This document shows positions 1 through 64,000 of a stretch of DNA of 64,000 nucleotides, piece after piece. Below the pieces are notes generated by a model. That model had not been told where the DNA came from and searched no databases. It worked only from the letters and a program-made list of their open reading frames with translations. The first letter of the stretch is position 1. Each line of letters starts with the position of its first letter. Where the stretch lies: positions 249,001 to 313,000 of the forward strand of contig JAXGGA010000036.1 in assembly GCA_038373865.1 (NCBI GenBank), written 5' to 3'. The DNA comes from Uloborus plumipes (taxonomy: Eukaryota; Arthropoda; Arachnida; Araneae; Uloboridae). A program made the translations under genes and the position numbers.

Positions 1-292
1 TTTCCTCCCTATATAGTTCTGTAGCTTAGCGGCAATAGACTCATTTATTTTCCCGGCAGCCGTTGTTGCTGTGTTATAGTTTGGTGCCGCTCAGACGCAA
101 ACTCACGGAGAAATCGCAAATTTTTCACTTTTTCGACCCTCTGATGTTATATAAGTGCATCACATGTTTCGCTTTAGTTTATTGTAGGACTAGGTGAAGT
201 AAATTTTACATCATTGGTGCAAAACACCATGTTTCTAGCTTTGAATTCATATGTCTCAACAGTAGATACAACAACGGGTTGTACGTGAAATA
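1..292. other. Sequence upstream of the zinc-finger frame; unassigned
   Basis: I see no supported gene here. In the frame of the downstream zinc-finger ORF there is a stop at 263-265, so the coding part could begin only after that, either as an exon or as an already decayed copy. No convincing splice acceptor or promoter was recognised. It may be part of the same transposon as the downstream frame, cut by the window edge. Confidence 0.3.
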
Positions 293-511
293 TTGTTCTT
301 TCGAAAATGGCGCGCTAGAGGGCAAAGTGGCCACTTCGATTGTTCGATTCGAAATGTCGATTATTTTTTCTGTGATGATTGTTACTCGAAATCTAAGCAC
401 AACGAAGGCTGGATTAGATGTTCTGGGTGCCTCAAATGGGCTCACGAAGCCTGCACAGGAGCCGAAGAGGAGAACGATGAGTTTATTTGTGATTTATGTA
501 AATACCAGTGA
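293..511 (+). pseudogene. C-terminal PHD-like zinc finger of a probable transposase, partial
   Basis: This is a 72-codon open frame with a TTG at its first codon and an in-frame stop 28 bases upstream, so it is a fragment or last exon. Residues about 25-70 carry a complete Cys4-His-Cys3 pattern: CDDC, 12 residues, CSGC, four residues, HEAC, 11 residues, CDLC, with the conserved Trp two residues before the His (WAHEAC). The protein ends three residues after the last Cys. A terminal PHD-like finger of this form, with WIxC and WxHxxC, is common at the C-terminus of pogo/Tigger-type DDE transposases in invertebrates, where it probably contacts chromatin. No catalytic DDE part is visible upstream. 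A frame-shifted overlapping ORF at 279-584 is a shadow. It could also be the last exon of a host PHD protein, which I think less likely. Confidence 0.5.
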
Positions 512-639
512 TTTCATAACTTCACATACTTTTAGTAATGTCTATTTTTGTTTACAACCCCAATACAACTTTTCTGAGTTCTGAAACTAAATGCGTTTCA
601 TTTTTTCCATGTTATCTAAATCTATTTAGGCAGTGCCCT

Positions 640-703
640 ACCTAGTGGGGCAAAGTGGTTACTTTGACAGCTTTTGGTAAAGTAAACATTTTGTACAAAT
701 AAA
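640..703 (+). promoter_or_regulatory. Possible 3' end with AATAAA signal
   Basis: AATAAA lies at 698-703, about 190 bases after the stop of the zinc-finger frame, which is a usual distance for a short 3' untranslated region. Just before it, at 645-665, is GGGGCAAAGTGGTTACTT, which echoes GGGCAAAGTGGCCACTT inside the coding part near 320-336. Motifs of this kind occur at the ends of some invertebrate DNA transposons, so this may be close to the element's right end. No target duplication could be identified. Confidence 0.3.
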
Positions 704-842
704 GTTTAAAAATCTAGTTGTTTATATTTTTTTAATCAGGCCTAAGTAACCATACTAAATGTTGGAGGGATTTGGAAAATGTTTCAATAAAGTTTAGGGG
801 TGAAAAAAAATAGATGTTCCTTAGGGTGGCCGCTATGCCCAC

Positions 843-2253
<1,411 letters not shown>

Positions 2254-2654
2254 TTAAAAATAAACTGTTGTTTTTACAGTACAATATTGGCAGCAGAGGT
2301 TCCAGTTTTTTGCTGTAAAAGCACAGTAATAAACTGTAAAATTAGCTATTTCACAGTTTATTACTCTAAAACTAGCATTTTTACAGTTAACCACAAGAAA
2401 ACCTATCAATTTTACAGTTTATTACAACAAATTTAGGTGTGTTATACTGTAAAAGCAACAGTATAATACTGGCAGCAGAGGTGAAAGTTTAAAACTGTAA
2501 AATGCACAGTAATAAACTGTGAAACTAGCAATCTTGCAATTTATAACTGTTAACTAGCAATTTTACAGTTTACTACTGAAAAATTAGCAATTTTACAGTT
2601 TATTACTGTAAAATTAGCTGTATTATACTATAAAAACATTTACTTTTTACAGTG
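2254..2654 (-). mobile_element. CACTG/ACTGTAAAA MITE, copy A
   Basis: First of about ten copies of a non-autonomous element. The left end is eroded (an AAAAATAAACTGTTG remnant at 2257-2271); the right end is intact as TTTTTTACAGTG. The internal marker GGCAGCAGAGGTTCCAG is at about 2289 and again near 2469, on the plus strand; I call this orientation minus relative to copy C. The body repeats the palindromic module ACAGTTTATTACTGTAAAA about every 30 bases. It has no coding capacity. Confidence 0.85.
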
Positions 2655-2699
2655 CATAAAATTTATTTACTGTGAACATTTAAGATGGACAGTTTTTAT

Positions 2700-2752
2700 T
2701 TAAAAAAAAAGAATACATATTAAAAAAAAGAATACATATTTAAAAAAAAAAC
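2700..2752. repeat. Short tandem repeat of GAATACATATT with A-runs
   Basis: Two copies of AAAAAAAGAATACATATT lie head to tail, followed by another A-run. It looks like simple slippage or duplication, with no function suggested. Confidence 0.7.
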
Positions 2753-3308
2753 CACCACGTAAGCCTATTTTGCTAAAGTGATAGGGTTTGTGCGAACAAG
2801 AAATTTTAATTTAATTAGTTAAAATCATCGAATAATATTAAGAAATTAATGAAAGTACTATAAACGTTTGAAATACATATTAGTTTCACTAAATTTTGAA
2901 AAGTGTAGCTTACTCGGTTAAGCAAGTTTAAAATTGAAAAATGAACTTAACGAATTTAATTGATTATTTTGTAACTATACTCTTATCTCATACGCTTCAT
3001 AGTAATAGATTCACTATGCAAATTAGAACACATTTTTAATAGCAGTTCACTTTCATCTGGTTGTACATTTCAATAATTAATTTTATCTTAAACTTGAACA
3101 GCGACTGTTAAAAATTTATCAAGGAATCGTGCATGAGATAGGAGAAAGTGGAAACACAGTAAACTGAAGTCAAGGTAAACTTGAGTCACTGAGACTATCA
3201 TATTAATTATTAATGAAACAGATCATATGTATTGTGTTTAGGTATGCATTTTTATACATGTATCTCTGAATGTATGAATGTTTGTGAATCACGTAGGGTA
3301 GAGACAGC
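2753..3308. other. AT-rich unique sequence
   Basis: I see no ORF, RNA gene or repeat that I can support in this stretch. Confidence 0.5.
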
Positions 3309-3310
3309 TA

Positions 3311-3701
3311 CCCAAGTAGCATCAACTCATCGGATTTTGCTCGGTCAATCATCGGACTCCTCGTAAACTGATCCCGTAACGCACGATGACATCGTTCCGA
3401 TCAGTATCCGAGTACGGTTTTCGATGAGCTACTTTTCATCGGAAAGCGATATCCTTCCGATCAACTTTCCCGATGAAAATAAGCGGAGCTATATTCCATC
3501 GGAAAACGATATCCTTCCGATCAAGTTTCCCGATGAAATTCACGGGCACGGGACTGTTCTGCTCGTAAATTGCTCCAAATCTCATCGTATTTCGAGCAAA
3601 ACTCATCGGATTGTGCTGCTCGAATTCTGTTTGGCAGATGAGAATTTCATCGGGCTTCGATGAATGGCCGATCATCGGCCGATGAGATGATGCTTCTAGG
3701 G
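3311..3701. mobile_element. TA-flanked MITE with CCCAAGTAGCA-type ends
   Basis: This is a 391-bp element with inverted ends of about 23 bp. The left end is CCCAAGTAGCATCAACTCAT and the right end, read inward, is CCCTAGAAGCATCATCTCAT. It is flanked by TA at 3309-3310 and 3702-3703, as expected for a Tc1/mariner (IS630) type non-autonomous element. The interior is rich in CATCGG/CCGATG words on both strands and holds a 60-bp tandem duplication (3437-3496 and 3497-3556). The two roughly 79-codon frames on opposite strands come from this near-symmetry and are not genes. A short relative with the same end words lies at 27114-27227. Confidence 0.8.
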
Positions 3702-3898
3702 TAGGTTGATTTTGATGAAATTTGGCACAAAATTAATTTTAAGCTCTGAAATGTGCATCTCAAATCCATTTTCTCTAAAGTCCAATTTTGTAATTTTTCC
3801 TCTTTAGTTTTAATTGTCCTTTTTATTTAAAATTGCTGTATTGGGATGGAATATTTCTGACGCATTTTTTTATTTTTAATGTTATCTGAAAGCCTGTG

Positions 3899-4428
<530 letters not shown>

Positions 4429-4834
4429 CACTGTAAAAAATAGATATTATTTTTACAATTTAATACATCTAACTTTACAGTAATTTTACAATAATAAACT
4501 GCAAAATTGTTAATTTTACAGTGGCAGACTGTAAAATTGCTAGTTTACAGTAATAAAATAAAATTTCTAGCTTCAGTTTATTACTGTACATTTACAGCTT
4601 AAAACTAGAACCTCTGCTGCCAGTATTATATAGTTGTTTTTACAGTATAATACAGCTAATTGTATGATAATATTGCTAATTTTACAGTAATAAACTACAA
4701 AATTGCTAGATTTACTGTAATAAACTGAAATTGGCTAGTTTTACAGTTTATTACTGTGCTTTTACAGTTTTAAACTGGAACCTCTGCTGCCAGTATTTTA
4801 CTGTAAAAGCAACAGCTTTTTTTGCCATTGCAGT
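4429..4834 (+). mobile_element. CACTG/ACTGTAAAA MITE, copy B
   Basis: The left end is CACTGTAAAAAATAG and the right end GCCATTGCAGT, with the last G lost. It carries two CCTCTGCTGCCAGTAT markers (about 4610 and 4783), so it is in the same orientation as copy C. The flanks do not show a clear TA duplication, suggesting an older, eroded insertion. The body is made of the same ACTGTAAAA palindrome modules. Confidence 0.85.
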
Positions 4835-4841
4835 AAATATT

Positions 4842-4864
4842 ACACACACACACACACACACACA
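4842..4864. repeat. (CA)n microsatellite
   Basis: About 11 CA units just after the end of MITE copy B. Confidence 0.95.
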
Positions 4865-5306
4865 GCAAATTGGTATTATAACTTTTTACCACGCACTATC
4901 ACTAAACAAAAAATGGGGAATGGAGCATTTTTCAAATTTCAGTAAAGCCGCTAGTAAATGCTTTTTTCCCCTTTCGTTGATTTTTTGTATACTGTTATAA
5001 TATATTTTGCGGCACACGAATAAGGATAACAGAGTATACGACGTGTCCAAACTCGGGTTTGATCATGGCACCTTTGTAATGCTACCACCTTTTCATACAT
5101 TTTTCTTTTACCATGTGATAAAGTAAATGGAGTGATTATAGAGATACAACTATTAAAGAGCGTTGATCTATTCTTCATTTAATCTCATTTTTTCTTTTGA
5201 AATATTTGTTATTTTAATGATGTACAGAGACATAATGAAGCTCTTTGTTTCGATCACATAATAATGTGGAGAGCAAAAATTAACATTTCATACTTTCAGA
5301 AAAAAA

Positions 5307-5604
5307 TGTAGCAAACCACCGGTTACTTTAATTTTGCTCTTTTCTTTTTCATAATTTTGATAGCAGTATAGCTGAGATCAAATCTTAATATTAAGATAGT
5401 TCTAAAGAGCACAAAATACTAAATTATTAGCTTTGATTTGCAGTTCACATATATAAGTTCGCGGCTTTGAAGTAGTAAACCACCGGTTACTTTAATTTTA
5501 CTCTTTTCTTTTTTATAATTTTGATAGCAGTATAGCTGAGATCAAATATTAACATTAAGACAGTTCTAGAGAGCACAAAACAGTAAATTATTAGCTTTGA
5601 TTTG
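5307..5604. repeat. Direct duplication, about 134 bp, spaced 164 bp
   Basis: The segment 5307-5440 (beginning near AAACCACCGGTTACTTT) recurs at 5471-5604 with scattered substitutions and the same end GCTTTGATTTG. A 30-base spacer separates the copies. It is non-coding in all frames. This is a local tandem duplication of moderate age. Confidence 0.9.
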
Positions 5605-6534
5605 AAACGGGCTATGTATTTAGTTTCAAATCACTGAATAGTTATTTTAATATATACCTTCATACATAACAAAATGAGTACAAAAATTTTACGTGGACAA
5701 AACTCGTAACGCGTAAGGCTGTTTGTTTAAAATACAGTGCAGTGAAGCTCTTGTACTACAGAGAAAGAAAGCGGTGAGGTAAGTTACGGCAATGTAACAC
5801 CGCAGGAGCAGTTGTTTTTAGCCTTGCAAGGGGGGGGGGGGGCTCTGTTCAAAAAAAAAAAAAAAAAAAAAACACCGAAGATTTAGTATTTGCAATGAGA
5901 ATGATGGTCTGAATATTTCACAATATTTTCGGGGAAAATAGAAACATTTCAGTGAAAAAAATATATTAGGTATTTTTGGAAGAAATATTATACAAGAAAG
6001 TACAAAACGAGCGCTAAAAAAACGTATGAAATTCAAAAACGCCACCTCAAACGCATGAACAATTTCCCAAAGCACTCCCGACCTTTTAAAATTATTTCCC
6101 CCAAGTACGAAATGTAAAAATATTAAAACGATCCGTGAGAAAAATGTAATCCGAAGCAGAGGTTAATATCTCCAACCGACGATTCATGATTTTTCAACTA
6201 ATGGATTAAAAGCCCACGCATTTTAGAAAAGTTGTGTGCACCATCCCGACGGAGCCTTGATATCCCGCATCACTGCCGAGTTGCGCGGCTACGTTTTACG
6301 ATCATGTGGGCAGATCGTAGTAGCGTGTTCCTAAAATAGAATTTCTGGGGGGTAGGTGGGAGGCTGGTTGGCGTGTGGAGTAAGCAGGATACAGTGTGAA
6401 GGCACGTTCTTTTTGTTTCTCCTGTTGCAAGAGTATCTGACGATGCGAAGATCGATAATTTTGCAAACGACGAAGAGGAATACTGCTAATAAACTGCGTC
6501 GTGCTGTCTGCAGAAGTATTTCTTGGCGATTGAA
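5605..6534. other. Unassigned sequence with poly-G/poly-A tract
   Basis: A G12 run followed by CTCTGTTC and an A21 run lies at 5829-5872. The segment 6230-6534 is somewhat richer in G+C than its surroundings. The frames at 6302-6676 (minus) and 6356-6607 (plus) overlap each other and the downstream repeat and match nothing I recognise. Confidence 0.4.
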
Positions 6535-7440
6535 AAAGGACGACCTTTTGAGGAATAGCATTGATATCACAGACGGATCCTCCGGGGAACTCTATTTGTG
6601 GAAATAGATTTTTAATGCAGAATCTTTCGATTTTTTTTCTTTTTGTTTCAGAAATACAATTTTCGTAACTATACACTGTAAAAAATGAATGTTGTTTTTA
6701 CAGTATAATACAGGTAATTTTATAGTATTAAACTACAAAAGTTGCTAATTTTACAGTAATAAACTGTAAATTTGCTACTTTTACAGTACTAAACTGTAAA
6801 ATTGCTAACGGTTTACTGCCGTGCATTTTACAGTTTTAAACTGGAACCTCTGCTGCCAGTATCATACTGTTGTTTTTACAGTATAATGCAGCTAAATTTT
6901 ACTGTAATAAACTGTAGAATTTCTAATTTTACACTCAGAAACTGCAAAATTTCTAGTTTTGCAGTTTATTACTGTGCATTTTACAGTTTTAAATCCTCGG
7001 CTGTCAGTATTATACTGTAAAAACAGCAGCTCATTTTTTGCAGTGTAGAATTAACATTAATTGGTCGTTCTTTGGGTTGGAAGCACCATGCAGGATTTAA
7101 TAAAAAGAACTACAATTTGAGAATAGCATTAATAAAACAACAGACGGATCATCCGGGGAACTCTGTGAAACATATTTTAAATGCAGAATCTCTTTTCTTT
7201 AGCCAAAAATTAAATGTATTTTCGTAACTATAGAATAAGCATTATGTGGGTGTCTCTGGTATTGAATACACCATGTATAATTCTAAATAATTATCCGGTT
7301 CTCCTGGACATATTTTAATGCAGATTTTTTTGTTCAAAAATACACTGTATTTTTGCAACTATAGAATTAGCCTTAATTGGTCGTTTTTTGGAATTGAATA
7401 CACCATGCAGGAGTCCAAATGATTAAATGAAGAGATTTTA
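6535..7440. repeat. Three tandem copies of an about 180-bp unit (one split by MITE C)
   Basis: The unit contains the ordered words GGATCCTCCGGGGAACTCT, AATGCAGA, TTTCGTAACTATAGAAT, TTAATTGGTCGTT and GAATACACCATGCAGGA. Copy 1 runs 6535-6673 and resumes at 7046 after MITE C; copy 2 is about 7115-7290; copy 3, partial, is about 7291-7440. A fourth copy lies apart at 10345-10530. The minus-strand frames across copies 1 and 4 look alike, but copy 2 has a stop and a frame change, so I do not call a gene. Confidence 0.75.
6674..7045 (+). mobile_element. CACTG/ACTGTAAAA MITE, copy C (intact, TA target duplication)
   Basis: This is a complete 372-bp copy. It begins CACTGTAAAAAATGA and ends TCATTTTTTGCAGTG. 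TA is present on both sides (6672-6673 and 7046-7047). Because it sits inside a tandem repeat, the uninterrupted sisters at 7214-7224 and 7350-7360 (AACTATAGAAT) show the target before insertion with a single TA, proving both the element limits and the TA duplication. The interior has three to four ACTGTAAAA palindromes on each side of a CCTCTGCTGCCAG marker. Confidence 0.95.
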
Positions 7441-7718
7441 AGAGTATCATAAGTTATTACCAGGGCCGCGCCCAGCCTAATCGGCGCCCCCCGTGCAAAT
7501 GTCTTCTGAGCGCCTTAGTAGCGTTCAATAGTTAACACCAGCATTGATGTTTTATAGACAAATATAATTAAAAAAAATAAGTTTCGCGTACATTTTTTTA
7601 AAGAAATAAAAAAGCGTGAAAAACTTGTGTTTTATCAAACTGAAATACATTTATTGAAACATACGTTCTTAGATTTTAAAAAAAGGTTCTGAAAGAAAAA
7701 AAAAACATTACATAATAT

Positions 7719-8924
7719 TCCCAAAGCAGAATACTTAGTGATGTTCTGCGACGCAAAATTAGTTGCCCAAAATTGTTCTGCAAGATAGATTTATACATTA
7801 TATGTTTACCATCAAAATGTTAGGGTCATTCCATATAAAGTCAACAAATGGGCCGTGCCGCACCATTTTTGATTTTGATGATATTTGGTAGGTAATATGA
7901 ACCAATATTCTGGACCTCCAAACTGTTTCATTTCTTTCTCGAAAAAATTTTATTCTCGAGATATAGCCATTTTTTTGCTCCGCCGATGAGTAAAATTCGG
8001 CATTTTCGATCTTTTTTCTAACAGCTGTGGTAAATTTACTTAAAGTGGTAGAAAGATCAAACATGGCTTATTTTGAAGCTAAAAGAATGAACTTTCATTT
8101 GTGCATACAAAGAAACGGTTTGGGTTAAGCCTAAATATAAATTTTCTCGTGTCAATTCGCGGTTCAAAAAGTGCCGTTTTCGTCATTTCAAGCATGAAAA
8201 CATATATGAAGGACTGACAGTGGGGTTCTAATTTTTTTTCTCTTATACCCAGTTATACCTACTAGAAGCACAGAAAAAAGTTAGATGATACCGGTAATCT
8301 TTCATTATGAAAAAATTGCTTAAACTTGAGAAAAAATGAAAATTGGCCTTTTTCACTCCCCAAAAACGGCCTGTGGAACAGGTAGTAAAAATTTACAAAT
8401 GCATGGAGTAAAAAGGTGTTACATTGCCCTTTAAAATGAAACAAGGCAGGATTTGTGTTCCTACCGCAAGCTTCGTCACTTAAGATCTGCGGCCAAAATG
8501 AGAAGGCTCGCAGAATTTCAGACTAAGTTTGCGTCCCCGCGATTCTCATGCGGAAAAAAATAATCGTTGGAAACTTTTTTGAATAATGAATGGGTACTGC
8601 AAGTTTCGTAGCTAAAGTTCTGCGGCCCAAATAAGAAGGACTGCAGAACTTCAAACGAAGCCTGCGCAAGTCATCTCTGAAGTTCTGCGGAAAAAACAGG
8701 AATGTCCTCAGAAGCTCAAGTCAAGTCGTCGGCACGTCTGCTGTGGTCTATATGGCACATGGCAGGTTACGGCGCCGACATTATTGCCTGCTGCTCTGCG
8801 AGACATGGGCTACGAGCGAAACTTTTTTTTTTTTGGTTGCTTTATTTTGAATAGAATTGTTCTGCAGCCCCGATGTTTTGTTCTGCGACGTACGTCGCCG
8901 ATTTAGCAGTATTCTGCTTTCGGG
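7719..8924. mobile_element. Non-autonomous hAT-like element with 8-bp target duplication
   Basis: This is a 1206-bp element bounded by CATAATAT at 7711-7718 and 8925-8932. The terminal inverted repeats of about 17 bp are TCCCAAAGCAGAATACT and, read inward from the right, CCCGAAAGCAGAATACT. TTCTGCG words repeat below both ends (7744-7752, 8640-8690, 8860-8890), as in the subterminal transposase-binding repeats of hAT elements. The interior has a block at 7816-8060 starting GGGTCATTCCATATAAAG, possibly another repeat. No transposase frame remains; minus frames at 7798-8064 and 8262-8444 have no recognisable domain. Confidence 0.8.
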
Positions 8925-8932
8925 CATAATAT

Positions 8933-10344
8933 ATACATATAATGTATAGAATATATATTAATTGAAAGTATGGAACTTAAAACATGTGTGAATGTAAATG
9001 AAGTAGCATATACATTTCATTAAATGTTCAAAGTAAATTATAATATCACATTTTTACATTTACACGCAATCCCATTCAATCCAACTAGAAAGCATACAGC
9101 ATGCACAAAATAAATGCATATAATGTATATTGCATGCTAAACACTATTTTTATTTCTTTTGGGAGTTAGAAAATGCGCTAAAATTAGCACATAGACAGGC
9201 TCGTTGTTTTAAAGTTGTCCTGGGAGCGAGGTCAAAGGGTGCAAATTTTATCGGTAAACAACAAAAATCACGCCTACTGTTAATATATTGATTTATCACC
9301 CCCCCCCCCTCCCACGACGGGCCTGGTTTTCGAAAATTGCAGTCAACTCTCAATCATTTCAAACTAATATTCTGTCTCAAATAACACTCCTTTATTACCG
9401 TCTCCCATATAGACTTCATCATTTTATCGTAAATAAATAATTACAAAATTTAAAAAGTGTGAGGCTGGGTAAAAGTCAATACTAATTATTATTATTGTAA
9501 GTTTTTTAAAAACTGCACGTGCGAGAGGACACACACACATGACCTTCTTACTGCAAATAACTCAACAAATTGGGGGTAAAAACAAACGACGTTTTCGACA
9601 TGAGCTATACGAAACCTAGTGTCAAGTGCTCTAACACAATTGAAAAGGATGTGACTATTCTATTGTGGCCAATCTGGATAGAATAAAAATTCATAAACAG
9701 AAACATTTGTAAGCTGAAATGTGAAAATCTTGACATTGAAAATGAAATATTAATAAAATTTAATAATTTAAGTGATTAAAAATATCGTTTAGCATTTAAC
9801 TATAAAAATAAAGGAATAACTCTGAATTTTAACTACTGCTTATAAAACCAAACTACTACTTTTAAAAAGTTTTCAGATTCACTTCAATTCCTATCGAGCG
9901 TAACGTCCGGTTTTTCGTGTAGCCAAAAATCGGAACATGACAAATATTTAAGTTTGGAGTACCCTGTACATTTTTACTTCATATCTCAAAGTTATTTCGA
10001 GTTCAATAGCTCCTTGAATACACCCATTGTGTTTTGGAAATATAAATATTTTAAATATCAAAGTTAAAGTAGCTCTAAATATCTCGAATTTGCATTTGAT
10101 AAATAATTTTATCACACTTTTTTGTCAGTCAAAATATAACAAGAGGTTATGACACTGATTATATTTCTGAATTGAAGTATAAAGTGGTGGATATTCCCCT
10201 TAAAATCGGAAACTGAAATCTTTCCCGGAAAACCAATAAAATCTGAATTAGTAAAAAAAATCATTAAATTTAATATGAAATTCAAATGCAGTGTCCAAAG
10301 GTGTTTTTTAATTAAAAAAACTAGTGTTTGAAGCAAAGAGGAGA
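8933..10344. other. AT-rich unassigned sequence
   Basis: A C-run is at about 9300-9309 and a (TTA)n-like stretch at about 9485-9495. No gene, RNA or element boundary could be supported. Confidence 0.45.
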
Positions 10345-10530
10345 TAATCGTGTGATTACTATTACAGATGGATCCTTCGAGGAACTCTGTTTGTAGAAAC
10401 ATATTATTGATGCAATTTTTTTTAATCAAAAATTTAAAGTATTTTTGTAACTGTAGAATAAGAAATAATTGGCCGCCTTTGATGTTGAATAAACTATGCC
10501 AGGAGTTTAAATAATACTGTGGTTTTCCTT
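10345..10530. repeat. Dispersed fourth copy of the 180-bp unit
   Basis: The segment carries GATGGATCCTTCGAGGAACTC, GATGCA, TTTTTGTAACTGTAGAATAAG, AATTGGCCG and ATGCCAGGAGT in the same order as the three copies at 6535-7440, with more divergence. It shows the unit is a dispersed repeat and not only a local duplication. Confidence 0.7.
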
Positions 10531-11368
10531 AAAATTTAACAAAAAATACGGGATTGCTTTTTTTTTCGCTCCTCGATTATAAATAACTTTGTTTTGTCAT
10601 CTAATTCTTCCTAAAACACATTTTTTGCTTCTCCCTAGTTTATTTCTACTATTTATTATATGAGATTATAAAAAACGTTTGCTAATGACGAACAGGCTAA
10701 TTGACATCGTAAAACAGTTTTTGATGCTATTAAATTTCATTTTATCATTTTATTCATTAATTATCGTAAAAAATAACATTTTCTAAAAATATTTCATCTC
10801 TGTATCTTTTTTTTTTCTTATGCTTATGTTTGCGAAAACAAAAAAGACGAGAAACATTTTATTAGCTTAAATGTTAAAATGCGAAATAAGGATAAAAATA
10901 AAAGTGGTCAAACGAAACTTTTTTTTCATTTTAGCACCTTTATTTGTACTTTATTCACGTTGTATGAATTTACTACTCTTATTTTCGTCTAAAATTTCAC
11001 CTATTTTTGCAAATTTTGCTAATCGTTGATTTTTTAAAGGTATTTTTGAAAGTTTGAAAACTTTTTGCAATACTTGCTAAAAAAATGTAGGGAACGAAAA
11101 TAAGATTTTAATAAAATGTACGACAGACAACGCCAAAGCGAATGATTATTATCTAATGATTCTTATCTAAATGAAATGCCAAGACTAATAGTTATAAGAT
11201 CAGTAAAAATGATTATTTGCCATGTACTATGTTACTATTACCAACAGTACTATTGGTCATTGCGTACTAGATTAAATACTTTTTAGATGAATAGTTTTTT
11301 GGAGGGATTACTTTTAGCATGTCACTTTTACTTAAATATCAGTGCCTAGCTTACGATTAAGAAAGTCT
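10531..11368. other. AT-rich unique sequence
   Basis: I see no supportable feature here. Several T-runs occur near 10558 and 10808. Confidence 0.5.
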
Positions 11369-11490
11369 ATGTTAAGTGCGCCAAATAAGACCACCCAAGG
11401 CCTAGTAACTCGTTCATTTATGATTCAGCTGCACTGTAAGAAATGAATGTTGTTTTTACAGTATAATACAGCCAATTTTATAGTAATAAA

Positions 11491-13601
11491 CAGAGGTGGC
11501 GCTAGGAAATGTCCGACAGGGGGGCAAGCTTGCCCGACAGGGGGGCACAGGTATAATTCAAAAATTTAGATACCCCCCCCCTGTCCCCAGTTTTTCAATT
11601 TTTTTTATGATGCATTCGATTGAAAGGTAATCGTTCTTACCATGAAACTAAACCTATATAATACAAGTACAAAGATTAAAAATTTTTAAAACCCCCGACC
11701 CAAATTAAAATGAACTACACTGCTCAAAAGAATTTTAAATTTAAATATATTTAATTTTTTTAGAGAGGACAATGTAAACACGGAAAAGGAAAGATACTCC
11801 TTACTAGTAAATTTGTCAATCGCAACAGCAGAATAAAGAGTATTCTTTTAAAACCTCATACTAAAATCAATTTAGCCCTGGATTAGGAGCGGTTTCTTAC
11901 TGCTTTATACAATTACTAGTATTTTAATTGTTAACAAATAGAAAATGGCGACAAAAAAACATTTTAAATCATTGAGTTTTCTTTTCCCGTCGACCGACAA
12001 TCGTAAATCGTAATATACTATATCTAATATCATAAATTTATTGCTCAGCCGCATTTGCTAAAAAACGTTAGTTAATATTCGAATGCTATAACATGGAAGT
12101 TCCAAAACACATTCTATCAGACGCATTTTTTGTTCTTTCTTTTGATACCGTTGTTTTAGCTTTTCAAGTATTTTTTCTCTTCAAAAATAGGAAAAAACGT
12201 TTTAAAGGTTTTTAATTACTATCTTCGTTAAGTAATGTCATTCAAAGACGCGACCTAGCTAAGAACAATCTCAATCAACTCTCCTTTCAAACATTTTTTT
12301 TTTTGAAATCGGTTCATCCGATTAGGCTCTAGAGTGCCACAGACAGGTACACAGATCGACAAACACACAGACACGTGAACTTTATAACCCCATTCCTTGT
12401 TGCGTCGGGGGTTGAAAATGAGGATCCTTAAAAATGAGGATTGAGAATTTCAGAGGATACACGAAACGAAAAAAGGAAATGTAAAACAAATGAAGTGTAA
12501 TTGAAATTAATAAATAAAAATAATTAGCTTATAAACTATTCTGCTTGAGAGAGAAAAATAAGAGCGAAACAAAAGTATCAACACTTTTTTGTTCCCTCGC
12601 CTCCAAACACACAAAGTGTGTAAATTTAATTATTAACTCGTTGCTATCTAAATGTGCACATTTTTAAATGAAAGAAAGAAAAAAGAAAACATCAAATTCA
12701 AATTGCTCCTGCTCCTATTGTTAAAAAAAAGCATTCCAAAAGTTTATAACACACTTACCCAGTTACTTTTGAGTTCTGGAGATGATTTACATCTGTTCTA
12801 TTCTGTTAAATTTTAATTCGTTCAAATATTGTTCCAATTTTTTTCTTCTTGCTAAGAAAGAAGTAACTTCGTGAATGAAAAGTTTTCGGGTTAGAACTGG
12901 GGTGGGCTGCGTGCTTCGCTTCTTTAGCTCGCTATGCAATGCGCGGGAGCCCGCGGCATTCACCGTCAAAGTAAGAAAAAGGGGTCTAATCCCCGCGCTC
13001 CTCGACAGTTGATGGGTGACAAAAGCCCTCAGAGAAACACGTGTCTAGCGGCTGGTCTTAAATGATGTTAGGGCAATTAAGCAGCTATTTTGTCGTTGAT
13101 GATCATCAGATTCTCAGAAAGTGACAATGAATGTCCGTTTGCCATGCTGCTGGCGATTTGCGGGTGGGAACCCTGGTGGGAACCGCTGGTGAGAGAAAAA
13201 AAAAGGAAGATTTGCCCTTTTCAACCTGAACAAAAATAATTTTCTCCAGCAGGACTTAACGTTCGTCCCAGAGATACGACGGCAGCTTGCCGATTCCTAC
13301 TGTTGCTACTCATTTCCCGAAGGTTCTCGTGTTCGAAATTGGTCTGAAATCGTGTAATTTGTCGAATATTGAGAATGTTTTAGAAAAAAAAATAATTTTT
13401 TTCGTTGATTGATTTTGCTCGAAGAAAATTACCAATCCGTCGGAATCAGAAACATTTTCGGGGCTCAAATTTCTGTCGGAAAATTTGATCGTCGGAAATT
13501 TTTTCCCGACGAAGCACGAAAATTTCCCCGATGGGGGGGGGCAAGACGTTCCCGACAGGGGGGCAATTGCCCCCCTTGCCCCATAGCTAGCGCCGCCACT
13601 G
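11491..13601. mobile_element. hAT element (2.1 kb) nested in MITE copy D
   Basis: The ends are CAGAGGTGGCGCTAG and, read inward from the right, CAGTGGCGGCGCTAG. An exact 8-bp target duplication, GTAATAAA, lies at 11483-11490 and 13602-13609. Ends of the form CAGNGGNGGCGCTAG plus an 8-bp duplication are diagnostic of hAT. GC-rich CCGACAGGGGGGCA words lie under both ends (11512-11545, 13528-13580). The 3' subterminal part is rich in TCGGAAA/TTTCCGA words. No transposase frame survives; the 60-codon frame at 12787-12969 and the 101-codon frame at 13310-13615 on the minus strand have no recognisable domain. An internal block, 11727-12420, is shared with 28491-29392. Confidence 0.93.
11727..12420 (-). 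repeat. Internal block shared with 28491-29392 (inverted)
   Basis: Reading the minus strand from 12420, the block starts with TTTCAACCCCCGACGCAAC, passes GTTATAAAG, TGGCAC and CCTAATCGGATGAACC, then AGCTAGGTCGCGTC, and ends near AAATATATTTAA. The same order and similar wording occur on the plus strand at 28491-29392. Here it lies inside the hAT element, so it was either captured by it or inserted into it. Confidence 0.8.
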
Positions 13602-14725
13602 GTAATAAACTGCAAAATTGCTAACTTTATAGTACTAAACTGTAAAAGTGGTAACTTTACAGTAATAAGCTGTAAAATTGCTAATTTTACAGTTTATCAC
13701 CGTTTATCATTTTACAGTTTTAAACTGGAACCTCTGCTGCCAGGATTATACTGTTGTTTTAACAGTATAATACAGCTAATTTTCGTGACAATAAACAGTA
13801 AAATTTTTAATTATACAGTAAGAAATTGTAAAATTGCTAGTTTTACAGTTTATTACTGTGCATTTTACAGTTTTAAATTGAAACCTCGGCAGCCAGTATA
13901 GTACTGTAAAAACAGCAGTTCATTTTTTACAGTGTGGCTGCAAATTTTACACTCATCACAGGTTTTATAAAAATTAAGTCAAAAATAATTTCATGTGAAA
14001 ATTTATTCAATTCATGTTTTCAATTATGTTTTTTCAGCAGTTTTGATAAAGCAAAGTGATTTGGTCGAGTTAGGAATAAAAGTCCCCAATAAGGATTAAC
14101 TCTGAAAAGAAGCCAAAAATACCAAATTTTTTTCAAGCGCAATTTTTTCGTCTAAAAAGCGCATTAAAATCCCATATTAACTTCAACAAAAGGAGAACGA
14201 TCAATGGTCACATTCGGGGCACTGATATGTCGTTATTTTTTGTTTTTTTGGTCCCCCTAGAGAGCAGTTCATGTATATAAATGCAGCATATGCAGTGCAG
14301 GATAATATCATTTATTCGAACCTTCGGCGTTCTAATAAGTACACCAAAGTCCTAATAAGGCTTAGCATGGCTTTATTGGGCAATAATTACTTTTTCTACT
14401 GTTATTAAATCACAGAAAAATGACGGTACACGACATTTTTACTTTTAAATCCGTCAACTATATAAGTAAGGTTATCTGAAACCATTAACAACTTTTTTTA
14501 GTCAAGTACACTGCAGTTCACAAAAAAAAAAAAAAAAACTGTTAAATGCTGTCTGGTACTTTTGTAACAAATTTTTCCTGTTTATTACAAATTGCTTGAT
14601 GACAGTGCTTTATCGTCAGTTAGGCTCTCTGATGAGGATAAAAATACGAGCTTGAGAATTGTTTCTATCCCACGTAGATAAATTGAGGGCTCGCCTCTTC
14701 GGTTTATATGGTCTTATTTGGCACA

Positions 14726-15298
14726 CCCTTCTTAAAATAAGTCCAAAGGTAACCATTTAACTTTAACATTCAGCGCATACTTAAAGCTTAATGTAAACTT
14801 GTGTTTCGAAAGGATTAATTTACTAAACTCAAAAGCATCGTTTTTCTCTTGGGAATTTCTAAAAGGAAATCTAAAGTGAAATCGATCCATGACTAAGGAG
14901 GATTGTCCTCCCAAGCTAACACAAAGCAATGCACGTGTAACCAATCAAATATCCTTCATTTGAGATGTTTTGAAGGAAGTGGCAATTGCTTTTTGCGAAG
15001 CAGCTTTTGTGAGCTCATCTATATTCAGTGGATAAACTTTCCAGAATCAATAGAACTCATCAATAAATTATGTTACTGATTCTGCTGAGTGCTTTTAATT
15101 GGTTAATTGCAACTACTTGACGAAAAGATTGTTGATGTATTTTGTTCCCTTCAAATCGACTTACCGTCAGTGTATTTCAGACCTTCGTATAAAATTAATC
15201 CTTTAAATGTGAAAAGCATTGATAAGCGCTGATAACAATAGCACTCTTAAGATAAAATCTATCTATGTATATATCTATGCATCTATGTATGTATGTAG
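14726..15298. other. Unassigned sequence
   Basis: A 70-codon minus frame at 14732-14944 has no recognisable domain. I see nothing else that can be supported. Confidence 0.45.

Positions 15299-15361
<63 letters not shown>
15299..15361. repeat. (CT)n(TA)n microsatellite, left arm
   Basis: About 12 CT units followed by about 19 TA units end exactly at the TA target of the foldback element at 15362. Confidence 0.97.
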
Positions 15362-15364
<3 letters not shown>

Positions 15365-16143
15365 GGTGGTTATAAATTAACAGGAGGTGTTTGGAGCCCT
15401 ATAGCTCGCGAACTACTGGGCGAAATATTTCTGAATTTCGTGAGCGTGTATTAAACGTATGAGACCATGGGATTTTGATTTCATGAATAAAAAAAATTAG
15501 TTTGAAAAATCACCACCAGGGGGAAATTTGGCGCTGTAAAAGTGTATTATTCGGATTATCGAAGAATTATAATTGCTACTGACAAAATATGTATCCATTT
15601 TATTTGCAAAAATGATTTTTTTTGTCACAAATGTGGTTCGATATGATCGCCATTGTAAAGTTGTAAGAACTGCATACGATGCACAACATTTTCTACGGCA
15701 GCTCGTAACATATCAGAATGGATTTCTTGATGAGAATGCTCCCAGTCCGTCATTTTACAGATGATCGCTAAACGCAACGCGTTTATGCAAATTATTGCAT
15801 TCTATTTGGTTAAATGGACCGCTATTTTGTTCGTGGTGATTTTTTTTTTAATAGAAAATTCTACGGCGATCATATTAACCCTCATTTGCAAAGCACAATC
15901 ATTTTTGCTTGGCGAAATTGATTTATACAGCATCTTTTTAAGTTTAATTCGCGATATTCAGTGTAATACACTTTTACAGCGCCAAATTTCCCCGGGTGGT
16001 GATTTTTCAAACTAATTTTTTTTATTCCAGAAATCAAAATCCCATGGTCTAATGTGCCCGCTCACGAAATTTGGCAATGTTTCGCCCAGTAGTTCGCGAG
16101 CTAGAGGGCTTCAAACACCTCCTGTTAATTTATAACCACCCTG
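15362..16143. mobile_element. TA-flanked foldback element, CAGGGTGGTTATAAATT ends
   Basis: This is a 782-bp element with inverted arms of about 195 bp (15362-15560 and 15950-16143). The ends are CAGGGTGGTTATAAATTAAC and its inverse, flanked by TA on each side. CAGGGTG ends with a TA duplication fit Tc1/mariner-related non-autonomous elements. The central 390 bp has two short frames (15573-15764, 15761-16015) without family resemblance. The element sits between two TA-rich microsatellites, its natural target. Confidence 0.88.
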
Positions 16144-16150
16144 TATATAT

Positions 16151-16247
<97 letters not shown>

Positions 16248-16257
16248 AATATATATA
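16144..16257. repeat. (TA)n(GA)n microsatellite, right arm
   Basis: TA units with several CTATAT variants are followed by about 13 GA units (16219-16245). With the left arm it gives the order CT, TA, element, TA, GA, which is itself an inverted repeat around the element. Confidence 0.96.
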
Positions 16258-16861
16258 TAGTTATAAATGTGTAAATTGGAATAATCAAAATTTAACGGAA
16301 TAAGAAATTGAAAATTTGAAAAACGTTTGAAAAAAACTGGAAAACATTTGTAAAATTAAACGTGGGTTATGTGCTGCTTAATCATCAGTGAGCAGGAGCA
16401 GCAATGCTTAGTGGTTTTGAAGCTGCACTTACTAAACTAATTAAGAATTGATAAGGAGTAATAACAACTCATGTTAAAGCATTTATTTGCAAGAAAGAAA
16501 AAAGTAGGATTAGCTTTTTTCGTCCAATGTTATTGCTCCAAGAGAGTTCACGTATTTTTTCCACTTATAAAAGCGTCGTGAACCATTATTTTGGGTGCGA
16601 AATAATTTTAAAGTGAATTAATAAAAATGTTATTTAAGTGTATAAATAGTGGGTAATCTTGGCTATAATATAGAATTTGTTATAACCTCCCCCCCCCCGT
16701 TTAATATTGGCAATTTATTCTCTCATCTATACGTAGAATGTAAATTTATATCTATTAGCATCTTCTTCATGTCGAAATAACTATATGGTTCATCCTCATC
16801 TTATTCAATTCTTTATTTTAGCATGGTTATACGCTTATCAACATAACGATAAAACTTACTG
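16258..16861. other. AT-rich unassigned sequence
   Basis: A C-run lies at 16689-16699. No gene or repeat is supported. Confidence 0.5.
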
Positions 16862-16863
16862 CA

Positions 16864-17239
16864 CACTGTTAAAAATTCAGGAAGCTTTTATGGTAAATGT
16901 TACTGTAAAATGTAGCGTTTACAGTACAGAAAATGTTTACAGTAAATTTTACCGATAAAAAATTGCAATTGCAGCACCAATTGATCACCACGTGACTTAT
17001 GATGCAGATGACACCCTATTTTCGCTCTCCTGATGTGTCTCATGTGCTACTGTGGATAGTAAAGCAGTGTGTAAAATTGGGTCCTGGGTTCGATCCTTGT
17101 CGTTCGTATCTCGCGCTTTTTAATTCTCGTTTTCTCTTCTGTAAAATTTTACAGTAAAAAAATATTTTACGTAAAAGTTACTTGCAATATGGATGACAGT
17201 AACTTTTACCGTAAAATATCAGGAAAATTTTTAACAGTG
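16864..17239. mobile_element. MITE with CACTGTTAAAAATT ends enclosing a tRNA-like segment
   Basis: This is a 376-bp element. The left end is CACTGTTAAAAATTCAGGAA; the right end read inward is CACTGTTAAAAATTTTCCTG. Subterminal words GTAAAAGTTACTGT and TTTACAGTAAA occur on both sides, resembling but not identical to the CACTG/ACTGTAAAA family. The right flank is TA and the left is CA, so a TA duplication is plausible but eroded. The centre differs in composition and includes the tRNA-like segment at 17035-17105. Confidence 0.75.
17035..17105 (+). pseudogene. tRNA-like segment (degenerate tRNA or SINE head)
   Basis: TGCTACTGTGG at 17045-17055 resembles a polymerase III A box (TRGCNNAGTGG), and GGTTCGATCCT at 17087-17097 matches the B box GGTTCGANNCC at 10 of 11 positions. 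Their spacing fits a tRNA, and GGATAGTAAAGCA after the A box resembles a D-arm region. The acceptor stem does not fold cleanly, so I do not call a functional tRNA or an anticodon. It may be a tRNA pseudogene or a SINE head caught inside the MITE. Confidence 0.45.
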
Positions 17240-17527
17240 TATTATCACTTTTATCAAGTAGTGTCTGTGTTTTTTCATAACTTTTACAATGAATCGATTT
17301 TGTTTCATCTATTCATTGATTTTTTTAATGCAACCTATAGTATTCTGAATAGAAATAAAATAGAGTAGATAGATATAAAGTAGTTTTTTATAAATAATAT
17401 TTTTATAAATAAAAATGCAAAATGAGATAGATGTGCATGTATATGAATGTTAAAAAATTAGATTCAATTCAGAAAAGTGTCCAAAAATAAAACTATAGTA
17501 ATAAATATTTGCTGCTTTTTTAGAGCA

Positions 17528-17701
17528 CACTCGAGCCCGCTTAATGGAGAAGAGCCAATTTGCCATGCAAAAATTATTCAAATAAGCGGGATATTCTATT
17601 ATCCGGGATCAAATAACACTCCAGTTTGGTACTTTAAAACGTTATTACATTAAGAGGGATATTCTTTTAACCGATATTCCAATAAGCGGGATCGACTTTA
17701 T
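17528..17701. mobile_element. Tigger/pogo-like MITE relic with CCCGCTTA ends
   Basis: CTCGAGCCCGCTTAATGG on the left is matched in inverse by CCAATAAGCGGGATCGACT on the right. The interior repeats AATAAGCGGGATATTC-like words. A shorter relative is at 57405-57530. The outermost bases are damaged and no target duplication could be read. Confidence 0.6.
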
Positions 17702-17960
17702 TTAAAGAGTTGTGGTAGTGAGGCATCGAATTTCATTGCATCGAAGCAAATGCACAGATTCTCTATCTCCTATATACATAAATCCCAGTTTAACTGATCG
17801 GTAAATATATCCTTAGCTTTCTTGTTTAGTTGTCTTATTTAAGCTGAAAAGACAGCGCCAAGTTCCAGCTTTCTTCGTCCCACTTTTTCAAGCAGAGCTT
17901 ACTTAAATGTTGCGATCAATAAATCACTGAGTGGAAGAGCGTGTAATTTTGCTCCCTGAA
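17702..17960. other. Unassigned sequence before the tandem array
   Basis: I recognised nothing here. Confidence 0.5.
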
Positions 17961-19377
17961 TTGATAATTTGAAGGAGTGCTAATTTAAGAATTGCCTGCA
18001 TTTGAGTGGGAAGAAAGGAATTATTTCAGGAAGCTGCTTCAATTCATTTTCCAATTCATTTCCCGAGCAATGAGCGCAAACGATTTATAGGCAAATAAGT
18101 CCTGTAATGTCGCGGCGATCTTTTGGAAAATGACTGCTGCAGCGATTTCGTTCAATTAGAAATATCTTTTAAATTGATTCAATAAATGAAACGCAGTTCC
18201 AAAGTTTAATTACCTTTTAAAGACTTTGGTTTTATGTCTTGATTTTATTTCTGATTTTTGTAATTTCAACGTGCGTGCAGCAACAGGTGCTGTTATGAGA
18301 TGTTATGAGACTGCGAGCACTGAAATGAATTATTGAAACTCGCTGAGTAGGGGAATGTGAGGCAAGTAAAGTAGTTAAGAAAAATTGATAATTTGAAGGA
18401 GTGTTAATTTAAGAATTGCCTGCATTTGAGTGGGAAGAAAGGAATTATTTCATGAAGCTGCTTCAATTAATTTTCCAATTCATTTCCCGAGCAATGAGCG
18501 CAAACGATTTACAGGCAAATAAGTCCTGTAATGTCGCGGCGATCTTTTGGAAAATGACGGCTGCAGCGATTTCGTTCAATTAGAAATATCGTTCAAATTG
18601 ATTCAATAAATGAAATGCAGTTCCAAAGTTTAATTACTATTTTGAAATAACTTTTTAAGGACGTTGGTTTTATGTCTTGATTTTATTTCTGATTTTCGTA
18701 ACTTCAACGTACGTACAAGTGCTGTTTTGGGACTAGGAGCACTGAAATGAATTCTTGAAAACTCTCGGATTAGGCGAATGTGAATCAAGTAAAATAGTTA
18801 AGAAAAATTGATAATTTGAAGGAGTGCTAATTTAAGAATTGCCTGCATTTGAGTGGGAAGAAAGGAATTATTTCAGGAGCTGCTTCAATTCCTTTTTACA
18901 ATTCATTTCCGAAGCAATGAGTGCAAACGATTTACAGGCAAATAAGTTCTGTAATGTCGCGGCGATCTTTTGGAAAATGACTGCTGCAGCGATAGCGTTC
19001 AATTAGAAATATTGTTTAAATTGATTCAATAAATGAAATGCAGTTCCAAAGTTTAATTGCTATTTTGAAATGACTTTTTAAGGACTTTGGTTTTATGTCT
19101 TGATTTTTATTTCTGATTTTGGTAACTTCAACGTACGTGCAGCAACAGATGCTGCTTTAAGACTGCGAGCACTGAAATGAATTCTTGAAAACTCGCAGAG
19201 TAGAGGAATGTGAGGCGAACTATTTTCAAAGTGAACAGATAGGAAATTCATATTGAAAATTGCTGAAAATCAGAAATTTAAAATTCTTTACCAAACAATG
19301 AACGCAAACAGGGGCGGATGGGGCCGGCGGGCAGCCGGGCATTTTCCCGGTGGGCCGCCTGTGTTACGGCCGGTCGG

Positions 19378-19640
19378 CCGGTCTAAATTTTACAACTTGT
19401 GCCGTCTTTTTTTAATTTTATTTTTTTAGTCGGCCGGCTGACCGGTCTAAATTTCAAACCTTGTGGCGTTCTTTTTCTTTTTTTAGTTAGCCGGACGGCC
19501 GGTGTAAATTTTACAACTTGTGGCGTTTTTTTTTTTTTAGTCGGCCGGTTGGCCAGTCCAAATTTTAAAACTTGTGGCGTTATTTTTTGTTTAGTCGGCC
19601 GGACCGCCGGTCTAAATTTTAAGACTTGTGGTGTTTTTTT
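19378..19640. repeat. Five subterminal repeats, GGCCGGTCTAAATTTTACAA type
   Basis: Each unit has a GGCCGG.C.GGTCTAAATTT core followed by AACTTGTGGCGT and a T-run. The AACTTGTG landmark recurs at about 19394, 19459, 19514, 19571 and 19624. These repeats create the Lys/Pro/Thr-rich frame on the minus strand (19383-19694), which is not a gene. Their place near the left end of the hAT suggests former transposase-binding sites. Confidence 0.85.
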
Positions 19641-21667
19641 TTTTTTTCCTTTTTTGCAACAAGCGGCCTGTCTGACCTTGACCACGTACGCCATTTTTTA
19701 AAAAAATTTGTTTGTGCCGTTTCATTTCATAAAGTCGTAGCAAGCGGCAAAACGGAAACACTATGCGAAAAAGGAAAGAGAGGGCAGACTTGATCCTCGC
19801 TGTGAGGCCACCCACTTCGACCTACTTCCCTCTCCTCCCAACTCGTTCGCCTCCTAGCTCAAAATTGGCCTGAACTTAGAACAATTATTAAAAATCAATA
19901 TGAAATATATGAGTCGCAAGAGCAAGAAAACAGTGATGATGAAAAAGAATCATACCATGAAATTGATGAAAAGCAAAATATTGCTTTCCAATGTCATTAA
20001 AATGTCAAATTTTTTCATTTTTTCCCTGATGCAGCTTTTTGAGTTATTCAAAGTGAACAATTTGCTAGCAGTTTTTTAATTATGTATAATTAACAGTTTT
20101 ACTCTTAATGTTAAGGAAGTTCCCTCAAGGCTTGAATTAAAATGTTCGTCACTGTGAAAATTCCTGTCTTCACTTTAAAAAATTACTTACGTAACATTTT
20201 TTTTAAGTTGAAAAAAAGAAAGAGGTAATAATTTAGTTTGTATATATTTTTTGCATGTGTGCTTCATATTCATTAAAATAATAATTGTAAATAAATATTA
20301 TAAAATATGTTTCCGTCATATGTAGTCAGTTTCTGAAAAGTATGGATATTTTGCTGTTCATCATTGCTAAATTTTCACTGAGTTAGATTTGTTTTTAGTA
20401 CGCTACGCTCAATAGTTGTTAAATATTGTAAAGCTAGTTCAATATTAAGTTTTTTTCATTTTTACACACATGCTACTTAATTAATTACTTACAATACAGT
20501 TTGTCATGTTGTTAGTTTCTGAAAAGTTTGTAAATAACATTTCCAATCGGAATGAAAAGTTTGAGAATAGATATAAGTTTAGAAATCGATCAATGTTAAA
20601 TTTCAAAATTTCCCTCTTTTTCACGGAATGCTATTTTCTCTTTTTATTCTTTAGAAAGCAGTACGCGCTTGAAGGTGTATTAAATATTGCACCTTTTTTT
20701 CAATACTGAGCGTTTCTATGTTTTACAAATGTGTATACATTGTTGAACTGCTTATTTAATTCACATAAAACTATAACATTTGTACATCCTAAAATGCGTT
20801 GTCACTATATTTAATTGTTGTATATGAATAAACTCGAACTAGATATAAAAAAAGTCAGTCAATTGAGACACAGTTTAAACTTTCGGTCTTCACTTTCGTT
20901 TTACTAAGCAGCCTTTTTAGTTGAAGAATAAATAATCCGTTTCAAAGTTCATCTTCTGTACTTTATGAATTTCCTTTAACTACTTCGTTATAAAAACTAA
21001 ATCAGAAACTGTACGTTTTAAAATACGATCGTCATGTTATTGGTTTCTAAAACGTATGCTAATAACGGATTTACTTTCAGTAGGGGGTGGGGATACATTT
21101 CTGCATAAATGTAAATTTAAAGATCGATCAGTGTTAAATTTCTAACTCTCCCATTTTCACATAATTATATTTTCCCCCAGTTAAGGTCTCAAATATATAC
21201 GTAACACCATAGCTTTATTTCAATCCTGTGTATATATTCAGTTGAGTGTAAGAAATTTCAAAATCAATGTCTTCCTTCAAGCTTTTGAAATGTACGTTAA
21301 AAATGGATTTACTTTCTATGCATCAAAAGATTTTGTATAAATGATTATGAAGAGCCAGATCAGTGTTCAAGTTCCATTAGTTGATCTTTGTCACAATTTT
21401 TCTTACGAGAAGCAGTACGCGATCGAATGCGTAGTAATCGTGTACCATTATTTCAATGTTCAATTACTTATTTATATTTATGTATAATCGGAGTAGCTGT
21501 AAGTATTAAAAATTTGTAGTAGTAAATTTTTTGAATTTGTATACACATAGTGGTTTTATATTAAATAGAAAAAAATGTTTGGAAAAAAATGGTGTGTAAA
21601 TTTGCATGTTCATCATTGAAATTTTTAAATGTAAAAGAAAGCTTACTTTGAATTAAAATTTACGAAC

Positions 21668-21813
<146 letters not shown>

Positions 21814-22210
21814 CAGGGGCCGGTCTGTGATAAATGCCCGGGCCGGTGCGGGGTGCTCCATCCGCGGCTGAACGCAAACGATTTACAAGCAAATAATTCA
21901 AGTAATTTTGCAACGATCTTTCGGAAAATTACAGCTGCAGATATTTCATTCAATTAGAAAAATCGTTTAAATTGACTCAATAAATGAAATACAATTCCAA
22001 AGTTTAATTGCTATTTTGGAATGACTTTCTAAGTCTCTTTTAAAGTGAAACTCTGGCTATATGTCGTGATTTTGTTTCTGATTTTTGCAATTTCAACTTA
22101 CGTGCAGCAACAGGTGCTGTTATGAGACTACGAGCACTGAAATGAATTCTTGAAAACTCGCAGAGTAGGAGAATGTGAAGGAAGTAAAATAGTTAAGAAA
22201 TATTGATGAA

Positions 22211-22455
22211 TATAACATTACCGGAAAAGGCAGCACTGGGCCTTCCAGTTCTTTTTTGAAGTAAAATATACTAAACCATTCAAACTGGAGCAAAGTTAAT
22301 CGGCAGAGCTCTTTGAAAGTAACTCTAAATGATTGTAATTACTTTCCCCGTCATAGTGTTCAAAACCATTAGCTTACACTGCAAACTATAATATTAGAAT
22401 TATTGAGCAATACAGCTTATTTGTATCAATATTGTCTTTTTTGTACAATAAAAAG
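22211..22455. other. Unassigned sequence
   Basis: I see nothing to support between the array and the foldback element. Confidence 0.45.
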
Positions 22456-22457
22456 TA

Positions 22458-23962
22458 CACTGCGATGCAAAAGTTGAGACAAAATGCAAATATATGAATA
22501 AAAAGAAAACTATTCAGCGAAATGCTTTCAAAATTTTTACTGCAGTAACACAATATGGTCCCAAATACGTGTCTGGAGTTTTTAAAAATATAACTGAAAC
22601 GAAAATCGGAAATTACAAAAGACTTTCTTTTTGCTGTTTCAAAAGTTTAGACCAAAGTCAGATTTTATGCAAATATCTCTTAAAATGCGACTGGGGGAGG
22701 AAAGGCGGGACATTATTTATCGAATATAAAGTGCAGAGATTCCTTAATGAATAATCAAAATCTCTGTAGTTCTCGTGTAAAGAAGATGAGAAAGTTTGGA
22801 AGTCAAAATTTGAAAATGAACCTACTTTATTAATTTTTTGTCTTTTAAATCGGTTCTAGTATGGTAGTACATTGTTTTTTACTTCGTGGAGTTCAAATTT
22901 AGACATGCGTATGGATAAAAAAGGCTAAGAAAAAATATATTTCTTAAGGATGAAGGGATTGAAAAAACTGCTCGAACTGACGATTCGCCCCTCAATTCTG
23001 TAAAACTTCAACTTAGGTCAAAAACAGCACGTGACAGCATAAGTAGATGAACAACTGAATCGGAATGCATTAAAAGAAAAAAAGAGACAGAGTGTCCCTA
23101 ATAAGCCAGATTTTAATGGAAAAAGCAGCATACGTATCATCGTGACTAAAAAATGAATGTTACTTTCTCTGATAAAAAATATTAAAATTGGTATGGCCTA
23201 GATGGATTATAATTCTATTAGCGGGACTTGAGAAATATCCAATGATGATATGCTGTGCTGCTTTTACCATTAAAATCTGGCTTATTTGAGACACTCTGTC
23301 CGAAAAGGCTCAAACACAATTCTTTCTTTTTTTATGCATCCCGATTCAATTGCTCATCTACTTATGCTGTTACGTGCTGTTTTTGACCCAAGTTGAAGTT
23401 TCGGGGGATTAAGGGGCGAATCGTCAGTTCGAGCCGTTTTTTCAATTCCTACATCCTTAAGAAATATAATTTTTCTTGGCCTTTTTTATCGATACGCATG
23501 TCTAAATTTGCTCTCCACGAAGTAAAAAAACAATGTACTACCATACTAGAGTCGATTTAAAAGACAAAAAAAAAAAAAATTAAAAGTAGGTTCATTTTCA
23601 AATTTCGGCTTCCAAACTTTCTCATCTTCTTTACACGAGAACTACAGAGCTTTTGGGATTTTGATTATTCATTCAACAATATCTGCACTTTATATTCGAA
23701 TAATAAAGTCCCGCCTTTCCTCCACCAATCACATATTAAGAGATATTTGCATAAAACCTGACTTTTGTCTAAACTTTTGAAACAGCAAAAAAAAAAAAAG
23801 TCTTGTAACTTCCGATTTTCGTTTCGATTATATTTTTAAAAACTCCAGACACGTATTTGTGACCATATTGTGTACCTGCAGTAGAAATTTGAAAACATTT
23901 CGCTGAATAGTTTTCTTTTCATTCATAAATTTGCATGTTGTCTAAACTTTTGCAGCGGAGTG
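22458..23962. mobile_element. 1.5-kb foldback (long terminal inverted repeat) element, TA-flanked
   Basis: The arms 22458-about 23144 and about 23240-23962 are inverse copies of each other along their whole length (roughly 690-720 bp), with a loop of about 95 bp. The ends are CACTGCGATGCAAAAGTT and, read inward from the right, CACTCCGCTGCAAAAGTT, with TA at 22456-22457 and 23963-23964. TA plus CACT...GCAAAAGTT points to a Tc1/mariner-related non-autonomous element. The 86-codon frame at 22494-22754 lies in one arm, is not preserved in the other and has no domain. A transcript across it would form a very long hairpin. Confidence 0.92.
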
Positions 23963-23964
23963 TA

Positions 23965-26900
23965 TAATATTTCATTACATATACAGAAAGTATAAAACTT
24001 TACCGGGAAAGGGTAGCACTGTGGGTTTTCTTGTTCTATTCTAAATTCAAGAGTATTAAAACATTTGAAGCGGCACAAAATTATCCTGCTTGACTATAAT
24101 TACTTTTATCGTCATAGTATTAAAAACAATCAACCTATATTTATTTTTTTTTTCGAATATTAACACACAAATGCTCGTAAAAGTACTAACATCATATAAA
24201 GCAATACTACTATCCACAAAGTATTTATCTTATAACACATTCCACTTTTGTCACAATAGCTTGATAATTTTAGTTCTTGTTTATAAAAGTAGTTTTGATT
24301 GCTTGCTGGAGTCTTAAGATATTTCCTAGTTAATAGAATATTCTAGTAAAATCTTATATTTCAATGCGAATAACGCAACAGATATAAACTTCGCGAATGG
24401 TTAATATTAAGTTAAAATAAAAAAGTTTTAAAAAATGTATTAGTATGTATTCCTACGCAATCGTTCAGAAAGAAGCAATGATATAATTTGAAGATATAGT
24501 GAGATGATTAAAAGTATTTTGAATAAATATATGGGCAGATGTCATATAAGAATTTTTTATAATATTATTTTACTCTCATTCAATGCTTTAAAAAGAACAT
24601 TTATTGAATTGCACTTATTTTTCATACGCAATCTTTAACAAGAAAGGCTTAAAGTTTTCTTAAAGTTTAAACCCCACATCAAATCTAAATTTTGCTTTTA
24701 ATCTAGCTTCTAATTACACTAACGTCAGAAAATTCATTTGAGCTGAAAAATCTATTTAAAAGCTCAAATTTAAATGATTAATGATGTAGTTGAGCCTCTA
24801 AAACTCGCTGCAGCTGGATTCGAAATTTTTATACATTTCACTCAGCTAGATTAGCGCACCCAAAATAAGAACTTATCAACAATCTAACCATCCGGCGGTG
24901 TATCATAAACACGCCATGTCTTCGAAATTAAATCTCTAATATCATTTCAGTACGTCAATTTAGCGAAAATAAATGAGCGTTAGGGCTTACTTCAATTAAG
25001 TACCACCAAAAACGTAAGAGTTACTGTGTCCTAAAGGCAAGCTTATTTGTTAATGAGTGAGAAGGTTTGACACGCCAGGAAATAATATAAATCGAAATTC
25101 TCCTGGCTAGAGCGATGCGAGTAACTTGTTTTTGGTTTCAAGCTTGAGTTGTTGGTGCAATTAAGAAATCTCCCTAGGGTAAGTTTCGGATTTTCATGAA
25201 TTCTTCACCAGACGCTAGAAAAATTCATACTTTTACTCGTAGAAGCAAAGTAGCTTTCAAGTTTTCTCATTTAATGTTTTTTCGTTAGCCTTCTTATTTG
25301 GAAAATAAAAATGTTTTCTGCTTTAAATGAGGGCATTTTGTGTCGTTTGGAATTTTATATGCTTGTGGCAATGGGTGATAAATATATTAACATCCGATGT
25401 ATCGATTTTCTGTTATATGACTCCCTAAAGTGGCAACAGTAAGTGGAGATGTTTTTGTGTATTCATAGTGACACTTTTTACTCTTGTAAATGACGATTTC
25501 AGCTTTTAATCGTGTTTTAAACTTGATTTATATTAAACTTACTTCTTGGTCTCATAATAAAATATCTTTTTGTTTTTTATTATTTTCAACCGAATGCATT
25601 TGTGACAAGATGGCTTGATGAAGTGAAGAAAAAAAAAATCCTTGCAACAATTTGTTTATTCGTAGGACTTATTACTAGCTTAAGAACATGAAATTGTTAT
25701 TTTTATGTTCTTTTTTTTTTCTTCAGAAATACATTTTTACTGGAGCATTGAAATATAATTGTACAAACCATTTTTTTTTAAATAAGCATAATTTTAAATA
25801 AATTAAAATGTGCACATAATATTAGTATGTCTAAATTAAAATTTAAAATGTTAATAACAAGAACTTTGTCCTTTATATATTTAAAAAAAATTACATGACA
25901 ATACGAGTATCAATTTTTGAGAAATGCTTATATTATCATCTTCAGAGGTAACTTTTTCCTGACTGAAATAGTTGTCAAGTGCTATTACATAGTTAAAATA
26001 TTGCCAGATAGGTGGTGCAAAAACAGAGAAAATATTTTATCATTTTCATTCTTCCCGTTACTTCATTTTGCCTCACGTTCCATCACTCGTGATCAGATTT
26101 TTTTTCACCAGGTTTTTTTTCAAAGTGTAAAATACTTCGGGGTATTTTAAGGAGCCACAAAATTCAGTTTTGGAGGCATGAACTATACAAAGCAGTGAAC
26201 ACCATAGCAATGGAGATCAATTCCCTAAAGAAACTGATTTTCTAGGGAAACAAATGGATGACGGCTGTCAAAAAATTGATGTATATTTTTTATGAGCTTA
26301 CTGTTTAGATTATATAAGATTTTGAAAGAAAAATAACCCCTTCAAATGTCATGTTTTAAAAGGTCCAATTGTGTACTTTGCTTCAATTACGTTGTCCAGT
26401 GCAAAAATTTATTGAAAATATAAAGCATGGAAATGCGCTTGACTAAATTTTCAAGGTATGTTTCTGATTTTCAATGCTCTAAGGCTCGGAATATTTTTGT
26501 ATTTTTCTATTAAAATCACACATCCTTAACATGCCTAATCTGTGCAGCTAGTTTCAAAGTGTTCATAAATAAATTCATATTTAATCATTGACAAAATCAT
26601 GGAGGTTAATTAACCGGGAAACACCGTTCAATCTTGCTCAGAGCCCAAAATTGTTTAGCATTCAAATCCAGCGATGAATAATTAATATTTAGCTTGCCCT
26701 GACTGAAAACTTGAGTAAATCTAACATAAGCACGGTTAAAACTTATTATTAAACGCTACAAGAAACTCTATCTTCAGTGTAAATAAATCTCAAGTCTATC
26801 ACGATCAATGATAGCAAATGCAATCGGAAGAATATTTTAGCGTAAATCGTGTAATTCACGTTGCACATGTTGCACGATCACACGATCTCTGACAATCTCA

Positions 26901-27113
26901 TAAAGAAATTTCGTGGAGCTATGCCAGAAGAGTGTGGTAACCAAGGAAGAAGAAAATTGCCGTTTTCAGAGCCTAGTCTAATACAACGATCAGGAAGGTC
27001 GTTATTAAATAAATAATGAACATCAATTGTTTAGCATTCCCAAACTTGTTTAGCCAATCAGATAAGAGGGGGGGGGGGCATCTTGTTGGAAAATTAACGA
27101 CCGTTGAACGTGA
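23965..27113. other. 3.1 kb of mostly unique AT-rich sequence
   Basis: I searched this stretch for coding-like or repeated structure and found nothing I can defend. The frames at 24090-24317 and 25917-26150 are AT-biased and featureless. A G-run lies at about 27067-27079. Confidence 0.5.
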
Positions 27114-27227
27114 CATCCTAGGTAGCACAAATAACCTTTAAACGTTTTATAAACGTTTTTAAGCGGTTGTCACAACGTTAATAACCATTTTACAACGTTT
27201 AAAAAACGAAGTGTGCTACTTGGGATG
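27114..27227. mobile_element. Short MITE with CCTAGGTAGCACA / CCCAAGTAGCACA ends
   Basis: ACATCCTAGGTAGCACA at the left is matched in inverse by TGTGCTACTTGGGATGT at the right (14 of 17 positions). The roughly 80-bp interior repeats AACGTTT on both strands. The end words are those of the 391-bp element at 3311-3701, so both probably belong to one TA-specific group, although a TA duplication cannot be read here. Confidence 0.65.
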
Positions 27228-27582
27228 TTACTGCAAGTGAAACGAGTTAGACTTTGGACTTGATACCTGCCGTATCACTAAAGGCTCATATATTGAGCAT
27301 TAGTGTATCGTGTACAGTTTCTTTCGCCAGTGAAGTCAACGTTGTTGCTGTATTGGTAACAAGTTTGTAACAAATTTTGACACACCACGTATGACCCATA
27401 ACGGTGCTTAAAAAGTTAAAGAAACACATAAAAAGGTCTGAAACACGTACAATTACTGCTTAAATACCCAAGCTTGCCTCCAATTTACGAGTTGTACCGA
27501 ACAAGTGCTGTGCAAAATTCCCTTTAGCTACTGGTTTGCACTTCATTGAAATGACATCTGCCTTCAGCTCGGCTATTGTCTA
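27228..27582. other. Unassigned sequence upstream of the ribozyme motif
   Basis: This stretch is moderately GC-richer than its surroundings. If the hammerhead belongs to a retrozyme or Penelope-like element, its other parts may lie here, but I recognised no second hammerhead, primer-binding site or polypurine tract. Confidence 0.4.
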
Positions 27583-27628
27583 TTTCAGACTGACGAGTCC
27601 AAATGAGGACGAAATTGCAGTCTCTGGA
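27583..27628 (+). ncRNA. Hammerhead ribozyme, type I with minimal stem III
   Basis: The full core is present. CTGACGA lies at 27590-27596 (CUGANGA with C at the free position 7). Stem II is GTCC (27597-27600) and GGAC (27607-27610), closing a 6-base AAATGA loop. GAAA is at 27611-27614. The cleavage triplet is GTC at 27620-27622, cutting after 27622. Stem I pairs TTCAGA (27584-27589) with TCTGGA (27623-27628), six pairs including one G-U. Stem III is only ATT/AGT around a 2-base GC loop, but ATTGCAGT is self-complementary allowing G-U, so a dimer would have an 8-bp stem III. Very short stem III is known in newt satellite 2, Penelope-like elements and retrozymes. A 62-codon frame over it is incidental. 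The single copy may be a relic. Confidence 0.75.
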
Positions 27629-27639
27629 TGGCGTAACTG

Positions 27640-28488
27640 GGCTATACATTGCATACAGTTCTGTCTTATCCCTGGCTTTGTGGGCAGTAAATTACTGCTT
27701 ACATACAAAAGTGTTCTAGAATAAACTTTTTCTAATTCTTCTCAAATATTGTCTCTTTTCCTGCACTGGATAATTATATTTTATTCTTTATTTTTCGAAC
27801 TGAAAATTGATTCTAAAACGTTATTAAACTTAGAAGTAAAAAAAAAAGAAGATTCAAACTCTTTCCTTTTATGAAAATAAAGAAAAATTTTGAATAATTC
27901 TTTCGCAAAACGGAAACTATTTCTGATGAACTTTCTAAGGAAATGGATCAAATCCAATTTTCTTCTTCAGTTTCAGCATTCAACTTTCGTTCATTTAATT
28001 TCTAGAAGCGCATTTTTAAAGTCGTGGGAAGAGAAATTATATTGGAAATTTTCTTAAAGGTTCTTATTTTTATCTTACATTTCTCGTAAACATCAAACTA
28101 TATACTGCTCAATATTGATTTAGGAATACTGAACACTAAGGTTGTTTTATTTTTAGGTTATTCTCCAACTATAATGCATTGAAGAAAATATCAATTTAAT
28201 TTTTCAAACTATATCAACTTTGACGTGTTTTTCATTTTATGGAAATGAGATGAACGCTTTCATCCTCAAAACTTAATGCTCCTGAAAATTCGTGGTGAAA
28301 TATTAATATACTTGAGGCAAAATCCATTTCCTAGTTTTCGTCAATAAAGTCCCTTTCATTTTCCCCTCAAATAAATTCATGAAATCTTCAAAGTCAGGTG
28401 ATATTGAGAGAAATTTTTTTATACCGAAATTTTTGCAGTATGGATGACAAGATCCTAGAAACGTAAAGAGCATGTAATAAATGTCTCG
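27640..28488. other. AT-rich unassigned sequence
   Basis: I see no gene or element boundary here. Confidence 0.5.
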
Positions 28489-28877
28489 TTTTTAGGAGTT
28501 TCCTTTCACCTATGTATTTGTTTTTCAACTCCTGACGCAACAAGGAAGGGAGTTATAAGGTTGACGTATGTATGTATTTGTCTGTGGCACCGTACAGCCT
28601 AAACGGATGGACCTATTTTTTAGGAGTTTCCTTTCACCTATGTATTTGTTTTTCAACTCCTGACGCAACAAGGAAGGGAGTTATAAGGTTGACGTATGTA
28701 TGTATTTGTCTGTGGCACCGTACAGCCTAAACGGATGGACCTATTTTTTAGGAGTTTCCTTTCACCTATGTATTTGTTTTTCAACTCCTGACGCAACAAG
28801 GAAGGGAGTTATAAGGTTGACGTATCTGTGTATTTGTCTGTGGCACCGTACATCCTAAACGGATGGACCTATTTTGA
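28489..28877. repeat. 128-bp unit repeated three times
   Basis: The units begin at the TTTTTAGGAGTTTCC word near 28489, 28617 and 28745. The first two are almost identical by eye and the third has only a few changes, so the expansion is recent. Each unit holds TTTCAACTCCTGACGCAAC, GGAGTTATAAGGTTGACGTA, TGGCACCGTA and CTAAACGGATGGACC. The last unit runs straight into the rest of the dispersed repeat at 28491-29392. Confidence 0.95.
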
Positions 28878-29392
28878 ATTTTTTGTCTGTTTAAAGGTGA
28901 AGTGATCGAGAGTGATCTTAGCTAGATCGCGTCTTCGGATGACATTAATTTACAAAGATATTAATTACAAACCTTTAAAATGTTTTTAGCGATTTTTGAA
29001 GTGAAAATATACTGGCAAATTTAAAACAATAGTACCAAAAGAAAGAAAAGAAATTTCTGCATCTGATAAGATGTGTTTGGAACTTCCATCTAAAATAGAA
29101 CTCGAATTATAACGTTTTTTTAGCAGAGGCGGCTAAAGCTTAAATCTACAGAATTGTCATTGTTTGATGACAAGGAAAGAAAAATCAATGATTTAAAATG
29201 TTTATCTGTTGACAATTTCTATTTGTTAACAATTAAAATACTTGTAATTGATTTTTACAAAAGAATTGTCAACTTCCCATCTTAGTTAAGCTTTTGAGAC
29301 CAGCATAATTTTACTAGTAAGGATTTTTTTACTTTTCGTGTTTACCATATCCTCTCGAAAACAATTAAATATATTTAGATTTAAAATGCTTT
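28491..29392 (+). repeat. Second copy of the block at 11727-12420
   Basis: After the triplication the sequence keeps the same order as the minus strand of 12420-11727: AGCTAGATCGCGTC, CATTAATTTAC, CCTTTAAAATG, GATAAGATGTGTTTGGAACTTCC, TTGACAATTTCTATTTGTTAAC, TTACTAGTAAGGA, TCGTGTTTACCATATCCTC, AATATATTTA. There are no terminal inverted repeats or target duplication that I can see, so its class is open. It is not part of a hAT here, showing that the block moves or moved independently. Confidence 0.8.
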
Positions 29393-29451
29393 ATGACCAG
29401 AGAAGTTTGTTTTAATATGAGCTAGAGCCGCTCGACATTTTTAAGAAACTA

Positions 29452-29913
29452 CAGTCGAACTCGTTTATAACGAGCTCGGATATAATAAGAACTCGGATTT
29501 AACGAGGGAAATGAGAATATTTGGTTGGATCAATGTTAAGTCTATGGAACAGAATTCGTTTATAACGAGCATGACCCGGTTTCAACGAGCAATTTCTTCT
29601 GTCTCGAAGTCTTTTTTCTCTCATCTTTCTAGTCTTATTCCTGTCTTATCTTTTCTTTTTTTTCCCTGCGGTTCAATACTTTTGTCTAAAAAATTCCACC
29701 AGCACTCCAGTGTCATTAAATAAAGAACAGTATAAAATTAAGCTAATTTCTGTAATTAAAGTAAGTATTAGTTAAATTATAAGTGAACTCAATTATTTGA
29801 CCCCATTCCTTCTGGTTGTACGCCGGCCGTAAGGACCCGTTTATTACGAGCACTCGGATTTAACGACCAACATGTTACGGTCCCTTCGTGCTCGTTATAA
29901 GCGAGTTCGACTG
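29452..29913. mobile_element. Tigger/pogo-like MITE, CAGTCGAACTCG ends, TA duplication
   Basis: This is a 462-bp element with ends CAGTCGAACTCGTTTATAAC and, read inward from the right, CAGTCGAACTCGCTTATAAC, flanked by TA at 29450-29451 and 29914-29915. Further ACGAGC..CGGATTTAACGA words lie under both ends. CAGTCGA-type ends with a TA target fit the Tigger/pogo group of Tc1/mariner. The 70-codon frame at 29511-29723 is not recognisable and no transposase remains. Confidence 0.88.
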
Positions 29914-29915
29914 TA

Positions 29916-30285
29916 CTACCAAAAACCAAAGGGAGTGAACACTATTATGCGTCAGAAAAGGATCCATTGTCGTTTAAAGTTGTTTTCCAATCAATGTACC
30001 CTATTTCTTTGGTATTAGTTGAAGTACATTTGTAATTAATAGATGAGTTCTGTAAATCAGTATTGCTAATTCACTTTATTTTCATTTTTATTACGAGTAA
30101 AATATAACGCGTTTAATTCTTTACAAAAAATTCCCCCCTTTCTGGCCAACAATGGCGTACCAATTTTGGAGCAACATGCTACCAATCTTTTTAGGGTAAG
30201 TACTCTGTCCTTCAATATGCATTGTAAACATAGCACAGTTTTAAGCAATAGTGTATTTAATAAAGTGTAACAGTAATTAGGGTGA
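29916..30285. other. Unassigned sequence
   Basis: A 60-codon minus frame at 30066-30248 includes a GC-richer stretch (30130-30200) whose peptide looks less random than its neighbours, but I cannot assign it to any family. Confidence 0.35.
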
Positions 30286-30287
30286 TA

Positions 30288-31226
30288 TGGGCGATTCTCT
30301 GTAAACTCGTAATTGGCTGTCCGGACCGAGTATCTTTCAAATTTTAAAGTGTAATAAAGTAATTATCGCTCGTAATACAAGTAAAGCATTAACACTTTGT
30401 GGGCAATTGTATTTGGAGCAGTAATAATTTGATTTTTTTTCTATAAATTATCTAAGCACCAAAAACACAGTCCCCTGGTTGTCCCAATCCAATAGTTGAA
30501 TACTTAAAGGCAATATTTCAAAAAACCTATTGACACTACATAGATTTGGCAATTAATACCTAAAAATAGAATAATGCAACTTTATTTCTTATGAAATAAG
30601 ATCTAATTACGTATTTCTAAAACTTAAAATTGTCATGTAAATTTTGTCAGGAGTTTTTTCAAACAGTCCTCTGCCACAAATTCAAAGCTCCAATAGAAAA
30701 TATCTGTAACTCTTGTAAATGTTTTTTGGCATGGAGTTTTAAGTAATCAGTGTGAATTTGCTGAAATTGCTGAGAACCGTGATGAAACGATACTTCGTTT
30801 AGTTTCAGAATCACATTTGTGATGAAAGTATGCATCTTGGTCGTTGCAAAAACAGTCCTCTGGGAAGTGATTTCATTAATATCAATTAGTTTAATTATGA
30901 AACATATTAGTTATTATGTCCATGATTTGTGCCTGAATTTGTAGGTAGTCTCGTAACTAATTATGTTCCAATAATTTTTCAGATATTATGCTACAAAGTG
31001 CAAATACATAATTCCCTGGCCCAATCCCCTGCCTAGTTATACTAGGCAGGGGACCTCCCCCCTATCATAATTTATCAGAAAAACACAAACTTCAATTGGC
31101 CTTCTTTCGAACCAAAGTAATAGATTCATTTTCTGAGCAATATTATTATGATTATATGAACATTTCAAAAAACCATGCCCGGACAGAATCCGGGTGAAAA
31201 ATGACGAGTTTACAGAGAATCGCACA
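30288..31226. mobile_element. TA-flanked DNA element with GCGATTCTCTGTAAACTCG ends
   Basis: This is a 939-bp element. The left end is TGGGCGATTCTCTGTAAACT and the right end, read inward, TGTGCGATTCTCTGTAAACT; TA lies at 30286-30287 and 31227-31228. Subterminal CCGGAC/GTCCGG words follow on both sides. Inside, ACAGTCC.CTG words recur at about 30467, 30663 and 30851. A perfect 11-bp hairpin is at 31026-31052. The 103-codon minus frame at 31037-31348 crosses the right end and is not a gene. It is a non-autonomous element of a TA-specific superfamily. Confidence 0.8.
31026..31052. repeat. Perfect hairpin, 11-bp arms, 5-base loop
   Basis: CCCCTGCCTAG and CTAGGCAGGGG flank a TTATA loop. It lies within the TA element at 30288-31226 and is G+C-rich in an AT-rich context, so it stands out. 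No T-run follows that would suggest a terminator. Confidence 0.9.
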
Positions 31227-31228
31227 TA

Positions 31229-31546
31229 TAACAATAAGATACCGTATAGGGAAAAGACTCTTCGTTCACAAACGCATAGAAGTCTGCTCGTATTTATAAA
31301 TATTTGTTTCATTATCATAAAATGCTTTTGGTAAAAAATTAAGTTCACTTAAGCAGAAAGTAACATTCGTCATTATTACAACAAAACTTGAAAGGCACGA
31401 AAAGAACATTACAAATGTCATTTTACATACACTTTTAATTTATTCGAGTAAATTCAGATGATATTGTTTGGGAATTACAAAGAAACTCCAAGAGGTTAGA
31501 ATTCGTCACCTTCACGTCAAACAACCTTAACAAAAATACTGAATTA
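31229..31546. other. AT-rich unassigned sequence
   Basis: I see nothing here that I can support. Confidence 0.5.
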
Positions 31547-31548
31547 TA

Positions 31549-31936
31549 AACTAAAAATGAATGTTGTTTTTACAGTATAATACAGCTAATTTTGTAGTAA
31601 TAAACAGTAAAAATTGCTAATTTTACAGTAATAAACTGTATATTTCCAATTTTACAGTAACAAACTATATTTGCTAATTTTAGTTTATTATCGTGCATAT
31701 TGCAGTTTTAAACTAGAACCTCGGCTGTCAATATTGTACTGTTGTTTTTACAGCTTAATACAGCTAACTTTACGATAGTAAACAAAAATTGGGAATAAAC
31801 TGGAAAATTCTGCTTTACAGTAATAAACTGTAAAATATCTAATTTTGCACTTTATTACTGTGCATTTTACAGAGTTTTAAACTGTAACCTCGCTGCCAAC
31901 ATTATACTGTAAAGACAACACTTTATTTTTTGCAGT
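31549..31936 (+). mobile_element. CACTG/ACTGTAAAA MITE, copy E
   Basis: The right end is intact (TTTATTTTTTGCAGTG). The left end has lost its CACTG (AACTAAAAATGAATG). TA flanks both sides (31547-31548 and 31937-31938). Two CCTCGGCTG/CCTCGCTGCC markers show the same orientation as copy C. Confidence 0.88.
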
Positions 31937-31938
31937 GT

Positions 31939-34900
31939 AGAGTTTTATGTGCTCGAAATCTTTAGTGCTATTTGCTATTAGATACTAAATGTAACGGACT
32001 GAATGTGGCATGTTATGAAAAGATTAGCGAGAAAAAAGTTTTAAGTAGTTAATTCTGATAAATATGTTGTTCACTTGATACTTAATATACTTTTATAAAA
32101 GTACCTTTCATTTATGTCTTAAGCAACTTGAATATTTATTCCTATCTGAACTGTTGGCTGGAGTTGTTTCAGGCTTTGGGAGGGGTGTGTTCCGCTCTGT
32201 CTGTTTTGTTTGTCATTTGGGAGTTAGCCCATCATTGTTTAGCTACCAGACATTTGCTTACGCCCAAAAGCTTCATTTGTTTAAATATTTATTTAAAGTA
32301 TGCTGTCACAATGAAATCAATTGGCATTGAGCATTTTTGAGGAAATCGTTGTTGAATATATCAACAAGTTAATGAACATTTAAGTGCAATTTCATTTCAA
32401 AAAAATCATAACATGGTTAAAATCGGAAGAACTTCAACAGTTTTGACTAACGTTTTTTGGGACTTAAAATAAAAAAAGTTTATCTGATCGTTTTCATTTT
32501 GGAAATGTATAGGAAAAAATCGTCAAAAAAAAAAAAAAAAAAACTTTGAGACCTTAATATTAAAAAATAAATAAATAAAATTGAAATAAAGAAACTAGCT
32601 ACTTATTTACTGAGAGTGAGAAGGGGGGGGGGAGGGTCATTCATTGGTCGGTTTTCATTGCATAATATGTTTTTTCGATTTAACGGACAGCAGAAATGCA
32701 ATTAAATTAAAATTTTTACCCTTCTCACTTACAAGAAAACTATTTCAACTCTCAGTGAGGTCGCGTACAGATGGTAATAATAACAGGTAATGTCAATACA
32801 AAATACAAAGAAAATGAATTTTAAGTGTTCATTTGAATTGGTTATAATTGTGCGTAATGTAATGCATGAACAATGTCGATGAATGGTTTTTTTTTTTTTT
32901 TAAATACAGGGAAAATAGTTGTAATTTTTCCATTTTCTGGAATTTATTCTTTGTGAAAAAATTATATTTCATTCGAACTATATTTTAACTAAAAGTGACG
33001 TTCTGTTCTTAAATATAGAGAAAGTTAAAACGGTCCTTCGTCCGTTTAGACACATAGCAATGGAGAAAAAGTTTTTGAAAAAAGGTTATGTTTTAATAGA
33101 TATTTAGGATTATTAATTTCAAAATAAATATATTTCGTTTGGTAATTAGAGTGAAAAAGGTGGCTACTAGTATTACAAAGGTGTGCCTGTGAATACAATA
33201 GTTACTACCGGTTACTGGAGACTTAAGAATTTTTATAGTTCTGCCCTTTATTGCATAGTCCATTTGAGTAATAAATTCAATGTTGTTAAAATTTATCGTT
33301 TTACCATTTAATATTGCATCATTGATGTCATTTACGTTTCTGCAGAAAAGTAAAATTAATTTCTTTCAAATTATTTAGATCATTTCGAAGTAAAAATAAT
33401 TACTAATTATTTTTAAAAAAGAAATTGTAAAACATTTTTACTGCAATTTTGATTAGTTTAATATCGATAAATGAAATACTCTATCATTGTAATCAAAATA
33501 AAGTATGTTTTCATGAAATTTAAACTTAAAATAATAAAAATAAAAAAACCTATCTTATAACATTGCTTATTTGCTAAGAAAATATAACTGTTCGATTCAA
33601 AACAAATGCACAGATGTTTGAATCATACAAAGCCATTAATTCGATTGGGAGTGTTTTGAAAGTAGAAAAAAAGAATGATTTGTTTAATCCAGCTTATGAG
33701 TAAAATCCGCTTCTCAGATCATCGTAGGAGTTTGACATTAGTTCAATTCTATTTTTGGCTCTTATACATTATCTATTGTTACGTCTAAGTAATTCAAACT
33801 AAAGCCTTAAGCTTCTCAACGCCCACTCTCTTGCACAAAAGTCCAAAGGGATGGTGTTATCAATTTTCAGATCAATTGTATGGATGAATAAGATGATTTG
33901 AAAACGGGACAATATAAAGCAACGGGGGTAAAAGCAATGAGTAAAATTAATCGTTTTTAAAAACAATATTGGGTACAATGCAGATATTCAGCTTTATAAT
34001 ATTTTACATAAATGAATCACACTTGAAATTAAAAATCAGAAATTTAAAAAAAATGTTACCTTCAGAAAACTTATTTGTATAATTCAACGTAACTTAAGAT
34101 GAGTGATTTAAATTCAAATGTTTTCCTTATGAATAATTTGATTGAAACTAGCTAAGCGTTACTGAATTGATTGAAAGGAAGACTGATAAATGTCATGACT
34201 TTCACGTACCACATTTTTATATAAATTATAATATGCCTTTTTGTGAGAAAATGTTAATAAGCTAAATTCAGTGTTTTATGTGGACAGTTTACAGCGTTTG
34301 TGACATTGTACCGTTTTATTGTATCAAATTAATCAAATGGCTTATTATATTGTTAAGAGAGGGTACAGATTTAAAAGTACAAGTTGAAAATATTCCCTCT
34401 CAATAATCATATGCAAAAAGTGCAAACAAAAGACTTATTTATTTTTGATAGACTATGATTAAGAGTTTAAGCGATGACCTTATAAAATACGACACATTTT
34501 ATTGTAAAAAACGAATTTTTAAATTCAAAGTAGTTTTTGACAAAGCAGAGTTTGCTAATTAAACTAGAGTTTAACTTATCTATTAATCATAAATGTGGCG
34601 AGAACAAAATAATGAAAAAAAATTCTGAAATGCGACTATAGTACTATTTTGCAAAAAAGCTAAACCCAATTTTTTCTTGCTCATCTGAAAAGGCAATAAA
34701 AACTAAAAAGGTAATGAAAGTGCAAAAAATTCTAAAATGGATTAATGCCCCAAAAGTTTAAAAAGGACTGAATTAACTCAAAGCTCAATCAATAGTGATA
34801 CTAAAGTTGCACCATCTGTGTCGTATTTTTATCTTCTAAAAACAACATCAGAATCTATAGATGCTCTAAATAATATTTAAAACAAAATAACCATTTTCAA

Positions 34901-35081
34901 ACTAAATTTTTTAGCTATATTTCTTTTCAGCGTGGAATGTTATTTATACACTTCTGGGAAAACTAAATAAATAAAACACATCAACAGATTTGATAAAACA
35001 AAATATAATATGTGTAATGGTCGTTCTGAGATGTATGTTAATTTGACTTGAAAAACAAAATTTATTACCAACTTGTACCCA
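31939..35081. other. 3.1 kb of mostly unique AT-rich sequence
   Basis: A 70-codon frame at 32128-32340 starts near ATTTATTCCTATC and is less AT-rich than its surroundings, but I recognise no domain. An A19 run is near 32525, G-runs near 32620, and a T14 run near 32887. No other structure could be supported. Confidence 0.45.
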
Positions 35082-35361
35082 CACTGCAAAATATGAGCTG
35101 TTGTTTTTACAGTATTATACTGGCAGCAGAGGTTCCAGTTTGAAACTGGAAAATGCCCGGTAATAAACTGAAAAAATAGCAATTTTACAGTTTAGTACTG
35201 TAAAAGTAGCAGTTTTACAGTTTATTACGGTAAAATTAGCAACTTTACAGTTTAGTACTGTAAAAGCAGTTTTACAGCTATTACGGTAAAATTAGCAATT
35301 TTTACCGTTTATTACTACAAAATTACCTGTGTTATACTGTAAAAACATCATTCATTTTAGC
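35082..35361 (-). mobile_element. CACTG/ACTGTAAAA MITE, copy F (right end lost)
   Basis: It begins CACTGCAAAATATGAGCTG and carries the GGCAGCAGAGGTTCCAG marker on the plus strand. It stops at an A-run where TGCAGTG should be. The ACTGTAAAAGTAGC modules repeat four times. Confidence 0.85.
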
Positions 35362-35401
35362 AAAAAAAAAAAAAAAAACAAGACCATTATTAATTTAAGA
35401 A

Positions 35402-35590
35402 GTAGAACGGCATTCCTTTATATTTAGTGAATCTAAACAGCATCCCTTAAGCGTTATTAAAGCAAAACTACATGCTTTTCATCCTTTCAAACCAAAACCA
35501 CATCCCTGCAGTTCTTTTGAAGCAAAACGACATCTATAATTTGCGCTTTTGAAACAAAGCAACATCCGTTTAGCTTTTTTTTTTCAAACA
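35402..35590. repeat. Diverged minisatellite, about 31-bp unit, six copies
   Basis: Six units carry the landmark [G/C]NA[A/G]AACNNCAT[T/C]CC followed by a T-rich part ending GTTNTTNAAG: starts at about 35402, 35433, 35463, 35493, 35523 and 35555. The divergence between units is considerable, so the array is old. It lies between MITE copies F and G. Confidence 0.75.
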
Positions 35591-35711
35591 GGATTCTGCT
35601 CTAAAGTAAAGGCCTCACCCAGTCTTTGAAACGTGTACTCTTTTAGTGCAAAATTTAAAACTTCTGTAGACGCAGTTTCCCTTTTGGCATTTGATCGCGT
35701 GTAAAATCCTG

Positions 35712-36525
35712 CACTGTCAAAAATGAATGTTGTTTTTACAGTACAATACAGCTAATTTTTAACATTACACTGCATGATTTTTTGTTCTTTGAAAGACATA
35801 TACAGTCGACGCTCGTTATAACGACCACTCGTTATAAAGACTATCCAATACAACGACTGGTGGGAAAAACCCAACTTCATCCCAATATACTCTATTTTCT
35901 ACCTCTTTTAGCGACCACTCGTTACAAAGACCTTTTTCTGGGGGACGGAGATGATCGTTATATCGAGCGTCGACTGTATATGTTTTTTAGTGTAACTAGA
36001 AAACATTTGAAAACATTTTTAAAAAATTAATTTTGAGGATGGATTAGATATATTTGCTTCAAATACACCTAATACTTGCTTTTTATGCTTGAGTTGCCTT
36101 CTGCCTGGTCAGAAGGAAAAATAGTTCATGTATCCAATTGGCAAGGCTATGCAGGGTAGGGTTAAGTAAAAAACTGTAAAAATTTCTAATTTTACAGTAC
36201 TAAGCTGTGAAAATGCTAATTTTACAGCAATAAGTTGTAAAATTGCTGATTTTATAGTTTATTACAGTGCATTTTACAGTTTTAAATTGGAACATCTGCT
36301 GTCAGTATTATACTGCTATTTTTACAGTATAATACAGCTAAATTTTATGGCAATCAACTGTAAAATTTCAAACTTTATAGTAACAAACTGTAAAATTTCT
36401 AACTTCACAGTAACAAAGTGTAAAATTGCTAGTTCTTAGTTTATTATTGTGCATTTCATAGTTTTAAATTGGAACCTCGTCTGCCAGTATTATACTGTAA
36501 AAACAACAGTTTATTTTTTTCTGTG
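35712..36525 (+). mobile_element. CACTG/ACTGTAAAA MITE, copy G (interrupted)
   Basis: The left end CACTGTCAAAAATGAATG is followed by 50 bp of typical MITE sequence; the body resumes at about 36165 and ends ATTTTTTTCTGTG. About 400 bp of foreign sequence (35763-36164), including the Tigger-like element at 35803-35976, splits it. TG is found on both flanks, as for copy D. The boundaries of the rest of the foreign sequence are unclear. Confidence 0.8.
35803..35976. mobile_element. Tigger/pogo-like MITE, CAGTCGACGCTCG ends
   Basis: This is a 174-bp element with ends CAGTCGACGCTCGTTATAAC and, read inward from the right, CAGTCGACGCTCGATATAAC, flanked by TA at 35801-35802 and 35977-35978. GACCACTCGTTA.AAAGAC is repeated inside both halves. 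It is closely related in design to the element at 29452-29913 but not a copy of it. Confidence 0.92.
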
Positions 36526-39149
36526 TGTAAGTTTCATTTATTGAAACGGTTTTCAATTTTTTCGAAGAATTTTTACCCGCCAAACTTATCCTTTTTCAGT
36601 ATTGTGTAAAATTTATGCTACGTCATTCCACTTAGTCGAAATGTTTCAGTTACAACTCTATTTCTGTGTTCTGCAACTCATAGATTATGCCAAAATATTT
36701 ATATGAAACCTCGAAGGCAATATAAATTTACATCTTTGTTCACTTAAGGTTATTAAACTCCAACCAGGACTCCAGACGCCCTTTAATGGACTCCATTTAT
36801 CTGAATTCTAAGAACTAGATCCAAGGACACATTTCCATTTGCTACACATTTGTCAGATTGTCGTTTTCTGTGATATTTGAGGTCCTCAATTAAGATTATG
36901 CGTGGCATTTCGGTGGAATTAAATGTCACTAAAGCTTTCCCGATTTAAAGCATAATGTAAGCTGAATACCTTTAAATGATGAGTTTTCCAAGTTGCTCTA
37001 AATGCTGTTCGGTCTGACATTTTCATCATTAAAATGGATATGGCTCAGAAGTTGAAAAGGATTTGCATTTAGGACTTTGTGAGTATTAGTAATAAATATA
37101 TAGCATCTAAAATGAACGAGGAGCGTAATTGTTGTGACAAAGCTTAGTATATGATTATTACTTCGCTTGTTCAATTACCTAGAAGATTTTTTTTGTTAAA
37201 ACTTGACCCAATTTTAATATAGCTTGGCTTTTTAACATAATTTTTACTAAATTTTTATTTGCTCTCATGTGCGACAGCGTACTATTTTTGCTGTTTGCAT
37301 CAATGCTTATGAATGAAAAAAAATTAAGAAGTGTTGCATAAATCTTTTTCCCACATTTGCAATGAGACATATAAAATGAAAGAATTAACAATTTACGCGA
37401 GACAATTTTTTTTCTCCCGTCATCAAAGTAAGCCTGAAATGCTTATTTCTTATTTGCTTACAGGCGGTGCCCATGCTAAGAGTTTAAATGTAATTTTTGG
37501 GTTAATAAAAATCTCTCCCCCCCCCTCGTTGGTGAAGGTTTTTTCCCCTATTTAGTCCCAACGCCAACGTGTGATAGCGTCAAAAATCCTATTGTAAAAT
37601 ATCAAGTTCCTCCCATTCAACTAATAAGTACCAAATCGTCTAAATGTTATTTTATAGCACGAGTTATCTTTCTATAATACAAGAGCAACAACAATACACG
37701 AATGAAAACCAGAGTTTGAAGCATGTGATTTTACGTGGAAACTTTGAAAGCTTTTAAAAAGGTCGATTAAAAAACAAAATCATACATCTGGTGCCTTTTT
37801 ATTGAAAGCAATAGTATTTCATCATATTTTTACATAAGTAACAATACGCAATCTTTAAGCAAATCATAAAAAAAGTTTTTCACTCTTTTTATTGAAACGA
37901 TTATTTCACTGCTTACTTTTTCATCGAGAAAAATAAATTTATTTTAATTACACTGTTTTTAAATCCTTTGAAATCAGTATAACACCAACGCAAATAAAGT
38001 CCGTTTCACTCAAAAGGTTTTTTTAAATGAATATAAGAAAAAGATAATTAGAAGAAATTAGCTTCATCTAGGAGGGGTGGAGAGGTTCTTTGGTACTTCA
38101 GTAGTTAGCTTGTTATTTAGTTTTAGCTAGAAAATATTTGATGCCTCAAGTAGGGAAATTTTTTAATCCGCGTTATGCAACACTTATTTTTATCACTAGT
38201 TTTTCGGCTCGTGTTACATTGTTTTTTCCCACCGGAGCAATAATTTTTATTTTATTTTGGAGCTTTAATCCTTCGTTAAAAGCTTTAATTTAATTACGTT
38301 GTGCTATCAGTTTTCAGTCTGATATTCAATTCCATTAATTTTCGATGTTTGTAGCAAATATTTACCCTGTTCTAAAAAAAAAGAAAGATGTACATAGTAA
38401 AAAAACAAGTCAATTTAAGTCCGAAAAACAATATTGTGGTCCCAAAGTTTTTTCTTTGTTCTTAGTTATAGGACAAATTTGGCAATTCTTTAGGAAGGTG
38501 TTATTTTTTTGTCACAGGCTCTTAGAAACGTTTTCTTTTTGTTTTATTGTTTTTATTTATTTGTCACCTTCTAAAGAATAAAATATCAGGCACATTTGAC
38601 GCTGTTAAATAATACTTCTTTATGCGGAGGCTTAATATTAATATCAAAATGTCATTACCATCCATTGTCCTTAATCTGAATTTGTGTCTTCAATGGTTTG
38701 CGTAGACAGCAAAAATAGCTAAAATGTATCTCTGAAATAGATTTTTATATTATTTCAAATATCTTAATTTGAAATCAAGTTTTTTTTGCTTGATTGGATG
38801 TATTAGTATGTTTCTTGCGTAGTTAAAACTTGTCCCTAGCAGTTTACATCATTACCATCCAACAAATTTTACAGGCTTTTGTGACCACTAAATGTAACTG
38901 GTGGCTCAAATTACTTTCAGTTTTGTTTGAAGCCATCATAACATTGTTAATGTGATAAGAATTTGATGTACAGCAATTTCTATGCTTACTGATTTGACGT
39001 ACTTCATATCAAAGTAAATGGAAGAACATTTACGGCTGTCATTACCTTCCTTCCTCGTAATGAGTTATTTTTAACATTATTGAGAAATTTCGTTCTTTTT
39101 AAGCTTATGTCAAGTGAACATTTGTTCAAAGTGTAAAACTTTAACGAAG
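36526..39149. other. 2.6 kb of mostly unique sequence
   Basis: The frames at 37179-37391, 37331-37555 and 38345-38581 are AT-rich and featureless. A C-run lies at 37518-37526. I found no splice-flanked frame or repeat that I would defend. Confidence 0.45.
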
Positions 39150-39157
39150 GTAACCAT

Positions 39158-39327
39158 CAGACGCGTCATTTAAGGGGGCAGGGGGGGGGGATCAATTGCC
39201 CCTCCCCTGGCTTTGAGAAATCAATGTATTTACATATAAGTGGGCGTGGTTTTAAATGTTTTCCGATAAAATTGCATTGTGTTTGAACCCTTTGCCCCCC
39301 CCCAGAAAATTTGAACTGACGGCCCTG
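39158..39327. mobile_element. hAT MITE (170 bp), CAG..CGTCA ends, 8-bp duplication
   Basis: The target duplication GTAACCAT is exact at 39150-39157 and 39328-39335. The ends are CAGACGCGTCATTTAAGGGG and, read inward from the right, CAGGGCCGTCAGTTCAAATT. G-run and C-run tracts (GGGGGCAGGGGGGGGG, GCCCCCCCCC) lie under the two ends. CAGGGCCGTCATTTAGGGGG-like ends are typical of hAT MITEs. Confidence 0.88.
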
Positions 39328-40009
39328 GTAACCATATTTTCTGTCTTGTCAGGTCGAATACGTCGAAATGTCATTACCATCTGTATCATCCATATCATTA
39401 TCATTCAGCGTACTAGTTACAAGTATGTGGTTGGTAATGATAGACTGAGGATAAAAATACACTACATGATTTATTTCTAACATTTTAGCTGCTTGATTTG
39501 CTTGAATATTAGTTTTTTAAATTTTTGGATATTTTATTTATCCCAGTTAAGTTTCTGTGCATTATCTGACAAAGTCAAAAAGATTAGCTCAGATTGTGAA
39601 TATCTACTTCAGGGGTGGCCAACCTTTTTAGGGAGAGTGCCACTATCTGGAGAGAAAAAGCTCAGCGTGCCACATTGTATTTTTCCAACAAACTGAATAT
39701 TTTTAAAAAGTTAAAAATAGCTTTTTTCTGGCTGACTATGTAATTCTTCTCCAAATGAAATATTTTTCCTCGTAAATCTGAGTAATTGAAATTAAAATGA
39801 TAATAAAGGTAAAACAATTACGACCTTAAGAGTTATCATTAATAAACATTTTTATAGGTTCTGTCAGTTGGGTTATGCTTAAAACAGAAACAAATAACAT
39901 GAAACATTCTATTCTAAAAATTAACAGTCTGTACTTAATGTGGTTTTTGAGTCTATTTTTTTACAAAAATTAAATTTTAGGATTAGTTCTTGAGAATCCT
40001 AACCAGGAA

Positions 40010-42655
40010 AGTACTCGACTTAAGTAATAATGAAAAAAGTTAAAAATGATACCATTCAAAAGAGCAAGCTGAAACATGTTTTTGACCCAAAGATCAAGTG
40101 CCCTCGTCCCCTCGTTTTCGAGCTAAGGGGTCTTAAAGTCGGCCGAAAAGTAGCCAAATTGGAAGACTTGGCAAGAAATTGAAGCTACCTCCCGATTCTC
40201 CCTACCGCTGCTTGCTTGGCATCGCATCGTTTTCATGTTTGGTCATTTGCAAAGAAAGTAAAAGATGTTTTACGTTAACCCTTTACTTGTATGAGCTAAA
40301 ATAAAGAATGCTGGTCAAGATTATGATGTGGAAAGAGAGTGTTTCATCCAGAGGAGCGAAAACATTACAAAGAAGTTAAAGTTTTTTCTTTTTACGCATG
40401 ATAACAATACATTTTAAAATTTTAGTTATTTTGAGTTTTTTTACTGAACTAAGTTATATGTGTTAATTATTATACGTTAAAATATATTGCACGTGTTTCT
40501 TAATGAATAATTCAAAATAATTAAATAAATAAGTATGAAGAGCAGCTAATATGAGCTCATGTACAAAAAATGAAATAAATAGTCTTTGAGGTGGAAATTA
40601 AATTGTCATGGATTATGATATCAGTTCTTATTTAAAAAAAATCGATACAAGAAGTTTCACTATCTGCTCACTCTTAGCAAAAATATTTATTTTTTTAAAT
40701 TGAAATCGAGAAAAAATAAATAGAACTTTTAAAAAGAAAACGAATAGTAAGTGTCAATAGCTGCAAAATTTTATCCATGTCGGAAATTACATCAAGGGTA
40801 GAGGGAAATAGTTATTTTCATTCTTAAAATATACTAATAGAGTCGACATTCATTGTAAAAGCCCCTGCTGTTCAAACAGAATTGGTCACTGTAGCGAAAA
40901 GTCTCTGTAACGTAAATGTAAAACATATTGCATGTTAATTTCGTACTGTTTAACAACATTAGTATAACTTTTACTAGTTCTGCTTTATGTTCAACGGATA
41001 GGAAAAAACTAACAAAATTGTAAATCAATACAAGTTTTAGCTTACTTTTCTGAAAAAGTAGAAATTGGTGAAAAAATAATGAAAGAAGGAGTGATGCATT
41101 GAAAAAAAACCGTTCAAAACAATTGAGTCGAAAAAGCACAACTTAATAAAAATAACTAAATACACAGAGAAATTTAAAATAGGAAAGTTGGGTTTTGAGT
41201 TGCGGAAACTGTGTACCTGTCAGCAGGGCCCGATTAACCCGTGAAGTTAGAGGAAGCTCTGTCTCATTTTGAGGCCCCCTGCTTTTTGAGGCGGGGGTGG
41301 GGGGGGGGACTTCTATACTCATGAGACATTCAAAAACGAATCTTGCTAAGGGTACATATCATTTCTAAGAGCTGCCCAAGCACAATTCAAATTAAAGTCT
41401 GTCCCCTTCCTTCACTAATATGTAGAAGTTACATACATAATACACATTGCCATTCTATGATTTGATGTTAAATTAGATTTAGTTCACAGAATTAATGAAA
41501 CATAATAAAAGTACGTTGTAAAAAAGTTGGGTCAAATCCCACATTTAAAAATAGCTTGTGGGGGAATTAATGATTTATGAAATGTGTCTTCACTTTTAAA
41601 ACTTTTCAGAAAATTTTTATTAAACCAATTCTAATGTTTAAAATTACCTTTAGATATGCATTTAAAAGCAAAAACTAGAATTTAAATCACAAGTTTTCAG
41701 TCATTTTTGGGCCCCCTGGAAATTTTTAGGGGAAGCTCAAGCTTCCCGTGCCTTTTGGGTAATCAGGCCCTGCCTGTCAGTCTATCTATTGGTCAGTTCT
41801 GCCCCCCCTCCCGCAATAGCTTTTGAGTGCATAGTCTGATTCGACTTTTTTTTTTTCTTTTTGATCGGAATATCTCAGCGAGGACAGCACACTCCCAAAT
41901 TCGACTTTTTGATTTTAATAATATTTCATTCGATATATTTTTCCCTATACTCTCTCATAACTTTTGAGGGAATAAGTCTGATTCAATCAAACATTTTTTT
42001 TTTCGAAATATCACAGAGAAAACACCTCATTCCTATTTGATTTTTTTATTTGAACAAATTTTCAGTAAATTTGGACCAGTTCAAAAAAAAAAAAATCCCC
42101 CCCCCCCGAGAAAAATTTATATTTGCATTTTTTACAATTAAAAAACCTAATATATCACCCCCCCCCATTCATACTACAGAATAGGACGTACACTTAAAAA
42201 AAAGAAAAAAAAAACAGGACGCTTCATTGTCGTCTCCTGGGGCCCTTAAACAAGGGACGTGCTTTCATCGCAAATAAGATAAAATTTAATTTTGATGCTG
42301 TTTAAACTTTTTTTTTTCTCTTTAAAAAGCTCTCTACTTTTCACGACACAGGCTTTATAGTAGCTTTAGCTTAACAGCCGTCTTTCACAAGCTTTGCAGA
42401 TGACCAAAAATGGAGATCAAGTTTCTCGTTAGACGCTAATAGCGAATTCGCGACGCAGCTTCCCGATTTAATTATAATCGCTAAAATTGGCGATTTTTCA
42501 AAAAAATTCAGCTGACTTTAGGACCTTATATTTCGATAACTGGGGCGCGAGGGCAAAAACGCATGCGTCCAGAAACATGTTTTACAATGCTCTTTCGATT
42601 GGTACTCATTAAAAAAAAATTCATTATTCCATGATCGCGTACTTTCCTGGTAAGA
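40010..42655. mobile_element. Old foldback element inside the 6-kb hAT
   Basis: ACCAGGAAAGTACTCGA near 40010 is the inverse of TCGCGTACTTTCCTGGT near 42640. Inward from each the arms remain alignable for about 200 bp through AAAGAGCA, AAACATGTTT, GCCCTCG.CCCC and CTTAAAGTC/CCTAAAGTC-type words, with many differences. A target duplication could not be read. The younger hAT at 41224-41772 sits in its middle. Confidence 0.6.
41224..41772. mobile_element. hAT element (549 bp), CAGGGCCNGATTA ends
   Basis: An exact 8-bp target duplication, CCTGTCAG, lies at 41216-41223 and 41773-41780. The ends are CAGGGCCCGATTAACCCG and, read inward from the right, CAGGGCCTGATTACCCAA. GGAAGCT[CT] words follow on both sides. 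GAGGCCCCC and GGGCCCCC tracts flank the AT-rich centre. It is non-autonomous and non-coding. Confidence 0.93.
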
Positions 42656-43013
42656 AGTTTAAGTGTTTTAAGTGCTATCAATTAATGTTCAACGGTACTT
42701 AGATTTTTATGCATTTATAGCAAAAAATATTTGTTTATAAACGTATTTTGAACAAAATATACAACAGCACCAGACGGCTAACGTGTGTAAATGTGAAAAA
42801 ATTATGTTGGTACAAATTTCCAAAGTTCTATATAACGTGGATGACCTTCAGTTAAAGTAAGCTCTTATGTTTGATTACCAATGCAAAAGGTCAGTAATTC
42901 TGATATGGATTTCAGGAGGGTAACAAGTAGTGTCTTACAGAGAAATAGAAAAAGCATTTGGAAAGATCAGCATTATTTTTATCATCTTGAAAATCGTCAA
43001 ACCTAACACTTAA

Positions 43014-44374
43014 GAGCAAGAATCTGAGAGAGTGTCACGCCTGTGATTGATGACCTCTCAGATTTTCTCCCAAAAATTACCAAATGTTTATTATCTTATT
43101 GAAAGACCAAATCCAGAATGTTTTGCTCTAAAGTTGCGTTGTTTAGTTTTAATGGACCCCTAAAGATGAAGGTGTGGCATCAAAAACTAAGCGGATTTTC
43201 AAGACATGGAAGTTGCCGTGAACCAAAACTCTTACCAGGAACTGTTTAACTCCAACTTTCTTTTTGTATATGGAATATAGAAGCTTGAAACTTTACAAAA
43301 TGAATTTTAAATTTGTGGTAAGTTGTTGCCGTAATGTCAGTGAAGGCCCTCAAAGCAAGGCATTTTTGACGTTTTTTAGCGTTTTTGAGGTCCAAAAACA
43401 GCTCGTACATTTCAGTTGGCACGGCAAAAGTAGTGTCGTTTGAAAGACCAGTGTAAGCATTTGAAAATAATGTATAAATAACCGAGGAAAGTTCAACGTG
43501 CTTTTAGTTGCGTAAGGCCGAAATATGAAAAATGTCATATTTTACCGATATTCAAACGGTCATAACTTCCTCTGCCAACAACATATTGAAATATTTTTTT
43601 TGCCAATGTCATACTCAAATCTTTGTCTTAACAGAACAGTTGAGTCCTTTGAGGCGAAATGTCAATTTTTTTTTTTACAAAAAATGTATTTTTTCCTGTA
43701 CACTTTTTGTTAAAAATTTTTTTACATTTCGCCTCAAAGGACTCAACTGTTCTGTTAAGACAAAGATTTGAGTATGACATTGGCAAAAAAAATATTTCAA
43801 TATGTTTTTGGCAGAGGAAGTTATGACCGTTTGAATATCGGTAAAATATGACATTTTTCATATTTCGGCCTTACGCAACTAAAAGCACGTTGAACTCTCC
43901 TCGGTTATTTATACATTATTTTTAAGGTTTTACACTGGTCTTTCAAACGACACTACTTTTGCCGTGCCAACTGAAAGCTGTTTTGGACCTCAAAAACGCT
44001 AAAAAACGTCAAAAATGCCTTGTTTTGAGGGCCTTCACTGACCTTACGGCAACAACTTACCACAAATTTAACATTCATTTTGTAAAGTTTCCAGCTTCTA
44101 TATTCCATATACAAAAAGAAAATTGGAGTTAAACAGTTCCTGGTAAGAGTTTTGGTTCACGGCAACTTCCATGTCTTGAAAATCCGCTTAATTTTTGATG
44201 GCGCACCTTCATCTTTAGGGGTTCATAAAAACCAAACAACTCAACTTTTTAGCAAAACATTCTGGATTTGGTCTTTCAATAAGATAATAAACATTTGGTA
44301 ATTTTTGGGAAAAAATCTGAGAGGTTATGAATCACCTCATTCTGTAGTCGTGACAGTTTCTCAGATTCTTGCTC
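43014..44374. mobile_element. TTAA-flanked palindromic element (1361 bp)
   Basis: The arms 43014-43662 and 43724-44374 are inverse copies along about 650 bp, with a 61-bp T-rich loop. The ends are GAGCAAGAATCTGAGA on both sides, directly bordered by TTAA at 43010-43013 and 44375-44378. A TTAA target is shared by piggyBac and Kolobok; the lack of CCC ends argues against piggyBac. The three frames of 62-79 codons (43350-43861) are mirror images of each other. Few differences between arms are visible by eye near the centre, more near the ends. Confidence 0.92.
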
Positions 44375-44402
44375 TTAATGAGTACTTAAAATAGGTGTAC
44401 AA

Positions 44403-44640
44403 TTTTCTCCACACATCACTGGAAAATTATTAAATTTAAGTTGATACTTTCAGCATTAATATTTTAAATGCTTTATTCTTTTTCTCCACATATCACTGGA
44501 AAATTATTAAATTTAAGTTGATACTTTCAGTATTAATATTTTAAATGCTTTATTCTTTTTCTCCACATATCACTGGAAAATTATTAAATTTAAGTTGATA
44601 CTTTCAGTATTAATATTTTAAATGTTTTATTCTTTTTCTC
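44403..44640. repeat. Tandem repeat, period 77 bp, three units
   Basis: The CTCCACA[CT]ATCACTGGAAAAT landmark is at 44407, 44484 and 44561, with a fourth start, CTCTACAG, at 44638. Units are nearly identical, so the expansion is recent. It lies 28 bp after the TTAA palindrome. Confidence 0.95.
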
Positions 44641-45575
44641 TACAGTACAGAGAAAGAAATTGAAGTTTCATTATAAAAGAATGTAGATGGCCTATACTGG
44701 TTTGGGAAACTTTTTTCTGTACAATCTTAAATTTAAATATTTTAAACGGCAGATAATAAGAGATGAAATAGCTAAATTCAATTGCTATTCTTCATTCCTA
44801 AGTAGCAAGTTCTCATTGCTTTCCTTCTAGATATTTAAAAAAACTCACTCCCTAAAATTCTAAAATCCTATGAAAATTTTTCCTTTGGATAGCTATCGCA
44901 CATTTCAATGAAGGAGTAACTTGTCATAATATTCTCTTTCTCCTGGGAAATTGAAACAATCAGAGCTCTAATTCGTAGTTTGTTAATACTGTGAACTCTA
45001 CTGTGTCACCAACAGAGGAAAAGTCTCATTCTTTAGAGAGGAGTTTGTGATAGATAATTCAATGACACTTTTAAAGTTTTTTCCCCAAATAATTTTCAAG
45101 GTGATGTAACAAAAACAATTTAAGGGTCTTCATTTGTGCGACCATACCGAATGGAGTTCAATCTGGTTTCTTAATTTCTGCTGCAGAGTTAACTTTTTTT
45201 TTCATCACCCGTAGCTGAAACTATTGCAGATCAAGAATACATTCTACAGCATTAAAAGTTGCATTAGTGTTAAGCACAAATATGCTTTACAAAACCTTAG
45301 CGATAGTATCACAGCTTTCGTTCGTTGTCCGAGTTAACGCTAAGTACTTTGCAATATTGTAATTCAGACAATTTAAACCATCCTCCTGACATTTAATCGT
45401 CATAATATTATTATATTTATTTGTGTAAGAATTATAGTTTATTTCAATATTTTTGAGATCGAAATTTTTTCCTCAATTTTAGAATTTTTCAAAAAGTCTT
45501 CGCGTGTCACTGTTACTGCTCTACCGTGCCACATTGTGGCACGTGTGTCGCGGGTTGGCCACCCCTGATCTACTG

Positions 45576-46283
45576 CATTTCTTTGCTCTGTACACCATAA
45601 TCTTTTAATGAGTTTGATTACAAAAACAAGTAAAGTACTGAAATAAAAGAGTTTTTTAATCAGTAACTAAGTAACGATAAGCTGGATCAAATTAGTTTTT
45701 TCTTTTGTCTTTTTTCTAAAGGTTAGAAGTCGAAAAAAAATCAAGAAAGAAGAAGGATAGCAGCACAAGGTGTTGAAACAATCAAAAAAGCATAATGAGC
45801 TAGTTACTTTATCAAGAGCTACGAATTTTTAAAAACATACTAATATATTTTGAGGTCTATTAGACGACTTTGTGCGTAAAACTCTGTGGGGATAGAATAA
45901 AAGAAAAAAAAAATAGCACAGACAGGAGATAATTCAATCATAGTAATAGGTTTGCTTTTGTACTGTACTGGGGGTTTCGAGTGAAGCATCTACGTATTTC
46001 AGCATGTTTAAAATTCATGGAGTTTTATGTTTTTTTTTTTGTTTGTTTTTGTTTTTTTGTTTTGTTTATGAAGGTTGATAACCCGAACCGGTGATTGCAA
46101 ATCCAACGATTTTTAGTTTTCGTACTTTTAACTTGTGACAGGACTATTGCAGTAGACGTTATTGCTGAAGTTTTGCAATGCGGCAATGGTCACGAAATGC
46201 AATATTTCCTTATTCCTCGGAGAATATTACTTAGACGTTAAATCGATTCCGTAAACGATCTTTCTCATATATACTTTCCACAT
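45576..46283. other. Unassigned sequence with T-rich tract
   Basis: A T/G tract lies at 46029-46069. I see nothing else to report. Confidence 0.45.
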
Positions 46284-46291
46284 TATCTCAC

Positions 46292-47021
46292 TAGTGATGC
46301 ACCGACTGATCGGCAGTACCGATTAATCGACCACTTTGCTGATTATTAATAATTGGCAAAATCGAGCCGATATATCGGCCAAAAATATTTTTTAAATATT
46401 ATTCTTCGAAGTATACTTTTACTAAGAAATTATGAGGAATAATTTTATAAACAGAAATAATCCACACAGCTGAGATAAAGTTTTTAATAAATTTATTCTC
46501 CTACTTTGAATAAATATACATAGTTAATGTTGCAACATATTTCATGTGGTTACAGTTTTCTCCTTAGTACAGTACTTTTAGATAGCCTTCAATTTTCACA
46601 AAGAATGAAATTCTTCAATTAAATTGCGACTAATTATTAAGAAATTTAAATTAAAAGTACTCCTAAATTGGAGCGCTTACCACAGCCTCCCTCTCCTCTT
46701 TTTTTGAATTTTTATGTTCAATTAACATAGTTAAAAATGTTTTAATGTAATATTATTGACTATACAAGGAAAGTTGGTTCTAAGAAATTTGATAAAATAT
46801 TGAAATTATTTTGTGAAAATATAGAACATGGAAAAAAATCTTCTTTCGGAAATAAATTACTTACTATTTCTAAACTCGGAATTGTATGAGAGAAAAACAG
46901 TGATGGAAAAATTGGTAGTATTAAAAACAATCATCCCTATCATTAATCGACTCAGCCGATTATTAACAACCGATTAATCGGTCATCGGTAATCGTCCAAT
47001 TTGCTTATCGGTGCATCCCTA
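46292..47021. mobile_element. hAT-like element (730 bp), TAGNGATGCACCGA ends
   Basis: The left end is TAGTGATGCACCGACTGATC and the right end, read inward, TAGGGATGCACCGATAAGCA. The flanks are TATCTCAC (46284-46291) and TAGCTCAC (47022-47029), an 8-bp duplication with one mismatch. CCGATTAATCG words are repeated under both ends (46318-46331, 46952-46981). TAGGGATGCACCGA is a known style of hAT terminus. The interior is AT-rich without a transposase frame. Confidence 0.85.
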
Positions 47022-47029
47022 TAGCTCAC

Positions 47030-48001
47030 CGAAACTAATTTATAAAACTGAACGAAATGAAGTTACAAAAAAATGAAATTATTATTTTTCTCCCCTCTAG
47101 TAAGTATTATTTTGCTAAAAAAAAACTATAATTCATCAAAAACAAATTCAAAACTTTTTATTTTTGCTTAAATTCATGAGAAATTTGAATATAAAATTTT
47201 TAACGTTTGTGTTCAGTTTATTTTGTCTGAGATCTAGTAAATTTTAGATATGGCAATAATTGGACCGTTTACATTTTTTAATAATGTCTAAGTTATACAC
47301 ATAGTATTCTACACTAAAGTAAAATCTTTACGGTAAATGAATCCACTATATCGAAAGTATTAGGGCATTTTGGAAAATTCACGTTTTCTTGAGAAATAAG
47401 AGACCAATTGTTCTGAAACTTTTGTCACATAAAAGATATGTTTCAGCTGTAATTGCTATCTGTTCTTGTTCTCACTCATTAATATTACTAATATTTGGGA
47501 AACCTATTAGAGGTCAAATAGGAAAAAAAATAACATGTGTTTCGAATGACCCCTATCAGTGGGGTGAATAGGAACACCTCTAAATTATTATATACATAAG
47601 TAATAACTGTTCAACATGTTTTGTCTTTGCTTGCATTATCAAAAGCAAAGCAAGATCGAAGTTTTAACCCAAAAAATCAAATTAAAAAAAAACGATCAAA
47701 GCTGAAACCCCGTTTCTTTGTATCTAACCTCGTTTAAACACTAGATTTATGTTCCTCATATAGATAACTTTAGATTTGTTCCAAAATCGTTAAATTTGTA
47801 CTATCATTTCTCTAGATATTGCAATTTTTAACAGTGATGCCAAATCCAAGGGGCCGAAATTTAGCAAAAATGAGTTTTTCAACTTTCAGTGTATGGGCCA
47901 ATAATGAAAACAATGTTTTGCAAATTAGAGTTTAATGGTTTCACTAGCATGACTTTTAGTGGTATTTTTTGGAAAAAAAGTACTTTTCCTGTCTGATGCG
48001 A
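47030..48001. other. Unassigned AT-rich sequence
   Basis: The 60-codon frame at 47389-47571 has no recognisable domain. The part next to 48000 may belong to the 3' side of the decayed frame that follows. Confidence 0.4.
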
Positions 48002-48445
48002 TTAGGAACTCTTTTTTACGATTTCCTTCGATGGTTTCTCAATGAGCATCGTACGATAGCCAGATAGCAGATTAAATTTCCAATTCCCTTGATTACTTTC
48101 TATATTATGGAGATCCCGGTAAAAACGTTCACCCTGTTCTTCACTGTATCATCTAAGTTTTCGAGAAAGGAGTCAATATGGGAGTTTAAGAAATGAACTT
48201 TTAAGCTCACATTTCCCCTTTGAAAGCTGTCACCATGCGTTGTACAACGTTTTTGCGTCAAGGTCCTCAGTATTCCCCAAAAAACTAGTTATTTATTTTT
48301 CCTTTTCTCCGGTTGTTTCCAAAAAGAAAGCTTCAAATAACTTTTTTTTGTATATTGACCGTGAAAATTTCTTCTCTTAGCTTGGCTTCAGACAGTTCAG
48401 TCATTTTTGGAAAAATGGCGAAATATTGGTACCTAAAAACAGCTG
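48002..48445 (-). pseudogene. Decayed frame of an arthropod protein family of unknown function
   Basis: Read on the minus strand, pieces in three frames follow the order of a protein family I know from many arthropod hypothetical proteins. FRYQYFAIFPKM then LSEAKLREEIF lie at about 48443-48370 (family form LSxAKIKEGIF). Then SLKVHFLNSHIDSFLENL starts near 48207 (family form SLKIHFLHSHLDFFPENLG). An in-frame stop is at 48100-48102; after a frameshift NQGNWKFNLLSGY continues and ends at a stop at 48002-48004. Further stops lie between the first two pieces. The function is unknown to me; the multicopy habit suggests a mobile-element link. It is certainly not expressed as a full protein. The assignment rests on remembered motifs and not on a search. 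Confidence 0.6.
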
Positions 48446-49378
48446 CAGGGAATGAACGAGGTCTGTTTCGATGGCAACCGCCATCTTGTAGGCACTGGAG
48501 GCAGCTTTTCTAATGATAGACAGTTATCCATTGGCAAGTTCTTTTTTTCTTTCTTTTAATCCCTTGTACACAAGAACATTTTGATAGTTTTCAGCCTTAT
48601 CAGTAATATGACGCACCATCAACTTTTAACATGCTTTGACAAAATCGTTGAACTTATCTCCTAAGGCTAAAACTACTTAACTCACATTACCCCTGTTCGC
48701 TTAAAATCTTATATTTTTTTAAAATTCATTACGAAGTCTATATAGGTGGTAAAATTAATGTGAGAAGTCTTAGTTTTAAGGTCATTTTTCTAATCAAAGA
48801 AAGAACATTTTAAGAAAACTTTACGCTTAATACAGACAAAACATGAGTGTAGTAAAAAAATGACACGGCGGAATTTTTAAGCATGTGTTTCTGTTTTATA
48901 AAGCTGAGATCTATAACAAAATGTAGAAATATTATACGCAGTATTTCACTTCCAAATTTGTGTTATTTAACACATAAATGTGCTTCAATTATGATAAAAC
49001 AATAAATCTTTGGGTGATAAGCTAATTTAGCAACTAGATTATGCTATAAAATTTAATATTTAACAGGACTTGTTTTGAAATTTCAAACTATTTTTTCAAA
49101 GCAGTATACACTTAGTGTCAGGAACAGCTTCAGTTTGAATGGCGACATTTTTGTGTGGCTAACTTTTTGAACTAAAATTTTAACTCAGCGACCTTTTGAC
49201 CACAAACCATTAACCTTGATGCTTTAGCTACTGCACACATGAAAACTACATGGATGAATTTCAAAATAAATTTTATGTGATTAAGATACTATTACCGTCA
49301 GCTCTCAGGTGAATATTTACGTCGTGAGGCTATGTGTGAACTTTTAGATATTAGATGGATATATCGAAGCTTTAAAAA
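48446..49378. other. Unassigned sequence
   Basis: The first 250 bp could continue the upstream (N-terminal) side of the decayed minus-strand frame, but I cannot follow it. The rest is AT-rich and featureless. Confidence 0.4.
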
Positions 49379-49380
49379 TA

Positions 49381-50030
49381 CAGGGTGTCCACTCCAATCG
49401 TGGACCAATAGCTAATTTCTAAACCGTTAGAGATAAGCATATCGTTTATTTAGGAAAAAATCTCCAAATTATGAAAGGAATTTTGGGTCTATTCAATGTT
49501 TTTCAAAAAATCAAATTTTGAAAGAGTTACGAAATTTAAATTTTTATACAGCCCCCCAGTTCTATCAATCATATTTAGTAAAACATTCCTGACACTGTAA
49601 CGTTTAAAACTAAAAAAAATCACTCTTCTACCACAAAAATTGACCGAGTTATGACGTTTTGAAAAATCAAGATTTTGCATTATTTCATGACGTCATCGAG
49701 AGATCGCTCAAGGGACCGTATGCGAAATCCTTCAAAATCTTGATTTTTCAAAACGTCATAACTCGGTCAATTTTTGTGGTAGAAGAGTGATTTTTTTTTA
49801 GTTTTAAACGTTACAGTGTCAGGAATGTTTTACTAAATATGATTGATAGAACTGGGGGGCTGTATAAAAATTTAAATTTCGTAACTCTTTCAAAATTTGA
49901 TTTTTTGAAAAACATTGAATAGACCCAAAATTCTTTTCATAATTTGGAGATTTTTTCCTAAATAAACTATATGCTTATCTCTAATGGTTTAGAAATTAGC
50001 TATTGGTCCACGATTGGAGTGGACACCCTG
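49381..50030. mobile_element. Nearly perfect 650-bp palindromic element, CAGGGTGTCCACTCC ends
   Basis: The arms 49381-49677 and 49733-50030 are inverse copies with only a few differences by eye, around a 55-bp loop that itself contains TGACGTCA. TA flanks both sides (49379-49380 and 50031-50032). CAGGGTG ends with a TA duplication match mariner-type non-autonomous elements and resemble the foldback at 15362-16143. The 63-codon frame on the minus strand lies wholly in the left arm. The high arm identity implies recent insertion or ongoing gene conversion between arms. Confidence 0.93.
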
Positions 50031-50032
50031 TA

Positions 50033-51238
50033 TATTCTAGTTATCAATTTTTGGTTGTTTAATATGTTATTTCTTTAGGTATTTTCAATAGAATATTTAA
50101 AACGTATATAGCCGCGTACTAATAAATAAAAAAAGAACGATATCTTTATGACTGAGAAAAATGGAAAATATTTATAACTATCTTATGAAATAGAAGTTGT
50201 CTGAATAAAATAATTTTTATCGCACTTTATCAATATCAAATCATAAATTATTTCTGAGTGATATACGGTCCGTTTTAACGACTTGCATGTAAAAAGTAGA
50301 AGCGATGCATAATGGCCTATAACACGTTATATTTTTTTCTTTAAAATAGTTCATATTCATATTTACTCCACTATGTTTTTTTTTTCGAGATGCAAAATAC
50401 TCTTAATCAACATGAAGGTTTTTTGAGAAAAATATCCGAAGAAAATATTAACATTTAGATTATAATGTCGACAAATATTCTGAAATTCTTCGAATCAAAA
50501 ATTGCATTCTATTTATTTCCGTGAATGTTTTAGTTACCAGTTAACTGTTTCATATTTTTATAATATAACGTATTTATATGGAAAAATATAACGAATTCCT
50601 ACTTAAGAGCAACTTCACTTTTTTCAGCCCGATTTCTGCTGTCTGCATGTAGCCCAATATCACGAGAGTAATGTAATCAATGAAGTTTACCCATTTTGAT
50701 ATGTCACTACAGGTAACTTTTGGGGCAAAGGTAAAGCGTCTAACATGTTCAGTTAGAGATAATCTTTATTAGTTATTCCAAACCACCAATCTTCACTAAA
50801 AAACTGGAGAACCGTTATCACCTATTCCGATCAAAACCAACTCTCCTTCCTTTACTACACAATTCCTATGCTTACTGCAAAGTATTAAATTCAGGTAATT
50901 AGTAATAACTACAATATTTATGATGATGACAATAATAATAAAATAATAAGAATAATAAGAGAATTTCCATCTTTCAAAACTGCAGAACTAATATCACTCT
51001 CCATCAACAATTTACTAAGCATTTGTATCGTTAAATAATCCTCTTATGTTAGATTTAAGCTTCTTAAGCCTCAACATTAGAAAAACGTCTTAAAACCTTC
51101 TTTACAGTAATCTCTAAACCAATACATCTCATTATATATTAAAGAATCGTTCGCTTTTTATGCTCCTCACACTTGCAAAAATAAGGGTCTGGTTCAATAG
51201 ATCTCGACAGATATACTGAGATCATGTTTCTGTACACT
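50033..51238. other. AT-rich unique sequence
   Basis: An (AAT)n-like stretch lies at 50930-50960. I see no gene or element. Confidence 0.5.
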
Positions 51239-51242
51239 TTAA

Positions 51243-51542
51243 CCCTTTATGTCCCAAATTAATTCAACAATGAATTTTTCTATTTTTTTGGTTTTTAGAG
51301 TTGTAAATACATCAAAAAATATTTTTACCGAGCATAAATTTTTTGAAATTTTTGGGGGCCTAAGGCCCCTACGCCATAGGGCTCCCCAAAAAACTGTTTC
51401 CGATTGCAGGTACCATCTGTCGGCCTCTCAGCGAAGTACAAGGAGTGGTACTCAAAAGCTTCAGCAGGATTCCAGCCATTTAGGATTCATAATACTAAAT
51501 TAATATAGGCGGGACTTCTGAGTCCCGTTGGAGCGTAAAGGG
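51243..51542. mobile_element. piggyBac-type MITE (300 bp), TTAA duplication
   Basis: TTAA lies at 51239-51242 and 51543-51546. The ends are CCCTTTATG and, read inward from the right, CCCTTTACG, the CCC start and TTAA target being hallmarks of piggyBac. Near the centre a GC-rich hairpin (GGGGCCT and AGGCCCC around one A, 51355-51369) is nested in a wider TTTTTGGGG...CCCCAAAAA inverse pair ending near 51392. The 84-codon frame at 51249-51503 is incidental. Confidence 0.85.
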
Positions 51543-51756
51543 TTAAAGGGTTGTCGCCGTAACAGGATGGAACTTTTTGTTTGTTCCTATGCAGAAGTTA
51601 TGGTCATCTACATGAAAAGGAATCTAAATGCGAGGAAGAGATGACAAAACTAAATGAAATCTGCCACCAAGCAGTTCTACAAACTATGAGACTACATAAA
51701 AAGGGGTTAGGATAGGTAGGAAAGGGAGAGAGGAGGGATGACGTAGGCATCCATAC

Positions 51757-51864
51757 CTCAGATCTGGCTCGGGTCGTCCACTGTGGTGGGTAAATTGATT
51801 GTTGTCGTTTGGTGAAGGACTATCATTCCCTGCTTCGGGCACCGATTCCAGTTTACCGCAGGAA
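51757..51864 (-). CDS. Candidate internal exon of an unidentified host gene
   Basis: On the minus strand, a 108-bp segment is bounded by an acceptor (CTTTTCAG, with a branch-site-like CTAAC about 23 bases upstream) and a donor, GAG|GTATGG. It starts with the last base of a codon and ends with two bases of the next, so it is symmetric (phase 2-2) and 108 is a multiple of three. It encodes about 35 residues with no stop, starting SCGKLESVPEAG, then SPSPNDNNQFTHHSG and RPEPDLR; it is hydrophilic and Ser/Pro/Asn-rich, like a disordered linker. G+C is clearly above the surroundings and codon third positions are mixed, unlike the AT-rich chance frames. I do not recognise the protein. It may be a cassette exon of a gene whose other exons lie outside the window or were missed. 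Confidence 0.55.
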
Positions 51865-51866
51865 CT

Positions 51867-53049
51867 GAAAAGAATTATCATGCCGTTAGCTTTTCAGTTC
51901 CAGATGTTGAAATCTTTTGGATCAAAAAATCTTCCGTGTGGCAAAAATAAGTAAAAAGCAAACATGATGCACAAAAATAGTCATTTAAAAACACTAACTA
52001 GTTATCGGAACTAAAAATTGATCAAAACTGTTAAAAAATGGTTTTTCTTCATTGGCAAAAATCGTTTTCAGGGGCTTGTTTTATATTTTTTTTCTATTTT
52101 AATTATCTTTTTGAAGACTTTGTTACAGCAGATCTGTTAGAAGTCCCTTTGCAGTGATGCTGAAGCTTGGATAGGAAGGGTGTTCAAAAAAGCTCAAGTG
52201 CCCAAATAAAAATTGTTTGCTGAAGTCAAAACTGCAGATTTAAAAACCGATGGCATTTACTAAAATCTAATATTTTCAACACCTTCTACCGCAGCAGAAT
52301 TTCGTCAAAATTGAGCATATTCAACTGGTATCCCCGCCTCAATGTATCGAAAACTCTCGCTCTCTATGAAAAACATATTTCCTTTCTGCCTAGTTTGAAA
52401 TAATCATACTTTTCAGATTCTAGATACCTATAATAATCATAGCTACTGTGCTCAATTGCATTTTTTTCGCTTATTTTTAGACGGAGTTCAATTACGCTTA
52501 TTAATATCAACATTCTATAAGTATTATCTATATTACTATGAAAACAGTTTATTACATCTTCTTCATCATTTTTTTGGTTTGTAAATATTTATTACATTAA
52601 CAATCAATTTTAGATTAGTTTTAAGCTTATTGTGCTAAATTTTATTATAGAGAAACGTAGAAGACATTTCATTATCAAGTTTCTATATCTTCGTTCAAAA
52701 GATTGCCATTTCTTTAATAAAGACAAGCAAAAAAAAAAAGAGGTTAAAAATACGGAGAAATTATTTCAATGTTTTTTAACTCCTCATGAGATATTTTTTT
52801 TGTTAGTTTTATAAATGTGGGACATCAAAATAAAAATATATTTTACTTAAACCGCTATAGGTTGATCATAAAAAAAATTAAATAATAGCATTTCATGGTC
52901 CTTTGAATAAAATGACATTAGTGTTAAAATACAATGGTGCTACAAGACAACCATTGGTATTTCTACCATTGTGTATGTGGCACAACCGATAGTATGATGC
53001 AATTTTACCTGTGGAAAAAGCGAAAAATCTAGCCTATTTATTTGGTAGC
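51867..53049. other. Unassigned sequence, possibly intron on the minus strand
   Basis: If the exon at 51757-51864 is real, this is its upstream intron. No second exon was recognised. The frame at 52632-52814 is Lys/Phe-rich and featureless. Confidence 0.4.
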
Positions 53050-54060
53050 AGGCATAGGTGCCTCGTTCCACATTTTTTTCTGAAGAAAAATGTAACACCA
53101 GACAAAAGTGTCCAATATCCATGAACAATATGGCTGTACACATTTTTTTGTTTTTAGATAAAATTATATTTTCTGTGAGAAATGTGGCCATAACTTCAAC
53201 ATTTTCAACAGAAACAGTAAAATCCTAAATAATTTTTGTAGCAGTAAAAATGTCATATTTTACGATAGTAGATGTCTACTTTGATGAAATTTAATGCTTG
53301 AACTCTTCGAAAGGTTATTTAAGTATTCCTGGAGCGGGGGAAAATGCTTCATTTTGTGCTTGAAGTGGTTGAATTCAGTACAAGAAACAGATTTTTTTAG
53401 ACTTTCGATATAAGAATTTTCTTTCGTTCCATGTTTGAATTACAAGTGTAAGCGGATGACATTTCATTGCAGCTTCAGCGCCCCCCCCCCTCCCTAGCTG
53501 CTCATATCTTTACCAAAACAGTACACTGCCCCTTGCCCCACAGTTTGAAAAACTGACCAGCGGGACATGTGTCAACCTGAACACTATCGGTGCGTCGTTT
53601 CGCACTTTTTTTCGGTAACGAAATGTAATCCCTGTCAAAACTAGTAAATCCCCATGGACATTGCATTTTTTTTTCAGTCAAAGTTTATCTTGTGTGAGAA
53701 GTATGACCTCAAAATGTTAAATATTTGAACAAACACATTGAAATTTTCACTGAGTGTAGCGGCAGTAAAATGTCAGATTCTTGCTTTAGAAGATGTCAAC
53801 TGTGATGAATTTTTATGTTCAAACTTAAAAAGAACAGTTTAGTATCCTTGAAGAGAAAAAAAATATGCCTCTTTTGTTGCTTGAAATCAGGCGTAAATTC
53901 AGCACAATAACCAGTTATTTTTTAGATTTTGAATATTTGAGTAATAAGTAATCATTGTGAAGGGCATTTACAAAAATAGAATTTTTACTACGACTATAAA
54001 ATTAAGGAACACTTTTAGTTATTTTGTTCAAAATGTTAAAATTTTGATGCCATACTTTTG

Positions 54061-54120
54061 ATGATATAATTTATATAAAAGAAATCTGTAATGATACAAT
54101 TTATATAAAAGAAATCTGTA
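54061..54120. repeat. 30-bp tandem duplication
   Basis: ATGATATAATTTATATAAAA plus GAAATCTGTA is followed by a copy differing at one base (C for T at the sixth position). It is a recent slippage event inside the inverted unit. Confidence 0.95.
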
Positions 54121-54197
54121 AAGCCAATGGAGATTGGCCACTTTCGGCAGGTATTACATTTAGCTTCAGAAAAAAAAGTTCAAAAAGAAGTACTCTA

Positions 54198-54412
54198 CAC
54201 TGCAAAAAATAAACTTGTTTTTATAGTATAATACTCACAGCAGAAGTTCCAGTTTAAAACTGTAAAAGCTCAGTAATAAATTGCAAAACTAGCAATTTTA
54301 CAGTTTACTACTGTAAAATTAGCAATTTTTCAGTTTATTACTCCAATATTACTATAAAATTAGCTGCATTATGCATACTGTAAAAACAACATCAAATTTT
54401 TGCCTTGCAGTG
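54198..54412 (-). mobile_element. CACTG/ACTGTAAAA MITE, copy H (short form)
   Basis: This 215-bp copy runs from CACTGCAAAAAATAAAC to TTTTTGCCTTGCAGTG, with TA on the left and AA on the right. It has one CAGCAGAAGTTCCAG marker and fewer palindrome modules than the full copies, so it is an internal-deletion derivative. It is inserted in the inverted unit at 53985. Confidence 0.88.
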
Positions 54413-54960
54413 AAAGGTCGACACATTTCCGTCTCGTCTCTTCTCTCCAGAGTGTGTGTGTGGGGGGGGGGGGAGGGGGGAGCAGTGCGATGTTTTAGTA
54501 TAGCGATATCGGGGGACAAAAGGGCTCAAGCTGCAAGAATATGTGATTCGCTTACACTTGTAAACCGAACATTAATTGAATGAAAATTCTCAGATGCAGA
54601 ACCTGAAGAATTAGCTTATTGTACTTGATTTATGCCCCCTATAAGCACCAAAAGAGGCATTTCTGTCCTCTCAAAGAATACTTAACTGACTTTTTTATGT
54701 TTGAACATCCAATGTGATCACAGCTAGCATCTCTTAAAGTCAATAATGACATTTTTACTGCAACTAAAGTAACTGAACCTTTTAGTACTTCTGTTGAAAA
54801 TTTTAAAATTTTGAAGCCATGCTTCTCTCAGAAGATATTATTTGATTAAAAAAAAAAAAGCCGTAAGCATCTGTAATGTCCATTTGTTCATGGAGATTGG
54901 CCACTTTCGGCAGGTATTACATTTCGCTTTTTGGAAAAAGTGCAAAACGACGCACACTAG

Positions 54961-55449
54961 TAGGCACTTCGTCTATTGTGTATATATGTGGATAATGTGT
55001 TTAAATAGACATAAAAGATGCATGAAAAAATGACACAGTTCTACATGTAGAAGAAAGAAAATCCCAATTCTAATGTTCTTAAATTACGTCAGCATAAAAA
55101 AAAATTAATTAATAACAATAATTTGCACTTTTTTTCCCCTTTCTAATCGTTTTTTTTTTTCAATCCTCTAAACTAAACTTGCTAAAATAAAATTTGATTC
55201 TATCCCGTTGCTAAATGAAACGATGAGTAAAAACAAAATGAAAAACGTTTTAAATAAGTGTTTGCGCTCTTTATAATACTTTCACATTTAATTTTCAAGT
55301 GCATGTATATTCTTTGTCGTGGAATTTTCGCACCAAGAAACAGTTGTCAGAATAAAACTAAATTTTTCATACGTAAGTGCAACTTTGATATAAGTAAGTG
55401 ACAACAAATCCAAAAAAAAAAAAAAGTTGTATTAAAGAAAAAAACAACA
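54961..55449. other. AT-rich unassigned sequence
   Basis: I see nothing here that I can support. Confidence 0.45.
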
Positions 55450-55577
55450 ATTAATGTCGGATCTTGTACTCTGTTGGGCAACTTCTTGCGTAATGCACGG
55501 GCATTAAAGGCAGCTACTGAGGCATAAAAGTCCCATATGATGTCCTGTGTCATCTCGTTCCACAGTTGTTTTAAAGC
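55450..55577 (-). pseudogene. Possible Tc1-like transposase C-terminal fragment
   Basis: The minus strand reads ALKQLWNEMTQDIIWDFYAS and continues about 20 residues before falling into poly-Phe low-complexity sequence. LWNEMTQDxIxxLYAS resembles the end of Tc1-like transposases (W..LPQ..I..LI.SMPRR), where the tail helix follows the last catalytic Glu. The expected (M/L)P.R and ARGG that follow are not preserved. No DDE part is visible upstream. It could be chance. Confidence 0.3.
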
Positions 55578-55901
55578 CTTCTCTCATTATTTTAAACTCG
55601 TAGGCTGTCCAACTTACCGTTCTTCGATTTTAGTAGTTTGGCATTTTGCTGGAATGGACTGCTACCCAATACCCTATTAAAATATCGAAAGGCAATTTTT
55701 GCCAAATACTTTTTTTGGGGGGCCGGCAGTCAAACTTTATATTTGAAGCCATTGACTAAAACAATTTTAGCCTTTTAGAAGCCCTTTAAATGCGGGTATC
55801 CTATTCCATGGTCTAGTTAGTTTTGGAAGTCTGGACACGGATTGAAGACGGACCAATAAAATGTTTTGTTATTGCTGCCTTTCACAGTTGGTGAACATAT
55901 T

Positions 55902-56195
55902 AATGCGCTTTTCTACCTACCGATACGACAGCTATAAAACGTACATGATTGTCACTATCCGATATTGGTTTAGAATGGCTACAAAATGCAGAAATATATG
56001 CTGTGCGCTTTTCTACCTACCGATTCGATGACGTATCGTCTCCATTAAGCCGATATCGTTCATCATAACATTTTTATCAGAAAGCACGCGACATTCCTTT
56101 GCCATCGGCTCGATAACCATTCATCTGTTCAATTTCTTTTTAAGAAAAGGATGGCATGCGGAACGATATCGTTTGAATGGACGACATGATACCGT
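55902..56195. repeat. GC-richer segment with direct and inverted repeats
   Basis: GCGCTTTTCTACCTACCGAT occurs at about 55901 and again at 56001 with one change, 100 bp apart. ATCGTCTCCATTAAGCCGATATCGTT-type sequence at 56030-56058 is matched in inverse by AACGATATCG..TGAATGGACGAC at 56163-56189. CpG is commoner than in the surroundings. It may be a small unclassified inverted-repeat element or a fragment of one; no target duplication was found. Confidence 0.5.
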
Positions 56196-56535
56196 ACTTA
56201 CCGGCCATTTTTCGTCGTTATCGCGTCATTAAATGTTAAAGCGTCTAAATCAGATCAGACGGTACTTGTATGACATGAACAATTTTGATTCTCAGAAAAC
56301 ATACTTAATACTTTTCCAACTAAACATTAATGCTTTTATAAGAAAAGTAATTTTTCATATGATTATTGTGATCCATTTCGAGATTTTGGTCTATACGGGG
56401 TGGATGAAGTTTTAATGACTTAATCTAAAAAAACATTTCATGCCTAAAATGCTGACGTAATGTATTCCGCGTATGAATAGTCGGAGTAGGTTATGCTACT
56501 CATCTTGACAAAGGTTGGGATTTTTCTGTTTTTAG

Positions 56536-56703
56536 AAACTGTCTGCAGTAAATAATGAGGAAACTCATATCAAATGGCCCGTACTAAATGCGAACAAGGA
56601 AAACCACCTCAAGCGAACCCCAAAATGTTTATCATTTGAAATTTTTTCGAAAACTATTATTAAAGAAGAGAAGAAGAAAAAAAGCATACTCGAAAAATTG
56701 TGA
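56536..56703 (+). CDS. Weak candidate terminal exon
   Basis: A strong acceptor-like TTTTTCTGTTTTTAG ends at 56535, followed by 55 open codons and TGA at 56701-56703. The peptide starts KLSAVNNEETHIKWPVLNA and ends in a Lys-rich tail (KEEKKKKSILEKL). AATAAA occurs at 57016-57021. The frame is longer than expected by chance in AT-rich DNA, but there is no domain and no upstream exon was found. It lies on the opposite strand to the exon at 51757-51864. The ATG at 56574 in another frame begins MARTK, like histone H3, but does not continue as histone. Confidence 0.22.
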   Translation, partial: KLSAVNNEETHIKWPVLNANKENHLKRTPKCLSFEIFSKTIIKEEKKKKSILEKL

Positions 56704-57404
56704 CAAAAACAGAGAAAAATTTTGATATATGAAAAGATTTGGGAATATCAAGCAACCAAAGAAATACCAAAAGTTACATAAAATATACCCCTCCTCCCCC
56801 CAGTGTACCCTTGAAGAGTTTATTCTCGTACACAATGCTGAAAAAATTATGGCGCCATTAAACTAAACGAAAGGGAAAGATCTAAATTTGAAATAATGGA
56901 ATTCTGCTGCCCTTTACCCCAACTGACTCTATATATTAAAAAATCAAATAATAATTTATGTAAATTTATATTTAGCAGTTTGATTATAAGAAAATTCATT
57001 TAGGTTAGTGTAATGAAAATAAACTGTTTAAAAGTTAACACAATGGAAATTATTTCAATGATTTATTGCGATCCCCCTCTTCCATTCATTTGGTGTTCAG
57101 CTCACTGAAAGCAGTCCAAACAAGATTTTACATAGTGAAAATAGTAAAAAATGTGTAAAAGGAAATAACTTTTGTTTTGGGACCGATTTTTTTAAAAGCA
57201 ATATCATGCACTATACGTACACAATGCGAAACGTAAAGTATGTGTAAATATATGGATTCAAGAATACAAAGATCATAAGTGGTCCAACTCACCTGCATTA
57301 CCTAATAGACGTCCAAATCGTATATTTTCCCCACATTTTTCTAGTTGAGGAAGAATCATAGATATTGTGGAAAAGTTATACTACCACAAATGAAATAATC
57401 TTTT
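56704..57404. other. Unassigned sequence
   Basis: This is AT-rich and would be the 3' untranslated region if the preceding candidate exon is real. Nothing else was recognised. Confidence 0.4.
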
Positions 57405-57530
57405 GTAGTCGAGCCAGCTTAATGGAATAACCATTTTGCCACGAAAAACTATTCTAATAAGCAAGACACAGGATCAAAATAATGCACTACAACGGTTTGG
57501 TACATAGAAAATGTATTATATTAAGCAACA
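57405..57530. mobile_element. Relic related to the MITE at 17528-17701
   Basis: GAGCCAGCTTAATGGAATAA, TTTTGCCACGAAAAACTATTC, TAATAAGCAAGACACAGGATC and GGTTTGGTAC follow the order of the left two thirds of 17528-17701 with many substitutions. The ends are not preserved. Confidence 0.55.
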
Positions 57531-59128
57531 TTTAAACTTCCATGACAGAAATGCTTTGATAATTTTCAATCCAGATTTATCCCAAATAAAAATATTATTG
57601 CATAGCAATTTAATTCCCCACATGAGATTAGCTGAGTACTTATGCTATTTTTATGTGTTAAGTTTCTCATATAAAATACATCGAAATTCCGCAAAAATTA
57701 TATTGCGACATTATTAGTGACAAATAACTTTCGTAATTCTAACTAAAAAGAATATCTTTTACACAAAGCTAAAAATTGTGAAGAAATAAATACAAAGAAA
57801 CAAGAAATTTTAACGCACCAAAATGAAAATTCCATTCTTTAAACAACAAAAGAAGTTTTCCAATAATAAAAGTGGAGAATTTAAAGACAAAAAAAAAGCA
57901 TCAGACTAATAAACATTTTATTCAGTGAAGTCATTTTAAAATACAAAAAGCACGCGAGAGTTTCAACAAATAAAAATAGAGGATCTTTCAGTTATTTATT
58001 ATTCAAAAACAGCGGGGGCTGCCTTTTTTATTTTACGCTTAAAGCTTTAGTAATTTTAATTTTCCATCAATTAAACTGAGCCACTCTGTAAACTAGTTTT
58101 TGCTAAGAATCTGGAGCAGAATAGTTAATTATATTCACATTCCTAATGTTTCGTGTTGAATATTTAATGAATGCTGAAACCAAAAATAGAAACAATGTCA
58201 AGATATTTTTATCCTTTAAATTGCGCACTTTAAATAAACATACGTTTGAAAAAGCGTATTACACTGCTTTCAAATTTCAGAAAGAATATGTTTGTTCTGT
58301 ATCTTTTTTATTTTTATAACAAACATAAGTTATACCACACTGAATAAGCATGTTTTAAAAGTGTTAACTCTTCGAATATGTTATTTAAAAAGATTTCCTT
58401 TAAGTAAAGTGTTATGATTTTCTAAGATTCCCCGTTCAAATGCTTTTCGACATGATTTTTCTTCTAATCAGCTTAAGCCATGAAAGCTAATTTTCATCAA
58501 TTTACCGAACAATCCATAACTTCTCATACAACTTTTAAAGTATGTGTGTTACCGCAGTCCCAATCATTCTCACGAAATTTAGTATAATGTAGAAATAAGT
58601 TTGTACACATATAATGTACACATAAGTTATTACAAGTTTTATAAAATGTTACACTAATAATATTTTTTTCTTTACTTGGGATGAATGAAAAAAAGTATAG
58701 GGAAATTCTGATGAACAAATTCATGGAAGAGGAACGGCGGGGTTACACTTTTAGAGATTTTAGGAAGTGAGATTTCATTCACAGAACTATCAGAAGGTAT
58801 AATGGGATGTCCTTTGTTAATAACAAAAGAAGATTTGGCACATCGTAATCCATTTGTACAAAACAGCCAATGAAAATGGTCAGAAGGTGATTGACCGAAA
58901 CGGACAAAAATCTGCTATGGTCAGTATCAATTGAATGTGGTCAATATCAATTGATAACATGCCTGAGAGCCAGCATTATGTCACACGTTATCAAAATGCT
59001 TTAGCTGTGATGATTTGAGGGGGGGGAGGGATTTTCATTGATAAGGGGATAAAAATCAATGCTCAGTTATATGAAACTAAGGCTTTACTATGTTTGGTAA
59101 AAATTTTCACTCACAGTCCAGATAATTT
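57531..59128. other. 1.6 kb of AT-rich unique sequence
   Basis: The frames at 57511-57717 and 58524-58724 are featureless. A G-run lies at about 59020-59028. No element boundaries were seen. Confidence 0.5.
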
Positions 59129-59130
59129 TA

Positions 59131-59527
59131 CACTGTAGAAAAATAATGTTGTTTTTAAATATAATACAGCTAATTTTATAGTAATAAACTGTAAAAATTT
59201 GTCATTTTACAGTGATAAACTAAAATTTATACGTTTACCGTACTAAACTGCTAATTTTACAGTAATAAACTGCTAAATTGCTAGTTTTAGTTTGTTACTG
59301 TGCATTTTATAGTTTTAAAGTGGAACCTCTGCTGCCAGTATTACACTGTTGTTTTTACATTATAATACAGCTAAATTTTACGCCAACAAGCTGCAGAATT
59401 CCTAACTTTACAGTAAGAAACTGTAAAATTGCTAGTTTTACAGTTTATTACTGCGAATTTTAGTTGTAAATTGTAACCTCGGCTGACAGTATTATACTGT
59501 AAAAACAACAGTTCATTTTTTGCAGTG
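59131..59527 (+). mobile_element. CACTG/ACTGTAAAA MITE, copy I (TA duplication)
   Basis: It begins CACTGTAGAAAAATAATG and ends TTCATTTTTTGCAGTG, with TA at 59129-59130 and 59528-59529. CCTCTGCTGCCAG and CCTCGGCTGACAG markers show the same orientation as copy C. The 61-codon frame in it is an artefact of the repeat. Confidence 0.93.
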
Positions 59528-59529
59528 TA

Positions 59530-60866
59530 TAGATAAAATATTGCTGTTCTAACACCACTTTCTCATACCGCGTATGTGCTTCATGAGTGTTGCAGCAAAA
59601 GTTTAACTGACTTTTTGCCCAAGGACGGATGGCTCCCCAACTCTCACGAACTAAACTTGATTTATTATTTTGTGCAGTCATACATCATAGCTATAAAATC
59701 CCCAGTTTGAGAACTTCAAAAGCTATAACGGAAAATGTCTATGAAAGTATACGTGCCGTATGTAATGGATTTGAAAAGAATCTTTAATTCATTAGAAAGG
59801 TAAACAGCGGAATTATTCCAACACATTTATTGTAAAGATACTTAATGAATCATACTTTAGTTTGAAGCAAAACGTTTTCTTATGCGTTATTTTTTACTGC
59901 TGTTATAAATTTTTTTAAAGGATCAAAGATTATTGGTCCCCCTGCGTAATGCTTACGCGCTTCTGTAGAATTTAGTTTTGCAAAAGTTTTTTTTCTGCTT
60001 AGCTTAAGCAATGTGAAAGCTGTATCAATCTTTAACTGAGTCACTTCATAAAAAAAAACATATCAAATGTATTTAGCAGAAAAGTAATTTGAAATCGGTA
60101 CTTTTTTCTTTGCCTCTCTTTACTGTATGAGAACGAATACGGCAAAAAATTTTAAAATGGTGAACATTTCTGCCAAGAGAGTGACGAATTTAGAAAAAAA
60201 AAAGTAAAAAGCGCTTTATATTCCTAAGTATTATTACCTTGTTTCAGAATAATTGTGGTGATGACTATCTTTTAACGACATTTTCAATCTTAAGCATATT
60301 TTGAAAAAAATTGTGGCAATTGAGAACAAATAGCAATTAATTATACTATTGCAGTCCTATAGCTTTTCATTAATCATTCAAAAATTTTATTTTGTCAAAT
60401 TTATATTTCAGTAATAATGAACTTGATAACGACACATAAAAATGTGTTGACTGAAATTTCAGAATAAAAACAACGAAATAAAAGTTTTTAATTCTTTTAA
60501 CTAAAGTGGACCAATATGCTTGTTACAACATGTGGTCCTGTACTCCTAACAGTTTGATGAATTTAAAAGTACTGTTTAGCAGAGAGGACAAGGAAAAAAA
60601 AAACCTCTACAACATGATATGACAGTTGTCTCCAAAATAAATTTGTAATGGAAAATTACCTGAGTCACTCTTCGTTGCACATGCTACCTCAAAAATGAAA
60701 AAGGTGTCAAGAGAGGCATATTAAACATTAAAGTCTCGATGAATGTATGTTTGTGTGCGTATTGGTACCGGAAAGTGAATACGGCACTTCTTTTCGTGAA
60801 CAATCTATTCCTCATTCATGTAATATTGATCAGCACTCAGAATTCAATTATTTTCATTTTTCTCGT
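59530..60866. other. AT-rich unassigned sequence
   Basis: The frames at 59460-59681 and 60747-60932 overlap neighbouring MITEs or have no domain. No other feature is supported. Confidence 0.45.
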
Positions 60867-61271
60867 TCTGTAAAAAAGCAGTTTTTTTTACAGTATAATA
60901 CTGGCAGCAGAGGTTACAGTTTAAACCTGTAAAAGCACAGTAATAAACTGTAAAACTAGCTATTTTGCAGTTTATTACTGTAAAACTAGCAATTTTACAG
61001 TTTATTACTGTAAAATTAGCAATTTTACAGTTTATTACTGTAAAATTAGCAATTTTACGATAAAATTAGCTGTATTATACTGTAATAACAACAGTATAAT
61101 TCTGGCAGCAGAGGTTCCAGTTTAAGACTGTAAAATGCACAGTAATTCGTTGTGAAATTAGCAATTGTATAATTTATTACTGTAAACTAGCAATTCTACA
61201 GTTCATTACTGTAAAAATACTGTAAAATTAGCTGTCTTATACTGTAAAATCAACATATATTTTTTGCAGTG
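60867..61271 (-). mobile_element. CACTG/ACTGTAAAA MITE, copy J
   Basis: The right end TTTTTTGCAGTG is intact; the left end is reduced to CTGTAAAAAAGCAG. It has the most regular internal array: ATTTTACAGTTTATTACTGT plus AAAATTAGCA repeated three times in a row near 60985-61050. Two GGCAGCAGAGGTT markers are on the plus strand. Confidence 0.88.
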
Positions 61272-62880
61272 ATAGAGTTCTATTATTGGAAAAATTATGA
61301 ATGCTCCACTTCTTTTATTTATTTATTTTTTAAAGTTTGTTTAGATTTTAGTTTATAGTTCTTTGATTTTTTTCTTACCAGATTGAATGATCCACTCTCT
61401 CATTTATTTAAACATAACTGCACTGCTACAAATCTTTTGATATTTCTGGCAAACTAAAAATGAATTTCAAACCAACTAAAACAAAAGAACTTCTATACAA
61501 AGTAATATTTCAAAACTATAAATGAACAGAAACGATAAACTTAATTATACAGCTAATTTGATTTATTTTCAATTAATTTGTATTTGGTTCCTGTCTCGCT
61601 TGGTAGACAATAAATATAATAGTAACTATTCTCTTTAATATGACGTTCAGATTTGTCTGTAGTAATTAGTCTGCTCAAAACTTAGTCTTCAAATGAATAC
61701 ATATTTAAATAATTAAAGTGAGATAAATGTCATATTACGTTCAGAAATGCCGGAGGTGATTTCTTATGCGTTATATTTAGAATTCTATTCTTAACTTAAT
61801 CTGCGCTAGATCGTTAGTTTAATTTTAAGAGTGGAATTTCTTTCTATAGCTTTCATTTGTCAACTGAAATACTCTGCATTTGATATTTAACTCATAAATG
61901 AGCAATTTTGCTAGGTAATAAATTTTAATCAATCATTTTATGCAAAGGGAGATGAGGCAAAGTAAAATAGCGTGGCGAAGCGAAATGGTAAAATATTTAC
62001 TCTGTTTGTAGAGCCACCTGTTTGTAACCATTTTAACTATGTAGTCTTTGCCCACTCAAACCCTTATAAAAGTAGTCTTTGCCCACTCAAGAAAAAGCTA
62101 CATTTGAAAACCAAACAATATGATGATACAAGCTAGTTTAAAAATTGATACTCATATTGTAATATTTTGTTATAAATCAAAATGTTTTTTGTTAGTATAA
62201 AATGATAAAGTTCTTGTTATTAACCTCCTAAATCTCAATCGAGGCTTACTAATATATTATTATTTATTTAATAGTAAGAGTATTTTTATTATAAAAAAAT
62301 GTACAATTAGTCAGAGCAAGTGGGGTAAGGTGGTTTAGGCAGAGCGAAACGGTTGATTTCGTTTACTTTTTTCCACTTATTAAATCATTTACGTATTTGT
62401 TTACCAATTAATGTATTAACATTTTTTTTGATTGATATTCACTTATTCATTCATTTACTCACTTATTTTCTTATTCATTTTCTATTATATTCACTCATTT
62501 ATTTCTCTCATGTATGAATTAATTAATTTATTTTTCGTTTTATTATCTATTTATTTACTCATTCAGTCTGTTAGTTACTCTTTCATTTCATCAAAAAAAG
62601 AAAAAAAAAAAAAAAAACAATAAAATAGAACATATTTTATTCGAAATATCTTTTATTTTTCACTTTGGGACTCGTATTTTTGAGGTGGAAAAATTTCCAC
62701 TTTATTTAAAGGTAAAAATTTACTGCTAAAAATAAAAAATGATGTTTCTGTGCAAGTTTTATTATAAAATACATTACTCTTTCGTTTTGTACTGCAATTT
62801 ATCAAAGTAACTTCCATTGCTGGGTCTTGCAATAACTAGTTAGTAATAAATCTTTCGTCATGACTTTAAATGTATTAAAA
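61272..62880. other. AT-rich sequence with small repeats
   Basis: GTAGTCTTTGCCCACTCAA is tandemly repeated at 62041 and 62072 (period 31). GAGGCAAAGT near 61954 and GTGGGGTAAGGTGG near 62321 recall the GGGCAAAGTGG motif at the window's left end. An A19 run is near 62599. The Leu/Ile/Phe-rich frame at 62432-62623 comes from a TTATTCATT-like repeat. Confidence 0.45.
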
Positions 62881-62904
62881 TGTTTAAGGATATTTTTGGT
62901 TCAA

Positions 62905-63040
62905 ATATAAAACATCGACATCGAAAAATTATCGAAAGCAATTTTGTTAACATAGATGTTAACAAAAACATCAACCCAAAAACATCGATGTTTATCACAT
63001 CAATGTTTTGAAAACATCAACATCAATGTCGCACCATTAG
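62905..63040. repeat. ATCGATG-rich segment, probable hAT subterminal repeats
   Basis: ACATCGATGTT-like words occur at least six times on both strands, ending in GTCGCACCATTA. Read inward this is TAATGGTGCGACATTGATG, similar to TAGNGGTGCGAC ends of some hAT elements. The left partner end was not found. Confidence 0.5.
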
Positions 63041-63649
63041 TTCATATTTTGACTAAGAGGAAAATACTTTAAAATTAAAACAATTTAGACAAACATAGTG
63101 CTTAAATAACATGAGAAGAGATATGTCAGATTATTAAGTCTACCTTACGAAGTGGTTGCTAAAAATTGCCTGACCCCCCATAGTAAAAAAAAAACTCTAC
63201 ATTCTGAAAAAAAGGGGAAAAAACTAGCTACGAACTCAATTAACATCTTTGTTTGTAAAGGGTCAAATATTGAAAGTGTAGGTGTATAAACGATATTTAA
63301 TGTTTCACACATTAGGATGTTAATATACGTACTTGGAATTACTCTTGTAATTGCTGTGCTATTGATGATGTATTTAAAAATGCCTTAAAGCAGATCTTTT
63401 ATTAAAGAAATGTTTGTGGTTTTTTTGCAGAAATGCAATTAAGTTTTGAAAGCTTTTTTATTGTGTATGTGAAAATTTTTGAGCATAAATGAAGTTTAAA
63501 AATAGTTCGACCATTCACGCTTCATGTATAACATTATCATCTTTCAAGGGGAATATTATTATTATTATTAACTTTCTTTCTTTCTAATTTCATCTTTATG
63601 AAGAAACTAATGGACTTAGTTGCAACGTTCAATTATTATTTGTAAAATA
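63041..63649. other. AT-rich unassigned sequence
   Basis: A short (TTA)n run lies at about 63556-63570. Nothing else is supported. Confidence 0.45.
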
Positions 63650-63654
63650 AAGGC

Positions 63655-63885
63655 TTAGTGATGCTACTGTGCGACTTCGTTGTCGATGCTTTTAAAACGT
63701 CGATGTTTTGCTTGCGTGTTTTTTTTTTTTTTTGATGTCGATATTTTACACTTGAATAAAGAATTAATGAATGCGTGATAGAGAAACGACATCGATGGAA
63801 AAACATTGATGTTTTAAAAACATTAATGTTCAAAATTGAAAAATCGATGATAATGATGAAACTGATTGTGAAGCATCAATGTTTT
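63655..63885. repeat. Second ATCGATG-rich segment
   Basis: It begins TAGTGATGCTACTGTGCGAC, a possible element end, followed by GTCGATG, ACGTCGATGTTTT, GATGTCGATATT, GACATCGATGG, ACATTGATGTTTT and GCATCAATGTTTT. It is related to 62905-63040. The 65-codon minus frame across it is not a gene. The right end is missing or outside the window. Confidence 0.5.
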
Positions 63886-64000
63886 AACAAACACGTTTAT
63901 ATTTAGATTCGTCTTTGAGACGATTTATTTTTCGTACTATCCAGTTTGAAAATATTTCCTTATTGCTATAAGCAGTTAATCTCAATCGTTGCATATCTTA

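Follow-up and report, generated by a model that had tools for sequence, protein, structure and literature searches.

A type I hammerhead ribozyme core on the + strand of the window (the whole 64-kb stretch of DNA that was analysed) probably belongs to a single, decaying monomer, about 222-239 bp long, of a non-LTR retrozyme of animal type. The RNA from which it derives would have cut itself and been made circular; we give this reading a probability of about two in three. The core itself, a complete type I pattern at 27584-27628, can be read directly from the sequence and at that level is confirmed as real. Its features are collected in Table 1, together with those of the putative element around it. 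An earlier note on this DNA had listed CTGACGA, a 4-bp stem II, GAAA, a cleavage site and a 6-bp stem I in that order, and all are present as listed. Its interpretation as a retrozyme-like type I monomer relic, possibly acting as a dimer, fits the data, whereas the Penelope terminal-repeat origin that it offered as an option has become less likely and the exapted ribozyme is unsupported.

Table 1. Features of the hammerhead core and of the putative retrozyme monomer around it
Feature	Position	Strand	Basis or remark
Direct repeat, left copy, AATTACTGCTTAAATAC	27451-27467		Possible target-site duplication or unit overlap
Direct repeat, right copy, AATTACTGCTTACATAC	27690-27706		16/17 identical to left copy
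Putative retrozyme monomer body, 222 bp, or 239 bp including one copy of the repeat	27468-27689	+	Inferred from direct repeat
Possible outer stem I extension, 7 bp, two wobbles (27566-27572 with 27637-27643)	27566-27643	+	Folding prediction
Type I hammerhead ribozyme core	27584-27628	+	31.1 bits against the whole of Rfam RF00163 (model positions 1-45)
Stem I, TTCAGA with TCTGGA	27584-27589 with 27623-27628	+	6 bp, of which one is a T-G wobble
Catalytic box CUGACGA (C3 to A9)	27590-27596	+	Sequence; fits core rule described in PMC3088659
Stem II, 4 bp, GUCC (27597-27600) and GGAC (27607-27610), loop AAAUGA	27597-27610	+	Sequence; Rfam consensus stem agrees
GAAA box (G12, A13, A14, A15.1)	27611-27614	+	Sequence
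Stem III, AUUGCAGU, 2 bp (A-U, U-G wobble) with tetraloop UGCA	27614-27621	+	Sequence
C17, predicted self-cleavage site (3' of C27622)	27622	+	Position in hammerhead model

The bases of the core agree with the hammerhead rule as described in PMC3088659 (C3 U4 G5 A6 N7 G8 A9 and G12 A13 A14 A15 U16 H17), and the core-adjacent pairs 10.1-11.1 (G27597-C27610), 1.1-2.1 (U27623-A27589) and 15.1-16.1 (A27614-U27621) are all formed, in line with the first two acceptance rules given in that source; none of the stems holds a mispair. T27583 lies opposite T27629, so that stem I begins at 27584 and the span of 27583-27628 first assigned to the motif holds for all but its first base. Stem III had been drawn as 3 bp with a 2-base loop. 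Since two bases are too few for a hairpin loop, we replace this layout with two pairs, A27614-U27621 and the wobble U27615-G27620, under the palindromic tetraloop UGCA (27616-27619), the UC of the predicted cleavage site being 27621-27622. The earlier remark that ATTGCAGT is self-complementary proves right, with 8 bp found of which two are G-U, and stem III would accordingly pair with its like over 8 bp in a dimer. Loop II is AAAUGA, and the stem I side is without supported structure; the outer stem I extension was set aside as added evidence, since shuffled flanks pair equally well in 433 of 2000 cases.

When the sequence was compared with the Rfam families by cmscan, the Hammerhead_1 model was matched over its full length, with E = 1.1e-5 in 700 bases and E = 0.001 in the whole window, each multiplied by the 4227 families (a single-family E of about 2.4e-7 after division by that number), and the hammerhead had the lowest E among the 17 rows of the whole-window scan. 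The earlier note had proposed such a covariance search, and the family match that it looked for is present and significant by E-value, although the score of 31.1 bits falls below the Rfam gathering cut-off of 34 bits, so that a gathering-level scan lists nothing. In the cmscan alignment the consensus is matched in the core and in stem II, and stems I and III deviate.

The motif had been described as having no other recognisable retroelement part beside it, a description that missed a direct repeat of 17 bases with the core between its copies, which lie 239 bp apart and are identical at 19 of 22 positions when extended. The repeat may be a target-site duplication or an overlap of units, and it suggests, but does not prove, the bounds of about 222-239 bp for the element. 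Dinucleotide-shuffled flanks of three sizes equal its score in 1, 1 and 2 per 1000; an equal or better repeat pair is found at 157 of 1500 random centres of the window and, after tandem and simple repeats are masked, at 164 of 3160 real window centres. The window is thus rich in repeats as good as this one, and the direct repeat is a candidate and not proof. The putative body has 45 % GC against 32 % (31.7 %) in the window, and 2.4 % of 222-bp windows reach 45 %. We do not take the base composition to prove both ends of the element, since GC drops only at the right edge (20-30 % from 27720 on), with values of 30-42 % leftwards to 27200.

According to PMC7229834, the classical type I hammerheads of animals reside mostly in retrozymes and are reported from molluscs to arthropods, so the locus would belong to an already known kind. 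That source describes animal retrozymes as 170-400 nt long, with less than 50 % GC and, when one is present, a target-site duplication of more than 4 bp; the putative unit, its GC content and the possible duplication would all lie within these ranges. The metazoan non-LTR retrozymes it describes from coral, mussel and axolotl also share the type I core and the two pairs under a helix III tetraloop, an arrangement that this source reports for Amex2 of the axolotl and compares with the hammerheads of invertebrates. Coding capacity is a further likeness, in that none was found here: the region holding the element (22501-32502) has no Pfam match in six frames. Unlike the locus, with its U-G pair in stem III and its one copy in 64 kb, those elements are described as multicopy and usually tandem.

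Other hammerhead families resemble the locus in part. Nearly all of the repeat-type hammerheads shown in PMC3088659 have a palindromic stem-loop III, and those of the mosquito Aedes aegypti are, by their description, like the present one in being of type I with such a stem-loop and unlike it in lying within multicopy interspersed repeats; the one Ae. aegypti hammerhead whose assay is described there did not cleave and may need a dimer. The hammerheads of newt and salamander satellites, which cut as dimers (PMC6155905, PMC7229834), share with it a weak palindromic stem III capable of pairing between copies, and PMC7229834 describes the weaker amphibian hammerheads as needing dimers. As described, they differ in occupying abundant repeats of about 330-350 bp and in having one stem III pair, whereas the locus has two pairs and no tandem copy.

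Under the retrozyme reading, self-cleavage of the source RNA after C27622 would give unit-length RNA, which a host enzyme similar to tRNA ligase would close into a circle. The circle would then be reverse-transcribed and inserted through the machinery of another retroelement, for which Penelope-like elements are the proposed candidates; the absence of a retroelement protein domain from 2501-62502 in six-frame Pfam scans is expected for such a non-autonomous element. Because stem III has only two pairs, A-U and the U-G wobble, below its palindromic loop, a single copy would be expected to cut poorly, and a tandem dimer sharing the 8-bp stem III would probably cut better. A second copy is absent beside the locus, which is therefore probably weak or silent now. 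ViennaRNA predictions agree in part with dimer action: with 91-nt units in tandem the dimeric double hammerhead is more stable (-48.0) than two single hammerheads (-35.2), as it is with 239-nt units (-124.1 and -121.5), yet both tandems have better non-dimer folds (-55.1 and -152.1 respectively). Folded as a circle, the putative unit gives z-scores of -1.0 (27468-27689), -2.1 (27451-27689) and -3.2 (27468-27706), so that the predicted circle is not always unusually structured and depends on the bounds chosen.

Against the retrozyme reading, the retrozymes of animals mostly occur in many copies and in tandem, and one copy was found in the window. The single copy reported in the earlier note is upheld by both blastn and motif searches, which identify this as the sole hammerhead in the 64 kb: even with one mismatch allowed in the core, no second hammerhead is present elsewhere in the window, and blastn of 27440-27720 against the window returned, at E < 0.2, only the segment itself and the terminal repeat. 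The wider segment 26000-28488 gave matches within a foldback at 27110-27231, from 26005-26075 to 62024-61953 (72 bp, outside the element), and short ones with E-values of 0.017-0.049. Further counterpoints are the Rfam score under the cut-off, the repeat controls, the GC edge on the right only, a circle fold that is not always unusual, a preferred fold other than the hammerhead and tandem folds better than the dimeric one. The strongest is that retrozymes are as a rule tandem, whereas lone dispersed motifs have been described for the minimal hammerheads of Penelope-like elements (PMC7761336). The core could instead lie in what is left of a pseudo-terminal repeat from a retroelement of the Penelope-like or Terminon type. 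Such hammerheads have a type I core, may act as dimers and often occur as scattered lone motifs in non-coding DNA (PMC6155905, PMC7761336), and the weak stem III at 27614-27621 would suit them. We nevertheless consider this origin unlikely, since the published examples in these two sources are minimal, usually without helix III or its variable bases, and tied to reverse-transcriptase elements, whereas the locus has a helix III of two pairs with a UGCA tetraloop, and no Pfam reverse transcriptase or endonuclease was found in 2501-62502 (a lone truncated repeat would have none either).

A chance or long-dead match, that is, a string in neutral DNA that resembles a hammerhead but never was a ribozyme or has lost its activity, seems somewhat less probable again. 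Bare CTGANGA..GAAA strings at hammerhead distance are at chance level in the window (4 matches, 3.71 expected), and a perfect core with at least 4 bp in stem II, at least 2 in stem III and at least 6 in stem I occurs at one site only on the two strands. A descriptor of the same type (perfect core, stems of at least 4, 2 and 6 bp) matches twice, both strands searched, in 3922 Markov-simulated 64-kb windows, or about 5e-4 per window; a generic hammerhead-like string is thus not rare at gigabase scale, and some would be expected by chance in a large genome. The segment 27584-27628 stands apart from such strings in how well it fits the family model, which takes the sequence of stem II and the layout of helix III into account as well and which gives the whole-window E even after multiplication by all families. 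The score under the gathering cut-off favours a chance match, as does the predicted minimum-energy structure. The segment 27565-27650 folds into something other than a hammerhead, with -27.0 kcal/mol and z -2.74 (equalled by 4 of 200 shuffles), and in the 91 nt of 27560-27650 the hammerhead lies 9.4 kcal/mol above the preferred fold. It is 9.1 kcal/mol worse in the bare 45-nt core and 5.0 worse in the Rfam consensus core, which indicates that ViennaRNA underrates hammerheads, although 27584-27628 still looks worse than the consensus.

It is very unlikely that the core is a single-copy ribozyme exapted for host use, for example in an intron or a long non-coding RNA. The intact core, its single copy in the window and the co-option of hammerheads into amniote introns described in PMC6155905 and PMC3088659 speak for such a role, and the weak stem III, the predicted misfolding and the absence of any coding exon recognised by Pfam in 2501-62502 speak against it, so that this option of the earlier note is not supported here. 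Least probable of all is a host-kept, trans-acting switch in which the 8-base palindromic stem III would allow cleavage only when two transcripts meet, and would so read RNA dose or encounter.

Lone hammerheads are remnants that allow the spread of retrozymes to be traced. To these the locus adds a candidate in which a wobble weakens stem III and a target-site duplication may be present; it would be well suited to a comparison of monomer and dimer cleavage, and it leaves the understanding of the class unchanged. Were there no further copy in the host genome, the persistence of a single intact core would pose a testable question.

Relatives were also sought elsewhere. An 18-base exact stretch had no match in viral contigs, and the core with a UGCA-type stem III was found in none of the viral contigs and in none of the prokaryotic genome contigs. 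A looser hammerhead pattern was present in three viral contigs, none of them with an Rfam hammerhead at gathering score. A 26-base probe taken from the 128-bp tandem repeat of the window likewise had no match.

The window contains two ATG, GTG or TTG frames of at least 120 aa and many simple repeats, and we infer that it is non-coding animal DNA. The Pfam scans covered 2501-62502, and their only matches are weak and taken as chance: DUF1934 (E 0.017, about 32591-32830, + strand), which is under its curated cut-off, and Zip (E 0.0032 and 0.02, about 3891-4052, - strand), which is under its cut-offs and lies within a TG repeat.

Several other repeats are evident in the window. A large inverted repeat at 22456-23964 is a foldback-type element of about 1.5 kb, its arms (22456-23085 and 23321-23964) being 88 % identical over 649 bp, and the hairpin at 27110-27231, some 220 bp upstream of the direct repeat's left copy, is a MITE-like foldback with 70 % self-inverted identity over 125 bp. 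Tandem arrays include three copies of a 128-bp unit, 98 % alike, at 28489-28875, and 2.9 copies of a 423-bp unit, with 89 % matches, at 17959-19213. Short arrays of a dispersed repeat about 30 bp long and in part palindromic, ACTGTAAAACTAGCAATTTTACAGTTTATT with its variants, occur at many places from 2515 to 61215 (for example at 35167-35325 and 60947-61058). The exact 15-base direct repeat AATTGTTTAGCATTC, at 26649-26663 and 27025-27039, surrounds 361 bp that are perhaps another insertion with a target-site duplication. Lastly, a segment at 29451-29520 that begins ACAGTCGAACTCGTTTATAACGAG seems to resemble the ends of pogo/Tigger-type DNA transposons.
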